DNA of 64,000 bases from Bacteroidia bacterium (GTDB lineage: Bacteria; Bacteroidota; Bacteroidia; UKL13-3). The stretch is from positions 1 to 64,000 of the forward strand of contig JAKLJI010000017.1 in NCBI GenBank assembly GCA_023151275.1, written 5' to 3'. How positions within the stretch are numbered: position 1 is the first letter of the stretch; every line of letters starts with the position of its first letter. The translations under genes were made by a program, and so were the position numbers. This document shows, piece by piece, positions 1-64,000 of the stretch. The notes below the pieces were generated by a model. It searched no databases. It was not told the origin of the DNA and saw only the letters and a list, made by a program, of their open reading frames with translations.

Positions 1-83
1 GAGTGAGGGAAACTGAGTTTACGCCCAATTTCAAAGGCATTTTGGGCAGTAATAGATGGTCAAATGCGTATTCCGGGTTTAAC
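1..83. repeat. Dispersed intergenic repeat, copy A
   Basis: Bases 1-23 are the exact reverse complement of 26672-26694. Bases 60-81 are the exact reverse complement of 26449-26470, and the blocks between them (46-59 and about 26-45) match 26471-26484 and 26524-26543 with one mismatch each. The window therefore opens in one compact copy of an interspersed repeat that is broken up by insertions near 26.5 kb. The rest of 84-448 holds no convincing gene; short frames there have no start context or family resemblance. Confidence 0.75.
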
Positions 84-448
84 CCTTTAGAGGCGCTTCG
101 TTTACTTTTTGCTGATATTGAGCATAGCTTCGCCTGTTCGCATTGTATATGCAAAAAAATCTGGCATTTGGCACAAGCTGGATCTTCGCTAATTTTGGTG
201 GAGCATTGGCACTAAAACTTTGGATTCGTATCTTCTTTCTTTGGACAAGTTCAAAACCAACCAAACTTGCTTTTCTCCCCGTTTACCTCCATATATATCT
301 TGAAGATTGTGGATAGGTTTTTCCACCACATCCCGATTCTTTGGGATTCTGACTTTAACATCAAGCGCAAAAAGCAGCATAAACAAAGTTTTCAAGCAAA
401 AAGCACCAAAAAGGCCTTTTATTTTACTCTTAATCACAAAATAAAGAC

Positions 449-456
449 TATCTTTG
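449..456 (+). promoter_or_regulatory. -7 promoter element upstream of rloA
   Basis: TATCTTTG fits the Bacteroidota -7 consensus TAnnTTTG exactly and lies 29 bp before the rloA start codon. No clear TTTG -33 box is visible at the usual distance, so this rests on the -7 element and its position alone. Confidence 0.5.
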
Positions 457-485
457 CATAAATTTAATCAAAAACAAAAAGAAAG

Positions 486-1820
486 ATGCTTCTGCAATTT
501 TCAATTAAAAACTTTGGGACATTTAAGGATAAAGCAACTTTGAGCCTTATTGCTTCCAACTACGACAAAGACACCAGAGAGCACGAAAACATTGTAATAA
601 ATGACAGCTTTGGACTAAGACTCCTTAAAAGTGCAGTTATTTATGGTGCAAATGCGAGTGGCAAAAGCAAGTTGCTTGACGCATTTGCATTTATGCGATA
701 TTTCGTAATCAATAGTTCAAAAGAAAGCCAAAAAGGTGAGACTATTGAAGTTGAGCCTTTTAAGCTAAGCACACAGACAGAAAACGAACCATCTGAATTT
801 GAAATCATTTTCGCTTACAAAAATGTGCTTTATCGTTATGGCTTTGAAGCGACAACTGAAAAAATATTATCAGAGTGGCTTTATCACAAACCAAAAACAA
901 AAGAAGTTGAACTTTTTTATAGGGAAGGAAGCACCTTCAATACTCACGAACGAAGTTTCACCAAAGGCAATACTGTTGTCAAGGAAGGTTTAGTTCGAGA
1001 CAATGCTTTATTAATTTCTGTAGCAGCTCAATTCAATGAGAAGACTGCAATCAATGTTTTAGATTGGTTCAAAAGGCTTAAAACCTTGTCAGGATTAAAA
1101 GAATCAGGATACCAGGGTTTTACTATGAGTAAAACCGAAGACACTAAACACAAAGTGAAAATTCTTGAACTATTGAAAGCCGCTGATTTAGGAATTCAAG
1201 ACATCGAACTACAAAAACTTGACATTGAAAGTCTTTCCAAGGGAATGCCAAAAGAACTCAAGGAGAAGTTAATTAGAGAAGTGCGAGAAGAAAAAAAAGA
1301 ATATGTATCAGACGTATTGACAAAGCATAAAAAATACAACGAAGACTTGAAATCAGTAGGAAGTGTTAGCTTTTCATTAGAGGATGATGAATCGTCTGGA
1401 ACAAGAAAGTTTTTCGCTCTTACAGGTCCTATTCTCGATGTTATTGAAAATGGTTACACTTTAGTAGTTGATGAGTTAGACTCAAAACTTCATCCAAATT
1501 TGGTTTGTAAAATCGTCTCACTTTTTAACTCAAATGAGTTTAACAAGAAGAATGCACAATTGATTTTTAATACACACGACACAAACTTATTAAGCTCAGG
1601 TCTATTTAGAAGAGACCAAACTTGGTTCACAAACAAAAATAAATATGGTGAAGCAAAGCTTTACTCCCTAGCTGACTTTAAATCAGATGAAGTAAGAAAA
1701 TCAGAGCCTTTTGAAAACAACTATATCAAGGGAAAATATGGTGCAGTTCCATTTCTCGGCTTTTTTGATAACCTAAAATATTTCTTGGCAGAAAATGAAA
1801 ATGAAGGACAAAAAAGCTGA
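486..1820 (+). CDS. rloA: RloA-like AAA15 family ATPase (AbiL-type defence ATPase)
   Basis: A 444-aa ABC/SMC-like ATPase of the AAA15/RloA type. The N-terminus starts the ATPase fold directly (FSIKNFGTFKD), with Walker A GANASGKS at residues 54-61. A signature-like ESSGT, a Walker B/D-loop block (LVVDELDSKLHP) and a switch histidine (NTHDTNLL) lie in the last third; between them is a helical, charged arm. The 3' end overlaps the next gene, an RloB protein, by 26 bp. This is the paired arrangement known from RloAB and the AbiL abortive phage-resistance system. By family knowledge the ATPase senses infection and releases or activates the Toprim-like partner; which trigger applies here cannot be read from sequence. 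Intact, with no frameshift. Confidence 0.85.
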   Translation: MLLQFSIKNFGTFKDKATLSLIASNYDKDTREHENIVINDSFGLRLLKSAVIYGANASGKSKLLDAFAFMRYFVINSSKESQKGETIEVEPFKLSTQTENEPSEFEIIFAYKNVLYRYGFEATTEKILSEWLYHKPKTKEVELFYREGSTFNTHERSFTKGNTVVKEGLVRDNALLISVAAQFNEKTAINVLDWFKRLKTLSGLKESGYQGFTMSKTEDTKHKVKILELLKAADLGIQDIELQKLDIESLSKGMPKELKEKLIREVREEKKEYVSDVLTKHKKYNEDLKSVGSVSFSLEDDESSGTRKFFALTGPILDVIENGYTLVVDELDSKLHPNLVCKIVSLFNSNEFNKKNAQLIFNTHDTNLLSSGLFRRDQTWFTNKNKYGEAKLYSLADFKSDEVRKSEPFENNYIKGKYGAVPFLGFFDNLKYFLAENENEGQKS

Positions 1821-2502
1821 ACAGAAAGCTTCAAAGCAAAAGCACCGTGAACAATTAAAGGCTCAACGGAGAAAAGAACCGAGCTTAGAAAGACCTGTTG
1901 CAGAGTTGACAGAAAAACCTTCTATTCTTATTGTTTGTGAAGGAGAAAATACAGAACCTTCTTATTTCAATCAATTCAGAATAACTTCTGCAAAAGTCAA
2001 ATCAGTTGGTGAAGGAAATAATACAATTTCTTTAGTGAATAGAGCCCTTGCTTTATCCCAACAAGGAAACTACAACCAAGTTTGGTGTGTGTTTGACAAA
2101 GACGATTTTAACGAAAATGATTTCAACTCTGCAATTCAAATAGCCGTAGCCAATAACTTTGGCGTAGCTTATTCAAATCAATCGTTTGAATATTGGCTGA
2201 TATTACACTTTAATGACCATCAAGGTGGTGGAATGCATAGAGCCAGCTACAACGATAAAATCAACGAACACCTTAAACCATTCAAAGTAACTTATGACGG
2301 CAATGGGACAAAATTGATAGAAGAAGATTTTTTTGAATTACTAGACGGAATAGACGACAAAACAGGTAGAAAAAGAGCTGAACTTGCAATAGATAGAGCA
2401 GAGAGAAATTACAATCATTTTGACCATACAAATCCAGCTAGAGAAGAATCATCAACGACTGTGTTCAGACTAGTTAGAGAACTTTTAAAATATGTGCAAT
2501 GA
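1795..2502 (+). CDS. rloB: RloB-like protein (Toprim-type nuclease partner of RloA)
   Basis: A 235-aa RloB-domain protein. After a lysine/arginine-rich N-terminal tail (residues 1-30) comes a Toprim-like core: the acidic strand IVCEGENTEP with Glu at about 49, then CVFDKDDF with Asp at about 101 and 103, then SFEYWLILHF. These are the positions expected to bind metal in a Toprim nuclease. Start may be 1795 or the next ATG two codons on; either overlaps rloA, so translation is probably coupled. The likely role is effector of the RloAB/AbiL defence module. DUF4435 (the AriB partner of PARIS) is a related alternative, but the EGENTEP motif favours RloB. Confidence 0.82.
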   Translation: MKMKDKKAEQKASKQKHREQLKAQRRKEPSLERPVAELTEKPSILIVCEGENTEPSYFNQFRITSAKVKSVGEGNNTISLVNRALALSQQGNYNQVWCVFDKDDFNENDFNSAIQIAVANNFGVAYSNQSFEYWLILHFNDHQGGGMHRASYNDKINEHLKPFKVTYDGNGTKLIEEDFFELLDGIDDKTGRKRAELAIDRAERNYNHFDHTNPAREESSTTVFRLVRELLKYVQ

Positions 2503-2595
2503 CAGAACGCCGGCCGCTAACATTTAGCTTAATAGCCGAAAAAGCCCCATAAAAGTCGCGACAAGCTTAGTATTGTTCCCCATTCATCACCCAGA

Positions 2596-3657
2596 ATGTA
2601 CAAAATAATAAAATTGATTTATCTACTTGTTTTACTATCACTTCACCTCTCCTGTTTTGAAAAGAAAGCTCCAAAACATCCAAATAAGGGGTTTGAGTTG
2701 ACAGCTATCCCCCAAAATAACAACCTGACATTTACTTCAGGAATTCGTGCAATCTTTCAAGACAGTAAAGGTAAGTATTGGATTGGAAGTCATAGAGAAG
2801 GCATTGCCGTTTTAACCGAAAAAACCTGGAAATACCTGACAACCTTAGATGGTTTACCCGACAATCAAATCCGTTCAATTCAGGAAGACCAAAGCGGCAA
2901 CATTTGGATAAGTACTTCAAAGGGCGCAAGTGTTTACAACAATGGAAAATTAATTACCTATGTTCCAAATTTTAATGCCCCAAAATACCACTGGCATGAA
3001 ACCCAAGGTGATTTATGGTTCTTTGGAGGGAATGAGGACGGCATCATGCGATTTGATGGAAAAAACATGAATTACCTAATTTTCCCAAAACCCCAAAACA
3101 GAAATCCTGCTGATGTTTTTGGTGTAACTGGTATTTCAAAAGATAATAAGGGCAAAGTCTGGATTGCTACCTATGCAGCTCTGTTTAGCTTCGATGGTAA
3201 AACAGTAAACAGCTTTGATACCAAAAAATTAAACCTGCATGAAAATGAGCAATTGCACATTCGAAGTGTATTGGCAGATTCAAAAGGTCGTGTATGGATA
3301 GGAAACAATGGAATTGGGGTATTGCTAATGGAAGGCGATTCGGTCATTCATTTTTCTGAAGCTAACAAACTAATACATCCAACAAGCAAAAGAAGAGGAG
3401 ATAAATCATTGCCGGGTACGCTTGAACATGTTTTTGCTAGTGAAGAAGATTCGTATGGCAATATCTGGTTTGCCGACAGAGATACCGGAGCCTGGAAATT
3501 CGATGGAAAAACCTTGACCAATTATTCCATAGACCCCAAACTCAATTCCCAATTTATTTGGTGCATTTATGAGGACCCAGCTAAAAACCTACTTTTTGGA
3601 ATGGCCGAAGGCGGTGTTTATCAATTCAACGGAAAAACATTTGATAAACTATTTTAA
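2596..3657 (+). CDS. Lipoprotein with two-component-regulator-type beta-propeller repeats
   Basis: A 353-aa protein with a lipoprotein signal (hydrophobic residues 6-18, lipobox LHLSC, Cys 20). The remainder is a series of propeller blades marked by repeated aromatic-Ile-Gly/Ser-Thr/Asn motifs: KYWIGSH, NIWISTSKGA, KVWIATYA, RVWIGNNG, NIWFADRD, each followed by an xFDGK/xYNNGK turn. This is the Reg_prop (ligand-binding sensor) fold usually seen at the N-terminus of Bacteroidota hybrid two-component sensors. Here it stands alone with no histidine kinase, transmembrane helix or YYY domain, so it is probably a surface or periplasmic binding protein. The next gene begins 26 bp downstream and may be co-transcribed. 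Confidence 0.75.
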   Translation: MYKIIKLIYLLVLLSLHLSCFEKKAPKHPNKGFELTAIPQNNNLTFTSGIRAIFQDSKGKYWIGSHREGIAVLTEKTWKYLTTLDGLPDNQIRSIQEDQSGNIWISTSKGASVYNNGKLITYVPNFNAPKYHWHETQGDLWFFGGNEDGIMRFDGKNMNYLIFPKPQNRNPADVFGVTGISKDNKGKVWIATYAALFSFDGKTVNSFDTKKLNLHENEQLHIRSVLADSKGRVWIGNNGIGVLLMEGDSVIHFSEANKLIHPTSKRRGDKSLPGTLEHVFASEEDSYGNIWFADRDTGAWKFDGKTLTNYSIDPKLNSQFIWCIYEDPAKNLLFGMAEGGVYQFNGKTFDKLF

Positions 3658-3683
3658 CCGGGATAAAGGATTACCTTTATTCT

Positions 3684-4841
3684 ATGAAGCATTCTGCTAC
3701 ACTTTTATTATTCGTGCTTTCAATAAAATTAAGTTGGGCTAGTCTGATTTATCAGCCGATTGGTTTTACGCTCAGCACAGCTAAAGAATGGTATTACGAA
3801 GGAGAAAAAATTACGTTTCTAATTACCATTACCAATCAAGATAAAGAAAGAACCTTACCTGTTTTACTACCCCATTCCCAGAATACAGGCCAAAAGTTGT
3901 TCTACTTAAGTGTTTACGATAAAGCCAACAATACACTAGTGTTAAGGTATTCCGAAAATAAGCAATTGATTAGAATGGTCAATGATACAGGTTCTGTTAC
4001 AATCAAATACCTGAAACCACTTGAACAAGTAGTTATTCCCATCTATTTCAATGATTTTGAAAACTACACCAATTTTCCTACCCAAAACGCCTCACCTCAC
4101 CACTTTGGCGTACCCTTATTTGCAGGAATTTACAAAATAAACCTAACCTATAATCCAAAAGGAATTCCCGCAGGAGACAGTATTTACAACTACTATGACA
4201 TTTTTGAAAAAGTTCCAAAGGTTAATGGGAAACAAGCCATGCCATCAAATGGGCAATTAAGCCCAATGATTGAACTAAAAATCAAACGAAGTACAGACAC
4301 CCTTAGCTGCATAAATGGCCAGAACTATTACATTAAAACCGATGGCAATCGGTATTATTACTTCACCGAAAATGTAGATAAAATAACAACAGATGCCAGA
4401 TGTATCCATATTACAAACCTTCCTGCTGAAACTTGCTCATTGCCCAAAGGAGAATATTTTTACAACCAGTTTCCAGACCAATTTAATGAGTACATCGAAA
4501 GGTTTGACGATGGGGATATTCGGGAATACCGGAAATTCACCAATTGGTGTCCGGAATACCTCTACACGGAGCGATACAATGATTTTAAACAGAAAATAAA
4601 CTACGAATTGCAATTGCCCGATAAACGTTTTTACAGTGTTGTTTACCATCAAGATGGAAGAACTGCCAAAGAAACTTATTGCTCGGAGGATGGTACGCTA
4701 TGCACTGTAACCACCTATATTTACAACAAAAAGGACGAATTCTTAAGAAAAAGGACAGAGCAAATTGAACCCTGCTCAGTGGTAATTATCGACAATAAAA
4801 AAAGGAGTGTAAAACGTGGGATAAACCTGGAAAGAAATTAA
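3684..4841 (+). CDS. Secreted protein of unknown function
   Basis: 385 aa with a signal peptide (MKHSATLLLFVLSIKLSWA). I do not recognise a family. Residues about 20-165 alternate hydrophobic and polar positions in a way that suggests an Ig-like beta-sandwich (WYYEGEKITFLITITNQ, then a proline-poor strand series). The last 120 residues are tyrosine- and charge-rich (YFYNQFPDQFNEYIERFDDG, DGRTAKETYCSEDGT), recalling the short repeats of MORN/wapA-like antitoxin proteins, though not clearly enough to assign. It follows the propeller lipoprotein at 26 bp and may form a pair with it. Confidence 0.6.
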   Translation: MKHSATLLLFVLSIKLSWASLIYQPIGFTLSTAKEWYYEGEKITFLITITNQDKERTLPVLLPHSQNTGQKLFYLSVYDKANNTLVLRYSENKQLIRMVNDTGSVTIKYLKPLEQVVIPIYFNDFENYTNFPTQNASPHHFGVPLFAGIYKINLTYNPKGIPAGDSIYNYYDIFEKVPKVNGKQAMPSNGQLSPMIELKIKRSTDTLSCINGQNYYIKTDGNRYYYFTENVDKITTDARCIHITNLPAETCSLPKGEYFYNQFPDQFNEYIERFDDGDIREYRKFTNWCPEYLYTERYNDFKQKINYELQLPDKRFYSVVYHQDGRTAKETYCSEDGTLCTVTTYIYNKKDEFLRKRTEQIEPCSVVIIDNKKRSVKRGINLERN

Positions 4842-5184
4842 ATGGGGTTAAACTTCTCAACGAATAAGATTAATGCTTTTCTGATTGATAGAAACAAATG
4901 CAACTCCAAAAAACGAGCCAAAGACAGGATTCACCGTTCCATTCAGACCAGCACTTAGGTGGAATGTCCTCAAGGGGTGACCAAATGAAAATCTAAATTG
5001 AAGGGACGAATGAAGTCTTGAATTAGTATTACAAATCGACAATTATGACAATTTGAGAGCCAACTAAGCAAAAAGAAGGCTTCAAAAGGGATATATGTTT
5101 TTAAATTTTTAAGAACTCTTTGCATTACCTTGAAGTGCAATTCACAACCCATTAAATGAACCGGAGTCATTACCCAACTAAGCC
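4842..5184. other. Intergenic, nothing recognised
   Basis: About 340 bp between two plus-strand genes. No RNA gene, strong hairpin or plausible ORF with a start context was found. The first bases (ATGGGGTTAAAC) recall the scattered GGTTAA repeat family, but only weakly. Confidence 0.4.
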
Positions 5185-6141
5185 ATGAGATTCCACATCA
5201 ACTTCAACTACCAAGATCGCTCACTTTCTGCACAAGCACTCGAACGTTTCCTAAACTATCATCTGATTGAACTGCACCATGGAACAGCATTTGAGGCCAT
5301 CTTTATCAACTTTAAGGAAAGCAAAAAGAAAGGCCAATACCTGAAGCCCAAACTTATTTACAAAAAATTCGCAGAGTTACCTATTCCTATGGGACTACTC
5401 TCAGCGCCAGAACTACAATTATCAGCATTCATTCAGGCATTTGAAGCAATTGCAGCAAACCTAAACCGACTCCTTGAGATTGACGTTCAACAAGGTAACT
5501 TCAACGTTTCAAAACTCAAAAAGGATTTAACCCTTTTACAACAAAGACTTCCGAAAACACAGCAAGAACTTGCGTACTACATCGACAATGGGATTCAACT
5601 GGATAAAGAGATTCGACTAAAACGAGTAAATGGTCGTATTAAACATCGGGCAGAAAACAAAAGAGAACTACTGAAAAAACTCCTAGGATTTAGAGCCTAT
5701 GAGAAAAAAGAGAATCTCCAACTCCGACAATACCTCAATAAGATTACCTCCTTCTTGACTGAAAATCTAAAACAGATTCCGCTACTTACTCCAGGTTATG
5801 CAGAAATCTACTTCAGTATTTCAGACCAGTTGGATGATGCAAAATCAGAACTTCCTCTGGAAGATTGGTATGAATACACCTATGTTGAACTAGATTATGG
5901 AAAATTTGAAATTCTGGATCACCAAAAGCGCTTTGAATACCTAACAGAAATCCTGGTACATGCATTGCATGAAATTTGCCGCATTGACCACTTGGAACCG
6001 AAATCGATTGAATTGCATAAAAACAAACTGCAAGAGGACATAAAACGGTATTTAAGTAAACACACCGAAGAACAAGTAACGAAGGATTTAAATGCAGGAG
6101 GCTCCAGTGAAAAAATCTTATTAAATCGAAAATTAAACTAA
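5185..6141 (+). CDS. Cytoplasmic protein of unknown function
   Basis: 318 aa with no signal peptide or membrane segment. The N-terminal 100 residues are mixed alpha/beta (FHINFNYQDRSLSAQALERF). Residues about 110-200 are strongly helical and basic (KDLTLLQQRLPKTQQELAYY, then RIKHRAENKRELLKKLLGF). The C-terminal third is acidic, with a tyrosine-rich stretch (EDWYEYTYVELDYG). I recognise no family. Flanking gaps exceed 100 bp on both sides, so it is probably monocistronic. Confidence 0.55.
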   Translation: MRFHINFNYQDRSLSAQALERFLNYHLIELHHGTAFEAIFINFKESKKKGQYLKPKLIYKKFAELPIPMGLLSAPELQLSAFIQAFEAIAANLNRLLEIDVQQGNFNVSKLKKDLTLLQQRLPKTQQELAYYIDNGIQLDKEIRLKRVNGRIKHRAENKRELLKKLLGFRAYEKKENLQLRQYLNKITSFLTENLKQIPLLTPGYAEIYFSISDQLDDAKSELPLEDWYEYTYVELDYGKFEILDHQKRFEYLTEILVHALHEICRIDHLEPKSIELHKNKLQEDIKRYLSKHTEEQVTKDLNAGGSSEKILLNRKLN

Positions 6142-6270
6142 AGCTATTATCAGCAATATTTCAAATCCCGTAAGTGAACTGGAAATCTTCTTTTAGAAAC
6201 ATGTCATTCCAATTGGATTCATACACCAAAAAATGGCGGAAAGCAAGGTCCATATTCGAAAGGAAAAAAA

Positions 6271-8343
6271 GTGAAAGAAAAAATTAAAACGACAAAGAGT
6301 TATAAGGCACAAGCAATAAAAGCAACGCTAGCAATTACCTTATTCTTAATCACATACCTGTTAATTCTTTTTCTTGTAATAATCCTAACCCTAGGTTGCA
6401 TAGCATTGGGGGCTGAGATTTTTGGAATGTATCCATTAGTAATTACAATCCCTCTCGGCCTTGGACTCGCTAGTCTTGGAATAATGATTCTGATTTTCCA
6501 ATTAAAATTTATTTTCTCAAAAAGAAAAATATACGGATCTCAACTCCTGGAAATTACGCAAGAAGAAGAACCTCAATTATTTAAGTTAATTCAGGAAACG
6601 GTAAGTGAATTAGGCACATATACTCCTAAAAAAGTATTCCTTTCTGCTGAGACAAACGCATCCGTTTTTTATGAGCCCAATTTTCTGAGCTTATTTATCC
6701 CGAGCAAAAAAAACCTAATCCTGGGAATAGGACTGGTGAATATGGTAACTAAGAAAGAACTAAAGGGCATTCTAGCTCATGAATTTGGACATTTTTCCCA
6801 GAAAAACATGCAGCTTGATAGTTACGTATATAAAATAAACAATATCATTTACTCTACACTATTTGAACATGAGTCGTATGAAGAAATGGTCGAAAATTGG
6901 AGCAGGCATAGCCCCTATTTTAAAGTTTTTGTGAAAATTTCAACTTATATAAACAATGGCATAAAATTGGTTTTTGCCAGACTATACAATATCATAAATA
7001 TTAGCTACCTCGGTTTATCGCGAGAAAGAGAATTCCGTGCCGATCAAATTGCAGTGAACCTAGTAGGACTTGAAGCTTATAAAAAAACATTATTACGCTT
7101 TCCATTAGTCGAATACGCTTTCAATAGCGTTCTTGAATTTTACACTAAAAATCATTTCCGGCAAATTACAAGTACAAATTTTTACAAAGACCTAAACTCT
7201 GTCATAAACATAATCAAAGAGGAAAATAATTACCCTACAACAAATGAACTTCCAGATATTTCACTTGCAGAACACAAAAAGTACAACAAATCAAAGCTAG
7301 TCATTAAGAACCAGTGGGATTCTCACCCAACTACAGAAGAAAGAATAAGCAGGCTAGAAAAAACTGGCTCGTCTCCCGATTACCAATCAGACATCCTTGC
7401 CAACAGCTTGTTTAAGGACATAACAAAAACACAAGAACATTTCTCAAAAATACTACTCCCCATTTCTGAAAACAGCAAGGAATGGGAAGAAATTTCCAAT
7501 GAACAGTTTGCACAAGAATACAAAAACGAATTACTTATCTATAATTTTCCTAAAGTTTACAATGGCTATTACGACATCAAAAGGGCCAAATACTTTGACC
7601 TTGATAAAAATGAACTACCCTGCCCTGAAACCAGTAAAGAAAACCTATTTGGCAAAGAAAAAATTGATTTAATCTATACAGAAATAGCATTACTAAGTGA
7701 CATTGAAATTCTAACTAACATCGCAAACAAATCCATTCCACTAAACTCCTTTGATTACAATGGGAAGCGATTCAAAAGCAAAAATGCAGGTAATCTTATT
7801 ATAGAACTAACAACTGAACTTGAACATATTAATGAGTTGATAAGGCTCAACGACTTTCAAATTTACAACTATTTCAGAAGTATTGAAAACAAGCAAAACA
7901 GACCTAAATTGTTAAAAATAATGTATTCAGATTTTTTTGAATTTGAGCAATCCATGGAATCTAAACTTGAACTGAGCAAAAGGCTTTATGAAAGTTTATT
8001 ATTCATTAAGGAGTTCATATCCTACCAAAACATGAAGGACAACTTTAAAAAAATCAAACCCGAAGAAGATTTATTCAAATTAGAATTGAATAAATTGTTA
8101 GATGTAGATTTTTTTCATCCCGATATTACAGAAGAAACAAGAGAAAAAATTAAACACTATGCTTCAACAGATTTGGATTACCTGGGAGTATCCACTTACC
8201 TGTTTGAAAATCTTAGCATCCTAGTCACTGCAATCAATAATTTCGGAAATCTTTTATCAGCAAAACATTTTTCATTGAAAAAGAGACTATTGATTTACCA
8301 AGAAGAACTATTAAAAGTCGAGGAAAAACAAACAAAACCTTAA
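6271..8343 (+). CDS. M48 family (HtpX/Ste24-like) membrane metalloprotease
   Basis: 690 aa. Two hydrophobic segments near the N-terminus (about 18-45 and 53-80) anchor a cytoplasmic peptidase domain. The zinc site is visible: HEFGH at 170-174 supplies two histidines and the catalytic Glu 171, and EREFRAD (Glu 253) gives the third ligand, the pattern of clan MA family M48. The domain extends to SHPTTEERI, typical of the end of M48 peptidases. The C-terminal half (about 370-690) is a long helical region unlike HtpX and has no recognised function. Translation appears to start at GTG 6271 behind AAAGGAAAA; no better upstream ATG exists. By family it cleaves membrane or misfolded proteins. Confidence 0.83.
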   Translation: MKEKIKTTKSYKAQAIKATLAITLFLITYLLILFLVIILTLGCIALGAEIFGMYPLVITIPLGLGLASLGIMILIFQLKFIFSKRKIYGSQLLEITQEEEPQLFKLIQETVSELGTYTPKKVFLSAETNASVFYEPNFLSLFIPSKKNLILGIGLVNMVTKKELKGILAHEFGHFSQKNMQLDSYVYKINNIIYSTLFEHESYEEMVENWSRHSPYFKVFVKISTYINNGIKLVFARLYNIINISYLGLSREREFRADQIAVNLVGLEAYKKTLLRFPLVEYAFNSVLEFYTKNHFRQITSTNFYKDLNSVINIIKEENNYPTTNELPDISLAEHKKYNKSKLVIKNQWDSHPTTEERISRLEKTGSSPDYQSDILANSLFKDITKTQEHFSKILLPISENSKEWEEISNEQFAQEYKNELLIYNFPKVYNGYYDIKRAKYFDLDKNELPCPETSKENLFGKEKIDLIYTEIALLSDIEILTNIANKSIPLNSFDYNGKRFKSKNAGNLIIELTTELEHINELIRLNDFQIYNYFRSIENKQNRPKLLKIMYSDFFEFEQSMESKLELSKRLYESLLFIKEFISYQNMKDNFKKIKPEEDLFKLELNKLLDVDFFHPDITEETREKIKHYASTDLDYLGVSTYLFENLSILVTAINNFGNLLSAKHFSLKKRLLIYQEELLKVEEKQTKP

Positions 8344-8475
8344 AGCTATATAACTCAAAAACCCTTTGACCTCCTACTTATTATCACCTTATTATCTGCT
8401 CAATACAAAAAAAATAAATGGACATTATCATTCTGTATGAATAAGGATTAACCCCATTTCCCAACTTCAAACGCT

Positions 8476-8970
8476 ATGAAAAACGATTTATCAAGGCGCC
8501 TTCAAGAGGTTCTTTTAGATGGCAAATGGATTGCCAATACAAACTTCAAGGAACAACTAATACAAACGCATTGGAAGATGGCAAAAACCAAAATCGGCAA
8601 CCTAAACTCCATTGCTTTATTAACGTTCCATGTAAACTATTACTTAAAAGGATTACTTCCTGTTTTTGAAGGCGGAGCCCTCGAAATTAAAGATAAGTTT
8701 AGCTTTGACATGCCTGAAATTTCTTCCGAATCGGACTGGCTTAATTTGGTAAATGAGTTTTTATCGAATGCAGAAAAATTCATCCATAAGGTGGAACAAT
8801 TGGATGAAAACCGGCTAGCCCAAGCCTTTGTAAAAGAAGAATACGGAACCTATTCCCGAAACATTGAAGCCCAAATTGAACATTGTTATTACCACCTTGG
8901 GCAACTTGTTCTACTCAAAAAGCTATTTAGCCAGAAGCAATTGGAGGGATTGACTGAATTTAACGAATAG
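8476..8970 (+). CDS. DinB-superfamily four-helix protein
   Basis: 164 aa, all-helical. It carries the spaced histidines typical of the DinB/YfiT metal-binding bundle: Thr-Phe-His at about residue 57, and His at about 134 and 138 in the EHCYYHLGQ block near the C-terminus. The length matches the family. DinB proteins are diverse metal-dependent enzymes (thiol transferases and others), so substrate cannot be predicted. It stands alone, 132 bp after the protease gene. Confidence 0.7.
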   Translation: MKNDLSRRLQEVLLDGKWIANTNFKEQLIQTHWKMAKTKIGNLNSIALLTFHVNYYLKGLLPVFEGGALEIKDKFSFDMPEISSESDWLNLVNEFLSNAEKFIHKVEQLDENRLAQAFVKEEYGTYSRNIEAQIEHCYYHLGQLVLLKKLFSQKQLEGLTEFNE

Positions 8971-9436
8971 TGTAGGGCGAACAAATTTCCTTTGAACACT
9001 GTTTACTCAAAACCGCTTTGCACCCAGGCCACCAAGCTAGGTATCATAACATTACTAGAAATGTTCATTGCAATTAATATTCACTAATACCATCTCCCTA
9101 AACTTCTTAAAACAGGAATGCTTTGATCAGGATATGCTAAACCATTTCCACCCAAAATTACCCTTTACTGAAAAATTTCCTGAGTCAAAAGGTTCTCAAT
9201 TACCGTTTAGCAAAAGATTGGTATTGCCTTGCTAATTTAGTGTTACTTTCGGCCCCATGTTCGTTGAAGCTTCACCTTTCATTAGTGCTTGTGAGGGCCT
9301 GGACTAATTTACCTGATATTCGAGGCAAAATAACGCTAACACTTGGAGTATCCGGATTGCTACCAACAAGAAGCTCAGCCCCAAGACGCTAGCCCAAAAT
9401 GGAAGGTATTCAACAACTATGAAACTAGGCCAAGTT
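8971..9436. other. Intergenic, nothing recognised
   Basis: About 465 bp before the Crp/Fnr-type regulator. TTACTTTCGG near 9240 is close to a -7 element but is followed only by a 16-codon frame (9258). No hairpin terminator or RNA gene was seen. Confidence 0.35.
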
Positions 9437-10012
9437 ATGCATGACAAACTTTTCGTTTTTTTAGAAAAATATTTGACCTTAACGAAAGATGAAAAACAGG
9501 TAATTGTTTCTCTCGACATCTTTCATTCCATAAAAAAAGGTACAGTATTGCTTGAAGAGGATCAGGTATCAACCAATAGTTTCTTTGTGTTAAACGGGTG
9601 TCTACGTACCTATTACATTATTGACGGGGAAGAAAAAACAACGGCCTTTTATACCGAAATGGAAGGTATTACGCCGCATTGCGTAATGAGTAAAAGGCCC
9701 TCAGAATACTATTTAAGTGCGGTTGAAGATAGTCTTATAATTGTTTCAAATCTGGAAATGGAGGAAGTGATTAATAGCAAGTTCCCTCGCTTTGAAATCC
9801 TATGCAGAAGACTCTCAGAGGACCGTTTGGCCAAAAAACAAATCGACCTGGATGAATTTAAAACTTCATCACCCGAACAACGTTACCTCAATATCTTGGA
9901 GAAAAGACCAGACCTCATTCAGCGCGTCCCTCAACATCAATTGGCAAGTTACCTGGGCATAAAACCCCAATCGCTTAGCCGATTGCGAGCACGAATTTTA
10001 GAAAAAAAATAG
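9437..10012 (+). CDS. Crp/Fnr family transcriptional regulator
   Basis: 191 aa from ATG 9437, chosen because related regulators begin right at the MHDKLFVFLEKY helix; ATG 9419 is an in-frame alternative adding six residues. The N-terminal two-thirds is a cyclic-nucleotide-binding beta-roll (IKKGTVLLEEDQVSTNSFFVLNG). The C-terminus carries a short helix-turn-helix (HQLASYLGIKPQSLSRLRAR). The roll lacks a clear cAMP-type phosphate-binding RxA motif, as in most Bacteroidota members, so the ligand is unknown. It lies 62 bp upstream of the first of two paralogous secreted proteins and could control them. Confidence 0.82.
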   Translation: MHDKLFVFLEKYLTLTKDEKQVIVSLDIFHSIKKGTVLLEEDQVSTNSFFVLNGCLRTYYIIDGEEKTTAFYTEMEGITPHCVMSKRPSEYYLSAVEDSLIIVSNLEMEEVINSKFPRFEILCRRLSEDRLAKKQIDLDEFKTSSPEQRYLNILEKRPDLIQRVPQHQLASYLGIKPQSLSRLRARILEKK

Positions 10013-10074
10013 CTCAGCTACTTTCTTAACTTTAGTGAACGCTTACAAGGCTTTCACCCAAGTACTCTTGCAGC

Positions 10075-10746
10075 ATGACAATGATTATTCATAAAAACAT
10101 GCACAAGAAACTCTTATGGATTGGAATTACTTTCCTATTCCTTAGCCTCCAAGCAAAAGCAAACCTGAATGGATTGGACAGCACCTACAAACGCTGGTTT
10201 ATAGGAAGCACACTCCTGCTGGTAGGCAATTTTGACCCGGTAAACAATCCGGAATTTGTACAACTCAATCTTGGCTATCGCATTACCCCCAAAGATGTCA
10301 TTTCCTTCGAGTTTAAACGCTCCATTTACTCCTGGCCTCTTGCCATACCCTGGGGACCCTCCTTTGATGCTCCCGGATTAAATTACCCCGGACATGTGCG
10401 CATACTTGCTCCCACAATCGCTTATCAGCGGTTCTGGTGGAAAGGCGCCTATACTGCTATTCATGCCTTGAATGCCTTTGAAAAATTTCTGGACAAGGAT
10501 AACCAGAAGCTTGGAAATGGATACACCTTGTACACCACATTCCGCCTGGGTTATCAACTCAACTTTTTCAAGAAACGCTTCTTTTTTGAACCTTCTATTG
10601 GATTTACCTATTGGCCAATACGCACCCATGTTCCAGCTTCATTTAAAGCGGTTGAAAGCCCTTGGCCCAACTACTTTGGCTGGGAACCCGGACTGCACAT
10701 AGGTTATAACTTCAATTTCAAACCACGGAAATCGAATCCATTCTAG
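10075..10746 (+). CDS. Secreted/outer-membrane protein, paralogue 1
   Basis: 223 aa with a signal peptide; the better start may be ATG 10099 (MHKKLLWIGITFLFLSLQA). The mature protein is rich in aromatic residues and alternating beta-strand motifs (KRWFIGSTLL, QLNLGYRITPKDVISFEFK, YQLNFFKKRFFFEPSIGFTY) and ends in an aromatic strand (GWEPGLHIGYNFNFK). This suits a small outer-membrane beta-barrel. It is a clear paralogue of the gene at 11003: both share the order YKRWF-G-GN-N-P-FVQLN-GYR-K-DVI, a PGY/PG-R block, FF-EPS/FFQPS, and EPGLxIGYNF. No named family recognised. Confidence 0.65.
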   Translation: MTMIIHKNMHKKLLWIGITFLFLSLQAKANLNGLDSTYKRWFIGSTLLLVGNFDPVNNPEFVQLNLGYRITPKDVISFEFKRSIYSWPLAIPWGPSFDAPGLNYPGHVRILAPTIAYQRFWWKGAYTAIHALNAFEKFLDKDNQKLGNGYTLYTTFRLGYQLNFFKKRFFFEPSIGFTYWPIRTHVPASFKAVESPWPNYFGWEPGLHIGYNFNFKPRKSNPF

Positions 10747-11002
10747 CTTAACAAGCATTTAAAATAACATTAATCGAACCCTTTATTCAGAATAACAGTT
10801 CATCGCACTGGCATTCGAACATCCTACTTGCCCTACGATTCCTCAAGTTAAGTTCCTGAACTGCTTAGGCACTTGCTCTTGGACAATTCTTAACAAGTAA
10901 ACCTAAGCATTTGATCATGCAGGAATAAATTTCTTAACTAAAGTGAAGGGCTTGGGGTATTTAGCCAATTTATTTTCGCCACTCAATAAATCCCTATTCG
11001 AA

Positions 11003-11632
11003 ATGGAAACGAAAAAAATCATGTTCATTTTTGCACTACTTGTTGCATGCAACATCAAGCTACACGCTCAGTATGAAAAAACAGAAAACCACTACAAACG
11101 ATGGTTTGTTGGCACATCTTTATTTGTTTTACTCGGCAATTTAGACACCGAAAATCCACCCAATTTCGCTCAGTTAAACATCGGTTACAGACTTACAGGA
11201 AAAGATGTTATCACCTTAGCTCCTAAAACCTGGAGATATGCCTGGCCCAATGGCATACATCCTTTTTTGAACAAAGCTTATAAACAACCGGAAGAGAAAT
11301 TCCCCGGCTATATCCGCGAGATTGGCGCCACGGCTTCCTATACGCGATTTGTATGGAAAGGACTTTATGCCCAATTGGATATGATGCCAACCTGGCAACT
11401 TTTTATAAACGACCAAGGAAATAAAATTGACGATGGCTTTCAACTTTTCAATTCTTACAGAGTTGGATACCATGTTAAACTTTTCAAGGACAGGTTCTTT
11501 TTTCAACCTTCCATTTGTGTTACTCATCGTGCCTTTCATACCCAATTGCCTAATGGATTTAAGCAACTGGATGACAAATGGTCGAAATTTGTATTTCCTG
11601 AACCAGGCCTGAACATTGGATACAATTTTTAA
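11003..11632 (+). CDS. Secreted/outer-membrane protein, paralogue 2
   Basis: 209 aa from ATG 11003, chosen over a GTG at 10943 because it gives a standard signal peptide (METKKIMFIFALLVACNIKLHA). Same architecture and aromatic strand series as the gene at 10075, with which it probably arose by tandem duplication; the C-termini are EPGLNIGYNF and EPGLHIGYNF. The upstream regions of both share a CTTAACT(T/A) A-rich block, hinting at a duplicated promoter. Probably a small beta-barrel; function unknown. Confidence 0.62.
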   Translation: METKKIMFIFALLVACNIKLHAQYEKTENHYKRWFVGTSLFVLLGNLDTENPPNFAQLNIGYRLTGKDVITLAPKTWRYAWPNGIHPFLNKAYKQPEEKFPGYIREIGATASYTRFVWKGLYAQLDMMPTWQLFINDQGNKIDDGFQLFNSYRVGYHVKLFKDRFFFQPSICVTHRAFHTQLPNGFKQLDDKWSKFVFPEPGLNIGYNF

Positions 11633-11793
11633 TCGAAGAAACATTTTATACTCATTTATCCATTCAGCCTAAAACTCATCCCTGAAGTTTATTCTTCTTT
11701 AACCCGGATAAGCCTTTATAGATGGTGATGCATATTCCCGGTTAAAAACAGTATCCAAAATTCATTGCCGATAACAAATTACTTTATTGAAAA

Positions 11794-12417
11794 ATGCGTC
11801 TCAAAACCATCCTAACAAAAATTCACTTCATCTCAGGAATTGTATTAACGGCATTTATTGGATTGCACTTCTTCAACCATTTTTTTAGCATTATTGGCCC
11901 AGAAAAACACATTGAAATCATGAAGCTTTTGCGGCCAATTTATCGGAATACTATTAGTGAAAGCCTTTTATTTTTGGCCGTTCTTTTGCAATTATGTACA
12001 GGTTCAAAGCTCAGAAAAGCAAATCAAAACACCCAATCAACTCCATTTGAACTCATTCAGCATTGGTCGGGAATTTACCTTGCTTACTTCTTATTGATTC
12101 ATGTTGCTGCGGTTCTAATCGGTAGATACTTCTTAAAACTAGATACCAATTTTTATTTTGGTGCAGCTGGTTTGAATTCATTTCCTGCGAACTTGTTCTT
12201 TATCCCCTATTATTGTTTGGGCATCCTCTCCTTCTTTGCCCATTTAGCGGCTATCCATAATAAAAAGATGAAAGTTCACTTAGTTGGTTTATCACCCGCA
12301 CATCAAGCAAAAATCATTCTTTTCTTTGGCATGGTGGTTACACTCCTTCTCCTGTGTGGATTTACCAACCAGTTCAATGGGCTAGATTTGCCTGATGCTT
12401 ATGCTATCTTCAACTGA
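11794..12417 (+). CDS. Four- to five-helix membrane protein, cytochrome-b-like
   Basis: 207 aa with hydrophobic segments at about 13-31, 53-68, 89-110, 134-155 and 172-192. Histidines fall inside or at the edges of the helices (IHFISG, GLHFFNHFF, QHWSGIY, LLIHVAA, FAHLAAIH). That layout resembles a di-haem membrane anchor of the succinate dehydrogenase/fumarate reductase type. No partner subunit is nearby, so haem binding is an inference. Flanked upstream by a fragment of the dispersed repeat (about 11700-11755). Confidence 0.55.
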   Translation: MRLKTILTKIHFISGIVLTAFIGLHFFNHFFSIIGPEKHIEIMKLLRPIYRNTISESLLFLAVLLQLCTGSKLRKANQNTQSTPFELIQHWSGIYLAYFLLIHVAAVLIGRYFLKLDTNFYFGAAGLNSFPANLFFIPYYCLGILSFFAHLAAIHNKKMKVHLVGLSPAHQAKIILFFGMVVTLLLLCGFTNQFNGLDLPDAYAIFN

Positions 12418-12453
12418 TATTAAACCTCAAAAATTCAGCATAAACTGCAAGCC

Positions 12454-13476
12454 TTAAAAGGGCAATCGCAATGAGATTACCTGTGATTGCCGATTTGAAT
12501 TCTTTAAATCAATAATGGCTCCAAAGCCAATTCCAACAGACTTCACCGTGGTAAATAGGCCGTATCGCAAGGGTTGATCACCGAGAAATTTATTTGTTTG
12601 CTCCTTGTCGTAAGTAATGTATCCCAATTCAAGTCCAAGCCAATTTGCTTCCTTACCATAAGGATTCATGTTCATTAAAAACCGCAATTCATACGAATTG
12701 GCAACTTGAATATTACCGAGCCTTCCGTCCTTAAAATCAGAATAAGCCAAGGCGGTGTAAACAAAACCCACATTGTACTTTTCATTGCCAAAGCGATTGA
12801 GAAATTGAAGGTCGCAAGCTAATCCCACTTCAGGAATAAGTACGCCTCCTATCACATTTAGCTTAACATCCGGATGAATTTGCAATTGACCAAATCCAGC
12901 GCGGCGGTTCTGAATTTTCTGATTTTCAGTAAGCGAAAAATCAAGCCTGTAATTCCGCTTAAAATTCTCTTTCTCAGTTTCAACCAAACCTTTAAAATTA
13001 TCAAACTTCAAACCCTGCAATTCCTTGATTCCGGCGGCATTCTCCACATAATAGTGAATTTGCCTATTGTTGATGAGGTCGTAAACCACAAAATGAAAAG
13101 CCGGTAAATCTTCCTCCAATCTAATTTTCTCTTCCTCCAAAGAAAATGCAGCTTGATTTGCAAGCTCATCCACCTTCATTCTTCGCTTGCCGGATGTATG
13201 CACCAGGTAATGCACATGTTGTGGCCAATCGCTTTCCGATTTTGCAGAAAACTCCTTTTCAAAATCCTTCCAAAACAAGGCATTCAACGAATCAAAAGCA
13301 CTGTATTGGGCCAGCTCTTTCAAGCTCCATCCTACTATACGAACCTGAGTTCTACCCTGCAATTTCAAAACCAAGGTATCTTGATAAATCTTCTTATCAT
13401 CTTGTGCGAATAGCGCCCCCATGGTCAATAGCATTCCCAGCAGCAAAAGGCCGCAATTCAACAGTACTTTTCTCAT
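12454..13476 (-). CDS. Secreted protein of unknown function at the end of an ECF sigma operon
   Basis: 340 aa with a signal peptide (RKVLLNCGLLLLGMLLTMGALFAQ). The central part is charged and helical; the C-terminal 140 residues alternate as in an outer-membrane barrel (VKLNVIGGVLIPEVGLACDL, SYELRFLMNMNPYGKE, VGIGFGAIIDLKN) and end in an aromatic/hydrophobic strand, ISLRLPF. It starts 12 bp after the anti-sigma-like gene and is very probably co-transcribed. It may be the target or sensor output of that sigma factor. Confidence 0.6.
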   Translation of the reverse strand: MRKVLLNCGLLLLGMLLTMGALFAQDDKKIYQDTLVLKLQGRTQVRIVGWSLKELAQYSAFDSLNALFWKDFEKEFSAKSESDWPQHVHYLVHTSGKRRMKVDELANQAAFSLEEEKIRLEEDLPAFHFVVYDLINNRQIHYYVENAAGIKELQGLKFDNFKGLVETEKENFKRNYRLDFSLTENQKIQNRRAGFGQLQIHPDVKLNVIGGVLIPEVGLACDLQFLNRFGNEKYNVGFVYTALAYSDFKDGRLGNIQVANSYELRFLMNMNPYGKEANWLGLELGYITYDKEQTNKFLGDQPLRYGLFTTVKSVGIGFGAIIDLKNSNRQSQVISLRLPF

Positions 13477-13488
13477 GTTTATGTAGTT

Positions 13489-14169
13489 TTAAAAATTGTG
13501 TTTAAACAAGGTAGTTTCGCTGCCTGTTCCCATTGGAAATTGTTCAGGCATTAACTTCAACTGAAATCCTATACCCTTAACAGATTCAGTTGCCATTACC
13601 GGTTGCAAGGGTTCCGAAAAATCGATTTCGCGGTACCTGGTTTTTCGCTTAGCCGGTTTTGGTTTTTCTTCCCTTTCTTTTTCACCAATTATACTATCCT
13701 GAATAAAGGTTAACTCCTTTGGTGACAAGGTTATTTTAGGCATCTCCGAACTTGCTAAATCGAGATTGTTCAATGGGGTTGCTTGAGGAATTTGTATTTC
13801 TTGTTGTCTAAACTCCTTAACCGAATTTGTTTTCTCAAATCCACCCTTCTCCGCGTTATGGCTTTGATTGGATTGAGTCAACTGGCTTGACTCAGCTTTA
13901 TCCATAGATTGAACACCCTGATTTGAGGCAGCAGCCAAGGGTATTTTCTTTTTAATTGCCGGCTTAATGATTAGCAATCCTCCTATAAGCAACAAGCTTG
14001 CAGCCACCGCAACCGAAGACCAATAGGCTACGGCTTTTCTTTGTTGCTTTTTGGGCTGAAGCGATTGCTGAATCAAACCAAACTTGGAATTCAAATTTGG
14101 ATGGTAATCTTCCGGCAAATCATCCAAAGCATCCAGCTTTGCTTTGAGCTTATTTTCCAGTGGCTTCAT
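13489..14169 (-). CDS. Membrane anti-sigma-factor-like protein
   Basis: 226 aa: a short cytoplasmic N-terminus (residues 1-45, with PEDYHPNLNSKF), one transmembrane helix at about 48-68 (YWSSVAVAASLLLIGGLLII) and a low-complexity Ser/Gln/Asn-rich periplasmic region. The reading frame overlaps the end of the ECF sigma gene by 20 bp, the usual coupled arrangement of sigma and anti-sigma genes. No zinc-binding HxxxCxxC motif of the ZAS type is visible. Anti-sigma function is inferred from topology and position. Confidence 0.65.
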   Translation of the reverse strand: MKPLENKLKAKLDALDDLPEDYHPNLNSKFGLIQQSLQPKKQQRKAVAYWSSVAVAASLLLIGGLLIIKPAIKKKIPLAAASNQGVQSMDKAESSQLTQSNQSHNAEKGGFEKTNSVKEFRQQEIQIPQATPLNNLDLASSEMPKITLSPKELTFIQDSIIGEKEREEKPKPAKRKTRYREIDFSEPLQPVMATESVKGIGFQLKLMPEQFPMGTGSETTLFKHNF

Positions 14170-14707
14170 GGTACAATTCTCCTTGTTTAATCCATTCCTG
14201 AAGTCGTGTTCTGGCTTTCAGAAATTGAGTTTTACTTGTTGATTCGGAAGTGCCCAAAATTTGAGCAATTTCCTGATGTGAATACCCTTCAATCGCATAA
14301 AGGTTAAACACAGTTCGATATCCGGTAGGTAGTTGCGTAATCAGGCCAAGCAATTCTTTGGCTGATAGCTTATCCAAAACCGATTCTTCAAGCGGAATAT
14401 CCGGAACTTGCTCCCCCAATACCAAATTGAAATTGGTTTTTCTCCTAAGCTCCATAAGGCATTCGTTGATGCAAATTTTCCGCGTCCACACAAACAGGCT
14501 TTCTTCATTTTCATACCGGAACGAATCAATATCCTGAAACATTTTCATCAGGCCTTTCATCAGGCAATCCTCTGCCAAAAGATAATCTACCAAATAGCGC
14601 TGACATATCCGAAAGAGGCTTGCATAGAATGCCTTGAATACCTGTTCCTGGGCTTGTGGCTTTCCCGATTTCAGTTCTTGGATGGTATTTAGGTGAACGG
14701 CTTTCAT
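14150..14707 (-). CDS. ECF-type RNA polymerase sigma-70 factor
   Basis: 185 aa. Region 2 lies at about 25-95 (FKAFYASLFRICQRYLVDYL, then LFVWTRKICINECLMELRRK) and region 4 at about 115-175 (LPTGYRTVFNLYAIEGYSHQ, then the helix-turn-helix EIAQILGTSESTSKTQFLKA). There is no region 1 or 3, so it is an extracytoplasmic-function factor. First gene of a minus-strand operon with the membrane anti-sigma-like protein and a secreted protein; probably responds to an envelope signal. Confidence 0.88.
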   Translation of the reverse strand: MKAVHLNTIQELKSGKPQAQEQVFKAFYASLFRICQRYLVDYLLAEDCLMKGLMKMFQDIDSFRYENEESLFVWTRKICINECLMELRRKTNFNLVLGEQVPDIPLEESVLDKLSAKELLGLITQLPTGYRTVFNLYAIEGYSHQEIAQILGTSESTSKTQFLKARTRLQEWIKQGELYHEATGK

Positions 14708-14862
14708 GTGCTTGTATTGTCCATATGCGGCTTAAGGTTTAATAGTTGCCTAGCGAGCAAACTAGTTTAGCAAATAATTGATTTTCAGAAAATAAAAAAT
14801 CAGACTCAAACAAATAACGCAACTAAAATACCTAAAATTGAGAAAAAGAATTATTTTGTGAG

Positions 14863-15216
14863 ATGAGCTACCTACCCGGAACGCATATACTGGGAACCAT
14901 ACATACCCGGCACCTGCTTCTTCTTGAACAAGCACTACCCTTTCAAACCATGATTGGTGAATTGATTGAGCGCCTTGCTTTGCACCAGGTTGGAGAAGTT
15001 ATTCATTCCTTTGAAAATGCAGGATTCACTGCTGTAATCTGCCTAACAGAATCGCATATTAGCATCCATACCTGGCCTGAATTTGGCTTGTTGAATTACG
15101 ACGTCTATTTATCCAATTTAAGTGGCGACAATCGGCCAAAAGCCCAAGCCATTGCGCGTGAATTGGAACAGTTTTTCATGGGAGAGACTCAAAATTATCA
15201 GGAGATCAGGAGATGA
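14863..15216 (+). CDS. speD: S-adenosylmethionine decarboxylase-like pyruvoyl proenzyme
   Basis: 117 aa, the length of bacterial class 1b AdoMet decarboxylases. The self-cleavage site is present: Glu 63-Ser 64 in TESHISIHTWPE, so Ser 64 would become the pyruvoyl group, and His 69 matches the conserved processing histidine. The usual proton-donor cysteine in D(I/V)FTCG is absent: the aligned segment reads DVYLSN, with Ser 84 in its place. The enzyme may therefore act on another substrate or differ in mechanism; SpeD homologues that have become arginine or ornithine decarboxylases are known. First gene of an overlapping operon; the next start codon overlaps its stop (ATGA). Confidence 0.85.
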   Translation: MSYLPGTHILGTIHTRHLLLLEQALPFQTMIGELIERLALHQVGEVIHSFENAGFTAVICLTESHISIHTWPEFGLLNYDVYLSNLSGDNRPKAQAIARELEQFFMGETQNYQEIRR

Positions 15217-15845
15217 TAGGTGGAGAATTGAGCAGTTGTTTTGCCTGTACTAAACCAATTCAATTTCGTGCCGCTGAAACCAGGCTCCTCGTTTGCCATT
15301 CTTGCGGCTCTGTTAATTTCAGGAAACCTGAATGGAAGGAATCGAATCTCATTCATTGCGCTGCAATTCCGCCCGACAGGAGTCCCTATGCTTTGGGACA
15401 ATACCTGCAAAAGGAAGACAAATCAACCTGGGAAATTATTGGACGAATTCGTTACCAATTGCAGGAAGGGTACTGGAATCAATGGGTTTTGTGCAATCAA
15501 ACGGGTGAGGTTAATCATTTGCTCGAAAGTGCAGGTTATATGGCCTGGTGCGAATCAAAAGCATTGGGAAAACACGAAGTGCTTAGTGGGCTAAAATTGT
15601 ATGCAGAAATAAATCTCCCAGGTGGTCAAAAAGTTCAAGTGGATAGTCTCGACAAAAATCTGTTTATTGATTTGGAAGGAGAATTGGATAGTGTGCACCT
15701 GCGCTCAACCCAATTCTTTCAGGCCAATTTGAGCAATAACTACGGAGACTTTGCCATGGTGTTTATTTACAGCTCTGTTAACCAGGAAATGTTCATCGGA
15801 AAATATGGAGATTTCAATACCTTTAAACCGATTGCTAAACCATGA
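15213..15845 (+). CDS. DUF4178 protein with N-terminal zinc ribbon (first copy)
   Basis: 210 aa. An N-terminal zinc ribbon is seen as CFAC followed by CHSC (residues about 8-32). The rest is a DUF4178 beta domain (TWEIIGRIRYQLQEGYWNQW, then QTGEVNHLLESAGYMAWCE). DUF4178 proteins recur beside SpeD, DUF350 and membrane aminopropyltransferases in bacterial genomes; their biochemical role is not established. Start and stop overlap the neighbouring genes by 4 bp on both sides, so translation is coupled. No membrane segment. Confidence 0.78.
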   Translation: MIGGELSSCFACTKPIQFRAAETRLLVCHSCGSVNFRKPEWKESNLIHCAAIPPDRSPYALGQYLQKEDKSTWEIIGRIRYQLQEGYWNQWVLCNQTGEVNHLLESAGYMAWCESKALGKHEVLSGLKLYAEINLPGGQKVQVDSLDKNLFIDLEGELDSVHLRSTQFFQANLSNNYGDFAMVFIYSSVNQEMFIGKYGDFNTFKPIAKP

Positions 15846-17113
15846 GTGCCTTCTCCAATCCGCATACTTGTCCTACTTGCCTAAAGACCTGGAATCTGAT
15901 CATTCAAGCTCAAGCTATCAGCAGGGTTTGTCCACACTGCCATTCCCTGTTTATTTTAAGAGGTAAAAACCGGTTTGAATCGCAGAAGAAGCTTGATTCC
16001 TCCATCCATACCAGCAAAATTCCTCTGGGTTCAAAGGGCATCTTGAGAGGAACGAATTATGAAGTTTGTGGCTTTTCCATCAAGGCTGAAAGAGGCTCTC
16101 CAAATTATGCCTGGAGAGAATATATGCTATTCAACCCTGAACTGGGTTATGCAAGCCTGTCTGAATACAATGGCCACTGGGGATTGTTTGAAGAGCTTAA
16201 CGAATTCCCAAGGATTAAAACAAATTCAACTACCCATGATATTGCTTACCAAGAAAGATCCTTTCAACTCTTTAGCCGTTATCGGTTCAATGTTCTAAAA
16301 GCAGAAGGTGAATTTCCTTTCGACTTATCAAACACCGATTGCAAAATCTTTGAATTTATTTCACCCCCTTATACCTTGGTCAATGAAGTAAGTGACGATA
16401 GCAACAATTGGTATCTGGGAGAGTATATCAACAAATCTGAAATTGAAAAAGCGTTTCAGGTAACGGCTTTGCCCCAACGCTTAGGCGTAGGTGCAGCACA
16501 GCCATTAGCAGGAAATTTCAAAGCAAAAGAAATCACCACAATAAGCGCTGTGTTTGTATTTCTGGCCGCCCTGCTTCAGGCTGCTTTTGGCTACATGGCA
16601 GCTGAAGAAGTAGTCTTCAGTCATACCTATTATAGGTCGGAAATGGATACTAGCAAAACCATTCGCAGTGGAAGCTTTCACATTCAACACGACCAAAAAG
16701 CGCTTGAATTGATTTTATTCAGCCCTTTAAACAACAATTGGCTGGATGTAGATGCTGAACTCATCAATGAAGAAACAGGAGAACGGTTTGAAGCCCTAAA
16801 ATCACTTGAGTTTTATTCGGGTTACGATGAAGGCTATTGGACAGAGGGCGACAAGGAAGGAAGTGTTGTTTTGTCTTCCGTTCCCAAAGGACGTTATCAT
16901 TTTAATTTCTACCCTGATTTTGGTAGTCCGGGAGGCCTGCTTGAAAACGACAAGTTTACCGTTGAAGCCAAATCGGATGTGCCCTTATTTTCCAATTTAC
17001 TTTGGTTGATTTTGTTTGCCTCCCTTGTTCCAATCTTTGCCCATTTGCGCGAGTACTACCTGGAATACAACCGCTGGGCAAACAGCGATTTCAGCCCTTA
17101 TCACCAAGAATAA
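15842..17113 (+). CDS. DUF4178 membrane protein with N-terminal zinc ribbon (second copy)
   Basis: 423 aa. N-terminal zinc ribbon CPTC...CPHC (about residues 9-34), then a DUF4178 domain (IPLGSKGILRGTNYEVCGFS, NYAWREYMLFNPELGYASLS). A second beta-rich region lies between two hydrophobic segments, at about 233-252 and 385-402, so part of the protein probably faces the periplasm. It is a longer, membrane-anchored relative of the preceding gene. Starts inside the stop of that gene (ATGA). Confidence 0.78.
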   Translation: MSAFSNPHTCPTCLKTWNLIIQAQAISRVCPHCHSLFILRGKNRFESQKKLDSSIHTSKIPLGSKGILRGTNYEVCGFSIKAERGSPNYAWREYMLFNPELGYASLSEYNGHWGLFEELNEFPRIKTNSTTHDIAYQERSFQLFSRYRFNVLKAEGEFPFDLSNTDCKIFEFISPPYTLVNEVSDDSNNWYLGEYINKSEIEKAFQVTALPQRLGVGAAQPLAGNFKAKEITTISAVFVFLAALLQAAFGYMAAEEVVFSHTYYRSEMDTSKTIRSGSFHIQHDQKALELILFSPLNNNWLDVDAELINEETGERFEALKSLEFYSGYDEGYWTEGDKEGSVVLSSVPKGRYHFNFYPDFGSPGGLLENDKFTVEAKSDVPLFSNLLWLILFASLVPIFAHLREYYLEYNRWANSDFSPYHQE

Positions 17114-17116
17114 GCC

Positions 17117-17296
17117 ATGAAAAAAATCAAATTCCTTCACCTGTATTCTCTGGTCCTATCCGGTATGTTGGGTTATTTTGCCTACCTCGGATATGTGGGC
17201 AAAAAATTCTATAACCCCGATGAAATTACAGAAAAATCAAAACCTGGAACACGCACCTACCGGGGAAGAACAGGCTCTCATTTTTATCACAAATAA
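17117..17296 (+). CDS. Small single-pass membrane protein (59 aa)
   Basis: ATG 17117 begins 3 bp after the second DUF4178 stop and the frame runs 59 codons to TAA 17294-17296. The product has one hydrophobic stretch (about residues 8-28, LHLYSLVLSGMLGYFAYLGY) followed by a basic, Gly/Thr/Arg-rich tail ending SHFYHK. Its exact fit between genes of a tightly packed operon and its preserved frame argue that it is real. No family recognised. Confidence 0.62.
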   Translation: MKKIKFLHLYSLVLSGMLGYFAYLGYVGKKFYNPDEITEKSKPGTRTYRGRTGSHFYHK

Positions 17297-17311
17297 TTTA
17301 AATAATATACT

Positions 17312-17530
17312 ATGGAAGAATTAGTAAACATGAAATACGTGGTGAGTTCCATCCTGTATTCATTTATTGGCATTGCCGTATTGGTTTTGGTTTTTGTAGT
17401 GATTGAAAAAATCACTCCAGAAAACCTTTGGAAAGAAATTCTTGAAAAACAAAACATGGCCTTGGCAACCATGGCCGCTGCTTTTATGATTGCCATTGCC
17501 ATCATTATTGCATCGGCTATTCATGGATAA
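17312..17530 (+). CDS. DUF350 membrane protein
   Basis: 72 aa: two transmembrane helices (about 10-28 and 47-69) with the short charged loop EKITPENLWKEILEKQN between them. The ENLWKEI/QNMALA pattern is characteristic of DUF350 (the YjfL family). DUF350 genes commonly sit beside DUF4178 and polyamine-synthase genes; the molecular role is unknown. Its stop overlaps the next start by 8 bp (ATGGATAA). Confidence 0.78.
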   Translation: MEELVNMKYVVSSILYSFIGIAVLVLVFVVIEKITPENLWKEILEKQNMALATMAAAFMIAIAIIIASAIHG

Positions 17531-19040
17531 AAGCGAAAACCGCTTCCACCTGCTGTTATTAATTTCTGTATTTGTTGTAGCAACGTGTGGACTTATTTAT
17601 GAACTGATTGCCGGGACAGTTGCCAGCTACCTGCTTGGCGACTCAGTTACGCAATTTTCTACCATCATTGGAACCTATTTATTCTCGATGGGTATTGGTT
17701 CCTGGCTCTCCCGTTTTTTCAAAAGCAATTTATTAAGTTGGTTCATACGCATTGAATTGCTTGTTGGATTAACCGGTGGCTTTAGCTCATCCCTTCTATT
17801 CCTGCTGTTCAATCAGGTGGAATCATTCAGGTTGGTTTTGTATGCATTAGTTGGCTTAACCGGGGTCTTTGTAGGACTTGAAATCCCTTTGCTGATGCGG
17901 ATTTTGAAGGACCGATACGAATTCAGCGATTTGGTTTCGCGTGTTTTTACCTTTGATTATATCGGCGCCCTCCTTGCCAGCTTAATATTCCCACTCGTAC
18001 TTATCCCTTACCTGGGCTTGCTCAAAACTTCATTCTTATTTGGCATTTTGAATGTATTGGTCGCTTGGCTTCTCTTTGAAAAATTCAAATCAGACGTTCA
18101 GGGTAAGCGAATCATGCAATGGATGCTTATCTTTTCAACAGCAGCACTACTTGGTGGATTTGTATTTTCGGAACGGATCATGCGAACCTCCGAAAGTCTG
18201 GCCTATGCTGACAAGGTGATTTATGCAGGCTCTTCTCCCTATCAACGCCTGGTATTAACACGAAACAATTCAGATATTAAACTCTTTTTGAATGGCAATT
18301 TGCAATTCAGCTCGGCAGATGAATACAGGTACCATGAGGCCTTGGTTCATCCTGCCTGTACTTACAGCAAGCAGTTGAATCGTGTTTTGGTTTTGGGTGG
18401 TGGAGATGGTCTGGCAGTAAGAGAATTGCTAAGGTATCCCGAAATCAAGTCCATTCAATTGGTAGATTTAGACCCCATGATGACCAAGTTATTTTCAAGC
18501 AACCCCTTGCTATTGGAGTTGAATAAGCAAGCATTGAAACACCCCAAAGTAACCATTAACAATACCGATGCCTTTACCTGGCTAAGAACTTGCAGCATCC
18601 AATTCGACCTCATCTTAATTGATTTTCCTGATCCTTCAAACTATTCCATTGGTAAGTTATATTCAACTACATTCTACAAGGAATTGAAAAGGTGTTTGAG
18701 CAAAGATGGTCTGGCAGTTATTCAATCTACTTCACCCTTTGTAGCTCCAAAATCGTTTTGGTGCATCAATCAAACCTTGAATGAAGTTGGCCTTGCTACA
18801 CAACCTTTTCACATCTATGTTCCTTCCTTTGGCGAATGGGGTTATGTATTGGCAGGTCATACTATTGGTTCAAGTCCTGTGAGACCTATCCCCACCGGCT
18901 TGCGCTTTTACACACCCGAAAGCTTTGCACAGATGTGTTGGTTTCCAACAGATATGATGGAGCGACAAACCGATGTTAACAGGTTGAACAATCAGGTTCT
19001 TGTGCATTATTTTGAAAAGGAATGGTCGGTATATAACTGA
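17523..19040 (+). CDS. Membrane-fused polyamine aminopropyltransferase (spermidine-synthase-like)
   Basis: 505 aa from ATG 17523, chosen over an upstream ATG at 17490 because it couples to the DUF350 stop. Residues about 8-225 form roughly seven transmembrane helices. Residues about 235-505 form an aminopropyltransferase domain: the Tyr-Gln/His-Glu substrate motifs (SPYQRLVL, RYHEAL), the nucleotide loop LGGGDGLA near 291-297, the ribose-binding acid in LVDLDP, and DFPDPSNYSIGKLYS. The soluble enzyme transfers aminopropyl from decarboxylated AdoMet to a polyamine; the membrane-fused form may act on a substrate at the inner membrane. It sits in the same operon as speD. Confidence 0.85.
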   Translation: MDKSENRFHLLLLISVFVVATCGLIYELIAGTVASYLLGDSVTQFSTIIGTYLFSMGIGSWLSRFFKSNLLSWFIRIELLVGLTGGFSSSLLFLLFNQVESFRLVLYALVGLTGVFVGLEIPLLMRILKDRYEFSDLVSRVFTFDYIGALLASLIFPLVLIPYLGLLKTSFLFGILNVLVAWLLFEKFKSDVQGKRIMQWMLIFSTAALLGGFVFSERIMRTSESLAYADKVIYAGSSPYQRLVLTRNNSDIKLFLNGNLQFSSADEYRYHEALVHPACTYSKQLNRVLVLGGGDGLAVRELLRYPEIKSIQLVDLDPMMTKLFSSNPLLLELNKQALKHPKVTINNTDAFTWLRTCSIQFDLILIDFPDPSNYSIGKLYSTTFYKELKRCLSKDGLAVIQSTSPFVAPKSFWCINQTLNEVGLATQPFHIYVPSFGEWGYVLAGHTIGSSPVRPIPTGLRFYTPESFAQMCWFPTDMMERQTDVNRLNNQVLVHYFEKEWSVYN

Positions 19041-20617
19041 TGAAACGACGTGACTTTTTATTGGGAACTTTTGGTCTCGGCTTATTGGCCCAAGCCTGCA
19101 AGGGAAATCACATTCCCGTTCGGTTTGAAAGCCAATCGCCAACAGCGCATAAACTGCGCCAACAGCAGCATGCAGCTCCAAGCAAATTTAGATCTTGCGA
19201 GCTCTTGGTTATTGGTGCCGGAATCGCAGGATTAGCCTGCATGAGGAAATTATCAGGCAGCACGAAAAACATCATCTGGATAGAATCTGAACAAGCCATT
19301 GGCGGAAATTCAGCTTGGAAACAAAACAGCATTGGCAAATACCCGCTGGGGGCGCATTACCTGCCTGTTCCAGACGAACGAGATGCCGAGCTGCTGCAAT
19401 TTTTAACAGAGGCCGGATGCATCACCGCATGGAAGGATGGGCTGCCGGTTTACAATGAATACCACCTCTGTCAAGACCCTGAAGAAAGGCTTTTTTACGA
19501 TGGTTATTGGCAAGAGGGTCTTGTGCCTTCTTTTGGAATTGGACCAGAAGATGCTTCAGAAATCAAACGTTTCTTTGAACAGGTGAACCACTTCAAACAA
19601 AAGAAGGGCAAGGATGGGAAAGATTGGTTTTGTTTACCCATTCGCAAGTGCTCGAACGACGAAGATGCGCGTGCACTGGATAACCTAAGCTTTGAAGCTG
19701 ATTTGCGCAACCGGGGATTCAGTTCCAAGGCCTTGTTTATGTACCTGGACTATTGTTGCAAAGATGATTATGGATGCAGACCAGATCAGTTATCAGCCTG
19801 GGCGGGTTGGCATTATTTTGCAGCACGAAAAGGAAGAAGCGCGAATGCAAGTTCAGGCGATGTTTTAACCTGGCCAGAGGGCAATGGATTCCTGGTAAAT
19901 GCCTTATTGAAACAATGCACCATTCAACCCGAAACCGGCGTGGTTGCACTTTCCATTTCAGCAGAAAACAAATCCAATAAGGTACTCATTTGGAATAGCA
20001 AAACAGCGGAATATGAATTGATAACCTGTTCGCAATTGGTATTGGCAACTCCTCAATTTGTAAATAAAAAACTGCTTCCAGCTCATGCAAACGCCTTCAG
20101 AAACTGGGATTATTCTCCCTGGATGGTTGCCAATATCAGCATGAAAAGGGTACCCGAAACAAAAGGCATGCCTTTGAGTTGGGATAATGTATGGTTGGGT
20201 AAAAAAAGCTTAGGTTATGTTAATGCAGGTCATCAATTGTTGAATCCCTTTGAATCAAAAACAATCCTCAGCCTCTACTTTCCGCTATGCGGAGATAACA
20301 GTAAGGAGAAGCGAAAACAAGCCCACTCCTACTCAGAGTCGGATTGGAAAAAATGGATAGCAGATGAACTCTCCTATGCGCACCCGGGTTGGGAAGACTA
20401 TTGCAGCGAAATTGCCATTCATTTATGGGGCCATGCCATGCCTAAACCAAGGCCCGGCTTTTTAACAGATGAGGCATTCAAACAACAGGAGCTTCTAGCA
20501 CAGCATGGTATTGTATTAGCCCATTCAGACCTAAGTGGATTATCACTTTTTGAAGAAGCCTTTCATGCAGGGAACGAAGCTGCCCATCACATTCAACAAA
20601 TTTGGAACAATGGCTAA
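19040..20617 (+). CDS. Tat-type lipoprotein FAD-dependent oxidoreductase (amine-oxidase-like)
   Basis: 525 aa. The N-terminus combines a twin-arginine motif (KRRDFLLG) with a lipobox (LAQAC, Cys 20), so a folded flavoprotein is probably exported and lipid-anchored. The FAD dinucleotide fold is at about 54-85 (LLVIGAGIAGLACM, Glu at the end of the second strand, IGGNS). The C-terminal part resembles flavin amine oxidases/NAD(P)-binding Rossmann proteins (LVLATPQFV, HLWGHAMPKP, GLSLFEEAFHAGNEAA). Given its neighbours, a polyamine or polyamine-modified compound is a reasonable but unproven substrate. Start and stop overlap the adjacent genes. Confidence 0.78.
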   Translation: MKRRDFLLGTFGLGLLAQACKGNHIPVRFESQSPTAHKLRQQQHAAPSKFRSCELLVIGAGIAGLACMRKLSGSTKNIIWIESEQAIGGNSAWKQNSIGKYPLGAHYLPVPDERDAELLQFLTEAGCITAWKDGLPVYNEYHLCQDPEERLFYDGYWQEGLVPSFGIGPEDASEIKRFFEQVNHFKQKKGKDGKDWFCLPIRKCSNDEDARALDNLSFEADLRNRGFSSKALFMYLDYCCKDDYGCRPDQLSAWAGWHYFAARKGRSANASSGDVLTWPEGNGFLVNALLKQCTIQPETGVVALSISAENKSNKVLIWNSKTAEYELITCSQLVLATPQFVNKKLLPAHANAFRNWDYSPWMVANISMKRVPETKGMPLSWDNVWLGKKSLGYVNAGHQLLNPFESKTILSLYFPLCGDNSKEKRKQAHSYSESDWKKWIADELSYAHPGWEDYCSEIAIHLWGHAMPKPRPGFLTDEAFKQQELLAQHGIVLAHSDLSGLSLFEEAFHAGNEAAHHIQQIWNNG

Positions 20618-21689
20618 GCAAGCCTGGATAAAAAACGCGAGCTACGATGGCATTCTGATTTTGGCTGCGCCATTTCTATGCCTGGCCTTGGTAATAGCCT
20701 TTCCCAACCTGTTTCAGAATACGCAGGAAACAGGAATTATTGCATGGCTAATTCTTGTTGTATTGGTTGATGTTAGCCATGTTTACAGCACCCTTTACCG
20801 AACCTATTTTGACCCGGTTAGTAAAAGTAAACAGGGTAAACTCTATCGCATTATTCCGCTTTTAAGCCTGGTTATCGGCATTCTTTTGTATGGAATTTCA
20901 TCCTCCTTATTCTGGACCCTTTTGGCTTACCTGGCTGTTTTCCATTTTATCCGACAACAGTATGGATTCATGCGCATTTACAGCCGTTATGAAACGAATA
21001 CCTCTTTCAAACGAAAACTGGATGCATGGGTGGTGTATACCCTTTGTATGTATCCCTTATTGGTTTGGCATCTAAAAGCTGACAGGCAATTCACTTGGTT
21101 TATTCAAGGTGATTTTTTTCTATTGCCAAATTTACGTTCAGCACTGCCTTTCTTTCAAGGCCTTTACCTGCTGAGCATTGGCATTTACCTGATTTCAGAA
21201 ATAAAAACAAAGCGGCTGAATATCCCTAAAAACCTGATTATGGCAGGAACCGGATTGAGTTGGTATATGGGAATTGTTTATTACAATGCCGACATCACAT
21301 TTACCCTATTTAATGTGCTGGCACATGGAATTCCTTATATGGGTTTGATTTGGATTGATGGCATCAAAAAAAGGGAAAGAAACTATTTCCAGGAAAAGAG
21401 TTTCCTAAATCGCGTATTTCAATTGAAAGGCCTTTGGATATTTATATTCTTACTGGCTTTTGCAGCCTATTTTGAAGAATACCTTTGGGATATTTTGGTC
21501 TGGGCCGAGCATCCCGAAATTTTCCCGGGTAGCGGCCATTTCCGGGTTACAAAGGATTGGCTCGGAATTATTATTCCACTCTTGTCGGTTCCGCAAATTA
21601 CCCATTATGTGCTTGATGCATTTATCTGGAAAATTCAAAGCGATACAACCGGATGGAAAGATACCACCCTCCTACAACCGGAATCCTAA
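20610..21689 (+). CDS. Polytopic membrane protein closing the polyamine operon
   Basis: 359 aa from ATG 20610, which overlaps the oxidoreductase stop (ATGGCTAA); an upstream in-frame ATG at 20535 is less likely. About nine to ten hydrophobic helices. Notable motifs are DVSHVYSTLYRTYFDP in the second or third helix and HFIRQQYGFMRIY further on: conserved His/Asp/Arg/Tyr clusters at the membrane face. No named family recognised. Last gene of the operon; 94 bp separate it from the next. Confidence 0.65.
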   Translation: MAKQAWIKNASYDGILILAAPFLCLALVIAFPNLFQNTQETGIIAWLILVVLVDVSHVYSTLYRTYFDPVSKSKQGKLYRIIPLLSLVIGILLYGISSSLFWTLLAYLAVFHFIRQQYGFMRIYSRYETNTSFKRKLDAWVVYTLCMYPLLVWHLKADRQFTWFIQGDFFLLPNLRSALPFFQGLYLLSIGIYLISEIKTKRLNIPKNLIMAGTGLSWYMGIVYYNADITFTLFNVLAHGIPYMGLIWIDGIKKRERNYFQEKSFLNRVFQLKGLWIFIFLLAFAAYFEEYLWDILVWAEHPEIFPGSGHFRVTKDWLGIIIPLLSVPQITHYVLDAFIWKIQSDTTGWKDTTLLQPES

Positions 21690-21783
21690 TGCTGCATTTG
21701 GGATATCACAATTCACATTCGGGAGATAATCCTTCTTAATCGTACCGAACTTCGGTGATTTTTGATCCATCAAATCAATCACC

Positions 21784-22749
21784 ATGAAACAACTTAGCAG
21801 CGCTGGAATTGGCTTATTGCTCGCCCTTCAATTAGGGGCGCAACAAGTACCTGCCAATTGGAAAAAAGGCGGAACTTGGTCAGGTTCTTTCTCGCTTTTT
21901 AGCGACAAATTTGAAGTTGCCGAAGGAAAGCAATCTCTCCGATTGAGTTCAAAAGGCAATGAGATTTACGGAAGTGGAACCATTGAACAGGAATTTGATG
22001 CAAAGGATTTTCGCGGTAAAACCATTCGCTTCACCGCCAAAATTAAAGGCAAGAATATCCGGAACTGGGCATCAATTTTTGTAAGTATCGACAATCAACC
22101 CAATGCCAATGATTGGTCAACCGAAGGAAATACATACAAGGAAGATGAAAAAATCATCGGGAATTCCAATTGGAGCGAATTAAGCTTGGAAAGGAAAGTT
22201 CCTGCTGATGCCAAAAAAATAAAAATCGGTTTGGTGCAAGTTGGCAGTGGAACCTGTTGGATGGACGACATGAAGCTGGAAGCCTTCGATTCTCCTGCTC
22301 CGTCAAGCAATGGACCATTGGCATTACCAAGCAATTTGAATGCTGAGGAAAGTATACATCTCGATTCCACAAAGATTTTTGGCTATCGATTAGAAGGCCA
22401 AGAGGTGGTATTCCGATTCAATCCCATGGACTATCAAGAAATCACAAGCATGTGGCAAGGAGGAACAGAGGGGATTGGCAAAATTAAAAAGATAAAAACG
22501 GTTGTTCTTGCTTCTCAATTGAATGATTGGAATCCTAAAGACAAACGCTACACCCTGCTAAAAAAAGACAAGGTTTGGGAGATTCGCATTCCCCTTCAAT
22601 ACTTTTCAATTGACCAATGCACCGAGTTTAAGTTTGTAATTAATGGTCGGTATTGGGTAGAGCCAATGAAGCAGGCTGCCAATCAAACCAAAGCCGGCGA
22701 TTGGGAATATTTAAATAACTACTTCTTCGTGTATCCGGGAAACAATTAA
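21784..22749 (+). CDS. Secreted protein with carbohydrate-binding-like domains
   Basis: 321 aa with a signal peptide (KQLSSAGIGLLLALQLGAQ). Residues about 25-165 form a jelly-roll CBM-like domain (SLRLSSKGNEIYGSGTIEQE, then CWMDDMKLEAF, a typical last strand). Residues about 215-320 resemble the glycogen-binding/CBM48 Ig-like fold (VVLASQLNDWNPKDKRYTLL, VWEIRIPL, EFKFVINGRYWVEP). No catalytic domain is present. Probably a surface or periplasmic glycan-binding protein. It ends just before a strong terminator. Confidence 0.65.
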   Translation: MKQLSSAGIGLLLALQLGAQQVPANWKKGGTWSGSFSLFSDKFEVAEGKQSLRLSSKGNEIYGSGTIEQEFDAKDFRGKTIRFTAKIKGKNIRNWASIFVSIDNQPNANDWSTEGNTYKEDEKIIGNSNWSELSLERKVPADAKKIKIGLVQVGSGTCWMDDMKLEAFDSPAPSSNGPLALPSNLNAEESIHLDSTKIFGYRLEGQEVVFRFNPMDYQEITSMWQGGTEGIGKIKKIKTVVLASQLNDWNPKDKRYTLLKKDKVWEIRIPLQYFSIDQCTEFKFVINGRYWVEPMKQAANQTKAGDWEYLNNYFFVYPGNN

Positions 22750-22768
22750 ATCAGAATTCATAAAACGA

Positions 22769-22797
22769 GAAAGCGCCCGGCTCTGCCGGGCGCTTTC
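22769..22797. terminator. Bidirectional rho-independent terminator
   Basis: Perfect 13-bp stem GAAAGCGCCCGGC / GCCGGGCGCTTTC with a 3-nt loop (TCT), placed between two converging genes. T-rich sequence follows on the plus side (CTTGTTTT) and A-rich sequence precedes it, giving T's on the minus side, so it can stop transcription from both directions. Confidence 0.9.
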
Positions 22798-22821
22798 CTT
22801 GTTTTATGCAAATTTGTTCTA

Positions 22822-24468
22822 TTAGGATTCGCTCATGAATTCGTAGCGGTAATCGGTAGGCGGTACAAAGGTTTCTTTGATGGTTCTCAAACTTACCCAA
22901 CGCAACAGGTTAATCATGGCTCCTGCTTTGTCGTTTGTTCCACTTCCTCTTGCACCACCAAAAGGCTGTTGTCCTACAACTGCGCCTGTTGGCTTATCGT
23001 TGATGTAGAAATTTCCTGCTGCATTTCTCAGCTTCCAGGTAGCCAATTCAATGGCATATCTGTCCTGAGAAATAATCGAACCTGTTAATGCATATTCTGA
23101 AGTTTCATTCACCAAATCAAGCGTCTTTTCAAACTCATCTGCCGGATACACATAAACCGTTAATACAGGCCCAAACAGCTCCTCACACATGGTGGTGTAT
23201 TTCGGATCACTGGTAACTATTACAGTAGGTTCAATAAACCAGCCCGATGATTTATCGTAATTGCCACCTGCAATAATCTCACAACGTGAATCAGCTTTGG
23301 CTGAATCAATGTAAGACGCCAATTTATCAAAGGATTTCTCATCAATTACCGCATTGATAAAATTGCTGAAATCTTCGGTTGGACCCATTTTGAACGTCTT
23401 CATGGTATCAACCATTCCTTTCTTAACTTCAGGCCACAAATTATCCGGAACGTAAACCCGCGAAGCGGCAGAGCATTTCTGACCCTGGTATTCAAAAGCA
23501 CCGCGAACAATGGCCACAACACTTTCTTGAACCAATGCCGATTTGTGCATCACTATAAAATCCTTCCCTCCGGTTTCACCAACAATACGTGGATAGGTTT
23601 TGAAGCGGTGGATATTGTTACCAATGGTTTTCCAAATATCCTGAAACACACCGGTTGACCCCGTAAAATGAATACCTGCAAAATCAGGATGCTTGAAAAT
23701 TACATCGGCAGCAACCGGACCACTTGGATAGATAAGGTTGATTACTCCGTCCGGAACTCCGGCCATTTTAAATACTTCCATCAAAACATTGGCTGAATAC
23801 ACCTGAGTATTGGATGGTTTCCAAACCACCACATTGCCCATCATGGCAGCTGAGCTTGGTAAATTACCAGCAATTGCGGTAAAGTTGAAAGGCGTAAGTG
23901 CATACACAAATCCTTCTAATGGTCTGTATTCAATGCGGTTCCAAATTCCTTTTGCAGATTGCGGCTGCTCTTGGTAAATCTGGCTCATGAAATACACATT
24001 AAAGCGCAAGAAATCGATGATTTCACAGGCCGAATCAATCTCTGCCTGAAATGCACTCTTGCTTTGTCCCAACATGGTTGCTGCATTCAGCTTGGCACGG
24101 TAAGGACCGGCAATTAACTCCGCTGCACGCAAAAAGATAGCAGCGCGCTGCTCCCAGGCAAGGGCTTCCCACTTGGGCTTTGCAGCAAGTGCCGCATCAA
24201 TAGCCATGCTTACATGCGAAGCATCACTCACATGGAAATGACCCAGCTTATGCTTATGGTCGTGTGGTGGACGTAAATCCATGGTCTTGCCACTTCTTAC
24301 TTCCTCGGCACCGATATACATGGGAATATCAAGCTCTTTGGAGCGGGCTTCCGCCAAGGCAGCTTTCAGTTCAGCACGGGCAGCTGTTCCGGGTGCATAA
24401 CCCAAAATAGGCTCGTTAACGGGTACAGGAACTTTGAAAAATCCGTTCATAATGGTTTGGTTTTGCAA
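22822..24468 (-). CDS. pruA: 1-pyrroline-5-carboxylate dehydrogenase
   Basis: 548 aa, the full length of the stand-alone P5C dehydrogenase; a second start at MNGFF (24450) is equally possible. An aldehyde dehydrogenase fold with the NAD-binding FTGSTGVF, catalytic Glu 298 in VGETGGKD and catalytic Cys 332 in YQGQKCSAASR. It oxidises glutamate semialdehyde to glutamate in proline and arginine breakdown. No proline dehydrogenase is adjacent. The upstream sequence has a near -7 element (TACCTTCG). Confidence 0.93.
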   Translation of the reverse strand: MQNQTIMNGFFKVPVPVNEPILGYAPGTAARAELKAALAEARSKELDIPMYIGAEEVRSGKTMDLRPPHDHKHKLGHFHVSDASHVSMAIDAALAAKPKWEALAWEQRAAIFLRAAELIAGPYRAKLNAATMLGQSKSAFQAEIDSACEIIDFLRFNVYFMSQIYQEQPQSAKGIWNRIEYRPLEGFVYALTPFNFTAIAGNLPSSAAMMGNVVVWKPSNTQVYSANVLMEVFKMAGVPDGVINLIYPSGPVAADVIFKHPDFAGIHFTGSTGVFQDIWKTIGNNIHRFKTYPRIVGETGGKDFIVMHKSALVQESVVAIVRGAFEYQGQKCSAASRVYVPDNLWPEVKKGMVDTMKTFKMGPTEDFSNFINAVIDEKSFDKLASYIDSAKADSRCEIIAGGNYDKSSGWFIEPTVIVTSDPKYTTMCEELFGPVLTVYVYPADEFEKTLDLVNETSEYALTGSIISQDRYAIELATWKLRNAAGNFYINDKPTGAVVGQQPFGGARGSGTNDKAGAMINLLRWVSLRTIKETFVPPTDYRYEFMSES

Positions 24469-24573
24469 ATTGTGGCCACGAAGGTAAACGATTTTTTGAT
24501 TTGCCTTGTAGCCAATGTTACATCCTTACCGAGTGCCAAAAATCAAGCCTGACACAACTAATATTCCTAAGCC

Positions 24574-26349
24574 TTAACCTGCAACCTGATGCGCAAACTG
24601 GGCATCATACAAAGACTTATACCAGGTTCCTGTAGCCAATAAATCCTGATGAGTCCCCCGTTCTACTAGCCTGCCTTTATCAAGCACAAGTATTTCATCT
24701 GCATCTTGTATGGTGCTCAAGCGGTGCGCAATAATGATGGAAGTGCGTCCCTTCATCATCACCTGAATAGCTTCCTGAATCAATTCCTCCGTTTCATGAT
24801 CGATGGAGGATGTGGCTTCATCCAATACTAAAATCTCCGGATTTCTTACCATGGCCCTCACAAACGATATCAACTGCCGCTGCCCAACCGATAAGCTGGA
24901 GCCTCTTTCATTCACTTCCTGATAATAGCCCTTGGGCAATCGTTCAATAAAAGGATGTGCTCCCAATAACTTTGCTGTTTCAATTACCTGCTCCAAACTT
25001 ATTTCAGGATGGTACAATCGGATATTGTCTAAAATGGTGCCTTTGAATAAAAACACATCCTGCAAAACAACCGCAATATGCTGCCTCAACCACACGGGAT
25101 TAAGCTCCTGCAAATTCTGGCTACCCACTTTAATTTCTCCTGATTGAAGTGGATAAAACCGACTGAGCAATTGAATTACGCTGCTTTTGCCTGCACCTGT
25201 TGCGCCAACCAAAGCCACATTATGTCCCATTTCAACCCTGAAACTTATCCCCTTCAAAACCGGCTCATTGGTCTTATAAGAAAACCAAACATCCTTAAAT
25301 TCAATACTGCCATGCAATTTACCGGAAGGGATAATCCCTTTGGGCTCAGCATCCGATTGATCATCCAGCAAATCAAAAATTCGTTTACTGGCTACCATAC
25401 CCATCTGCAAATTGTTGAAACGATCTGCTAATTGGCGAATGGGCCTGAAGAATAAATTCAGGTACATAATGAATGCTATCAATGTACCCAAACTGGTGGT
25501 ATCATCCATAACACCTCGCGCACCATACCAAACAATGAGTCCGGTTGAAATGGCCGAAAGCACTTCAACAACGGGAAAGAATACCGAATAATAAAAAACG
25601 GAACGCACATTGGCATCTCTATGTTGCTTATTTATGGATTTGAACCGACGCATTTCTTCCCCTTCCCTTCCAAATATCTGAACAATTTGCATGCCGGTTA
25701 AATGCTCTTGAACAAAGGTATTTAGGCGTGCAACCTGATTGCGAACATCTTCAAACGATGCCTTCACTTTCTCTTTAAACAAATACCCCGAATACATCAA
25801 AAGTGGTAAGGTGGCCAAACTCACCAACGAGAGCTTCCAGTCTGTGCTGAACATCAAAATCAATATCACCACAATCTGCAAGGAGTCGCCAATGATGTTA
25901 ATCAATCCTTCACTAAAAATTTCTGATGTCGTTTCAATGTCCGAGATGCTGCGGGTAACTAAAGTTCCAACCGGAGTTTTATCAAAATACCGCAATTGAA
26001 GGCTATTCAAATGCCGATAAACTTTGTTCCTTAAATCGAATAGAATTTGCTGGGCCAACTTGCTACTGATAATTGCACTCAGGTACTGAATCCAGGTATG
26101 GAAAAGAAGCACTGCAAAAATCAAAATCGACATTTTCCAAATGCCCTCCAGGTCGCCATTTGCAAGGGGATTATCAAGGGTGTATTGAACCAACCAAGGC
26201 CTTAATGGACCCAAAATTGCAATGCTTATGGTTAAGACAATCGCCCAATAAAACCTTGATTTATAAGGCGCCGCCAAACCGGCAATTCGTTTAAACAGAA
26301 GCCAATCAAACGATTGCTTTTTTGCAGAACCCTCCTTTTTTTCACCCAT
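24574..26349 (-). CDS. MsbA-like ABC exporter (fused permease/ATPase)
   Basis: 591 aa. An N-terminal six-helix exporter domain (about 25-330) is followed by the nucleotide-binding domain with Walker A GATGAGKSS, Q-loop VLQDVFLF, signature LSVGQRQL, Walker B ILVLDEATSS and switch His in IIAHRLS. All catalytic residues are intact. By family it exports lipids, peptides or drugs as a homodimer; the substrate is not readable. Separated by 105 bp from pruA, downstream on the same strand. Confidence 0.88.
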   Translation of the reverse strand: MGEKKEGSAKKQSFDWLLFKRIAGLAAPYKSRFYWAIVLTISIAILGPLRPWLVQYTLDNPLANGDLEGIWKMSILIFAVLLFHTWIQYLSAIISSKLAQQILFDLRNKVYRHLNSLQLRYFDKTPVGTLVTRSISDIETTSEIFSEGLINIIGDSLQIVVILILMFSTDWKLSLVSLATLPLLMYSGYLFKEKVKASFEDVRNQVARLNTFVQEHLTGMQIVQIFGREGEEMRRFKSINKQHRDANVRSVFYYSVFFPVVEVLSAISTGLIVWYGARGVMDDTTSLGTLIAFIMYLNLFFRPIRQLADRFNNLQMGMVASKRIFDLLDDQSDAEPKGIIPSGKLHGSIEFKDVWFSYKTNEPVLKGISFRVEMGHNVALVGATGAGKSSVIQLLSRFYPLQSGEIKVGSQNLQELNPVWLRQHIAVVLQDVFLFKGTILDNIRLYHPEISLEQVIETAKLLGAHPFIERLPKGYYQEVNERGSSLSVGQRQLISFVRAMVRNPEILVLDEATSSIDHETEELIQEAIQVMMKGRTSIIIAHRLSTIQDADEILVLDKGRLVERGTHQDLLATGTWYKSLYDAQFAHQVAG

Positions 26350-26359
26350 AATCGAACAG

Positions 26360-26367
26360 CAAAAGTA
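26360..26367 (-). promoter_or_regulatory. -7 promoter element of the ABC exporter gene
   Basis: On the minus strand TACTTTTG matches TAnnTTTG exactly and lies 10 bp upstream of the start codon, implying a very short leader. No clear -33 TTTG is visible. Confidence 0.5.
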
Positions 26368-26448
26368 GGCGCAAGGCAGCTAAAATAATAGTCAGAATCC
26401 ACCACACCTCATTTAATGCGAAGCTAAATTCAATTATCAAAAAGAGCT

Positions 26449-26790
26449 TAAACCCGGAATACGCATTTGACCAACTATTACTGCACTGCAACCTGAATAA
26501 TGCAATTGTTCAGCTATTACGTTCCAAAATGCCTGTGAAATTGCCCTTTTCTCTCCCTCAGCATACAAAAACTGGTATGCCTTACTCGCGAAATTGTCAA
26601 TTTCTTTGGCATTTTGGCCCTCATAACGCTGCTCATTTGCACCATTCAGGTTTTATGCCTGTGAAATTGACCGTAAACTCAGTTTCCCTCACTCGCCATA
26701 AAGATTCATTATGACTTGCTCGTGAAACTGCCAATTTCTTTGGCCTTTTGGCCCTCATGACGAAGTTCAAATGCGTAATCCGGGTTAAAC
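26449..26790. repeat. Dispersed intergenic repeat, copies B and C
   Basis: 26449-26484 and 26524-26543 match the reverse complement of 46-81 and 26-45 almost perfectly, and 26672-26694 matches bases 1-23 exactly. 26767-26790 is a second, inverted end (TCAAATGCG...CCGGGTT). TGCCTGTGAAATTG occurs twice (26530-26543 and 26656-26669), and TTTGGC(A/C)TTTTGGCCCTCATGA(C/G)-like blocks occur at about 26605 and 26740. The region is thus a nested, internally duplicated cluster of the family. No protein gene is supported here. Confidence 0.7.
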
Positions 26791-27145
26791 TGATTGTGGG
26801 CCAGCCTGCCGGGCTCAATCAAGATTTATTCATGAAGGAAAAGGGCTGCATAGCCCGAAGCAGGCCGGGTGTTCCGCTTGTACGCCGCTTCGCAAGCAAC
26901 TGGTGGCTGTTGGCTTTTCCAGAGAGCTTCCTGCGGTCGCTTCTGCAAAAGCACATCCACCGTGCTTGCGTGCACGGGGTACCACTCCACCCCCTCTGGC
27001 GAAGTTCGCACATGGAAAAGTTTATTTGAATCTCAAAGGAAATAAAATCCCAGTGTAAACCTCTAATAAGCAAACCCGGCTTAAACCTCTCTAAACCTTA
27101 TCAAAATGTCAACCCAAATCGCATTAACCTTAAAGTACAAACTAA
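26791..27145. other. Noncoding stretch with G+C-rich inverted repeats
   Basis: Unlike the A+T-rich surroundings, 26800-27000 is G+C-rich and contains GCCTGCCGGGCT...AGCCCG...GCAGGCCGGG complementarity (about 26811-26872) and short repeats of GCTTGCG/CGCAAGC. Frames in it are short and on opposing strands with no family likeness. It probably belongs to the same class of noncoding repeats as 42790-42840. Confidence 0.4.
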
Positions 27146-27170
27146 AAAGGAAGCCATTTAAGCCTCCTTT
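27146..27170 (-). terminator. Rho-independent terminator at the end of the island operon
   Basis: On the minus strand a 9-bp stem AAAGGAGGC / GCTTCCTTT (one G-T pair) with a 7-nt loop runs into TTTTT. It lies 27 bp after the stop of the last toxin remnant and closes the minus-strand gene run. Confidence 0.7.
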
Positions 27171-27197
27171 CAAAACCTGCTAATACGAGTATCGCAC

Positions 27198-27492
27198 CTA
27201 AAATTTCTTTTTACGAGGATGTTGCCTGGTATCATAAAACAAAAGCAACTCAATCCGATCTGATGCTACGCGATAAATCAATAGATTATGCTTGGTAACC
27301 AAGACCTCTCTGAAATCCTTCTTCATTGAACTCCTGAATGTGACATTTCCTAAGGATAATAGGGTGAGTTTTTTTTACTAAAGCTTTAGTGAATTTTTCA
27401 ATCTCTTTTTCTGTCCAGTTTTGGCTTAAATAATCAATAATTCTGTCGTAGCTAGAAATAGCTTCTTCTGTCCAAAAGATTTTCAAAGCCAT
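27198..27492 (-). pseudogene. ParE/RelE-type toxin, frameshifted
   Basis: The N-terminal half (from ATG 27490-27492, MALKIFWTEEAISSYDRIID) is a ParE/RelE toxin. The matching C-terminal half (REVLVTKHNLLIYRV...FYDTRQHPRKKKF, ending at TAG 27198-27200) is in a different frame. The frames join near 27325-27345, so a single-base indel has split the gene. Compared with the second toxin (28220-28513), about eight residues are also missing at a run of eight A's (about 27371-27378). As read, translation stops after 68 aa, without the conserved C-terminal strand and basic residues. It overlaps its antitoxin by 10 bp, the normal coupled arrangement. Confidence 0.8.
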
Positions 27493-27710
27493 CTTTTCAC
27501 TCTCTTAATTGCATCCTCATGTGGAACTAAGATTCCACCATCAGCTTGTTCAATACTTCTATCTACTGATTCCTTAACCTCATCAGGAAGAGCGTCCCAA
27601 CAATCAATCTCTTCTGTTGAAATAAAATCCTTTATCCTTGCAATCAGCTCTACACTATCAATTTCAAAGATTTTTTGAGCAAGTTTAATTTTCTCCAATT
27701 CAATATTCAT
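27483..27710 (-). CDS. Antitoxin of the first TA module
   Basis: 75 aa, helical and acidic, with a C-terminal basic tail (AIKRVKRWL). Similar to the antitoxin at 28510-28731 in order of motifs (LAxKIxExD, IxxIK, LPxxVxxSxxR, PHxxxxKxxK). This is the addiction-module antitoxin type found in front of ParE/RelE toxins in Bacteroidota. The frame is intact although the toxin after it is broken. Confidence 0.75.
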   Translation of the reverse strand: MNIELEKIKLAQKIFEIDSVELIARIKDFISTEEIDCWDALPDEVKESVDRSIEQADGGILVPHEDAIKRVKRWL

Positions 27711-27784
27711 AGCAGCGAACTTTAATTATTTCAAAGATACACAAGTTCTCTATCATCACGAACAGATCCTTCAGGTCTCGCATA

Positions 27785-28081
27785 TCACAAGGAATAGGCT
27801 GGGCATTCTATGCAGTAAAAAACGAAGATATCGTTAGACTTTTCAAATTGAGCAAACATGCTTTGGCCGAAGTAGTTCTTTATCTTCTGGAAGTAATTCT
27901 CCATACCCATGGCAAAGGGCGTTCCATAGAGCAGACCCGGATTAATTTGGTAAGTGCTTACCAATGCAGAATTGCGCAGTGTTGCCAGGTAGATAGAGCC
28001 CATGGGATCATTGCTAAAATACCAGTCTATAACGAATTCTTCTTTTGTTGCAGCGTTGTTATTCCTGCTCCTTGAACTTGG
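27785..28081 (-). pseudogene. Unknown gene fragment, copy 2
   Basis: Open minus-strand frame of 98 codons (in-frame stop TAA at 28082-28084, ATG only at 28001-28003). Reads EEFVIDWYFSNDPMGSIYLA...RNSALVSTYQINPGLLYG and then continues to a plain C-terminus. The block IDWY(F/L)xNDPxGSIY(L/F)A...RNxxLxSxYQ recurs at 28826-28920. The two copies lie directly upstream of the two antitoxins, so the duplicated unit includes this gene. I cannot name the family. Confidence 0.5.
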
Positions 28082-28219
28082 TTAATTAAGGTATTACGCA
28101 AGTTAGCAGAATTGTCGGAATTACTTGGGCAGAAATTTTTCTAAGTTTGCAATTTTGAATCCCAAAAACCCCAAAAATGGAGTGCTTAAACTCATTGATA
28201 AAGCTGGGTTCAAATTTCC

Positions 28220-28513
28220 TCAATATTTCTTTTTACGAGGGCTTTGTCGAGTATCCCAAAACATTAATAAGTCAATGCGACTCGGATAGGTTTTATATGC
28301 AAGTAAATTATGCGGTGTTACCAGTGCTTCGCGTGTATTCTTTCTATTTGTTGCCCGATACATCCGAGGATGCTCAGAGATCAATTCAATTACTCGATCC
28401 GTTGATCTTACAAAGTGTTCGATTTCTCTTGCAGTCCAACTGTTTGTTAAATATTCGATAACGGCATCAAAGGTTTCTTCTGCTTCAGGAGTCCAGATTA
28501 CGACTTTAGCTAT
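28220..28513 (-). pseudogene. ParE/RelE-type toxin lacking a standard start codon
   Basis: An uninterrupted 97-codon frame encodes a whole ParE-type toxin: AKVVIWTPEAEETFDAVIEY at the start, REALVTPHNLLAYKTYPSRI, then LLMFWDTRQSPRKKKY at the end. Where the initiator should be, overlapping the antitoxin stop, the codon is ATA (complement of 28511-28513). The frame is closed by TAA two codons upstream, and the next ATG lies past the middle. The simplest reading is an ATG-to-ATA mutation that silences or strongly weakens the toxin. Rare ATA initiation coupled to the antitoxin stop is the alternative. Confidence 0.75.
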
Positions 28514-28731
28514 TTCTTATATTTTTTCATAACTTCAGCATGTGGGCGCCCTTCTCCTCTTTCAGATTGTGTTAATCCTCTGTTAAAGGATGCTTGAACA
28601 TTAGCAGGTAGTTCTTCAAACCAATTGTCTGACTGACCTTCAAATATCGCCTTGATATAACCAATCATTTCTTCATCGTCAGTTTCGATGATTTTTTTGG
28701 CTAATTCTAGTTTTGTTTCTGCGATGCTCAT
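28510..28731 (-). CDS. Antitoxin of the second TA module
   Basis: 73 aa, paralogous to the antitoxin at 27483-27710. Acidic and helical, with LAKKIIETDDEEMIGYIKAI, ELPANVQASFNRG, and a basic tail KKYKK that ends exactly at the toxin frame. Intact. Together with the toxin frame it forms the second copy of a duplicated fragment-antitoxin-toxin unit. Confidence 0.75.
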   Translation of the reverse strand: MSIAETKLELAKKIIETDDEEMIGYIKAIFEGQSDNWFEELPANVQASFNRGLTQSERGEGRPHAEVMKKYKK

Positions 28732-28825
28732 ATACTTACTGGGAGAAATTCAAATTTAAAAAAAATTGACACGAAAATCAATCAAAACCTTTGACTACAG
28801 CATTTATTGAACCATAAACGTTTAC

Positions 28826-28920
28826 GAATTGTATTGGTAGTTACTTGCCAAACTCGGATTTCTTTGTGCCGCAAAATAGATGGAGCCAATGGGTCGTTTG
28901 TTAAGTACCAATCAATTTTC
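28826..28920 (-). pseudogene. Unknown gene fragment, copy 1 (frameshifted)
   Basis: The minus strand reads IDWYLTNDP and, after a one-base shift, GSIYFAAQRNPSLASNYQYNS. This is the same block as in 27785-28081, without that copy's C-terminus. It lies between jetD and the second antitoxin gene. Too short and broken to be functional; useful as evidence of a tandem duplication. Confidence 0.5.
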
Positions 28921-28992
28921 CATTTCTAATTCCTTAAGCCCCTTCCAATCCTAATGTATCAATCCAATTTATTATATATTCCATATCGTTGG

Positions 28993-30156
28993 TTATAATA
29001 TGTGTTTGATATAATCGACAACATACTCCTGTGAAATTCGCTCTTGCTCCAACCTATTCTTAAATGGTGTTGTTTGTAATAGTTTTAACATGCGCTTTTC
29101 CGACTCGTTTAATAAGGATAGTTCACCCAAGCTTGCAACTTCGGTAGTTACAGCATACAAATCAAAACTACGATAAGTCTTTTCGTCCATCATAATACTA
29201 ATTGCATGGGAATAATAACTTCTTAATTGGTGGAGGATTTGATAACCATGTTCGTCTATATCACCCCAGTAATATATCTGCTTGTTAGCAAGCCAATCTA
29301 TCCCTTTCAAATAGCTTACATTGAATCCACCTCCGCTCCATATTGCTATTGCTTCAGGTACATCAGGGAGTGTTAGAAAATTCATTTTGTTTTCCGTAAT
29401 CAGAATACGATGACAATCCAGATTAAGTGAGCGAAAGGATGAAATGGGAATACTCATATCCTGAATATTATTCTGGAACGATAAAGCTTTATCCAATATG
29501 CGTATACGAATAAGAGGTTCATCGTATCTCAGGAAATATCTCTCGGAAACTTTTTTCAATTTAGTGTCTCGGACATGCTCAGGAATAAGAAAATCTAAGA
29601 GGGATTGTAACAAAAAGGAGTTTTCTTCAATAAACTTTGTGTGAACTGGTATGGGTAGCTGACGGATATATAAATCTGGACGAGGCTTCGAAAGAAAGTA
29701 TTCGCAAACGAGTATGATATTAGTCCAATCAATATCGCCTTTCATTAACCAGCTGGTATTTGATAATGCCCATTGCTTTAAGACCGGAATAGCAGCAACC
29801 ACCCTCTTAAGATTCTGGATAAAAACATTCCATTCCTTTTTTTTACCTGTGATGTGAAGGTAATCTTCCAATGTTTCAACAATAATACGATTGGGTAGCT
29901 CGTGACTACCGGATCGCCTGAAATTGTAGCTTGATTTTTCGACCAGGTAGCCTATCCCCGTTTCTCCTTTTGAATGACGCAGCAGCATCTCAACCTCATT
30001 CTGTACTTTTTCAAATTGCTGTCGAACATCACCGGAGCGAATCTTTCCTATGCGATCAATGGTACGCGGAAAACAATTTTCGCCTCTTATATGACTTTGT
30101 AAAACAGGTGTCCACCATTTTAAAGCCTGTTGCTTAATTTCCTCCGGACTGATCAT
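28993..30156 (-). CDS. jetD: Wadjet type I subunit JetD (Toprim nuclease)
   Basis: 387 aa. The N-terminal part (about 1-190) matches DUF3322 (IKQQALKWWTPVLQ, PRTIDRIGKI). The C-terminal part (about 200-387) is DUF2220, a topoisomerase VI-A-like Toprim fold: acidic Glu 255 in LITENK and the DxD pair Asp 299/Asp 301 in YWGDIDEHGY. In the Wadjet complex this subunit cleaves plasmid DNA after loop extrusion. The start codon overlaps the jetC stop by 4 bp. Active-site residues are all present, so the nuclease looks functional. Confidence 0.92.
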   Translation of the reverse strand: MISPEEIKQQALKWWTPVLQSHIRGENCFPRTIDRIGKIRSGDVRQQFEKVQNEVEMLLRHSKGETGIGYLVEKSSYNFRRSGSHELPNRIIVETLEDYLHITGKKKEWNVFIQNLKRVVAAIPVLKQWALSNTSWLMKGDIDWTNIILVCEYFLSKPRPDLYIRQLPIPVHTKFIEENSFLLQSLLDFLIPEHVRDTKLKKVSERYFLRYDEPLIRIRILDKALSFQNNIQDMSIPISSFRSLNLDCHRILITENKMNFLTLPDVPEAIAIWSGGGFNVSYLKGIDWLANKQIYYWGDIDEHGYQILHQLRSYYSHAISIMMDEKTYRSFDLYAVTTEVASLGELSLLNESEKRMLKLLQTTPFKNRLEQERISQEYVVDYIKHIL

Positions 30157-33100
30157 TCTCCTGCCTCCTTGTCTTTAAAGCGGTTATTGTGTAATAATTT
30201 TTCGGCTTCATATTGCTTTTTGGTGAAATTACTCACTTGTGAATTGTTCCCATCACGGTTAATGACGAAATGAAAAGAATTGACGTGGCTTTCGATGACA
30301 TGTATTTTTTGTAGTGGTGTTACAATAAGCAGTTGAAGATCTAGCTTTCTGAATAATTCAAGGCCATAACGTGTACTTTCATCACTACCCCGTCCGAAAG
30401 CTTCATCTATTACCACAAACCGGAAGCTACGGCTTTTACTTTCGCCAAACTGCAGGCCGAATTGGTAAGCCAAAGCACTGGCCAGTATGGTATAAGCCAG
30501 CTTTTCTTTTTGTCCCCCGCTTTTGCCCCCTGATCCTTCATAAAATTCTTTTTCGACATCATCGGCCCTATAACGTTCGCTAGCGTTGAACTCAAACCAT
30601 TGCCTTACATCGGTTACTGTGCTGGTCCATTCTTTATCTGCCGATTCGCTGCTGGAAAACCTATCGAGGATTTTTCTTACCTGCTCGTATTTTTCTTCGG
30701 TGTATAGCTCGTTATTGCTGCTGAATGAGTGGGTGTAACATTTCTTCAGTTCTTCCCTGAACAGGCGCACTTCCGGGTTAGGTGTCTGATCCATCAGGAT
30801 GGTGATGTAAGTATCCTGCGCTGCGTTGTACACTATCTCGTTCAGGTGCTTGTTAATAATCTTTATCTTTTCTTTGATCTCCTTTTCATGACGTTCCAAT
30901 TGGTTATCGAATACCGAAATACTGTTAATAGTATGTTTGTTCAGGTCTTCTTTAAAGCGGTCTTCATGCCGTTTCAGGTCTTCAGTAACCAATGTTTCGT
31001 ACCGTTTTACGTATTCATCACGTGCATCTATATTGGCCGGCACTTCATCATATTCAGCCTTTGAATGGTTTTTGATAAGCCCCATACTTTTTTCAATACT
31101 TGATCTAAGGTTAGTTTGATCTGTTTTCAACCTGCTTATTTCCCCATTCGAGCCCTGGATCTGTTTTCTAAACTCTTCCTGTTTATTGTCGATGTTTTTC
31201 AATTTAGGCGTGTAATTATCAAGCCTACTGTCAATAATTGGAAACCATTTTTCAAAAGCTACTGCATCTGTATTTGCAAGAATCTCTGCGCTGTGTTGAT
31301 GTTGTTGATCATAGATTGCAATGTCTTTTTTTAATGAACCTACTGTTTCTGTCAGTTTGGTTTTACTGTTCTCCAGTTCCTTTAGCTGTTCTTCCACTTC
31401 ATCTTTTTTTCGATTCAATAAAGCCAGCTTGTCGTTATTCTCCAGCAATTCCTTTTGTTCTTTTTCCAATGCATATATTTTTTCTACATGATATTGCCAG
31501 TTGATACGGGTATAATCGGTTATGCTTAAAAGCAATGTTAATATTTGCGCATCTTTTTTAAGCTGTTCCTGCTTTTCTTCAATATCTTTCTTTTCCTTTT
31601 GTAGGTAATGAATGGTTCCTTCCAATTGCTGAACAGCCTCTTCCAATGCCTTTATTTTCTCAACATTGCTCCATCCCAATACGTAATTTTTACGGTCGCT
31701 AATACTCTTCCTATCGTCTTTGGTATACCGGATGCGGCCGCTTTTAATTAACCCTTGTTGTGTTATACCAAATGAGATCTGTTGCAATTCATTTACGTCA
31801 TTCACGCAGAGGTAATCACCAAAGCTGCGCTGTAAGTATTGTTCCAGCCAGTCGTAAAAAGGCGTATCTGGTTTGATGCTCAGCTTATAAAAGATACTTT
31901 GGTCGTCTAGTTGCTTAATATGTTTGGTTACTTGACTAGTCGATGCCTCCAGTGATGTGACTTTAATGCCTCTTCCGTCAGGACTTTTTAAGGTATTATT
32001 GTTGATGTAATTGCTTACGCTTCTAAAATGGTTTGGCGGGACCAACAGGCTGATACCAGTATCGCGGAGCAGCTTTTCAACGGTACCTTGCCAAATTGCT
32101 TCATCTTCATGCACCTTCAATAATTCACCGGCAAACGGAAGATCGTCTTCCGGAATACGCAGGTCGTTGCATAATTGGGTGCGGAAACCCACCAGCCAAC
32201 CGGGAATTTGGGTCTTTCGTTCTTTTAGCGATCGTAATTCTTCTTCTTCATGACTCAGCTCATTCTGTTGCTTTCGCATCTCCGTCACAATATTGTCTCG
32301 CTGCTCGCGGTATTTCAGTTCTTTTTGTTTGCCTTCTTCTTCGCGTTTCCGCGCCTTTTCGGTATTGCGTTTAAATGCTTCTATGGTTAACGCACTTTCG
32401 AGGTTACAGGTTTTAGCAAGCTTATCGTAATCGTCATAATCTTTCTTTTTGATGTGCTTTTGCTCTTCCTGCTGTTTTATTTCTCCTGCTATCTGTTCTA
32501 ATCGCTTGCCGCCATTGTTATCTATATCCTGCAGAATGCCCAGCTTCTTACGGTCGAGCTCGTCCTTTTCTTTATTGAGGGTTTCCTGTAGTTGCTCTGC
32601 CTCGCTGAGTTGCTGTTTGGTTTTGAAGATTTCTTCTTCCAGGAGTTTTTTCTTTTTAGCAGCAAACCATGCAGGCATTATGTCTACCATAGCTTCTGCA
32701 TCTGCAATGCTCCTTGTTATTGATTCATATTCTGCAACACCCTCAGCCAACGGTTTTAATATTTCATATTGCTCGCGTGCATTTACTACTGCAGCATGTG
32801 ATTTGTTGAGGTCGTCAAAGCGTTTTAGCAAAGCACCAATCTGTTCTTTTACATCGGTACGTTCAAGCATCTGCTCGCGCACAAAGGTTGTAAGGCTACT
32901 CACAGCTTTCATCGAAACGGTCTGGTAAAACAAGTCTATGGCCTTATCGCTGTTCATGCCTAATAGTCGCCTGAATGCATCGCTGTATTGCGAAAAGTTG
33001 TCATTAAAGAATTGCAGTCCCGAAACCTGTTTTAGCTTTTTGCGCAGCTCACCTATATCTGCAAAATTGCTGAAGTGTTCGGCCACATGCAACGGGACAG

Positions 33101-33554
33101 GACTAATGAGCAGCATCTTTTCAATCTTCCCGTCTTTACCCGGCCAGAATACCTGTGCCAAACATACATGCTCCAGGTAGCCTTCATTCTTAAAATTTCC
33201 GATGATCACCGAGTAGGTATTGTTGTCAGGGCGCAGGTAAATGCGTTTGGCGGCTTTTGTAATTTCTTCTTTCTCCTTTTTATACTCACCTTTTACATAG
33301 CTCAGGATATTGCGTTCTTTGCTTTCGGCACCGGCTGCTTTGTTAAATACAATTTTATGGTGTGGCACCAGCAGGCAGGTAAGCGCATCTACAAGGGTTG
33401 ATTTACCCGAACCGATATCACCTGTAAGCAGGGCATTGTGGCCTCCGGGTTCTATCTGCCAGCATACTTTATCAAACGTTCCCCAGTTAAGTACTTCGAG
33501 GTACTGAAGCCGGAAACCGGTATTGTTAAATGCTAAATGCGATTGTGTACTCAT
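30153..33554 (-). CDS. jetC: Wadjet type I subunit JetC (MukB-like SMC ATPase)
   Basis: 1133 aa. Walker A GDIGSGKST at about 45-53, long heptad-rich coiled coils at about 280-480 and 640-930 around a central hinge-like globule, then the signature SGGQKEK (1012-1018) and Walker B FVVIDEAFG (about 1043-1051). This is the SMC-type motor of Wadjet, which extrudes DNA loops and recognises small circular plasmids. Full length and intact. It starts 14 bp after jetB and overlaps jetD by 4 bp. Confidence 0.93.
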   Translation of the reverse strand: MSTQSHLAFNNTGFRLQYLEVLNWGTFDKVCWQIEPGGHNALLTGDIGSGKSTLVDALTCLLVPHHKIVFNKAAGAESKERNILSYVKGEYKKEKEEITKAAKRIYLRPDNNTYSVIIGNFKNEGYLEHVCLAQVFWPGKDGKIEKMLLISPVPLHVAEHFSNFADIGELRKKLKQVSGLQFFNDNFSQYSDAFRRLLGMNSDKAIDLFYQTVSMKAVSSLTTFVREQMLERTDVKEQIGALLKRFDDLNKSHAAVVNAREQYEILKPLAEGVAEYESITRSIADAEAMVDIMPAWFAAKKKKLLEEEIFKTKQQLSEAEQLQETLNKEKDELDRKKLGILQDIDNNGGKRLEQIAGEIKQQEEQKHIKKKDYDDYDKLAKTCNLESALTIEAFKRNTEKARKREEEGKQKELKYREQRDNIVTEMRKQQNELSHEEEELRSLKERKTQIPGWLVGFRTQLCNDLRIPEDDLPFAGELLKVHEDEAIWQGTVEKLLRDTGISLLVPPNHFRSVSNYINNNTLKSPDGRGIKVTSLEASTSQVTKHIKQLDDQSIFYKLSIKPDTPFYDWLEQYLQRSFGDYLCVNDVNELQQISFGITQQGLIKSGRIRYTKDDRKSISDRKNYVLGWSNVEKIKALEEAVQQLEGTIHYLQKEKKDIEEKQEQLKKDAQILTLLLSITDYTRINWQYHVEKIYALEKEQKELLENNDKLALLNRKKDEVEEQLKELENSKTKLTETVGSLKKDIAIYDQQHQHSAEILANTDAVAFEKWFPIIDSRLDNYTPKLKNIDNKQEEFRKQIQGSNGEISRLKTDQTNLRSSIEKSMGLIKNHSKAEYDEVPANIDARDEYVKRYETLVTEDLKRHEDRFKEDLNKHTINSISVFDNQLERHEKEIKEKIKIINKHLNEIVYNAAQDTYITILMDQTPNPEVRLFREELKKCYTHSFSSNNELYTEEKYEQVRKILDRFSSSESADKEWTSTVTDVRQWFEFNASERYRADDVEKEFYEGSGGKSGGQKEKLAYTILASALAYQFGLQFGESKSRSFRFVVIDEAFGRGSDESTRYGLELFRKLDLQLLIVTPLQKIHVIESHVNSFHFVINRDGNNSQVSNFTKKQYEAEKLLHNNRFKDKEAGE

Positions 33555-33568
33555 TGTTTACAGGTTTA

Positions 33569-34147
33569 TTAATCGTTAGTATCTGTAGCTTCCTTTTCTG
33601 CAGCATATTGTTGAAGTCGTTTCAGGGTATCATCCACCACCTCTGCATTCACAAATCCTTTAAGTATGCGGTGTATTTCGTAATTCTGCGCGCCATCCTC
33701 CAGCTTTCGCAAAAAGCCCAAGTCTATCACTTTGTTAATGGTTGTCGCTATTTTATCATGGATTTTTACCTCATCTGAGCTTACAGGCAGAAACACTTTT
33801 ACGCGGTTTATTATGTCTTCACGACTGATGATAGACCGCAAAGAGCCCCCTTGTGCATCGTGCTCCAGCAGGTATTTGCGTAGGATCAGCACCAGCAAGG
33901 AGGTGTACAGGTTGAGTTGCCGTTTTTCGGCCAGCCGTGGCAGCTCCGGTTCTCCTTCTTGGGGCTCATGCTGGCGCAGGTAGGCATACCCTTCGCTTAC
34001 ATCCAGGTAAAGCTCAAGGCCCATGACGGATACATATTTTTTAAGATCGGCTTCGTGTTGAAGCAGGTTTTCCCATTCATCTTTCTGGTGGCTGTAAACA
34101 ATGCCTTTTAAAAGCGCAATGAGGCTTGGTGAATATGCTGTTGCCAT
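33569..34147 (-). CDS. jetB: Wadjet type I subunit JetB (KITE/MukE-like, DUF4194)
   Basis: 192 aa, the length and motif order of DUF4194 proteins: YSPSLIALLKGIVYSHQKDE near the N-terminus, LELYLDVSEGYAYLRQ, LYTSLLVLILRKYLLEHDAQ, then a winged-helix C-terminal part (VIDLGFLRKLEDGAQNYEIH). JetB bridges the kleisin JetA and the SMC heads. Nine bp follow jetA and fourteen precede jetC. Confidence 0.92.
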   Translation of the reverse strand: MATAYSPSLIALLKGIVYSHQKDEWENLLQHEADLKKYVSVMGLELYLDVSEGYAYLRQHEPQEGEPELPRLAEKRQLNLYTSLLVLILRKYLLEHDAQGGSLRSIISREDIINRVKVFLPVSSDEVKIHDKIATTINKVIDLGFLRKLEDGAQNYEIHRILKGFVNAEVVDDTLKRLQQYAAEKEATDTND

Positions 34148-34156
34148 AGGTTTATT

Positions 34157-35581
34157 TTAGCGGTTGTAAATGATTAGCGGAGCATCCAGCTGATAATCTG
34201 CGCCTGATGCTACATCTTTTATAGTAAGTGTGCTGGTTTGCTGGTTATTGATGTAATGCTTATTGCTAACGGAAGCAATCTGCATATAGCCCAAAACTTC
34301 GGCCACACCTTTTTCGGGAACATAGTGTTCTAGGATTTCTTCGAGCGATACCTGCGATTTGTGCTGTAACAGCTTTTGGATATTACCCCGCAGCAATTCG
34401 ATATCTATAAATACCTGCTCAAACAGTGCCTGAGTATCGGCTTCGGCAATACCGGCCTGTACCGTTTTCTTTTCAAAGACTGTTTTTATTGGTGGCGAAA
34501 ACAGCGGTCGTTCCATTACCAGCGATGGCTTGAAAAATCCACCTATTTCCATAAGAGTATCGTTAGGGTGGAGCTGGCTGGCGTATTCCAGCAGCAGGCT
34601 TTCAATGGCTTCGATGGAGCGCATGATGTGTTTACTTTCGTTAAGGTTTTTTTGCTCCACAAATTTGCGTAACTGCTCAATAAGACCATCGTTGCTGCGG
34701 TTCACTTTGTCGCCTGCATCAACCAGGTTGGTTTTGATGCGATCCACCACTTGCTCGCGTTTTACTTCCTGTATCTCGGGGATCGCATTTACTTTTTCAA
34801 GCAGCGTCTCAAGCTCCTGCTGCATGCTTTCGCTCATTAAAAACTCCCAAAAGCTACGAAAGCTTTTACCCTGATCGGTATTCCAGAGATGATCCTGATG
34901 GCTGAATACCTGGTCGAGCAAATCGGCTTTACCCAAGTCGGTTTTAATAATGGTTTGGCGGGTTTGGGCATCCAACTCGCGGAAGTTTTCTTCTATTTGC
35001 CTGAAATCTGACAACAACCTGCGAGCGGTATCTTCGGCCAGCAGGTAGTTTTCTTTAAGTTCAGTGGCGGCCACACGGGCAAAGTTTCCCTGGCGGATTT
35101 GCTGTATCTCGACATCTATCTTTTTGCGTTCCTGTTCCAACTGGGCCAGCCGCTCTTCGGGTCCGGCTGTTTGTTTTACGATTTGCTGTAAGAGCGAGAA
35201 AAACTGAACCAACCGACTATGTGTGCCTACAAACTGCTGCTTGTTTAAATCATTCAACCATTTGAGTGCGTTTTCGGTAGCAGGAGAAAGTTCTATTACG
35301 GGTTCATCGGCACTTTCGTAATACCTGCGCAAGTAGCCTTGCTGCGCCCATTTTTGCAGGTAATCGGTAGCGGGTTTGTCATAATCTTTTATCCCTTGTT
35401 GATGCAATGCATAAATGAAATCGCCCAACAAACTGGCGAGCTGCACCTGCGGATACACGTTTTTTTCTTGCTGCTTAAACGCCAAATGTAAAAAGCTTAC
35501 CAGCAGCGGAAAATGCTCGGCCCTGAGTAGTTGCAGGGTTTTATCATTGCGATAGAGGGCGAGGGCTTTTTCGTAGTTCAT
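34157..35581 (-). CDS. jetA: Wadjet type I subunit JetA (kleisin/MukF-like, DUF3375)
   Basis: 474 aa. The N-terminal motif (LYRNDKTLQLLRAEHFPLLV) and the whole helical layout match DUF3375, with the long helix LEQERKKIDVEIQQIRQGNF at about 150-170 and a C-terminal winged-helix domain (VSLEEILEHYVPEKGVAEVL). By family it is the kleisin that closes the SMC ring. First of the four jet genes in the standard order A-B-C-D. Confidence 0.92.
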   Translation of the reverse strand: MNYEKALALYRNDKTLQLLRAEHFPLLVSFLHLAFKQQEKNVYPQVQLASLLGDFIYALHQQGIKDYDKPATDYLQKWAQQGYLRRYYESADEPVIELSPATENALKWLNDLNKQQFVGTHSRLVQFFSLLQQIVKQTAGPEERLAQLEQERKKIDVEIQQIRQGNFARVAATELKENYLLAEDTARRLLSDFRQIEENFRELDAQTRQTIIKTDLGKADLLDQVFSHQDHLWNTDQGKSFRSFWEFLMSESMQQELETLLEKVNAIPEIQEVKREQVVDRIKTNLVDAGDKVNRSNDGLIEQLRKFVEQKNLNESKHIMRSIEAIESLLLEYASQLHPNDTLMEIGGFFKPSLVMERPLFSPPIKTVFEKKTVQAGIAEADTQALFEQVFIDIELLRGNIQKLLQHKSQVSLEEILEHYVPEKGVAEVLGYMQIASVSNKHYINNQQTSTLTIKDVASGADYQLDAPLIIYNR

Positions 35582-35601
35582 AGGAGTTAAATAATAGGTT
35601 A

Positions 35602-35751
35602 TTAATCCAACTTGCTTTTCTCTTTGCCAAGTTCGATTATTTTGTTGATGTCAACGAAATGGTCAGCGGGATCATTTTCCGAATGTTTTGGCCCAAAATT
35701 CAGAGAATCCCTGTTAAACACGATGCAGGAATAATTATTCTGAGCTTTCAT
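35602..35751 (-). CDS. 49-aa ORF between fic and jetA
   Basis: ATG (complement 35749-35751) to TAA (35602-35604), 38 bp after the fic stop and 20 bp before jetA, same strand. The product has a hydrophobic start (NNYSCIVFNRDSLNF), a polar middle (GPKHSENDPADHFVDI) and a basic C-terminus (LGKEKSKLD). There is no known family and no strong ribosome site. Its position inside a compact defence operon is the main argument that it is a gene; it could equally be the remnant of one. Confidence 0.45.
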   Translation of the reverse strand: MKAQNNYSCIVFNRDSLNFGPKHSENDPADHFVDINKIIELGKEKSKLD

Positions 35752-35789
35752 TATCAACAATCAATCAATTGGAGTTTTATGATACCAGC

Positions 35790-36914
35790 CTATTCCGACA
35801 GGATGCGGTAAAGTTCAAGATTCAGATAGTAAGCGCTACCCGAAATTATCCTTTTTTCGAGAATGTCCATGCCAGCTAATTCATCTAGGTACTTGCGGGC
35901 TGTGTTTTCGGCGTAGTATTGCTTGTCGGTAAAGTGTTTTACTTTTGTAAAAGGCTGGGTAAAAAGCGCATTTACCATTATCTCCGGCCGGGCAACGTTT
36001 CCGCGGTCTATAATGGCCTGCAATATGGCATCTTTAGCGGCTATAATATCGTTTATTTTGGTATAGGTTAGGTTGGCAGATACTTCCACCGTTTTAAGCA
36101 TAAACAGGAGCCAAGCTTTCCAGTCGGCTCGTTGTGTAATGCCCGATAGTCCCTTATAATAAACTTCCTTCTGCTCCATAATGTAGCGGCTCATAAATAA
36201 TATGGGCAGGTCGAGCAATCCTTTTTTGGTGAGGTAATGGATGCTAAAGATCCTCCCGGTGCGCCCGTTGCCATCCCTGAATGGATGGATGGCCTCGAAC
36301 TGGAAATGACCTATGGCCATTTTCAACAGCGGATCGAGCGGGTACTTTTCGTCATCATTCAAAAAATCATACAGGTTTTGCATTTTTTCCTGTACAATTA
36401 CCGGTCCACGTGGTGGTGTATAAAAAACCTTGCCAGCATTGTGTCCGCTGCCTCCTTGTTTAATGTAGACTTGGGCCACGGGCGGGCGGATACCATCTTT
36501 AAATGAAGTTATTATCCGGTAAATACGAGTGAAATACTCTTCATCAAACTTATTTTCGTTTTTAAGCAAGTATTGGTAACCTTCCCATAGCGCTTCGCGG
36601 TAGTTCAGAATCTCCCTGGCCGGCCCTGGTAAAGGTTTTGACCGCTGCTCGCTGTATGCCTGGTAAAGCTCGTCATCGGTGGTAAATATGTTTTCGATAG
36701 CACTCGATGCTTTTGCTTCCTGCAAGCTTATGGAATTAATAAGCAAGCCTTGGTTGGGAATGGCAATACTGCGCCCCTGCAGCCGGCCAAGAGCAGCCTT
36801 TGCATTGCCAAGCTGCTCATATATATCTACCGACTGGTAATAGTGCGGTTTAAGCGGTAGCAAGGGCAGCGCGTTCCAGGGTAGGCTTCTATCGGGATTT
36901 ACTAAGTATGCCAT
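35790..36914 (-). CDS. Fic/DOC family AMP-transferase (class II, self-inhibited)
   Basis: 374 aa. The Fic core has the complete active loop HPFRDGNGRTGR at 210-221 (catalytic His 210, Asp and Arg present). The N-terminal helix carries SSAIEN at 70-75, the inhibitory (S/T)xxxE(G/N) motif of class II Fic proteins whose Glu blocks ATP. The N-terminus (LPLKPHYYQSVDIYEQLGNA) and the C-terminal winged-helix-like region (ARKYLDELAGMDILEKRIIS) fit Fic proteins that modify DNA-related targets. It heads the operon with jetABCD and is preceded by a periodic operator array, so the winged helix may bind there. The -7 box sits 5 bp from its ATG, implying a leaderless mRNA. Confidence 0.9.
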   Translation of the reverse strand: MAYLVNPDRSLPWNALPLLPLKPHYYQSVDIYEQLGNAKAALGRLQGRSIAIPNQGLLINSISLQEAKASSAIENIFTTDDELYQAYSEQRSKPLPGPAREILNYREALWEGYQYLLKNENKFDEEYFTRIYRIITSFKDGIRPPVAQVYIKQGGSGHNAGKVFYTPPRGPVIVQEKMQNLYDFLNDDEKYPLDPLLKMAIGHFQFEAIHPFRDGNGRTGRIFSIHYLTKKGLLDLPILFMSRYIMEQKEVYYKGLSGITQRADWKAWLLFMLKTVEVSANLTYTKINDIIAAKDAILQAIIDRGNVARPEIMVNALFTQPFTKVKHFTDKQYYAENTARKYLDELAGMDILEKRIISGSAYYLNLELYRILSE

Positions 36915-36918
36915 GATA

Positions 36919-36926
36919 CAAAGATA
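36919..36926 (-). promoter_or_regulatory. -7 element of the fic-jet operon (predicted leaderless transcript)
   Basis: On the minus strand TATCTTTG matches TAnnTTTG exactly and ends 5 bp before the fic ATG. With a start site about 7 bp downstream of the element, the transcript would begin at or beside the start codon. The -33 region, about 19-23 bp further upstream, lies inside operator O1. Confidence 0.7.
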
Positions 36927-36933
36927 TCACTAA

Positions 36934-36958
36934 CCTTAAAACTTATCGTTTTTTAAGG
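36934..36958 (-). promoter_or_regulatory. Operator O1: CCTTAA-N13-TTAAGG over the -33 region
   Basis: Perfect 6-bp half-sites separated by 13 nt, 7 bp upstream of the -7 element. Occupation by a dimeric protein would block RNA polymerase at the -33 region, so this is probably a repressor site. Confidence 0.7.
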
Positions 36959-37004
36959 CAAAAGGTATTCCTGACCTTAAAATCAATTAATGAAAAACCA
37001 ATAA

Positions 37005-37029
37005 CCTTAAATTTATGCACTTATTAAGG
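37005..37029 (-). promoter_or_regulatory. Operator O2: CCTTAA-N13-TTAAGG
   Basis: Same half-sites and 13-nt spacer as O1, with a different spacer sequence, starting exactly 71 bp from O1. A lone CCTTAA half-site (36975-36980) lies between O1 and O2. Confidence 0.68.
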
Positions 37030-37075
37030 TGAGCTGTATTTCTAGCTTTAAAATCTGGGTGTTTTAGATGAATAA

Positions 37076-37100
37076 CCTTAAAACTATACATTTATTAAGG
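37076..37100 (-). promoter_or_regulatory. Operator O3: CCTTAA-N13-TTAAGG
   Basis: Third identical inverted repeat with a 13-nt spacer, again exactly 71 bp from the previous one. Confidence 0.68.
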
Positions 37101-37122
37101 AGAGATAAAACTGGCCTGAAAT

Positions 37123-37842
37123 AGGTATGCTACTTTGCTTGTGAATAATACTCATGTGTCAGCTTCGATCATTTTGAATGGTCTATATTTCATTTACGGA
37201 ATGTTCCCAAATATTATCAGTTAGGAGTACGATTGAGTAGCTATTGCTTAATGGCTTATTGAACAGTGCAAACATCAACTTCCAAAACTGGTTGCCGGCA
37301 TGCCCTTTATTGCTGAAGCTTTACAGATGTTAAACCAGGAATTGTGATTAGAATCTGTAATTGTGATAGGTCATCTGCATGGGAGAAAAACTTGATTTTT
37401 TTAAAAATTAGTTTAATGTGTTTCGTATTTACCAAAAATTACTAACGTATCGCATTTTACAACTTCAACCTCGAGTTCCTACGGAAAGAATTTGACCGCT
37501 TGACTTAGGTGTTCCAAGATTTTAATACTAGAACAACATAGGAAATAATTAGTCCTTTTAATTGAAGATATTTTATGGGCTAAATTGATTTATCATTGTT
37601 AAGTATTTCGCTTAAAAGATTTTCCTGTTCAATAAAATCGGTTGTTTCATAAACCACTACTTTTATTGACTTTGTACCAAAGGCGATGTTTTCAGCTTGC
37701 ATTTTTTCGTTTCTAAACGTTATTATACATTTACTGAACAAATACAGTCTGAACCAAAATATTCAACTATTACAAACGTATTGGACACCATGGATTAAAA
37801 GAAATCCAAACTGCTGAAGCCGGTTCAATGTAATTTGAATCT
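37123..37842. other. Mostly noncoding region between the fic promoter and the tRNA duplication
   Basis: About 700 A+T-rich bases with frequent stops in all frames. The only frame worth listing is the 40-codon one at 37580-37702. A plus-strand stretch near 37300 (ATGCCCTTTATTGCTGAAGC) looks like coding debris but is stopped after 14 codons. Confidence 0.4.
37580..37702 (-). CDS. Possible 40-aa ORF, perhaps a gene remnant
   Basis: ATG (complement 37700-37702) to TAG (37580-37582). The sequence (AFGTKSIKVVVYETTDFIEQ, then ENLLSEILNN) looks like a real protein start, with an amphipathic strand-helix pattern, but ends early. The ribosome site is weak (GAAACGAAAAA). It may be the N-terminus of a gene lost from the island edge. 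Confidence 0.3.
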   Translation of the reverse strand: MQAENIAFGTKSIKVVVYETTDFIEQENLLSEILNNDKSI

Positions 37843-37935
37843 AAAAAGTCGCCATATGTACGACTTGAACTTTTGTAGCGGGGAGCAGAATCGAACTGCC
37901 GTCAGCCTTGGGCTGATAGGAATCCTACGCTGAAT
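37843..37935 (-). repeat. Partial duplicate of tRNA-Met 3' half and terminator (possible att remnant)
   Basis: 37874-37901 is identical over 28 bases to 37975-38002 (tRNA 3' end and T arm), offset 101 bp. 37921-37931 repeats the anticodon-stem region (38017-38027, offset 96). The preceding hairpin AAGTCG...CGACTT (37846-37866) copies the tRNA terminator at 37946-37966. The acceptor 5' side, D arm and anticodon loop are missing, so this is not a tRNA gene. Confidence 0.75.
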
Positions 37936-37945
37936 AGCATAAAAA

Positions 37946-37966
37946 AAGTCGTCATATAGACGACTT
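37946..37966 (-). terminator. Terminator of the tRNA-Met gene
   Basis: On the minus strand AAGTCGTC-TATAT-GACGACTT (8-bp stem, 5-nt loop) is followed by a run of T's. It begins 11 bp downstream of the tRNA 3' end. Confidence 0.8.
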
Positions 37967-37976
37967 GATTCTCTTG

Positions 37977-38050
37977 TAGCGGGGAGCAGAATCGAACTGC
38001 CGACCTTAGGGTTATGAATCCTACGCTCTAACCATCTGAGCTACCCCGCC
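37977..38050 (-). tRNA. tRNA-Met (anticodon CAT)
   Basis: 74 nt on the minus strand. Acceptor GGCGGGG pairs with CCCCGCT (one G-T), D arm GCTC...GAGC, anticodon loop TTCATAA with CAT at positions 34-36, T arm GGCAG-TTCGATT-CTGCT. CCA is not encoded. G1 paired with T72 argues against the initiator, so an elongator Met or a CAT-Ile2 species fits. Perfect promoter upstream and terminator downstream. Confidence 0.93.
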
Positions 38051-38081
38051 ATTCTTGCAAACGATGTCTGCTAAGGGGCTG

Positions 38082-38112
38082 CAAATATAAATTTTTCAAT
38101 ATGAAAAGCAAA
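38082..38112 (-). promoter_or_regulatory. Promoter of tRNA-Met: TTTG-N19-TATATTTG
   Basis: Reading the minus strand, -33 TTTG (complement 38109-38112), a 19-nt spacer, and -7 TATATTTG (complement 38082-38089), 31 bp before the tRNA. This is a textbook Bacteroidota sigma-A promoter. Confidence 0.85.
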
Positions 38113-38232
38113 TAGTTTTTTCGAGATATTGAAAATCAATTGTATGCCGTTGTATGTCTATTAGTTTCTACAATTTCAAGCTTAAACACATTTTAGGTTG
38201 GGGTTGCGGTTAACGATTAACAAAAAATCTGC

Positions 38233-38240
38233 TACTTTTG
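38233..38240 (+). promoter_or_regulatory. -7 element upstream of the GH25 gene
   Basis: TACTTTTG matches TAnnTTTG and lies 16 bp before ATG 38257, giving a short leader. No TTTG is present at the ideal -33 distance. Confidence 0.5.
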
Positions 38241-38256
38241 TATTAAACACTTGTTC

Positions 38257-39033
38257 ATGAAAAAGAAAAGAATAGTTATCGCTGTATCCTCCTCACTGGC
38301 CATGTTGTTAGCTGGGTTCTTACTCGTTACCTATCCTCCAAATCAAGCCATTAGCAAGGTTACCAGCTCTTTGCGCTCCAGTTTCTATCCGGGATTTGGC
38401 ATTTGGTTGCCCCCTGATTACGATGTGCATGGCATTGATGTTTCTCGTCACCAACGCCGAATTGACTGGGAAGCTGTTTCAACACATACCCACAACAATG
38501 TTTCAATTAATTTTGCATTTATAAAGGCCAGTGAAGGTCGCACTGTAAAAGACAATTTCTTTGATGAAAACTGGAAATCTGCCAAGGACAACAATATCCT
38601 ACGTGGAGCTTACCATTTCTTTCGTCCACATTTAACCGCAGATGAGCAATTTTTGTTGTTCAAATCGCGCGTGAAATTGGAAAAAGAAGATCTTCCACCG
38701 GTTCTCGATGTTGAAATGCGTGGATCGACTCCTCCTGCCCGGATGAAGAAAAATGTAAAACGTTGGTTGGAATTGGCCGAAAAACATTACGGTGTTACCC
38801 CTATTCTTTACACCTCTTATTCGTTTTATAAAAACTATTTTAGCGGAAAAGAATTTAAAAAATATCCATTGTGGATTGCCCACTACGCAACTGAGGATTT
38901 GAATCGCCTTACCGACAAATGGAATTTTTGGCAACACAATGAAAGTGGACGTGTTAAAGGGATTCGCGGAGATGTGGATTTCAATGTTTTCAAGGGTGAT
39001 TACGACGATTTGCTAAAACTTTGTAAGAAATAA
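38257..39033 (+). CDS. GH25 family muramidase (lysozyme)
   Basis: 258 aa from ATG 38257 (a TTG two codons earlier is also in frame). N-terminal membrane anchor or signal (KKKRIVIAVSSSLAMLLAGF), then the GH25 barrel: GIDVSRHQ near residue 58 supplies the conserved Asp, FIKASEG, GAYHFFRP, the catalytic DVE in VLDVEMRG, YTSYSFY, and the closing WQHNESGRV...DVDFNVF. It hydrolyses the MurNAc-GlcNAc bond of peptidoglycan. Probably housekeeping wall turnover; no phage genes are nearby. Followed by a terminator. Confidence 0.9.
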   Translation: MKKKRIVIAVSSSLAMLLAGFLLVTYPPNQAISKVTSSLRSSFYPGFGIWLPPDYDVHGIDVSRHQRRIDWEAVSTHTHNNVSINFAFIKASEGRTVKDNFFDENWKSAKDNNILRGAYHFFRPHLTADEQFLLFKSRVKLEKEDLPPVLDVEMRGSTPPARMKKNVKRWLELAEKHYGVTPILYTSYSFYKNYFSGKEFKKYPLWIAHYATEDLNRLTDKWNFWQHNESGRVKGIRGDVDFNVFKGDYDDLLKLCKK

Positions 39034-39036
39034 ATT

Positions 39037-39056
39037 AAGCCTCCGAATGGGGGCTT
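39037..39056 (+). terminator. Rho-independent terminator after GH25
   Basis: AAGCCTCC-GAAT-GGGGGCTT (8-bp stem with one T-G pair, 4-nt loop) followed by TTTT, directly after the GH25 stop. Confidence 0.85.
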
Positions 39057-39159
39057 TTTTATTGGTTTAGCTTTGAATGGCTATACCATTAGCAAGACAC
39101 TCCAAAAAACTAACCGTATAGGAAGCCTGGTTCCTACTCCCAAACAACACGATTAAACC

Positions 39160-39681
39160 ATGCCATTAAAAGAACTGGTTGCGAACAAAACCTTAAAGCC
39201 GAAAGAGAAAACAGAAGCCCTCAGCAACTTGTTGTTGGACAATTCTATCTCTATTGCTGAACTGCTTGCATTCGCAGAAAATCAGAAAGACCCTGTGAAG
39301 GCTAGCTGCATTGAGGCACTGGAGTTTGCGAGCAAACAGAATCCGGCTATTGCTGATCTAAATGTGTTGACATTCGCTACCAAAAACCTGAAAGCAAAGG
39401 CGCCACGCATTAAATGGGAAAGTGCTAAAGTAATTGGCAATGTGGTTTCACAATTCCCCAATGATTTGGATGAGGCCATTGAAGCCCTATTAAGCAATAC
39501 CGAACATGAAGGAACTGTTGTACGGTGGAGTGCGGCGTTTGCTTTAGGCGAAATTCTAATGCTAAAGAATAGCAAGTATGCCAATTTGTGTGCAACCCTG
39601 GAAAGCATTTGTGAAAAGGAAGAAAAAAACAGCATTAAGAAAATTTACCTGAATGCGATGAAGAAGTTCTCTAAGAAATAA
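39160..39681 (+). CDS. HEAT-repeat-like protein
   Basis: 173 aa, all-helical, with repeating helix pairs (KASCIEALEFASKQNPAIAD, then APRIKWESAKVIGNVVSQFP, then VVRWSAAFALGEILML) typical of HEAT/armadillo repeats. No catalytic domain; probably a scaffold. Monocistronic. Confidence 0.7.
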   Translation: MPLKELVANKTLKPKEKTEALSNLLLDNSISIAELLAFAENQKDPVKASCIEALEFASKQNPAIADLNVLTFATKNLKAKAPRIKWESAKVIGNVVSQFPNDLDEAIEALLSNTEHEGTVVRWSAAFALGEILMLKNSKYANLCATLESICEKEEKNSIKKIYLNAMKKFSKK

Positions 39682-39967
39682 GTTGCAACAGAGATTCCGT
39701 TCTTACTCGTCAATTCATTGTCCGCAGCGTAGGGAATTAACTTAGGTCAGGCAAGTATTCTGAGGCTTTCATTTTGTAAATCAGATGGACAAAAAATCCG
39801 CTGCTAAAATGAGGCTCGATATCTTGTAAGCAATTCTTCTTTCAAAACATATCGAACTTGAATTATAGCCGGAATACGCATTTAACTATCTAGGGCCTGC
39901 TGATTAACGCGTAATTTATTGATTGAGCAGATGCTAACCCGGAAAAAGTGAAATCTTCTGTAAGGTA
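39682..39967. other. Intergenic with dispersed-repeat fragments
   Basis: 39868-39886 (GCCGGAATACGCATTTAAC) is a copy of the repeat end seen at 60-81 and 26449-26470. Near 39934 another CTAACCCGG fragment is present. No gene is supported. Confidence 0.45.
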
Positions 39968-40210
39968 TTGAAACAATTCATTTGGGTAAAATTGGATTTT
40001 GCTATGCAGCATGCTTTCCAGAACGCTAATCCAGCTCCGCATCATCTTCTTCGGATAAGCCTGGGTGGCTGTACAGGAGTACTATCCACCAGGCTTATCC
40101 TCGAATCTAATGCAGATCTGAATTTAACAGCAGACACTAACCATTATTTTATTGGAAACAGACTAGAAATTATTTTACCAAAAGCAGATATTTCAAAAAA
40201 ACATTTTTAA
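39968..40210 (+). CDS. Possible 80-aa protein, weakly IscA/HesB-like
   Basis: ORF starting at TTG 39968 (or ATG 40004), 80 aa. The stretch HHLLRISLGGCTGVLSTRLI followed by GNRLEIILPKA recalls the central LRVxxxGGGCSG...NGVKVxVD pattern of A-type iron-sulfur carriers. However, it has one cysteine and lacks the C-terminal CxC. It may be a diverged relative, a truncated copy or chance. Confidence 0.3.
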   Translation: MKQFIWVKLDFAMQHAFQNANPAPHHLLRISLGGCTGVLSTRLILESNADLNLTADTNHYFIGNRLEIILPKADISKKHF

Positions 40211-40263
40211 TGGTTCATGATAATAAATTTTTTCTTGAATAATTTAGGTTGCAATTAAATTTC

Positions 40264-40294
40264 CTTGTAATTGGCGAAGTAATATTTACCTTTG
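40264..40294 (+). promoter_or_regulatory. Promoter TTG-N20-TACCTTTG
   Basis: -33-like TTG at 40264-40266, a 20-nt spacer and a perfect -7 TACCTTTG at 40287-40294. Transcription would start near 40302, 8 bp before a 42-codon ORF. Confidence 0.6.
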
Positions 40295-40309
40295 CAGTTC
40301 AATTTATTC

Positions 40310-40438
40310 ATGCCACAGGGCAAATTCATATTAACCGAATTCCCAAGATTAAGTAATCTTGAAACACTCAACGGTAAAATTAAATCCGTTGTATGTATGG
40401 ATTGGTGCTACAATGAGCAGAAGGTTTTTGTATCTTAA
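40310..40438 (+). CDS. Possible 42-aa small protein with its own promoter and hairpin
   Basis: ATG 40310 to TAA 40436-40438. The sequence includes GKFILTEFPRLSNLETLNG and a C-terminal VVCMDWCYNEQKVFVS, with a C-x3-C pair. A perfect -7 element lies 16 bp upstream and a strong hairpin begins right at its stop, giving a self-contained transcription unit of about 170 nt. The unit could instead be a small RNA. No family recognised. Confidence 0.4.
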   Translation: MPQGKFILTEFPRLSNLETLNGKIKSVVCMDWCYNEQKVFVS

Positions 40439-40468
40439 ACCCCTGTCTTTTAAAGACTAAGCAGGGGT
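40439..40468 (+). terminator. Hairpin at the end of the small unit
   Basis: Outer stem ACCCCTG / CAGGGGT (40439-40445 with 40462-40468) enclosing an inner palindrome GTCTT-TTA-AAGAC. No long T-run follows, so termination is probable rather than certain. Confidence 0.5.
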
Positions 40469-40549
40469 ACAACTCAATTCTTACTTCCTAATTTATTTCC
40501 GTGCATCAAGCCCAGTGGTTTGCGTGCGCCATTTTTATTTTGCGTTAAA

Positions 40550-42109
40550 ATGACGACAGAAAAATTAAAGCATTTAACTCGACCATTTTTATTAATTTGG
40601 TTAATTTCTCTTGCAAGCCTGGTAATTACAAGCGTATTTGTTGCCGCTCATTTATGGGATGGAATTCTCTTATTTATTCCATTAGTATTGTTATTTGTAG
40701 TTGCGTACGATACTTTTCAAAACAAACATAGTATACGAAAGAATTATCCATTAATTGGACGATTAAGGTATTTATTTGAGTCGGTACGTCCGGAATTGAG
40801 GCAGTATTTTTTTGAAGGCGAATTGGATGGAAAGCCCTTTAATCGCAGGCAACGTTCAATTGTTTATCAGCGTGCAAAAAACGAAAAGCAAACAGTTTCA
40901 TTTGGCATGCAGGATGATCCGAATAGAATTGGATACGAATGGGCGGCTCACAGTGTTTATCCGAAGCAAGCCAAAGCCGATTCCTTGCGCGTTACCATAG
41001 GCAACTCAAGCTGTAAGCAACCTTATTCTTCCAGTATCTTCAATATTGGAGCCATGAGCTATGGTGCATTAAGTAAAACGGCAGTAAGCTCTTTAAATCA
41101 GGGAGCAGCACTAGGCCAATTTGCCCAAAATACCGGCGAAGGTGGCATTAGTGATTACCATTTGCATGGGGGCGATTTAATTTGGCAAATAGGCACAGGC
41201 TATTTTGGATGTCGTGATGCGCAAGGCTATTTTGATGAATTGCTCTTTGCTGAAAAATCGAACCTTCCACAGGTGAAAATGGTTGAAATAAAATTGTCAC
41301 AAGGAGCTAAACCCGGACATGGAGGCTTGTTACCTGCACATAAAAATACACCTGAAATTGCACGTATCCGGAACATTGAACCCTATACCACTGTTCATTC
41401 GCCTGCTGCACATACTGCATTTGCAACTGCAAAGGAGCTTTTGGTATTTATCAAAAGACTTCGTGAATTATCAGCAGGCAAACCCATTGGATTTAAAATA
41501 TGCATTGGACGAAAAGAAGAGTTTGAGGAGATTGTTCACCAAATGGCATTAACGGGAATTTATCCCGACTTTATTACAGTAGATGGAGCTGAAGGAGGAA
41601 CAGGAGCTGCGCCACTTGAATTTATTGATTACATGGGAATGTCGCTTGCCGATGCCTTACCATTTGTAAATCAATGCCTGGAGGAATACGGTCTGCGAAA
41701 TGAAATAAAACTACTGGCAGCCGGCAAAATTATTACGGCCTTTGATATTGCTAAAAACCTGGCATTGGGAGCTGATGCCTGTTACAGTGCGCGGGGAATG
41801 ATGTTTGCGTTGGGTTGCATTCAGGCCTTGCAATGCGATAGCGGAAAATGTCCGGTGGGAATAGCAACCCAGGAAAAATCATTGTATAAAGGTATTGATA
41901 TTAGCGACAAGCGTGTACGAGTGGCCAATTTTCACAAAAACACCATGCAATCGCTTTTGGATTTTATGGGCGCATGTGGATTTGAAACTCCTGAAGAAAT
42001 TGAGCCCAAATCATTTTTTAGAAGAACAGCACCTGCCCTAAACGAAAGTTTTGAAACCATTTATTTCAACAAAGAAAAGGAACACAAGCAGCAACCTGTA
42101 AACCGCTAA
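40550..42109 (+). CDS. FMN-binding glutamate-synthase-like membrane protein
   Basis: 519 aa from ATG 40550 (MTTEKLKHL); an earlier ATG at 40520 has a poorer context. Two N-terminal transmembrane helices (about 14-60) precede a GltB-type FMN barrel: IFNIGAMSYGALS, NTGEGG, VEIKLSQGAKPGHGGLLP, TVDGAEGGTGAAP, and the cysteine cluster GCIQALQCDSGKCPVGIATQ. The glutaminase domain and GltD partner are absent, so it is not a complete glutamate synthase. The family is widespread and its true reaction is unsettled. The next gene starts 4 bp after its stop. Confidence 0.85.
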   Translation: MTTEKLKHLTRPFLLIWLISLASLVITSVFVAAHLWDGILLFIPLVLLFVVAYDTFQNKHSIRKNYPLIGRLRYLFESVRPELRQYFFEGELDGKPFNRRQRSIVYQRAKNEKQTVSFGMQDDPNRIGYEWAAHSVYPKQAKADSLRVTIGNSSCKQPYSSSIFNIGAMSYGALSKTAVSSLNQGAALGQFAQNTGEGGISDYHLHGGDLIWQIGTGYFGCRDAQGYFDELLFAEKSNLPQVKMVEIKLSQGAKPGHGGLLPAHKNTPEIARIRNIEPYTTVHSPAAHTAFATAKELLVFIKRLRELSAGKPIGFKICIGRKEEFEEIVHQMALTGIYPDFITVDGAEGGTGAAPLEFIDYMGMSLADALPFVNQCLEEYGLRNEIKLLAAGKIITAFDIAKNLALGADACYSARGMMFALGCIQALQCDSGKCPVGIATQEKSLYKGIDISDKRVRVANFHKNTMQSLLDFMGACGFETPEEIEPKSFFRRTAPALNESFETIYFNKEKEHKQQPVNR

Positions 42110-42113
42110 GACC

Positions 42114-42521
42114 ATGAAACCCATATTGACAAAAACTGATTATAGCACATTAAAAACTATTACCTCGCAGATTAAACCCATTCATTATTCAAAAGAAGTA
42201 AAATTATTACTTGAGGAATTAACTCGGGTTGAAGTGGTAAAAGACTCTGAAATTGAAAACGATATTCTTAGGATAAATTCCTATTTTGAGGCTATTGAAG
42301 AAGGCACAAGGAAATCACTGAATTTTAAATTAACCTTACCCTCTGAAGCTGATTTTAAAGAAAAGAAAATTTCGGTACTTTCACCTTTGGGAATAGCCTT
42401 AATTGGCTCTAAAGAAGGCATGATAGTGGAGTGCAAACTTCCTTCCGGGACCAAGAAAATTCATTTGTTAAAAGTGAAAAATAAAGCTGAAATGGAACTG
42501 AAAGATTCCACTGAATTTTAG
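42114..42521 (+). CDS. GreA/GreB-C-terminal-like protein (Rnk type)
   Basis: 135 aa. A short helical N-terminus (about 1-45) precedes the FKBP-like GreA/GreB C-terminal domain (KISVLSPLGIALIGSKEGMI, ending LLKVKNK). The long Gre coiled coil that enters the polymerase channel is missing, as in Rnk and related nucleoside diphosphate kinase regulators. Probably RNA-polymerase-associated. Coupled to the gene before it (4-bp gap). Confidence 0.75.
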   Translation: MKPILTKTDYSTLKTITSQIKPIHYSKEVKLLLEELTRVEVVKDSEIENDILRINSYFEAIEEGTRKSLNFKLTLPSEADFKEKKISVLSPLGIALIGSKEGMIVECKLPSGTKKIHLLKVKNKAEMELKDSTEF

Positions 42522-42789
42522 CAATTACAAAAGAGAAGTAAATGAAACTGCATTTATTTTTCGATTTCTTATTTGTTCAATTTTTGCGTTTACGATAATA
42601 GGCCTCCCCACTTGGGTGTGCATTGGATTTTTGGAATTCAAATTAGAAAAGGAATGAGGGTTACAATTCACGACAGAACCCGGCTTAGGGGTGGAAGCGC
42701 TAACCCGGAGGCACTTTGCCAGGGCACGAAATTTTGATTATTAAGAATAGGGTTTGATAAGCAGCCGAGGATTAGAAGCGGACGACCCG
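42522..42789. other. Noncoding region with repeat fragments
   Basis: Contains CAGAACCCGGCTTAGG and CTAACCCGGAGGC fragments related in base order to the dispersed repeat family, but no gene or strong hairpin until 42790. Confidence 0.4.
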
Positions 42790-42840
42790 GCCGTTTGCGC
42801 GCAGAGCTGGTTGAAAACCAGCCTGCATGGCGCAAACGGC
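42790..42840. repeat. Long composite hairpin element (REP-like)
   Basis: Outer stem GCCGTTTGCGC / GCGCAAACGGC (11 bp) continues as GCAG / CTGC and then GCTGGTT-GAA-AACCAGC, with only small bulges, so almost all 51 nt are paired. It is G+C-rich in an A+T-rich intergenic region, between the Gre-like gene and dnaB (convergent). No T-run follows. It could be a mobile REP-type palindrome or a structured transcript end. Confidence 0.75.
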
Positions 42841-42955
42841 AAGCCCCAAGAAAACAAAATCACGTTTAAAAGAATGAATATTGAACTAGTTAGAGCCGCC
42901 GTTTAAAGCGAAAGTTATTGGATTTTGAAGTTTTTCGGGATTGACCTAGTTTTCC

Positions 42956-44509
42956 TTAGAAAGGAGCTGGCCCGCCTGCGTCTTCATCTTCCTGGTAATC
43001 GTTCATGCGGGAACTTTTGGTGATAACACCCGGCGAATCGAGCCCTGCACCTGGAGGAAAATCGTTTTGATACTCGTAGGAATCCTCGGTTAGGTCGGTA
43101 AATTTGGTATAATCGTTTAAGAAACGCAGACGAATATTTTCGAGTGCACCGTGACGATTTTTAGCAATCATTACTTCTGCCTGTCCGGACGTGGAAGTAC
43201 CGTCTTCCCATTCCTGAAGCTGGTAGTATTCGGGACGGTAAATGAACATTACCATGTCGGCATCCTGTTCGATGGAACCCGATTCCCTAAGGTCGGAAAG
43301 CATTGGACGGTTTGAATTTGATCTACGTTCGGTTTGACGACTTAACTGAGACAAGGCAATTACCGGCACGTCTAATTCTTTGGCAAGGGCCTTGAGAGAA
43401 CGAGAAATATAGGAAACTTCTTGTTCACGATTTCCATTCTTATTGGAAGCATCATCGCCGCGCATGAGCTGCAAGTAATCGATTAAAATCATGCAGATAT
43501 CATTTTGTTGCTTGAGGCGACGGCATTTAGCACGGAGTTCAAAAACAGATAATGCAGGCGTATCATCAATAAAAATGGGAGCTTCTGACAGTTTAGCAAT
43601 TCGCGTATTGAGCATTTCCCATTCAAAATCGCGCAATTCACCGGTACGCAATTTATGGCCAGAGATTTCTGCCTCGGAAGAAATCATACGGGACACCATT
43701 TGTTTGTTTCCCATTTCGAGGGAGAAGATTGCCACACCACGCGGTTTTTCATCCTTTCCAAGTCCCTCGAAAGATGCATTTCTAGCCACACTCAGTGCGA
43801 ATGCCGTTTTACCCATACCCGGACGAGCAGCGACAATAATGAGGTCGGAGCGCTGAAATCCGGAAGTAATGCGGTCGAGTTTAGTAAAACCAGAAGGAAT
43901 ACCTGTGTACTTACCGGTTTTTAGTTTCATATCTTCAATATCCTTCAGGGTTTGTTTCACCACTGCATTCATGCTCATGTAGGCACGTTTGATGTTTCCC
44001 TGAGAAAGTTCGAAGAGCTTTTTCTCCGCCGAATCGAGCAAATCGAAGGCGTCGGCGGAATCTTCGTAGGCTTCGGTTTGAATTTCACCGGAGATACGAA
44101 TCATTTCGCGTTGCAGGTGTTTTTCTGCAATGATGCGGGCATGGTATTCGATATTTGCAGCCGAGGTAACGCGGTTGGTAAGCATGGTAATTGCATAAGC
44201 GCCACCAACGATTTCGAGTTGACCCTTCTTTTTAAGCTCTGAAGAAACGGTAAGGATATCGATAGGTTCTGCTCTTCCAAACAAATCGGCAATGGCCTGA
44301 AAAATCATGGCGTGAGCTTCTTTGTAAAAGCTTGCTGCGGATAGGATTTCGGCAACCAATGTAATGGCGTGCTTTTCGAGCATTAGCGCACCCAGTACCG
44401 CCTCCTCCAATTCGAGAGCCTGAGGAGGCAATTTTGCACCTTCAGGCAAGCTGAAACTTTTGGTGTAGTTTTTTCTGGTTTTGGAATCGTATTGCTTTCG
44501 TTCTTGCAT
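42956..44509 (-). CDS. dnaB: Replicative DNA helicase DnaB
   Basis: 517 aa. DnaB N-terminal domain (about 30-130, LPPQALELEEAVLGALMLEK), then the RecA-like motor with Walker A ARPGMGKT at 228-235, ISRSLKALAKELDVPVIALS and SDLRESGSIEQDADMVMFIY. The C-terminal tail (DEDAGGPAPF) is acidic. It unwinds the fork as a hexamer. No intein. Near -7 element TATCTTTA upstream. Confidence 0.96.
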   Translation of the reverse strand: MQERKQYDSKTRKNYTKSFSLPEGAKLPPQALELEEAVLGALMLEKHAITLVAEILSAASFYKEAHAMIFQAIADLFGRAEPIDILTVSSELKKKGQLEIVGGAYAITMLTNRVTSAANIEYHARIIAEKHLQREMIRISGEIQTEAYEDSADAFDLLDSAEKKLFELSQGNIKRAYMSMNAVVKQTLKDIEDMKLKTGKYTGIPSGFTKLDRITSGFQRSDLIIVAARPGMGKTAFALSVARNASFEGLGKDEKPRGVAIFSLEMGNKQMVSRMISSEAEISGHKLRTGELRDFEWEMLNTRIAKLSEAPIFIDDTPALSVFELRAKCRRLKQQNDICMILIDYLQLMRGDDASNKNGNREQEVSYISRSLKALAKELDVPVIALSQLSRQTERRSNSNRPMLSDLRESGSIEQDADMVMFIYRPEYYQLQEWEDGTSTSGQAEVMIAKNRHGALENIRLRFLNDYTKFTDLTEDSYEYQNDFPPGAGLDSPGVITKSSRMNDYQEDEDAGGPAPF

Positions 44510-44772
44510 GCTTGGTATCGAAAAAGGGGTCTAAAGATACGATGCGAAGGGCTTAATGGAAGAACGAATAAGGTTATCCCCAATGAATATTTTTTGTGTA
44601 CAGTCTGTGGAAAAAGCGAAACTCTCCCATTAATAAACTCGCATTCAGTACAAAATTACCCACAGCCAAAATTCAGATTGACGGAATCCCTTGAAATGGG
44701 AATTAGAAAATTGGGGAGAATAAAAAAATGAACAGGCTTTGTGAAAAAGTTTGAACGGATGGGCAAAAAGAA
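44510..44772. other. Intergenic, nothing recognised beyond the dnaB promoter region
   Basis: Upstream of dnaB on the minus strand; TATCTTTA (complement 44531-44538) is one base off the -7 consensus. The remainder shows no gene, RNA or repeat I can support. Confidence 0.4.
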
Positions 44773-44798
44773 GGGGAATCGGTAAAGTCCGACTCCCC
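44773..44798 (-). terminator. Rho-independent terminator of the peroxiredoxin gene
   Basis: Minus strand GGGGAGTCGG...CCGATTCCCC hairpin (one mismatch) followed by TTCTTTTT, 26 bp after the stop codon. Confidence 0.85.
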
Positions 44799-44823
44799 TA
44801 TTCAAATCAAATCAAGCTAACGA

Positions 44824-45468
44824 TTAGTGGTTGCTGAGGTAGGAAGCAACACCTTCGGCGTCGGCTTTCATACCGTCTTTTCCTTGTTCCCAGTTTGCTG
44901 GGCAAACTTCACCCTTTTCCTCATTGAATTTGAGCGCATCAATCATACGCAGGGCTTCATCGATATTTCTGCCCAATGGCATATCGTTTACCACTTGGTG
45001 ACGCACGATACCCTCTTTATCGATTAGGAACAAACCGCGGTAGGCAACTGCATTTTCGCCAAGATTACCAATCCAAACCAATTCATTTTTCTCGTTGTAA
45101 TCGTAATGGCCGGCCAAAACTCCAAAATTTGAGGCAATGGTTTTATTTACATCGGCTACCAACGGATAGGTAACACCTTGGATACCACCTTGAGCTTTGG
45201 GAGTATTTAACCAAGCCCAATGTGAGAATTTGCTATCAATTGAGCAACCTACCACTTGTACACCACGGCTTTCAAAATCGGCGAGTCGCTCTTGGAAAGC
45301 AAGGATTTCGGTTGGGCAAACAAAGGTGAAATCTAAAGGATAGAAAAAGAAAACCACGTGTTTGTGGCCAATGAATTGAGATAAGGAATAGTTTTCTTCA
45401 AATTCGCCACCATTCACTACAGCATCTGCTGAGAAATCAGGCGCTTTTTTTCCAACTAACATTGTCAT
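44824..45468 (-). CDS. Typical 2-Cys peroxiredoxin (AhpC/Prx1 type)
   Basis: 214 aa. Peroxidatic Cys 51 in TFVCPTEI with the upstream Pro and downstream Thr, and resolving Cys 189 in GEVCPANW with an extended C-terminal tail (KADAEGVASYLSNH). It reduces hydrogen peroxide and organic peroxides using thioredoxin-type donors. The promoter region has TTTG and TATCTTCG, close to consensus. The helical tail after the resolving Cys is that of sensitive Prx enzymes. Confidence 0.94.
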   Translation of the reverse strand: MTMLVGKKAPDFSADAVVNGGEFEENYSLSQFIGHKHVVFFFYPLDFTFVCPTEILAFQERLADFESRGVQVVGCSIDSKFSHWAWLNTPKAQGGIQGVTYPLVADVNKTIASNFGVLAGHYDYNEKNELVWIGNLGENAVAYRGLFLIDKEGIVRHQVVNDMPLGRNIDEALRMIDALKFNEEKGEVCPANWEQGKDGMKADAEGVASYLSNH

Positions 45469-45542
45469 AATTTTCTGTATTTAGGTGGTGCGAAGATAGA
45501 CATTCCCCTAAATCTCAAACCTACCAAATTGCTCGGTTGTAT

Positions 45543-46412
45543 CTAATTTCTCCCCATGTTATTCACCAAAATTGAAAGGAGGGAGATCCCTTTGGGAAGA
45601 ATCTTATCAAAAAGAAAAGCAATTCCGGCCGCCAGCGCAAAACTCCACTCTGAAACCAAGCGATATATCATGTGCCTGAAATACCCCTTTGCAATAAAAT
45701 AATGGGCTATCAAAATGGGCAAAAATGCCAACAGGAAGGCCAAATGAAGGCCATTCACCGGCAGAAACGCACTTAGGCCAAGCAATCCAAAAAAGGGAAG
45801 AGACTTAAAGGCTTTTGACTGAGAACTTTGGAAGAAATTTGTAATACCCAGTATGTTATCCTGGTTCAACTCACGAAATCCAACTGCCAAAACAGCGTAA
45901 AACACGACTACCACAAAGACCAGAAAATCAGGCAATACAGAGCCAAATCCATTTGAAACTACGATTGGAAAGAAAATGGTTGAAACATACAAAGTGGAAA
46001 TCAGGAACTCTTTTTTCAACCAAGAAAACCGATGCAAAACACGATGAAAGAATAGATAAATGCCCATAAAAACCGAAAGAACAATTCCATAAATCCATTC
46101 CTGGAACGACAAGAAGATAAAGGCTAAAGGAATTGAAATTCCAATCAAAACAATCGAAAGCAGTCCCATAATCAGAAAATGCTTACCAAAAAATGCGGCC
46201 CTAGTATCTTGGTAATTGGGATGTAGTTTCCAATCTAGCAAGTGATCTAACCAATAAACAGTTAAGGTACCTGTAAAAGTAAGAAAGAGGTAAACACCTT
46301 GAAATGAATGGTTGTACGTTACTTGTAGCACCATTGACCAAAGCACTACCCCAATGGCAATATCAATACTCGTGGTATTTAGAAGGAATAAATATTTTAA
46401 TATTGCTTTCAA
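45543..46412 (-). CDS. UbiA-like polytopic membrane protein
   Basis: 289 aa with eight or nine hydrophobic helices. YWLDHLLDWKLHPNYQDTRA in the first loop is an acidic cluster where UbiA prenyltransferases carry NDxxDxxxD, but the canonical motif is not complete. It starts at TTG (complement 46410-46412); no ATG lies upstream in frame. The start is only 7 bp from the start of the divergent gene, which is unusually tight. Function unassigned. Confidence 0.6.
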   Translation of the reverse strand: MKAILKYLFLLNTTSIDIAIGVVLWSMVLQVTYNHSFQGVYLFLTFTGTLTVYWLDHLLDWKLHPNYQDTRAAFFGKHFLIMGLLSIVLIGISIPLAFIFLSFQEWIYGIVLSVFMGIYLFFHRVLHRFSWLKKEFLISTLYVSTIFFPIVVSNGFGSVLPDFLVFVVVVFYAVLAVGFRELNQDNILGITNFFQSSQSKAFKSLPFFGLLGLSAFLPVNGLHLAFLLAFLPILIAHYFIAKGYFRHMIYRLVSEWSFALAAGIAFLFDKILPKGISLLSILVNNMGRN

Positions 46413-46419
46413 GTTAGGT

Positions 46420-46944
46420 ATGAAAAAGAATTGGACTCGGACCTTGGTTTTATTAAGCCTATTGGTTCTTCAGATTTTAGAGGTAAAAGCACAGGATGAA
46501 TTTGAACGTCCGGACCTAAGGTCCAACAACTGGTATGTGGAACTTGGGGGAACGGCCTTGTTTTACTCTGTAAATTACGAGAAATTTTTGTTTCGTACAA
46601 AGCAGGAACAACTGATTTGGAGTGCACGTATTGGATTTGGATTCAATCCCATTGAATACAGGTTCATGAACGCCTTGTCATTGGACAAAAACACCTTTAT
46701 GGTACCATTTAGTTCGAGTATTCTTATTGGGCCAGGAAAAGATAAGCTTGAATTGGGCGCTGGGTTTTCTATGTTAACCAAGGATTTAAGTGAACGAGAG
46801 ATTGCCCCATCCTTAATTGCAGGAATAAGGGTGATTGAGGTCAATCATGTTACCTTTCGGGTGAACTATATTCCCGTTTTCAGAAACGAGCAATTTCTGC
46901 ATTGGATAGGAGTAAGTTTGGGATTAAATTACGGAAAGAAATAA
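46420..46944 (+). CDS. Secreted protein, probable outer-membrane barrel
   Basis: 174 aa from ATG 46420, chosen because it starts a clear signal peptide (KKNWTRTLVLLSLLVLQILEVKA). The mature part has beta-barrel-like alternation (WYVELGGTALFYSVNYEKFL, LIWSARIGFGFNP) and ends in an aromatic/charged strand (GVSLGLNYGKK). The following gene starts 2 bp after its stop. Function unknown. Confidence 0.65.
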   Translation: MKKNWTRTLVLLSLLVLQILEVKAQDEFERPDLRSNNWYVELGGTALFYSVNYEKFLFRTKQEQLIWSARIGFGFNPIEYRFMNALSLDKNTFMVPFSSSILIGPGKDKLELGAGFSMLTKDLSEREIAPSLIAGIRVIEVNHVTFRVNYIPVFRNEQFLHWIGVSLGLNYGKK

Positions 46945-46946
46945 GT

Positions 46947-48257
46947 ATGCAAATTAGGCAACTACTAGCACTTGCGGTGCTTTTGATACTTTGTCGGCAA
47001 GCAGCAGGACAAGAAAAACCGGCATCCAATTCCTTTCGGGTTGAATTGAATGATTACGCAAAAGACGAGCGCTTTAACAAATTTCAGATAACGTTGGCCT
47101 TGTTTATGTGCAAGAACGACACCATTCTGAGCATGGACTTTGAAGACCTAAGGCCTGAGCTTTCGATTCCAATTAAAAAGCCGACCGGATATATGCATTA
47201 TGCCTATGGGCATATTTTCTTCACAGGTTCCACTAACCCCAAGAATCCGGGATATGTGAGTGTTTTGGTTGGAAACCCATTTAATCGAAACCCGCATTTG
47301 TATGTGGACCAGAACCAAAACTTTGATTTTACTGACGAGGAAAAGTTAGTTCTCCCCTATTTTGATGAAGCACCTGTTGAATTTGAATTGAGCAATTCAT
47401 CAAATCCGCAAGGAAAAATCAAAATCAGCCTGTTGCGCAATAAATTATTTGGTAAGGCTGATTTTAAACAATACATGGATGAATACTATGCCTACACGTA
47501 TCCAAACCGAAAGTTCCCTGGCATTGAATATACGTACAGAGAACAACGTTACCTCACCCGTGCAGGTACATTCAGGTCTGAAAAAGATTCGTTCCGCATT
47601 GCCCTGTATGATGCAAATTCAAATGGAATTTACAACGATTCTGACACCGACAAAGTTGTATTTATCAACTACACAGACACTGTGTTTGATGCCACCAACC
47701 CACTCAATTACACAGTTTTAAAATCGTCAAAACCAGGAACCTATTTTGAGAAAAACGGGCTAGTTTATGAAGTAAGTGTTGCAGACCCTGCAGGTAAATT
47801 CCTAGAAATTAAGGAAAGTGATAATCAAACCGGATTGGGAAGAATTGCTATTGGCAAAAGAGTTCCCAATATTCAAATGTATCTAGCTGACGGCAAAAAA
47901 ATCAAAATGCGCAAACTTCGTCGACAAGAGGTGTACTTCTATTTTGCAGACAAAGGCAGCAAGAATTTTGACACTGACACTTTGCTATTGCGGCAGATTG
48001 CCGCCTTGGATACCAACAAACTAAAAGTAGTTTGTGTGTTGTACCTGAAGAAGAGCTATGATTTGAATATTTTTCTGGATCATGCGAAACCGAATTACCT
48101 CCTGGTAAATGGTTCCAAAAGCATCAGTGAAAAGTTGGGAATCAGGAGTTTGCCGCAAAGTTTATACTTGAGAAAAAGACGAAGGGTTAAGCAATACGGG
48201 TTAAAGCCGAATGAGTTTTTACGTTTGTATTTGAGCAAAGAAGAAAGCTCTAAATAA
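46947..48257 (+). CDS. Secreted protein with degenerate thioredoxin-like C-terminus
   Basis: 436 aa from ATG 46947 with a signal peptide (QIRQLLALAVLLILCRQAAG). The central region has a calcium-binding-like VDQNQNFDFTDEE motif and DANSNGIYNDSD, so it may bind metal. The last 130 residues (RVPNIQMYLADGKKIKMRKL, LRQIAALDTNKLKVVCVLYL, LGIRSLPQSLYLRK) follow a TlpA/thioredoxin fold including the cis-proline region, but the CxxC active site is absent. Probably a non-redox periplasmic protein. Paired with the barrel protein upstream. Confidence 0.62.
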   Translation: MQIRQLLALAVLLILCRQAAGQEKPASNSFRVELNDYAKDERFNKFQITLALFMCKNDTILSMDFEDLRPELSIPIKKPTGYMHYAYGHIFFTGSTNPKNPGYVSVLVGNPFNRNPHLYVDQNQNFDFTDEEKLVLPYFDEAPVEFELSNSSNPQGKIKISLLRNKLFGKADFKQYMDEYYAYTYPNRKFPGIEYTYREQRYLTRAGTFRSEKDSFRIALYDANSNGIYNDSDTDKVVFINYTDTVFDATNPLNYTVLKSSKPGTYFEKNGLVYEVSVADPAGKFLEIKESDNQTGLGRIAIGKRVPNIQMYLADGKKIKMRKLRRQEVYFYFADKGSKNFDTDTLLLRQIAALDTNKLKVVCVLYLKKSYDLNIFLDHAKPNYLLVNGSKSISEKLGIRSLPQSLYLRKRRRVKQYGLKPNEFLRLYLSKEESSK

Positions 48258-48316
48258 ACCAAATCCCAAGAACCCGAATTGGCTTATGGCTTTCCATTCA
48301 TTCCGAAATGGATTAA

Positions 48317-48961
48317 TTAATATTCATAATAAACCATGGCCTGTTTAGAAACCGGACTAAAAGAAATCATAGTTTCGCTATTCTTACGCTTAACATAGGT
48401 AAAGGTTTTGTAGGCACTATCGGCAATAAGGGTTTCAAAATTGGGATGAACCTTGTAATCTTCAATTAAATTGGCCGTTTGATCAAGAATCGCGGTACTC
48501 AGATTCTCAGGATTTAGGAGACCTTCCACATACTTTTTAATAAACCTTTCCTTTTGCAAATCGGTCCCGTAATGCCCACCGCCGTCAAATCCGATTGCAA
48601 GGGCATCGAGAAGCGGAAAAGAATCCTGGAAAATGACATGTTTACCGTTTTGAGAAACCACTAAGTGAATCATGGCATTATAATATTCATCCCCAACAAT
48701 TTTTACCTGGAATTTATCGGGACGCGACTCTAGAGAAAAAGGCAAAAAGGCAACGGTATCCACCCAAACCTTTGAAAGGATTGGTTTTGCCACAAATTTC
48801 TCGAACCGTTGAATCTCGTATGATTTTGCAAGTGCAGCTGAATCCATAGTTGGCGCTTTTTGGGGTTGAGGGATTAATCCAAAAGCAGAACCTCCGGACT
48901 CACCGCTACAAGAAGCCAAGAGAAAAACAAGGACTATTGGGGCAAAAAGGCGTATAGGCAT
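48317..48961 (-). CDS. Lipoprotein of unknown function
   Basis: 214 aa with a lipoprotein signal (IRLFAPIVLVFLLASC, Cys 18). The mature part has a DUF3298-like layout (VWVDTVAFLPFSL, then YYNAMIHLVVSQNGKHVIFQ, GGGHYGTDLQKERF) but I cannot confirm the family. Monocistronic, convergent with the preceding gene. Confidence 0.6.
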   Translation of the reverse strand: MPIRLFAPIVLVFLLASCSGESGGSAFGLIPQPQKAPTMDSAALAKSYEIQRFEKFVAKPILSKVWVDTVAFLPFSLESRPDKFQVKIVGDEYYNAMIHLVVSQNGKHVIFQDSFPLLDALAIGFDGGGHYGTDLQKERFIKKYVEGLLNPENLSTAILDQTANLIEDYKVHPNFETLIADSAYKTFTYVKRKNSETMISFSPVSKQAMVYYEY

Positions 48962-49097
48962 ACTATTAACTTATTTAACTGGATAATAGCACAAATAAGC
49001 AAAATGAAAACCAAAAAAGAAACTTTTTCGTCTTTTTTTATGAAAAAAAGAGAGAAAATAACACAAAATTACAAATCAAACCCCCATTTGAAGGCCT

Positions 49098-49412
49098 TTA
49101 ACCACCACTAATAATAGATCGTAAGGCTAGAAACTCACGCTTTGTTTTTTCATCGGAGGAGGATTTAAGGAATTGCAAACCTTTATCCAGAAAGGCTATT
49201 GCCTCTTCTTCTTCTCCAGCTTGATCGGCGAGAAGAGCGAGTTGATAGTGAGAAGGAATATGTGAAGGTTCGATTTCGAGGCATTTTAGGAGCAAGGATT
49301 TCGCTTGCTGAGGGCTCTCCTTAAATTCTTCCATGGCGAGGGCGTACCATAAGAATACATCTTTGGGCGACTCTTCAAGGAATTTCATCAATTTTTGTTT
49401 TCTATTTTCCAT
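49098..49412 (-). CDS. Small TPR protein
   Basis: 104 aa from ATG 49412 (MENRKQKLMKFLEE); an upstream in-frame ATG at 49466 is less likely. Two or three tetratricopeptide-like repeats (DVFLWYALAMEEFKESPQQA, then SHYQLALLADQAGEEEEAIA). Soluble, no signal. Probably a protein-interaction module; its gene is 148 bp from divergent etfB. Confidence 0.7.
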   Translation of the reverse strand: MENRKQKLMKFLEESPKDVFLWYALAMEEFKESPQQAKSLLLKCLEIEPSHIPSHYQLALLADQAGEEEEAIAFLDKGLQFLKSSSDEKTKREFLALRSIISGG

Positions 49413-49560
49413 TTTTGATTGTAAAAATTTGACTCCTGTCAACAGTTTTCCCTTAATTCTCCCCAAGGCATAAACAGGATTACACTATTTGCAAAAAAAG
49501 TAATTATTTGCAACGAATTTGGGCTTGAGCAAAGTCCTGATTAATCTTTATTGAAAAGCT

Positions 49561-50298
49561 ATGAAAGTATTAGTTTGCATTAGCAACGTTCCAGACACCA
49601 CCACAAAGGTGACATTCGTGGACAACAACACGAAGTTTAACACACAGGGAGTGCAGTTCATTATCAATCCTTATGATGAGCTAGCCCTGACTAAAGCATT
49701 GGAGCTTACTGAAAAATCGGGAGGAACCGTAACTGTAATTAATGTTGGGTTGGCCGATTCCGAGCCAAGTATTCGGAAAGCCTTAGCAATTGGGGCTCAT
49801 GATGCTGTAAGAATAAACGCAGAGCCAACTGATGCTATGTTCGTTGCTTCGCAAATTGCAGCTTATGCTGCCAATGAAAATTACGACTTGATATTAACAG
49901 GACGCGAAAGCATTGACTACAACGGAGGCATGGTGGGCGGAATTTTGGCCGGTTTACTTGGCATGCCATGTGTGAACGTAATTACCAGCATTGAAATTGA
50001 TGGTGGTGTTGCAACCCTGGAAAGAGATATTGATGGCGGAAAAGAAAAAGTAAGTTGTCCGCTCCCGTTTGTTGCCAGCGCACAGAAAGAACTAACTGAA
50101 CCGCGAATTCCAAACATGCGCGGAATTATGGCAGCAAGAACAAAACCATTAAAAGTTGTTGATGCAATTACTGCCGAAACTGGCAGTATGACCGTATCTT
50201 TTGAATTGCCACCTGCTAAAGGAGCATGTAAAATGATTCCGGTAGAACAAGCTGCCGACCTTATCCGTTTACTTCACGAAGAAGCTAAAGTAATCTAA
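49561..50298 (+). CDS. etfB: Electron transfer flavoprotein subunit beta
   Basis: 245 aa, the standard ETF-beta length. Motifs: KVLVCISNVPDTTTKVTF, NPYDELALTKALEL, and DLILTGRESIDYNGGMVGGI, the adenine-nucleotide-binding region. It pairs with ETF-alpha to carry electrons from acyl-CoA dehydrogenases to the quinone pool. The stop codon abuts the next ATG (TAAATG). Confidence 0.95.
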   Translation: MKVLVCISNVPDTTTKVTFVDNNTKFNTQGVQFIINPYDELALTKALELTEKSGGTVTVINVGLADSEPSIRKALAIGAHDAVRINAEPTDAMFVASQIAAYAANENYDLILTGRESIDYNGGMVGGILAGLLGMPCVNVITSIEIDGGVATLERDIDGGKEKVSCPLPFVASAQKELTEPRIPNMRGIMAARTKPLKVVDAITAETGSMTVSFELPPAKGACKMIPVEQAADLIRLLHEEAKVI

Positions 50299-50838
50299 AT
50301 GCGTTTTACGGTTCTTTTGGGTTTACTTTTTTTGGCCAGTGCCACACAACTAGCGGCACAACAACTGCTTTTGAAGCACAAACAAAGTGGCAAAGAGTAC
50401 CTAATTGGACCGGGAGATAAATTATCCATTCTCTATAAAGGCTATTTGCAACAAACTGAAAAATTGAACTTACCTATTACCTATATTACAGACAGCAGTG
50501 TTTGCTTTGGCAATCCTTATTCAAAAGGCACTTTTGAGGGGAATAGCTATGCCGAAAAACACGGTATGTTGTTTAAGGAGGTTTTGTTTAAGGACATTCA
50601 ATTTTTCAGAAAAATTGGAATTGGCCGCCAATTGTTAAAGAGTACATTAAACGTTTCTGCATCCATAGGAACAATTGTTCTTTTTGCAGAAGTTCTTGAT
50701 GTAAACAACATGTCCATTCTACAGCGCACTGCCATTTCGCTGGGATTTGGATTTGGAACCCGGTTAATCATCAACCAACTATTACCCGAGTACCCAAAAA
50801 ACAAAATGGCAGACTACACCACACAATTAATTTATTAA
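50299..50838 (+). CDS. Unknown membrane/secreted protein between etfB and etfA
   Basis: 179 aa with a signal peptide (RFTVLLGLLFLASATQLAA). The mature part begins QQLLLKHKQSGKEYLIGPGD, followed by a strand-rich segment and a hydrophobic stretch at about 118-155. No known domain. Its start touches the etfB stop and its stop is 2 bp from etfA, so it is certainly in the ETF operon. An unusual insertion; see findings. Confidence 0.7.
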   Translation: MRFTVLLGLLFLASATQLAAQQLLLKHKQSGKEYLIGPGDKLSILYKGYLQQTEKLNLPITYITDSSVCFGNPYSKGTFEGNSYAEKHGMLFKEVLFKDIQFFRKIGIGRQLLKSTLNVSASIGTIVLFAEVLDVNNMSILQRTAISLGFGFGTRLIINQLLPEYPKNKMADYTTQLIY

Positions 50839-50840
50839 CT

Positions 50841-51806
50841 ATGTCAATATTTGTATTTGCAGAAAACAGTGAAGGAATCTTCAAGAAATCAGCCCTTGAA
50901 GCCGTTTCATACGCATCAGAAATTGCTGGTTCTAATTCATGCACTGCCATTTCAATTGGTGAGGTTTCAGACGAGCAATTGAATGCCTTAGCCAATGCCG
51001 GTGCAAGCCAGGTTATTGTTTACAATGAATCAGGTTTGAACCAGTTTAATGCCGAATCTTACGCTAAACTAATTGCAGGCACTGTTCAACAAAACGGAGG
51101 AAGCGTTTTGGTATACTCGAACACTTACTCGGGTAAAGCACTTGCACCAAGGACAGCAGCCTTATTAAAAGCGTCCATTGCAAGTGGAGTTATTTCCTAT
51201 CCGGACACCAGCAACGGATTCCTTGTAAAGCGCAGTGTTTACTCAGGAAAAGCCTTTGCTATGGTGAATCTACCAGGTGCAATTAAAGTTCTTGCCATTA
51301 CACCAAACTCTTTCAATTTAAAGAGCACCGGAGCAACATTGAATAAGGTTTCCGGAACAGCTAGCTACGACTCTTCAGAAGTAAAAACCAAATCCATTGA
51401 AGTTTCAAAAGCCAGCGGAAAAATTGCACTAACCGAAGCTGAATTGGTTGTAAGCGGAGGCCGTGGAATGAAAGGTCCAGAAAACTGGCATTTAATTGAA
51501 GACCTTGCGGATACATTAGGTGCAGCAACAGCTTGTTCAAAACCAGTTTCAGATATTCACTGGAGACCACATAGTGAGCACGTAGGCCAAACAGGTATTA
51601 CCATCAAACCAAACTTATACATTGCGGTGGGCATCTCGGGAGCAATCCAGCACCTTGCCGGTGTGAGTTCTTCTAAGGTAATAGTTGCCATCAACAAAGA
51701 TCCTGAGGCGCCTTTCTTCAAAGCCGCTGATTATGGCATTGTGGGAGATGCATTTGAGGTATTGCCAAAGATAACTGAAGCAGCAAAAGCATTAAAAGCA
51801 AAATAA
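50841..51806 (+). CDS. etfA: Electron transfer flavoprotein subunit alpha
   Basis: 321 aa. N-terminal domain [21 protein letters not shown]-terminal FAD domain with [14 protein letters not shown], the [23 protein letters not shown]-pocket block, [14 protein letters not shown] and [20 protein letters not shown]. All core FAD contacts are present. Partner of EtfB in the same operon, one gene apart. Confidence 0.95.
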
Positions 51807-51825
51807 TCAGGTTGATCACAAAACC

Positions 51826-52425
51826 ATGAGCAGAGTCAAATTGAGCATATCGGGGCTAACCACCGGGCAAACCAGTGGTTCGTACACACTTATTCTAAGT
51901 GAAGAGCAAGGCAAGAGAAAACTTCCCATTGTAATTGGAAGTTTTGAAGCGCAAGCCATTGCCATTGAAATTGAAAAGATTGTACCCTTTAGGCCCATGA
52001 CACATGATTTGTTTCTGAACTTTTGCAAAGCGTTTGATATTCATATCCATGAGGCTGTTATTTACAACCTTCATGAAGGCGTATTTCATGCTAAGCTAAT
52101 TTGTGAACAACAAGGTGAAATTCGTGAAATTGATGCCAGAACTTCCGATGCCATTGCATTGGCGGTTCGCTTCAAATGTCCGATTTACACGTATGCAGAA
52201 ATTATGGATCAGGCCGGGGTTATCTTTAATGATGACCCTGAGTCTGAATCTGAAGAGCTGGATTATCCGGAGGAGCCACAAGATAAACCACAAGTATCAA
52301 AAGGGGATGAAATTACCCGAATGACACTTGAACAATTGCACACCCGGCTTGAAGAAGCCATCCGTGTAGAAGATTATGGCAAAGCCGCCCGTTTAAGGGA
52401 CGAAATCCAGAGAAGAAAAAAATAA
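51826..52425 (+). CDS. Bifunctional nuclease (DUF151) with C-terminal UVR motif
   Basis: 199 aa. Residues 1-130 are the DUF151/bifunctional nuclease domain (LPIVIGSFEAQAIAIEIEKI, ARTSDAIALAVRFKCPIY). An acidic linker leads to a UvrB/UvrC-type helical hairpin at about 165-199 (TLEQLHTRLEEAIRVEDYGK). The domain pair is common in Bacteroidota. Follows etfA by 19 bp and precedes the transporter by 1 bp. Confidence 0.88.
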   Translation: MSRVKLSISGLTTGQTSGSYTLILSEEQGKRKLPIVIGSFEAQAIAIEIEKIVPFRPMTHDLFLNFCKAFDIHIHEAVIYNLHEGVFHAKLICEQQGEIREIDARTSDAIALAVRFKCPIYTYAEIMDQAGVIFNDDPESESEELDYPEEPQDKPQVSKGDEITRMTLEQLHTRLEEAIRVEDYGKAARLRDEIQRRKK

Positions 52426-52426
52426 G

Positions 52427-53707
52427 ATGGAAAGATTTACCGGCATTTTAGGCATAGCCCTCATTTTGGGATTAGCCTTTTTATTTTCAAACAACCGTAA
52501 AGCGATCAACTACCGCGTAGTTGTAAGTGGTTTGTTACTTCAACTGGGACTGGCTTTGTTTATTTTGAAAACCCAGGTAGGTCAAAACGTTTTTGGTTGG
52601 GTTGGAAAAAAAATAGAGCAGCTTCTTATGTTGGCTGATGAAGGCGGTTCATTTGTCTTTGGAGGCTTAATCAAACCTGAGTTGCTTAAACCCATTTTTG
52701 GTGACCGGTATTCATTTCTTTTCATGTTTAAGATAATGCCTACCATCATTTTTGTGGCAGTATTGGTAAACATTGCTTACCATATCGGCTTGATGCAACG
52801 CATAGTTTCCTTTTTTGCTGGATTGGTTCATAAGCTTATGCGCGTTAGTGGTTCTGAAGCTTTATCCAATGTGGCATCTGCATTTGTAGGCCAGGTTGAG
52901 GCTCAAATCATGATTAAGCCCTATATCAACTCCATGACCAAAAGCGAATTGTTGGCCTCTATGAGCGGTAGTATGGCAACAATTGCAGGCGGTGTTATGG
53001 CGGTTTATATTAGCATGGGTGTACCTGCGCCCTATTTGCTTGCTGCATCTATCATGGCAGCACCAGGAGCATTGGTAATCTCAAAAATTGTTTGGCCCGA
53101 AACTGAAGAATCACCAACCAAAGGCAATATCAAACTCGAAGTCAAAAAAACACATGTAAACTTGCTGGATGCCATTTCACATGGTGCCTCAGATGGATTA
53201 AAAGTTTCATTGAATGTAATTGCCATGCTGATAGGTTTTATTGCATTGATAGCCTTGGTGGATGTTGTTTTTGGAAGATTTGGAACCTTTTTGGTTTGGA
53301 CAGGTTTAGGACCGGATAAGATTGGCTTTGATTTAGCTACATTAAGCTTAGATAAGATTTTTGGATGGGTATTTTCAGGCATTGCGTGGACCATGGGAGT
53401 ACCAGGTCAAGATACGGTTACAGCCGGATCTTTGATGGGAACAAAAATGGTAATCAATGAATTTGTTGCCTATTCCAAATTATCCCCTATGATTGCCAGC
53501 AATGCCCTTCAACCCAAAAGCGTAATGATTATTAGTTTTGCGCTATGTGGCTTTGCCAATTTCAGTTCTATTGCCATTCAGGTTGGTGGAATTGGAGAAT
53601 TGGCCCCTGACCGTCGTGCAGACTTGGCCCGATTAGGATTCAAGGCCCTCATGATAGGCACAATGGCTTCTTATTTAAGCGCCACTATAGCCGGCATTCT
53701 TTTCTGA
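52427..53707 (+). CDS. nupC: Concentrative nucleoside transporter (NupC/CNT family)
   Basis: 426 aa with about nine hydrophobic helices. Family motifs: GLIKPELLKPIFGDRYSFLF, GQVEAQIMIKPYINSMTKSE, GSMATIAGGVMAVYISMG, and CGFANFSSIAIQVGGIGELA near the C-terminus. It imports nucleosides with sodium or protons. Starts 1 bp after the nuclease stop, in the same operon. Confidence 0.9.
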   Translation: MERFTGILGIALILGLAFLFSNNRKAINYRVVVSGLLLQLGLALFILKTQVGQNVFGWVGKKIEQLLMLADEGGSFVFGGLIKPELLKPIFGDRYSFLFMFKIMPTIIFVAVLVNIAYHIGLMQRIVSFFAGLVHKLMRVSGSEALSNVASAFVGQVEAQIMIKPYINSMTKSELLASMSGSMATIAGGVMAVYISMGVPAPYLLAASIMAAPGALVISKIVWPETEESPTKGNIKLEVKKTHVNLLDAISHGASDGLKVSLNVIAMLIGFIALIALVDVVFGRFGTFLVWTGLGPDKIGFDLATLSLDKIFGWVFSGIAWTMGVPGQDTVTAGSLMGTKMVINEFVAYSKLSPMIASNALQPKSVMIISFALCGFANFSSIAIQVGGIGELAPDRRADLARLGFKALMIGTMASYLSATIAGILF

Positions 53708-53709
53708 TT

Positions 53710-54141
53710 GTGAAGCTAAACTTCCCGGAAAACTACGCCTTTCGAATTGAACAACAAGAAGGCAATCAACTTCGTATTTGGGACCGCATTCGAAAAAAAT
53801 GGGTAGTACTTACTCCTGAGGAATGGGTAAGGCAGCATGTAATTTGCTACCTGATTCAAAACAACTGGCCTGCATCAAGGCTTTCAGTTGAACGGCAATT
53901 GGAAGTAAATGGGCTTAAGAAACGCTTTGATGTTTTGGTATTCAATCAGCAGGGTAATCCTGAACTTTTGGTTGAATGCAAAGCTCCGGAAATTGAGATC
54001 AGTGAAGAAACAATGCTTCAAATTGCAACTTACAACACTCGAATAAATGCCAATTTTCTGCTGGTTACAAATGGATTAACCCATTATTTTTATGCCTGGA
54101 ATGGCAGTCATTTTCAGTTGAACAAGCAAGGACTGCCCTAG
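53710..54141 (+). CDS. Stand-alone HsdR-N-type endonuclease-fold protein
   Basis: 143 aa from GTG 53710, 2 bp after nupC. It matches the type I restriction R-subunit N-terminal domain (HSDR_N): TPEEWVRQHVICYLIQNNWP, then the PD-(D/E)xK core RFDVLVF...ELLVECKAP with Asp, Glu and Lys all present. No helicase or methylase is nearby; this short form is common in Bacteroidota chromosomes and is not evidence of a restriction system. Confidence 0.82.
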   Translation: MKLNFPENYAFRIEQQEGNQLRIWDRIRKKWVVLTPEEWVRQHVICYLIQNNWPASRLSVERQLEVNGLKKRFDVLVFNQQGNPELLVECKAPEIEISEETMLQIATYNTRINANFLLVTNGLTHYFYAWNGSHFQLNKQGLP

Positions 54142-54197
54142 CCTTTCCTTATTGAATTGAATGAAAAAGGGAAATTCAAAATTCATACATTCGCATT

Positions 54198-54722
54198 ATG
54201 AATCCCAAAGAACCCCATTGGTACGTGCTTTACACCAAAGCAAGAGCAGAAAAGAAGGTAGAAATTGAGCTGCGCAAAAAGGGATTCGAAACTTTCTTAC
54301 CCATCCAAAAAACCTTAAAACAATGGAGCGACCGCAAGAAATGGGTAGAAGAACCCCTGTTTCGAAGCTATCTCTTTATTAAGATTGAACTTGAAAAGGT
54401 GTATTATGACGTATTAAATACCTATGGTGTAGTACGCTTCATTTCGTTTGAAAAGAAGCCGGTAATCATTAGTGATTCAGAAATAAAAACAATTCATTTA
54501 ATTCTAGGGCATTTTGAACATATTGAGGTAACAGAAGAAAACCTTGAACCCGGACAAACTGTTGAAATTATTGGAGGTCCGCTCATTGGCAGAAGAGGAG
54601 TTTTGATTGAAAAGCGCGGAAATCAACAGTTTGCGCTGGAATTGGAAGGTATCAATCAAAAACTATTACTCAAGGTTCCTTTGGAATATTTACGGCTATC
54701 GAATCAGGAAGCGAAAGCCTGA
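54198..54722 (+). CDS. UpxY/NusG-like transcription antiterminator
   Basis: 174 aa. NGN domain (WYVLYTKARAEKKVEIELRK, EEPLFRSYLFIKI, GVVRFISF) and a C-terminal KOW motif (GPLIGRRGVLIEKRGNQQFA). Longer-range regulators of this type promote transcription of surface-polysaccharide operons in Bacteroidota. The next two genes are nucleotide-sugar enzymes on the opposite strand, overlapping its end by 19 bp, so it is not the first gene of their operon. Confidence 0.85.
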   Translation: MNPKEPHWYVLYTKARAEKKVEIELRKKGFETFLPIQKTLKQWSDRKKWVEEPLFRSYLFIKIELEKVYYDVLNTYGVVRFISFEKKPVIISDSEIKTIHLILGHFEHIEVTEENLEPGQTVEIIGGPLIGRRGVLIEKRGNQQFALELEGINQKLLLKVPLEYLRLSNQEAKA

Positions 54723-55888
54723 TTTACGGCACGAATTAACCTTCTCGCAATTTTCTTCACCAAATCTTCATTCATTTCTGTATGCATGGGCAATGACAAA
54801 ACAGAACAACTTAGTCTTTCTGCAACAGGAAATTGCTCATCATTTTCTTTATTCATATTCCTATATGCATTTTGAAGATGCAAAGGAATAGGATAATACA
54901 CCATACTTGGAACTCCGGATTCAGCCAACAAAGTCTTAGTCAAATCACGTTTCGCACGTAATTCGTCGTTGCTCATGGTTGGGTGACCCAAACAAATGGT
55001 GTATTGATGAAACACATGTGTTGACTCAGGATTTCTTACCGGAATACGAATCAAAGGATGTTCCTGTAATTCTGCATCATACCAAGCAGCAGCTTTATTC
55101 CTATTTAGGGTGAATTGATCCAGGTGAGGAAGCTTGGTTTGAAGCACTGCTGCCTGCAAGGTATCTAAACGCGAGTTCAACCCAATTTTGTCGTGTTTGT
55201 ATTGAATGGATTGTCCATGATTGGCAATCATGCGAAGGCTAGTCGCCAATTGCTCTTGTTGAGTGAAAACCGCACCACCATCGCCAAAGCAACCCAAGTT
55301 TTTGGAAGGAAAAAAAGAGGTGGTTCCAATTTCACCAAAAGTGCCCAGCGCTTTGGATTGATAATAAGCTCCCAAAGATTGCGCATTATCTTCAACCACA
55401 AAAAGCCTATGCTTTTTCGCAATTCCCATCAATTCACCAAGGTTTCCAGTTTGACCAAACAAATGAACTGGCACAATGGCCTTTGTTTTCGATGTTATTT
55501 TGGCTTGAATGGCCTTTGAATCGATGAAGAAATAATCAGGCTCAACATCCACCCAAACCGGAGTTAGGCCTAACAACGCAATCACCTCTGCTGTGGCTGC
55601 ATAGGTAAAAACCGGAAGAATGACCTCATCGCCAGGTTTTAGGCCCAAGGCCATAAATGCCAACTGCAAGGCATCGGTTCCATTTCCGCATGAAACTACA
55701 TAGCCCGCATTCAACTTTTGGGCAAGTGCGTTTTCAAACAATTTTATCTGAGGTCCTTTGATGAATTGCGTTTCATTAAGCACCTGTTGTATAGCCTTAT
55801 CGAGCTCAGGTTTTAGCCTTTGATATTGACCTTTTAGGTCAACCATGGCAATGGAATCAAATGCGTTCTGACTCATTGTTTGTTGCAA
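54704..55888 (-). CDS. DegT/DnrJ/EryC1 family nucleotide-sugar aminotransferase
   Basis: 394 aa; starts at 55888, or at 55876 or 55846 if the NH2-terminal MVDLKGQY is the true beginning. PLP fold: GNGTDALQLA, VVEDNAQSLGA, and the PLP lysine in TSFFPSKNLGCFGDGG. By similarity to WbpE/WlbC it transfers amine from glutamate to a 3-keto nucleotide sugar. It overlaps the upstream N-acetyltransferase gene by 32 bp, the typical partner that acetylates the new amine. Confidence 0.88.
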   Translation of the reverse strand: MQQTMSQNAFDSIAMVDLKGQYQRLKPELDKAIQQVLNETQFIKGPQIKLFENALAQKLNAGYVVSCGNGTDALQLAFMALGLKPGDEVILPVFTYAATAEVIALLGLTPVWVDVEPDYFFIDSKAIQAKITSKTKAIVPVHLFGQTGNLGELMGIAKKHRLFVVEDNAQSLGAYYQSKALGTFGEIGTTSFFPSKNLGCFGDGGAVFTQQEQLATSLRMIANHGQSIQYKHDKIGLNSRLDTLQAAVLQTKLPHLDQFTLNRNKAAAWYDAELQEHPLIRIPVRNPESTHVFHQYTICLGHPTMSNDELRAKRDLTKTLLAESGVPSMVYYPIPLHLQNAYRNMNKENDEQFPVAERLSCSVLSLPMHTEMNEDLVKKIARRLIRAVNQAFAS

Positions 55889-56459
55889 TTCGGGTCACAC
55901 AATTATTGTCTAATTTATACAATTGCCCTGTTTCCGGACAAGTGGCATAGCCTGTTTCGTCGAAGCTAAGTCGATGGCCAAATTCGCTTACCCAACCAAT
56001 CTGACGTGCAGGATTTCCAACAACAAGGGCATAATCCGGAACGGGTTTGGTAATAACTGCACCGGCCCCAATCATGGCATACCTCCCAATTTCATTTCCA
56101 CAAACCAAGGTTGCATTGGCACCAATGCTTGCCCCTTTACGAACCCATGTGGTTTGATATTGGTCTCTCCGATTCACTGCGCTTCTTGGATTAATTACAT
56201 TGGTAAACACCATACTTGGCCCCAGAAATACATCATCTTCACAAATAACACCGGAGTAAATACTCACGTTGTTTTGGACCTTCACATTGCGCCCTAAAAT
56301 CACACCCGGACTTACAACTACATTTTGACCAAGGTTACAGACCTCTCCTAATTTGCAATTGGGCATAATATGTGAGAAATGCCAGATACGCGTTCCGCGT
56401 CCAATTTCACAGGGCTCATCAACAACTGCACTTGGATGGATGAAAACTTCATTGTCCAT
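55857..56459 (-). CDS. Hexapeptide-repeat N-acetyltransferase (WbpD/WlbB-like)
   Basis: 200 aa left-handed beta-helix: FIHPSAVVDEPCEIGRGTRI, NLGQNVVVSPGVILGRNVKV, GASIGANATLVCGNEIGRYA, VITKPVPDYALVVGNPARQI. Acts on UDP-2-acetamido-3-amino sugars in the WbpD/WlbB subfamily, giving a 2,3-diacetamido sugar for surface glycan. Coupled to the aminotransferase on the same strand. The remaining pathway enzymes are not in the window. Confidence 0.88.
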   Translation of the reverse strand: MDNEVFIHPSAVVDEPCEIGRGTRIWHFSHIMPNCKLGEVCNLGQNVVVSPGVILGRNVKVQNNVSIYSGVICEDDVFLGPSMVFTNVINPRSAVNRRDQYQTTWVRKGASIGANATLVCGNEIGRYAMIGAGAVITKPVPDYALVVGNPARQIGWVSEFGHRLSFDETGYATCPETGQLYKLDNNCVTRIATNNESERI

Positions 56460-56505
56460 ACTTTCAAAGATGCATGTTTTGGTGGAAGTTCATACCAGGT
56501 AAAAC

Positions 56506-56540
56506 AAAAAAGCGGCCTATTTTTCAATAGACCGCTTTTT
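56506..56540 (-). terminator. Rho-independent terminator after the secreted protein
   Basis: AAAAGCGG...CCGCTTTT hairpin (stem about 14 bp with one mismatch, 4-nt loop TTTC) with A/T-rich flanks on both sides; it follows the stop codon of the 820-aa gene by 19 bp on the minus strand. Confidence 0.85.
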
Positions 56541-56559
56541 AGAATATTAGAGTGATTGA

Positions 56560-59022
56560 TTAATGACTAACCACAAATTTCACTGTGCGGAAACCATTTG
56601 CATTGGCCAAGCGGCAGAAGTAAACACCGCTTTCCAAGTTGGAGGTATTGAATTTAGTTTCAACCGAATTACCGGTAAAGCTGCGGGTTTCAAGGGTACG
56701 ACCACTGATATCCATCAAGCTAATTTCAAGAGGAAGTGTTTTAACACCTGAAACGGAAATGGTGATTTCCTCACCTGCAGGGTTCGGATAAACCATGGCA
56801 AGTGCTGAGCTCAATTCATTTGAATTGATACCAACAGGCAAGTAAACTACCACGCTACGAATTGCAGAACCCATATTACCAGCTGCATCTTTAACACTGT
56901 AAAGGATTGCATAGGTATTTACTTTGCTTGAATCAACAAAGCTGGTAACAGTTACAGCTGAAGTAAGGTCACCATCAATATTATCCAATGCAGTAAATCC
57001 TGGGTCAACATAAGTACCATTCAAAATCAAAGAATCAGGATTGTTTCCAAGTAGTGTGATAACCGGACGAGTTGTATCTCCTTGGTCAGAGAAATCAAGG
57101 TCATTGCTATCACGTGGTTGTAATTTCCAGTTTGAGAAGCTCAGGTACAATACACCTTGTGCCTTTGTCATTTTCTGACCAACGCGCAAGTTTACATTAA
57201 ATCCATCTGGCAGGCTAGCAGCTATATCGTCAACACGAAGACCGCTCAATGCAGCAGGGTTGGTATTGATAAGGAATTCACCAAAACCAGCATCTTGATC
57301 TGAACCATCTGCATTTTTCTTAATAACTGTTACTGAATCAAAACGCAACAACATACCTTCAAATGGAGTCAACTCCCAGCGTCTTTGTCCAACTGCACTA
57401 ATTGCAGCCATTTCATCAAGGCTAAGACCTGTTTTTGCAGGAGGAAGTGCATTTCCGGAAGATACAACAGTACCAGCAACACCATTCAAAGTTGTCATAC
57501 CAAATTGCTCGGCAACGCGGCAGTTGGTAATGTTTACTTTATCTCCAACTTTCCAACCCGTTGTACCATCGCCTAAAGTTCTGTTAACAATAATCGCTGT
57601 ATTTGAATCGTTGGTATTTTCGGTTTGAAGTGTAAGAATATTGATTGTACCCTGAGCCATATTGGTTGAAGTAACGATGGCAGGAATACTAATTCCACTT
57701 AAAGAATCACCATTCCAAATGCTTGTGTTGGTGCGGGTAACACTAAACTGGAGATCTTTAATTGAAGCAGGACCACCATTGAATACCATGTAAATTCCGG
57801 TATCACGCGTAGTGTTCATGGTATCATTAATGTCTGCAAGGCGGATATAATGACGAACCAAAGTACCAGCGGCAAAAGGAGGAATCTTTGCAAAGAAAAC
57901 CATGGTATCATTTGGCAGCGTATTGCGGCTCATGTCTACAGAAGTGAAAGTAGTATTGGTCAAACCTTCGCCATAGAACAAAGTAGCGCTCTTAATTGGA
58001 CGCTCGCCTTGAATGGTTTTGATGGTCACAAAAACCGAATCTGTTGTATTGGCAACAGTGGGGATACGCGTAACAGTTGAAGGAATTGGAGGAGTATAAA
58101 GAACCGGACCAATATCTGAAGGAGTTAAAGGAGCAATTGTATAACGAACTGCATTACCAAAGAAATTCTCGATAACCACACCACGTACATACGACAAACG
58201 AGTACCCAAGAATGGAGGTGTGAAACGACCTACTGGTAAAGTATCTGCTGAAAGGTTATCGTTTCTGAACCAACCTGAGAAATCGCCCATATCCACTGCA
58301 TTACCATTGGCATCGGCTACTGACCAAGACCAGCGACTTGCACCATTGGCAGCGCGTGTAAACACGGTTACGTTTCTAAGTTCAACATATACACCTTCCC
58401 ATTTCTCACCTTGACGGTTAATCAAAGGAGTGGTATTGTTATTACCTGTCATCAAAGAATCACAAGTAATTACAGCTGGTCTAATTTGTTTTGGATCCAA
58501 ATCCAAAATTTCAACACCATTCTCCCATTCTGGGTTGGCAGCAATCATATTGATTTGGCTTTGACCTGACTTACCTGGCCATGGGCTACCTCCACCACGG
58601 AAATGACGAATAACACCTGTAACACGAACTTTTGTTCCAGGTTTCAAGTTGTCGTAGAATTTGGTTTCGTTCAGCAGAGTTGCCAAGTTTCTTCCTGTTC
58701 CGGCAGGTTCACACATAATTTCAACTCCACCCCAAGGGCGAGCGATGGTGTCGGCTTGAAGAACGGTTGCTTTACGGCTGGTTGACAGACCGTATTTACG
58801 TGGATCAAACAGAACATACCCTTCAAAACGAACAGTATCTCTGTAAACAGAATCCATGAAAATCGGGTGAACGTAATCGCTTGAGTCGATGCTAGGATTA
58901 GCAAAGAGTTTTGCGTCGTTTGCGTATTGAACCATCTCGAGTGGACGGATGGGATACGGATTTTGAGCCTGGGCAAGGGAAATTCCCAAAACCAAAGCGA
59001 AAGCTAGTAATACTTTTTTCAT
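56560..59022 (-). CDS. Large secreted protein with DUF5011 and type IX sorting domain
   Basis: 820 aa from ATG 59022 (MKKVLLAFALVLGISLAQA); an upstream ATG at 59040 would leave almost no leader behind the promoter. A signal peptide, OB-like and Ig-like beta domains (VTGVIRHFRG, YVRGVVIENFFG), then an Ig-like DUF5011 domain (TRPVITLLGNNPDSLILNGT, DPGFTALDNIDGDLTSAVTV). The C-terminus is a T9SS type A domain (MVYPNPAGEEITISVSG, then MDISGRTLE, ending LESGVYFCRLANANGFRTVK). So it is exported by type IX secretion and either released or anchored. Cargo function unknown. Confidence 0.85.
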   Translation of the reverse strand: MKKVLLAFALVLGISLAQAQNPYPIRPLEMVQYANDAKLFANPSIDSSDYVHPIFMDSVYRDTVRFEGYVLFDPRKYGLSTSRKATVLQADTIARPWGGVEIMCEPAGTGRNLATLLNETKFYDNLKPGTKVRVTGVIRHFRGGGSPWPGKSGQSQINMIAANPEWENGVEILDLDPKQIRPAVITCDSLMTGNNNTTPLINRQGEKWEGVYVELRNVTVFTRAANGASRWSWSVADANGNAVDMGDFSGWFRNDNLSADTLPVGRFTPPFLGTRLSYVRGVVIENFFGNAVRYTIAPLTPSDIGPVLYTPPIPSTVTRIPTVANTTDSVFVTIKTIQGERPIKSATLFYGEGLTNTTFTSVDMSRNTLPNDTMVFFAKIPPFAAGTLVRHYIRLADINDTMNTTRDTGIYMVFNGGPASIKDLQFSVTRTNTSIWNGDSLSGISIPAIVTSTNMAQGTINILTLQTENTNDSNTAIIVNRTLGDGTTGWKVGDKVNITNCRVAEQFGMTTLNGVAGTVVSSGNALPPAKTGLSLDEMAAISAVGQRRWELTPFEGMLLRFDSVTVIKKNADGSDQDAGFGEFLINTNPAALSGLRVDDIAASLPDGFNVNLRVGQKMTKAQGVLYLSFSNWKLQPRDSNDLDFSDQGDTTRPVITLLGNNPDSLILNGTYVDPGFTALDNIDGDLTSAVTVTSFVDSSKVNTYAILYSVKDAAGNMGSAIRSVVVYLPVGINSNELSSALAMVYPNPAGEEITISVSGVKTLPLEISLMDISGRTLETRSFTGNSVETKFNTSNLESGVYFCRLANANGFRTVKFVVSH

Positions 59023-59050
59023 AGTGGGTTTGTTAACCATTTTGAGGGCA

Positions 59051-59081
59051 CAAAGGTAAGGCAGTTAAGCACTATATCAAA
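59051..59081 (-). promoter_or_regulatory. Promoter TTTG-N19-TACCTTTG of the secreted protein gene
   Basis: Minus strand: -33 TTTG (complement 59078-59081), 19-nt spacer and perfect -7 TACCTTTG (complement 59051-59058). It lies 28 bp from ATG 59022, which supports that start over 59040. Confidence 0.85.
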
Positions 59082-59249
59082 AATCAAAACGACTTTAAGA
59101 ATTGAATTAAAAACCTGACCTACAGGAGACTAGACAAATACCCTTGAAAAATGTCGGTTAATTGTTTGTAAATAAAAGCATTGAAAAGAATTTCAGGTGT
59201 TCACTAAAAGTGCATATAGATTGCAGGATTGTAGTCTTATTTGCACGGC

Positions 59250-60485
59250 ATGAGTCTTCGCATCCTTCACACCTCCGATTGGCACCTTGGCCTTCATTTG
59301 CATCAAGAATCCCTTCAAGCCGAGCAACAGGAATTCCTGAATTGGCTGATTAACACGTGCATTCCACAGGAAACGCCGCAGGTAGTTTTGATTTCGGGTG
59401 ATGTATTTGACAAAACCAATCCTCCAACCTTTGCCAGGCAGATGTATTATTCCTTTTTGGCAAAATTGGTGAACACCTCGGTAAAACAAGTCATAATAAC
59501 ATCTGGAAATCATGATTCACCGGCATTGTTAGATGCATCCAAAGAATTACTGAATCTATTGAATATTCAGGTAATTGGAAATGCCCCTGAAAATCCGGAA
59601 GAATGTCTGGTACACGTTTATGATGGCAGCGACAACTTGCAACTTGTAGTCGCTGCAGTACCATTTCTACGCGACCAAGACATTCGATTTGCTCAGACTG
59701 AAGGCGAAGAACACGACAGAGAACAATTGCTTCGCAAAGGAATATACTCCTATTTTGAAAAGGCAGGCAGGGCTGCAAAAAAGGTGGCTGGCAATTTACC
59801 TGTTGTAGCCATGGGACATCTTTTTGCCACAAATGCCAGTATATCCGAATCGGAGCGGCCCATCCAATTAGGCAACCTTGCCGGTATTGGGAGCGATTGC
59901 TTCCCACCCGAGCTTTTTGATTACGTAGCACTTGGACATATTCATCGCCCACAAGAGGTGCAAAACAAGGCGAATATCTGGTACTCCGGCTCCCCTATTG
60001 CACTAAGTTTCAGCGAGTGGAATCAGCCCAAACAAGTACGAATGATTGAAATTGAATCGGGCAAACTTGAATCAAAAGCAGTTCCAGTTCCACTTTTCAG
60101 AAAATTGATGCGGCTTGAAGGAAGCTTTGAAGAGGTGAAATCAAAACTCAACGCCTTTGAAAACAAGTATCCATTTCCGGCCTTTGTTGAAATTCAAGTA
60201 CTGGAAAACACCCGTCAAAGTTCATTGGGACGAGAATTGGCCCAATGGGTGGAAGAGCTTTCCAAAACACGTAAGGATGATTTTCTGATTTTGGCCTATC
60301 GATTCTCTTTCCTAGAAAACCGCAAACAGTTAAGCGCACAAACGGACAAGACCAATCTGGACGAATTGAAGCCGGAAGAAGTGCTCCTGAATTTGCTCAA
60401 CGAGGAAGAAATGGACGAAGAAGAACGAAAAAATTTACTTCAGGTATTTTTTGAAATCTGTGAAATGGAAGGCGGTGAAGCATGA
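59250..60485 (+). CDS. sbcD: Nuclease SbcD (Mre11-like)
   Basis: 411 aa from ATG 59250 (MSLRILHTSDWHLG), three codons inside an earlier ATG. Calcineurin-like phosphoesterase motifs: DWH in HTSDWHLG, LISGDVFD, TSGNHDS, and the histidine pair in MGHLFA and LGHIHRP. It forms the nuclease part of the SbcCD complex, which cuts DNA hairpins and processes ends. The sbcC start overlaps its stop (ATGA). Confidence 0.94.
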   Translation: MSLRILHTSDWHLGLHLHQESLQAEQQEFLNWLINTCIPQETPQVVLISGDVFDKTNPPTFARQMYYSFLAKLVNTSVKQVIITSGNHDSPALLDASKELLNLLNIQVIGNAPENPEECLVHVYDGSDNLQLVVAAVPFLRDQDIRFAQTEGEEHDREQLLRKGIYSYFEKAGRAAKKVAGNLPVVAMGHLFATNASISESERPIQLGNLAGIGSDCFPPELFDYVALGHIHRPQEVQNKANIWYSGSPIALSFSEWNQPKQVRMIEIESGKLESKAVPVPLFRKLMRLEGSFEEVKSKLNAFENKYPFPAFVEIQVLENTRQSSLGRELAQWVEELSKTRKDDFLILAYRFSFLENRKQLSAQTDKTNLDELKPEEVLLNLLNEEEMDEEERKNLLQVFFEICEMEGGEA

Positions 60486-63400
60486 AAATCAGAAGTATCT
60501 TTATTCGCAACCTCAACTCGTTGGCAGGAGATAACTTGATTGACTTCAGCCGGGCTCCTTTATCTGACGCTGCGCTCTTTGCCATTACCGGACCAACGGG
60601 TGCCGGAAAAAGTAGTATTCTCGACGCCATTTGTCTGGCCTTGTATGATAAATCGCCACGGATGAATCAGGCCAATAAGAACTACCTGCTGAAAACCGGT
60701 GCACTTATTACCAAAGGAAAAACAGAATGCAAGGTTCAGGTTGAATACTTGCATCAAGGCCATCGTTATAGAAGTGAGTGGGAGATAAAAACCAACCGAA
60801 ATGGCAATCTGAATGAGCGGAGTATGGCTTTGGATGAATGGAAACCTGAGCTCAATGCCTTTCAAAACATTCAAAGCGGACACCAAGCCGTACCCGATAA
60901 AAACGCGGAAATTACCGGCCTGGATTACCACCAGTTTACTCGAAGTATCTTACTTGCTCAGGGTGAATTTGCCCGATTGCTTGCAGCAAAAAAAGAAGAG
61001 CGCTATGCCTTGATGGAAAAGATAACAGGCAACAATCGCTACCGGCAAATTGGCATTCGGATATTTCAAACAGCGAGAGCTAAAAGCCAGGAAATTGAAG
61101 ACCTTGAACTAGAACTCAAAGGTATAAAATTGTTAACCGAAGAAGAGCTTGAGGCCCTAGCCAATCGTCAAACCCAATTAAAAAATGAAAGTAGCAAATT
61201 TGACCACGAATTAATGCTTTTATCGGCAACTTTAAACACCTTGAGCAGTTACCTTAAAAAGCAAAAGGAACTTTTAGATTTGCAACCTTTGCAAGCTAGT
61301 TGGACAGAAAAAAAATTAGCTTTCGAACCTCAACAAAAACGACTGTACCAACATCGGCAATTGCTTCCTTTGGCGAGCGAATTGCAAGCCTGGCAAAGAA
61401 ATCAAGCAGAGCAACACGAACTCAACTCATCCATTGAAAATCTAATTCAACAAGGCAAAGCATTAAAGCAAGCCATTGAAGAGCAGAAGAAGAAATGGGA
61501 AACCAAACTTGGTAAATCCTTTAGCAAGGATGGTTTCCAAGCCGAACTCGATAAAGAACTGCAACAGGTAGCGCATATTCAAGAACAATGGAAAGCTTGG
61601 GAAAGCAAGCTTCAACTTATTCAACAAGAACTTGAATCAAAACAAAAGGTTTTTGAAGAGCTAGGTGCAAAAGAAAAGCAAGCTGAAGAATCGCTCAGCA
61701 AGGAGAAAAACAGGCAGGAGCTCAATGTGAAAGCCATTCAAGACCTCATGCCTTTCCGGGAGCGCATTCAGCAAAAAGAAAGCTTGTTTGAACGAGCAAA
61801 AGGCTTGAAAAAGTTTCCGGAAGATTTCAATATTCAGTTTCCGGGTACGAATAAAGAAGGCCATTTGGAGGAATTCAAGACAAAGCTTTATTCCGAACTT
61901 GGCTTGATAAGAAACAAGCTGGAAGATCTGAATAAAATTGGTAACAGTGTGGAGCTTCAAAATCAATTGAAAGCCGCGAACGAAGAAAACAACTTGTTGC
62001 AAAAGCTGGCCGATAGCCTTACTCTTTTTGAAACCAGAACACTTGAACATACAAGTTATCGTGAAAATCAAAAGCAAGTTCAAGAACAACTGGTTGACTC
62101 TCAAAAACAGGAAGCCGCACTAGCACTGGAACGAAAGCAATTGGATGAAGAAAAGAAGCTCATCAGCTTACGTCAACAGGTGTTGGACGCCGAAGCCCAA
62201 TTGAGTGTTTTGCGCAATCAATTGAAAGCCGGAGATGCTTGTCCCCTGTGCGGAGCAACAGAACATCCGGGAAATTTGCACACCCCCGATGAGTTGTCTG
62301 AACTCATACAGGCCTTCGAACAAAAACAAGCTGACTTTGAAAAAGCAAGGGAGGAATCTCTTCGTAAATTGAGTACCCTGACAACTCAACTCGAACAAAT
62401 CCAAAAACGGATAGACCAATTGGATGAAGAACTTCAAACTCTTGAAGGCTCCATCTTAAAGCAACTCTCGCCCCTTTCACTTCAGGAAAAACCGAATATT
62501 GAAACGCTGAAATCAATTCAAACCAAGACCAAGGAACGCATTGAATTGCTTGAAGCCAATTTGCACAAGTTAATTGACCAACCTACACTTCAGGTAAAAG
62601 AAAAAGAACTGGAGCAACTTCAAAAATCCTTTGAAACCTGGCAAGAAACCTTGCTCGATATTGCCAAACAACTTGAGTTAGACCCAGAGCAACTTTCTTT
62701 AGAGGCATTGCGAGATCCGATGAAGCAGTTGAAACTTGATTATGACAACTGGGAAAAACTACATGCAGAAAAGAATGAAACTGACATGGTTTTAGCAGCT
62801 CTGGAAGCAGATTTTAACAATTACAAACAACAGGTCAATCGTGCCCAAGATGACTTGCAAAATCAGCAAACACAAGTTGTTGCATTGCGTGAGGAATCCA
62901 TTCCATTTAAGGAGGCCTTTGAGTCGGCTCCCGCCATCGAAAACCCACAGGAATTGCGCATTCAGGAGGCGCGTTTCCTTGAAAAACTAAAGGCCGATTT
63001 ACGAAGCAATAACTTGGCCTTACAAGAGAAACAAGAGAAATTTGATGCGTTGAAGGAAGCAATACGCCAACTGGAAGAACAACTTTTCCCAACACTTCAG
63101 GAGCTTCATTTTGAACATCCTTTGGCAGCACTAAGTTGCCTGCTGCCACATGAGCAATCACTTGAACTTGAAAAACAGGAAAAGTTATTGGAACAAGAAG
63201 CACGTGATTTGGCTCAGAACCGGGAACGCCTGGAGCAGGAAATTGCCCAGATTAAAACCGAACTGCCTGAAGAACAAAATCTGGAATTGCTTCAGGAAAA
63301 ATTGAATCAAACCCGGGAGCAGCTAAATTTACTTAATCGGGAAATTGGCGAATTGGATGCCCAACGCAAAGCCGACGAAGAAGCCAGAAAAGGACTTGCT

Positions 63401-63967
63401 GAAAAGCTATCGCAGATTGAATCGCTTAAACACAAAGCGAAACCTTATTTAAAACTCAAAGATTTGATTGGAGATTCGGAAGGCAAACGATTCAATGAGT
63501 ATGCCCAGGAACTTACACTGCGCAGGCTCTTACTTTCTGCCAATTCAAACTTAAATCAATTGAATCCAAGGTACGAGCTCGACATGCATATAGAAGGGGA
63601 ACAGGATGAATCCTTGTACATCATCGACCATGAAATGGGAGGAAGCCGAAGAGCCGCAAACATTACGCTTTCCGGAGGTGAGAGCTTTTTGGTAAGTCTA
63701 TCGCTTGCATTGGGCTTAAGCGATTTGGCAGCGGGAAGAGCAGAATTGGGAAATTTATTTATTGATGAAGGCTTTGGAAGTTTAGACCCCGAATCGCTTG
63801 AAAAAGCCATTGCCATGCTTGAAGAATTGCAACACAAACGTGGCCGAATCATTGGCTTAATCTCGCATGTGAGCGAGTTGAAAGAACGTATCCTTACACA
63901 AATACGGGTAACAAAAAAAGCGGGAGGACTTAGCGAAATTGAAGTGAGCAATCAATCCACCGTTTAA
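60482..63967 (+). CDS. sbcC: Exonuclease ATPase SbcC (Rad50-like)
   Basis: 1161 aa. Walker A GPTGAGKSSI at about 37-46, long coiled coils on both sides of a zinc hook CPLCG (Cys 587 and Cys 590), and a C-terminal half-site with signature NITLSGGESF and Walker B NLFIDEGFGSLD. Full length, complete 33 bp before the window end. ATPase partner of SbcD. Confidence 0.95.
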   Translation: MKIRSIFIRNLNSLAGDNLIDFSRAPLSDAALFAITGPTGAGKSSILDAICLALYDKSPRMNQANKNYLLKTGALITKGKTECKVQVEYLHQGHRYRSEWEIKTNRNGNLNERSMALDEWKPELNAFQNIQSGHQAVPDKNAEITGLDYHQFTRSILLAQGEFARLLAAKKEERYALMEKITGNNRYRQIGIRIFQTARAKSQEIEDLELELKGIKLLTEEELEALANRQTQLKNESSKFDHELMLLSATLNTLSSYLKKQKELLDLQPLQASWTEKKLAFEPQQKRLYQHRQLLPLASELQAWQRNQAEQHELNSSIENLIQQGKALKQAIEEQKKKWETKLGKSFSKDGFQAELDKELQQVAHIQEQWKAWESKLQLIQQELESKQKVFEELGAKEKQAEESLSKEKNRQELNVKAIQDLMPFRERIQQKESLFERAKGLKKFPEDFNIQFPGTNKEGHLEEFKTKLYSELGLIRNKLEDLNKIGNSVELQNQLKAANEENNLLQKLADSLTLFETRTLEHTSYRENQKQVQEQLVDSQKQEAALALERKQLDEEKKLISLRQQVLDAEAQLSVLRNQLKAGDACPLCGATEHPGNLHTPDELSELIQAFEQKQADFEKAREESLRKLSTLTTQLEQIQKRIDQLDEELQTLEGSILKQLSPLSLQEKPNIETLKSIQTKTKERIELLEANLHKLIDQPTLQVKEKELEQLQKSFETWQETLLDIAKQLELDPEQLSLEALRDPMKQLKLDYDNWEKLHAEKNETDMVLAALEADFNNYKQQVNRAQDDLQNQQTQVVALREESIPFKEAFESAPAIENPQELRIQEARFLEKLKADLRSNNLALQEKQEKFDALKEAIRQLEEQLFPTLQELHFEHPLAALSCLLPHEQSLELEKQEKLLEQEARDLAQNRERLEQEIAQIKTELPEEQNLELLQEKLNQTREQLNLLNREIGELDAQRKADEEARKGLAEKLSQIESLKHKAKPYLKLKDLIGDSEGKRFNEYAQELTLRRLLLSANSNLNQLNPRYELDMHIEGEQDESLYIIDHEMGGSRRAANITLSGGESFLVSLSLALGLSDLAAGRAELGNLFIDEGFGSLDPESLEKAIAMLEELQHKRGRIIGLISHVSELKERILTQIRVTKKAGGLSEIEVSNQSTV

Positions 63968-64000
63968 ATCCCATGTATTCACCCAAAACCAGTTATTTTA

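What the first reader, a model, noticed from the sequence alone, without database searches (positions are those of the whole stretch)
28993..36914. Fic AMP-transferase heading a complete type I Wadjet operon
Fic, a 49-aa ORF and JetA-B-C-D run on one strand with gaps of 38, 20, 9 and 14 bp and a 4-bp overlap, and the only promoter I see lies before fic. Wadjet type I (DUF3375, DUF4194, MukB-like SMC, Toprim JetD) is an anti-plasmid system. Fic proteins modify target proteins, often gyrase or other DNA enzymes. Both have intact catalytic residues (Fic HPFRDGNGRTGR; JetC Walker A, signature and Walker B; JetD Glu 255 and Asp 299/301). Inference: Fic is an added regulator or second effector of Wadjet, for example by modifying a topoisomerase or a Jet subunit.
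Basis: partly seen in the sequence, partly recalled or inferred. Interest (0 to 1): 0.85.

Follow-up and report, generated by a model that had tools for sequence, protein, structure and literature searches.

The report
Fic-led Wadjet operon with Fic operators
An anti-plasmid Wadjet gene set sits behind a Fic toxin gene whose promoter carries evenly spaced DNA sites that, judged from 73 relatives, the Fic protein itself recognises, so Fic probably controls when Wadjet is made.

Summary
A SoFic-like class II fic gene, a 49-aa ORF and a complete type I jetABCD run on the minus strand with the stated gaps. The only Bacteroidota-type -7 box in a non-coding gap lies 4 bp before the fic ATG.

The idea that Fic is Wadjet's regulator or second effector is partly supported, by a different route. 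Fic is not a fixed Wadjet partner. None of the six closest jetABCD relatives has it, and their slot before jetA holds other genes: Gabija, an OLD-like nuclease, other ATPases. One distant case, in Gallionella, has a different Fic 2 bp before jetA.

Three CCTTAA-N13-TTAAGGTTA palindromes lie exactly 71 bp apart, unique in the genome apart from one hit inside a coding region. Upstream regions of 73 SoFic-like genes, from Bacteroidia to E. coli, are enriched in the same 30/41/71-bp spacing. The half-site differs between relatives but tracks the recognition helix of Fic's own winged-helix domain (partial Mantel r = 0.55, p = 0.0005).

Most likely Fic represses its own promoter, as shown for the Fic-HTH protein CccR, and so sets expression of the Wadjet genes behind it. 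Co-transcription, binding and any AMPylation target are untested.

The parts
35790..36914 (-). fic: SoFic-like class II AMP-transferase, 374 aa, with C-terminal winged helix
   Evidence: Pfam Fic_N, Fic, SoFic-like_C; PADLOC SoFic 311 bits; nearest solved structures EcSofic 9vjc and SoFic 3eqx
36931..37100 (-). operator array: three palindromes CCTTAA-N13-TTAAGGTTA at 36931-36958, 37002-37029, 37073-37100, plus intervening half-sites such as 36975-36980
   Evidence: exact 71-bp period; one further match in the 3.9-Mb genome, inside a relE-like gene; 8 half-sites against 4.0+-0.7 in shuffles
36919..36926 (-). Bacteroidota-type -7 box TATCTTTG, 4 bp before the fic ATG; its -33 region falls inside the nearest palindrome
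   Evidence: consensus from general knowledge of Bacteroidota promoters
35602..35751 (-). 49-aa ORF, doubtful gene
   Evidence: no Pfam or PADLOC match
34157..35581 (-). jetA (DUF3375)
33569..34147 (-). jetB (DUF4194, MukE-like)
30153..33554 (-). jetC (MukB-like SMC ATPase)
28993..30156 (-). jetD (Toprim nuclease)
37976..38050 (-). tRNA-Met upstream of the operon; next to the GH25 gene in two congeners too, with different genes on its other side in each

Best explanation
Fic here is a SoFic-type AMPylating toxin/defence protein that represses its own promoter. Its C-terminal winged helix binds inverted CCTTAA/TTAAGG half-sites spaced about 2, 2 and 3 helical turns apart (71-bp unit, three units), covering the -33 region of the fic promoter. 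The locus has placed fic in the exchangeable defence slot in front of a jetABCD cassette that lacks an obvious promoter of its own, so jetABCD is transcribed from the Fic-repressed promoter. Infection, plasmid entry or another change in Fic's state would relieve repression and raise both Fic and Wadjet. Shown by sequence: gene layout, array, its geometry, its recurrence across the SoFic family, its covariation with the recognition helix, and variable upstream partners in relatives. Inferred: binding, repression, co-transcription, the inducing signal.
For: Palindromes exactly 71 bp apart, confined to this promoter except for one hit inside a coding region. Lags of 29-31, 40-41 and 69-72 bp in 73 fic upstream regions: 33, 38 and 44 observed against 5.8, 3.4 and 6.1 from other stretches of the same loci and 3.8, 2.0 and 4.6 from shuffles. 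The geometry model scores the window 15.1 bits against 9.0+-0.5 shuffled, E. coli Sofic 13.0 against 8.5; 47 of 73 beat all six of their shuffles. Half-site and recognition helix match: AENTA with CCTTAA/CATTAA, AEVTA with CACTAA, AEKTA with CGGTAA, TSRTTL with TGGACA/TGAACA, KRQTA with TGTCGATA. Partial correlation given Fic-domain distance 0.55 (permutation p 0.0005); the converse is 0.12. Precedent: Fic-HTH protein CccR represses its own promoter through an inverted repeat (PMC9755527). No -7 box in the fic-jetA gap. In two Chryseobacterium loci with 93% identical JetA, exact upstream identity ends 15 bp before jetA, behind Gabija in one and an OLD-like gene in the other.
Against: No binding, transcript or expression data. 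26 of 73 upstream regions do not beat all their shuffles, mostly the more distant Fics. Covariation was tested on 22 strong arrays and depends on inferred consensus half-sites. A promoter of another type before jetA cannot be excluded. The Fic-Wadjet pairing itself is rare, so selection on the pairing is not shown. CccR's operator geometry (10-bp arms, 26-bp spacer) differs from this one.
Confidence: 0.65

Rival explanations
1. Ordinary defence-island neighbours: fic is an independent SoFic anti-phage gene with its own autoregulated promoter, jetABCD has its own weak or unusual promoter, and the adjacency has no function.
For: No Fic beside jetA in the six closest relatives; other defence genes fill the slot; Fic within about 10 kb of Wadjet in several loci without operon layout; fic usually stands alone elsewhere; SoFic is in the defence-gene library PADLOC.
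Against: Short gaps on one strand and no -7 box in the fic-jetA gap; Gallionella L083 independently has Fic 2 bp before jetA, behind a palindrome.
Confidence: 0.27
2. Fic is a Wadjet effector or post-translational regulator that AMPylates a Jet subunit or a topoisomerase.
For: Catalytic and inhibitory motifs intact; operon layout.
Against: Nearly all Wadjet loci examined have no adjacent Fic; no conserved Fic-Jet pairing; Fic proteins related to this one are common in the class without Wadjet (199 of 295 genomes at E 1e-3 or better; JetA in 19 of 395).
Confidence: 0.05
3. Fic and the 49-aa ORF form a toxin-antitoxin pair like Sofic-AS1, and Wadjet is a downstream passenger.
For: AS1 of E. coli Sofic is a 47-residue protein encoded just downstream (PMC12249575); the ORF here has the same place and size.
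Against: By eye no similarity between the 49-aa ORF and the 47-aa ORF that directly follows E. coli sofic (sequences; that ORF is not proven to be AS1); no convincing homologue in 375 genomes.
Confidence: 0.12
4. The upstream array is the target of an unrelated DNA-binding protein and Fic is only its client.
For: Sequence alone cannot show who binds.
Against: Half-sites track Fic's own recognition helix beyond overall relatedness; the array recurs upstream of SoFic genes from Bacteroidia to E. coli; CccR precedent.
Confidence: 0.06

Closest known systems
Wadjet type I (JetABCD)
   Same: All four subunits, order and catalytic motifs
   Different: Headed by a fic gene with its own operator array; near relatives have Gabija, OLD-like or other ATPase genes there
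SoFic / EcSofic anti-phage AMP-transferase (3eqx, 9vjc)
   Same: Fic_N, Fic, inhibitory motif, C-terminal winged helix; E. coli sofic has the same kind of upstream array
   Different: Only about 200 bits to the solved ones and below the NCBIfam SoFic cut-off (289.5 of 550 bits); linked to Wadjet
CccR of Yersinia pseudotuberculosis (PMC9755527)
   Same: Fic plus C-terminal DNA-binding domain; autorepression through inverted repeats is shown there
   Different: One inverted repeat with 26-bp spacer there; multi-unit 71-bp array here; CccR is also a type VI secretion effector
BrxR WYL regulators heading defence systems (PMC9122601)
   Same: Regulator that sits with a defence cluster and represses from inverted repeats before its own gene
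   Different: BrxR is a winged-helix/WYL regulator; here the regulator would itself be a toxin/defence enzyme

Membership tests
Wadjet type I | JetA, JetB, JetC and JetD of type I in one operon | tested here: met
   PADLOC JetA1, B1, C1, D1 as best models; layout
Wadjet type I | JetC ATPase motifs and JetD Toprim acidic residues intact | tested here: met
   Walker A at 45, GGKSGGQ at 1009, Walker B at 1046; E255, D299, D301
Wadjet type I | blocks plasmids by cleaving circular DNA | not testable with these tools
   needs an experiment
SoFic | Fic_N + Fic + SoFic-like C-terminal winged helix | tested here: met
   all three over Pfam cut-offs
SoFic | NCBIfam equivalog cut-off (550 bits) | tested here: not met
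   289.5 bits; so SoFic-like, not filed as SoFic itself
Sofic-AS1 toxin-antitoxin | downstream antitoxin homologous to AS1 | tested here: inconclusive
   same size and place, by eye no similarity to the 47-aa ORF after E. coli sofic; the AS1 sequence itself was not available
autorepressing Fic-HTH (CccR-like) | inverted repeats at the own promoter | tested here: met
autorepressing Fic-HTH (CccR-like) | protein binds them and represses | not testable with these tools
   covariation is indirect support only

The most novel reading that the evidence does not exclude
SoFic-family AMPylases as a whole are autorepressors that bind a conserved 71-bp-period operator array with family-specific half-sites. 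This coupling can be captured by other defence systems, as here for Wadjet, so that a toxin enzyme works as the expression switch of an SMC anti-plasmid machine.
Probability: 0.55. Interest if true: 0.78.

Novelty: new variant of a known kind. Interest (0 to 1): 0.62.

Why it matters
How defence systems such as SoFic and Wadjet are kept quiet is largely open. A 2023 paper states that DNA binding had not been shown experimentally for SoFic (PMC10628234). The array gives exact DNA sequences and paired protein residues to test for dozens of SoFic relatives, including one in E. coli, and suggests that Fic may control an SMC-type anti-plasmid system. In the paper searches made here I found no description of either the array or a Fic-headed Wadjet; the library holds open-licence papers only.

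Tried and rejected
Recurrence of Fic beside jetA in Bacteroidota: rejected. Homologues of the 49-aa ORF: none convincing in the fetched loci or in 375 genomes (one weak partial match). A further genomic operator copy on contig C4 lies inside a relE-like coding region and is taken as chance. The sigma-70 and terminator scans gave no more than shuffles. A viral-contig search for JetC relatives found none. A plasmid search for JetA found 8 distant records; their neighbours were not followed. A wider sample of Pseudomonadota Wadjet loci was not possible because no genome handle was available as a centre.

Full report
OBSERVATION. On the minus strand lie fic (35790-36914), a 49-aa ORF (35602-35751), jetA (34157-35581), jetB (33569-34147), jetC (30153-33554) and jetD (28993-30156). 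Gaps recompute as 38, 20, 9 and 14 bp with a 4-bp overlap. Pfam, PADLOC and motif checks confirm a complete type I Wadjet and a class II SoFic-like Fic with an intact Fic motif, the inhibitory motif SSAIEN and a C-terminal winged helix. NCBIfam's SoFic equivalog cut-off is not reached, so I call it SoFic-like.

PROMOTER. The sigma-70 scan is uninformative. The Bacteroidota -7 consensus TAnnTTTG (from general knowledge) occurs in the non-coding sequence just before fic (TATCTTTG, 36919-36926, 4 bp before the ATG). It does not occur between fic and jetA; one copy lies inside fic. The box is short, and over the whole window its matches are no more frequent than in shuffles, so its place is suggestive only. 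A single start point before fic is plausible but not proven.

IS FIC A REGULAR WADJET PARTNER? No. JetA is rare in the window's family (4 of 64 genomes) and found in 19 of 395 genomes of the class. Neighbourhoods of 137 jetA loci (115 with at least 1.2 kb upstream) were scanned with a Fic profile. The six closest relatives (JetC 58-67% identical; Chryseobacterium, Chitinophagaceae, Niastella and one unnamed Bacteroidetes MAG) have no Fic. In two Chryseobacterium loci the slot before jetA holds Gabija (GajA 824 bits, GajB 756 bits), in a third an OLD-like nuclease, and in the Chitinophagaceae locus an ATPase overlapping jetA. Two of these with 93% identical JetA lose exact upstream identity 15 bp before the jetA start, so the upstream partner seems to be exchanged at about that point. 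One distant locus, Gallionella L083, has a Fic ending 2 bp before jetA, behind a GCACC-AAAT-TGGGTGC palindrome. Other Fic genes near Wadjet lie further off, several of them on the other strand, as expected of defence islands.

Upstream of fic are three copies of CCTTAA-N13-TTAAGGTTA at 36931, 37002 and 37073, exactly 71 bp apart. The pattern occurs once more in the 3.9-Mb genome, inside a relE-like gene. The best 8-mer has 8 sites against 4.0+-0.7 in shuffles. A like architecture precedes many other SoFic-like genes. In 73 upstream regions, self-similarity at lags 29-31, 40-41 and 69-72 bp is seen 33, 38 and 44 times, against 5.8, 3.4 and 6.1 expected from other stretches of the same loci. A model with half-sites alternating in orientation and a 70-72-bp unit beats all six shuffles in 47 of 73. 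E. coli sofic and plasmid-borne enterobacterial relatives have it as well. The half-site changes between subfamilies together with the recognition helix of the winged-helix domain. For 22 strong arrays, operator distance correlates with helix distance at 0.75 and, given Fic-domain distance, at 0.55 (permutation p 0.0005); Fic-domain distance given helix distance adds only 0.12. In several relatives (for example L125, L126) the -7 box lies inside a palindrome (sequences).

MECHANISM. The simplest reading is autorepression by Fic. CccR, a Fic-HTH protein, is shown to repress its own promoter through an inverted repeat (PMC9755527). The Fido paper of 2009 had suggested such a role for Fic-fused HTH domains in general (PMC2686095). 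A 2023 paper states that DNA binding had not been shown for SoFic (PMC10628234). Here jetABCD lies behind that promoter, so Fic would set Wadjet expression, much as BrxR regulates the defence genes beside it (PMC9122601). Binding, repression, shared transcript and inducer are inferred. The 49-aa ORF recalls the 47-residue antitoxin AS1 downstream of E. coli Sofic (PMC12249575), but by eye is not similar to the 47-aa ORF found after E. coli sofic and has no convincing homologue in 375 genomes.

SETTING. The operon lies downstream of tRNA-Met (37976-38050), with a repeated tRNA 3' piece at 37878-37900. In two congeners the tRNA-Met and the GH25 gene stay together while the other side of the tRNA carries different genes in each, so this is a variable site. 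No JetA was found in the three congeners searched.

VERDICT. Observation confirmed. 'Fic as regulator' is supported by a transcriptional route; 'Fic modifies Jet or gyrase' is unsupported. New variant of a known kind: a Wadjet operon behind a fic promoter that Fic itself probably recognises. The more general finding is the widespread SoFic operator array.

Noticed in passing
window 37878-37900 and 37976-38050: A 23-bp exact copy of the tRNA-Met 3' part lies about 100 bp downstream of the tRNA, followed by a second terminator-like hairpin: a duplicated tRNA end or an old integration mark.
   Followed up: partly
window 27198-28731: Two tandem sets of a 73-75-aa ORF followed by short broken ORFs that by eye look like decayed toxin-antitoxin pairs downstream of jetD. 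Pfam gave no convincing family.
   Followed up: no
L140-L186 (mostly genomes of family f84): One family outside the window's class has JetA in about fifty sampled genomes, as if Wadjet were near-core there. Which family it is was not established.
   Followed up: partly
L013, L031, L044, L045, L059, L100: Wadjet loci with about 1-3 kb of extra sequence between jetA, jetB, jetC or jetD.
   Followed up: no
L139 (E. coli DA33133), upstream of 2501: E. coli sofic has a long version of the array (about four units of about 70 bp) with TGTCGATA half-sites; a similar gene is in 278 of 5426 E. coli genomes.
   Followed up: partly
L026, L029: Gabija gajAB directly upstream of jetABCD on the same strand, about 95 bp apart, in two Chryseobacterium genomes.
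   Followed up: partly
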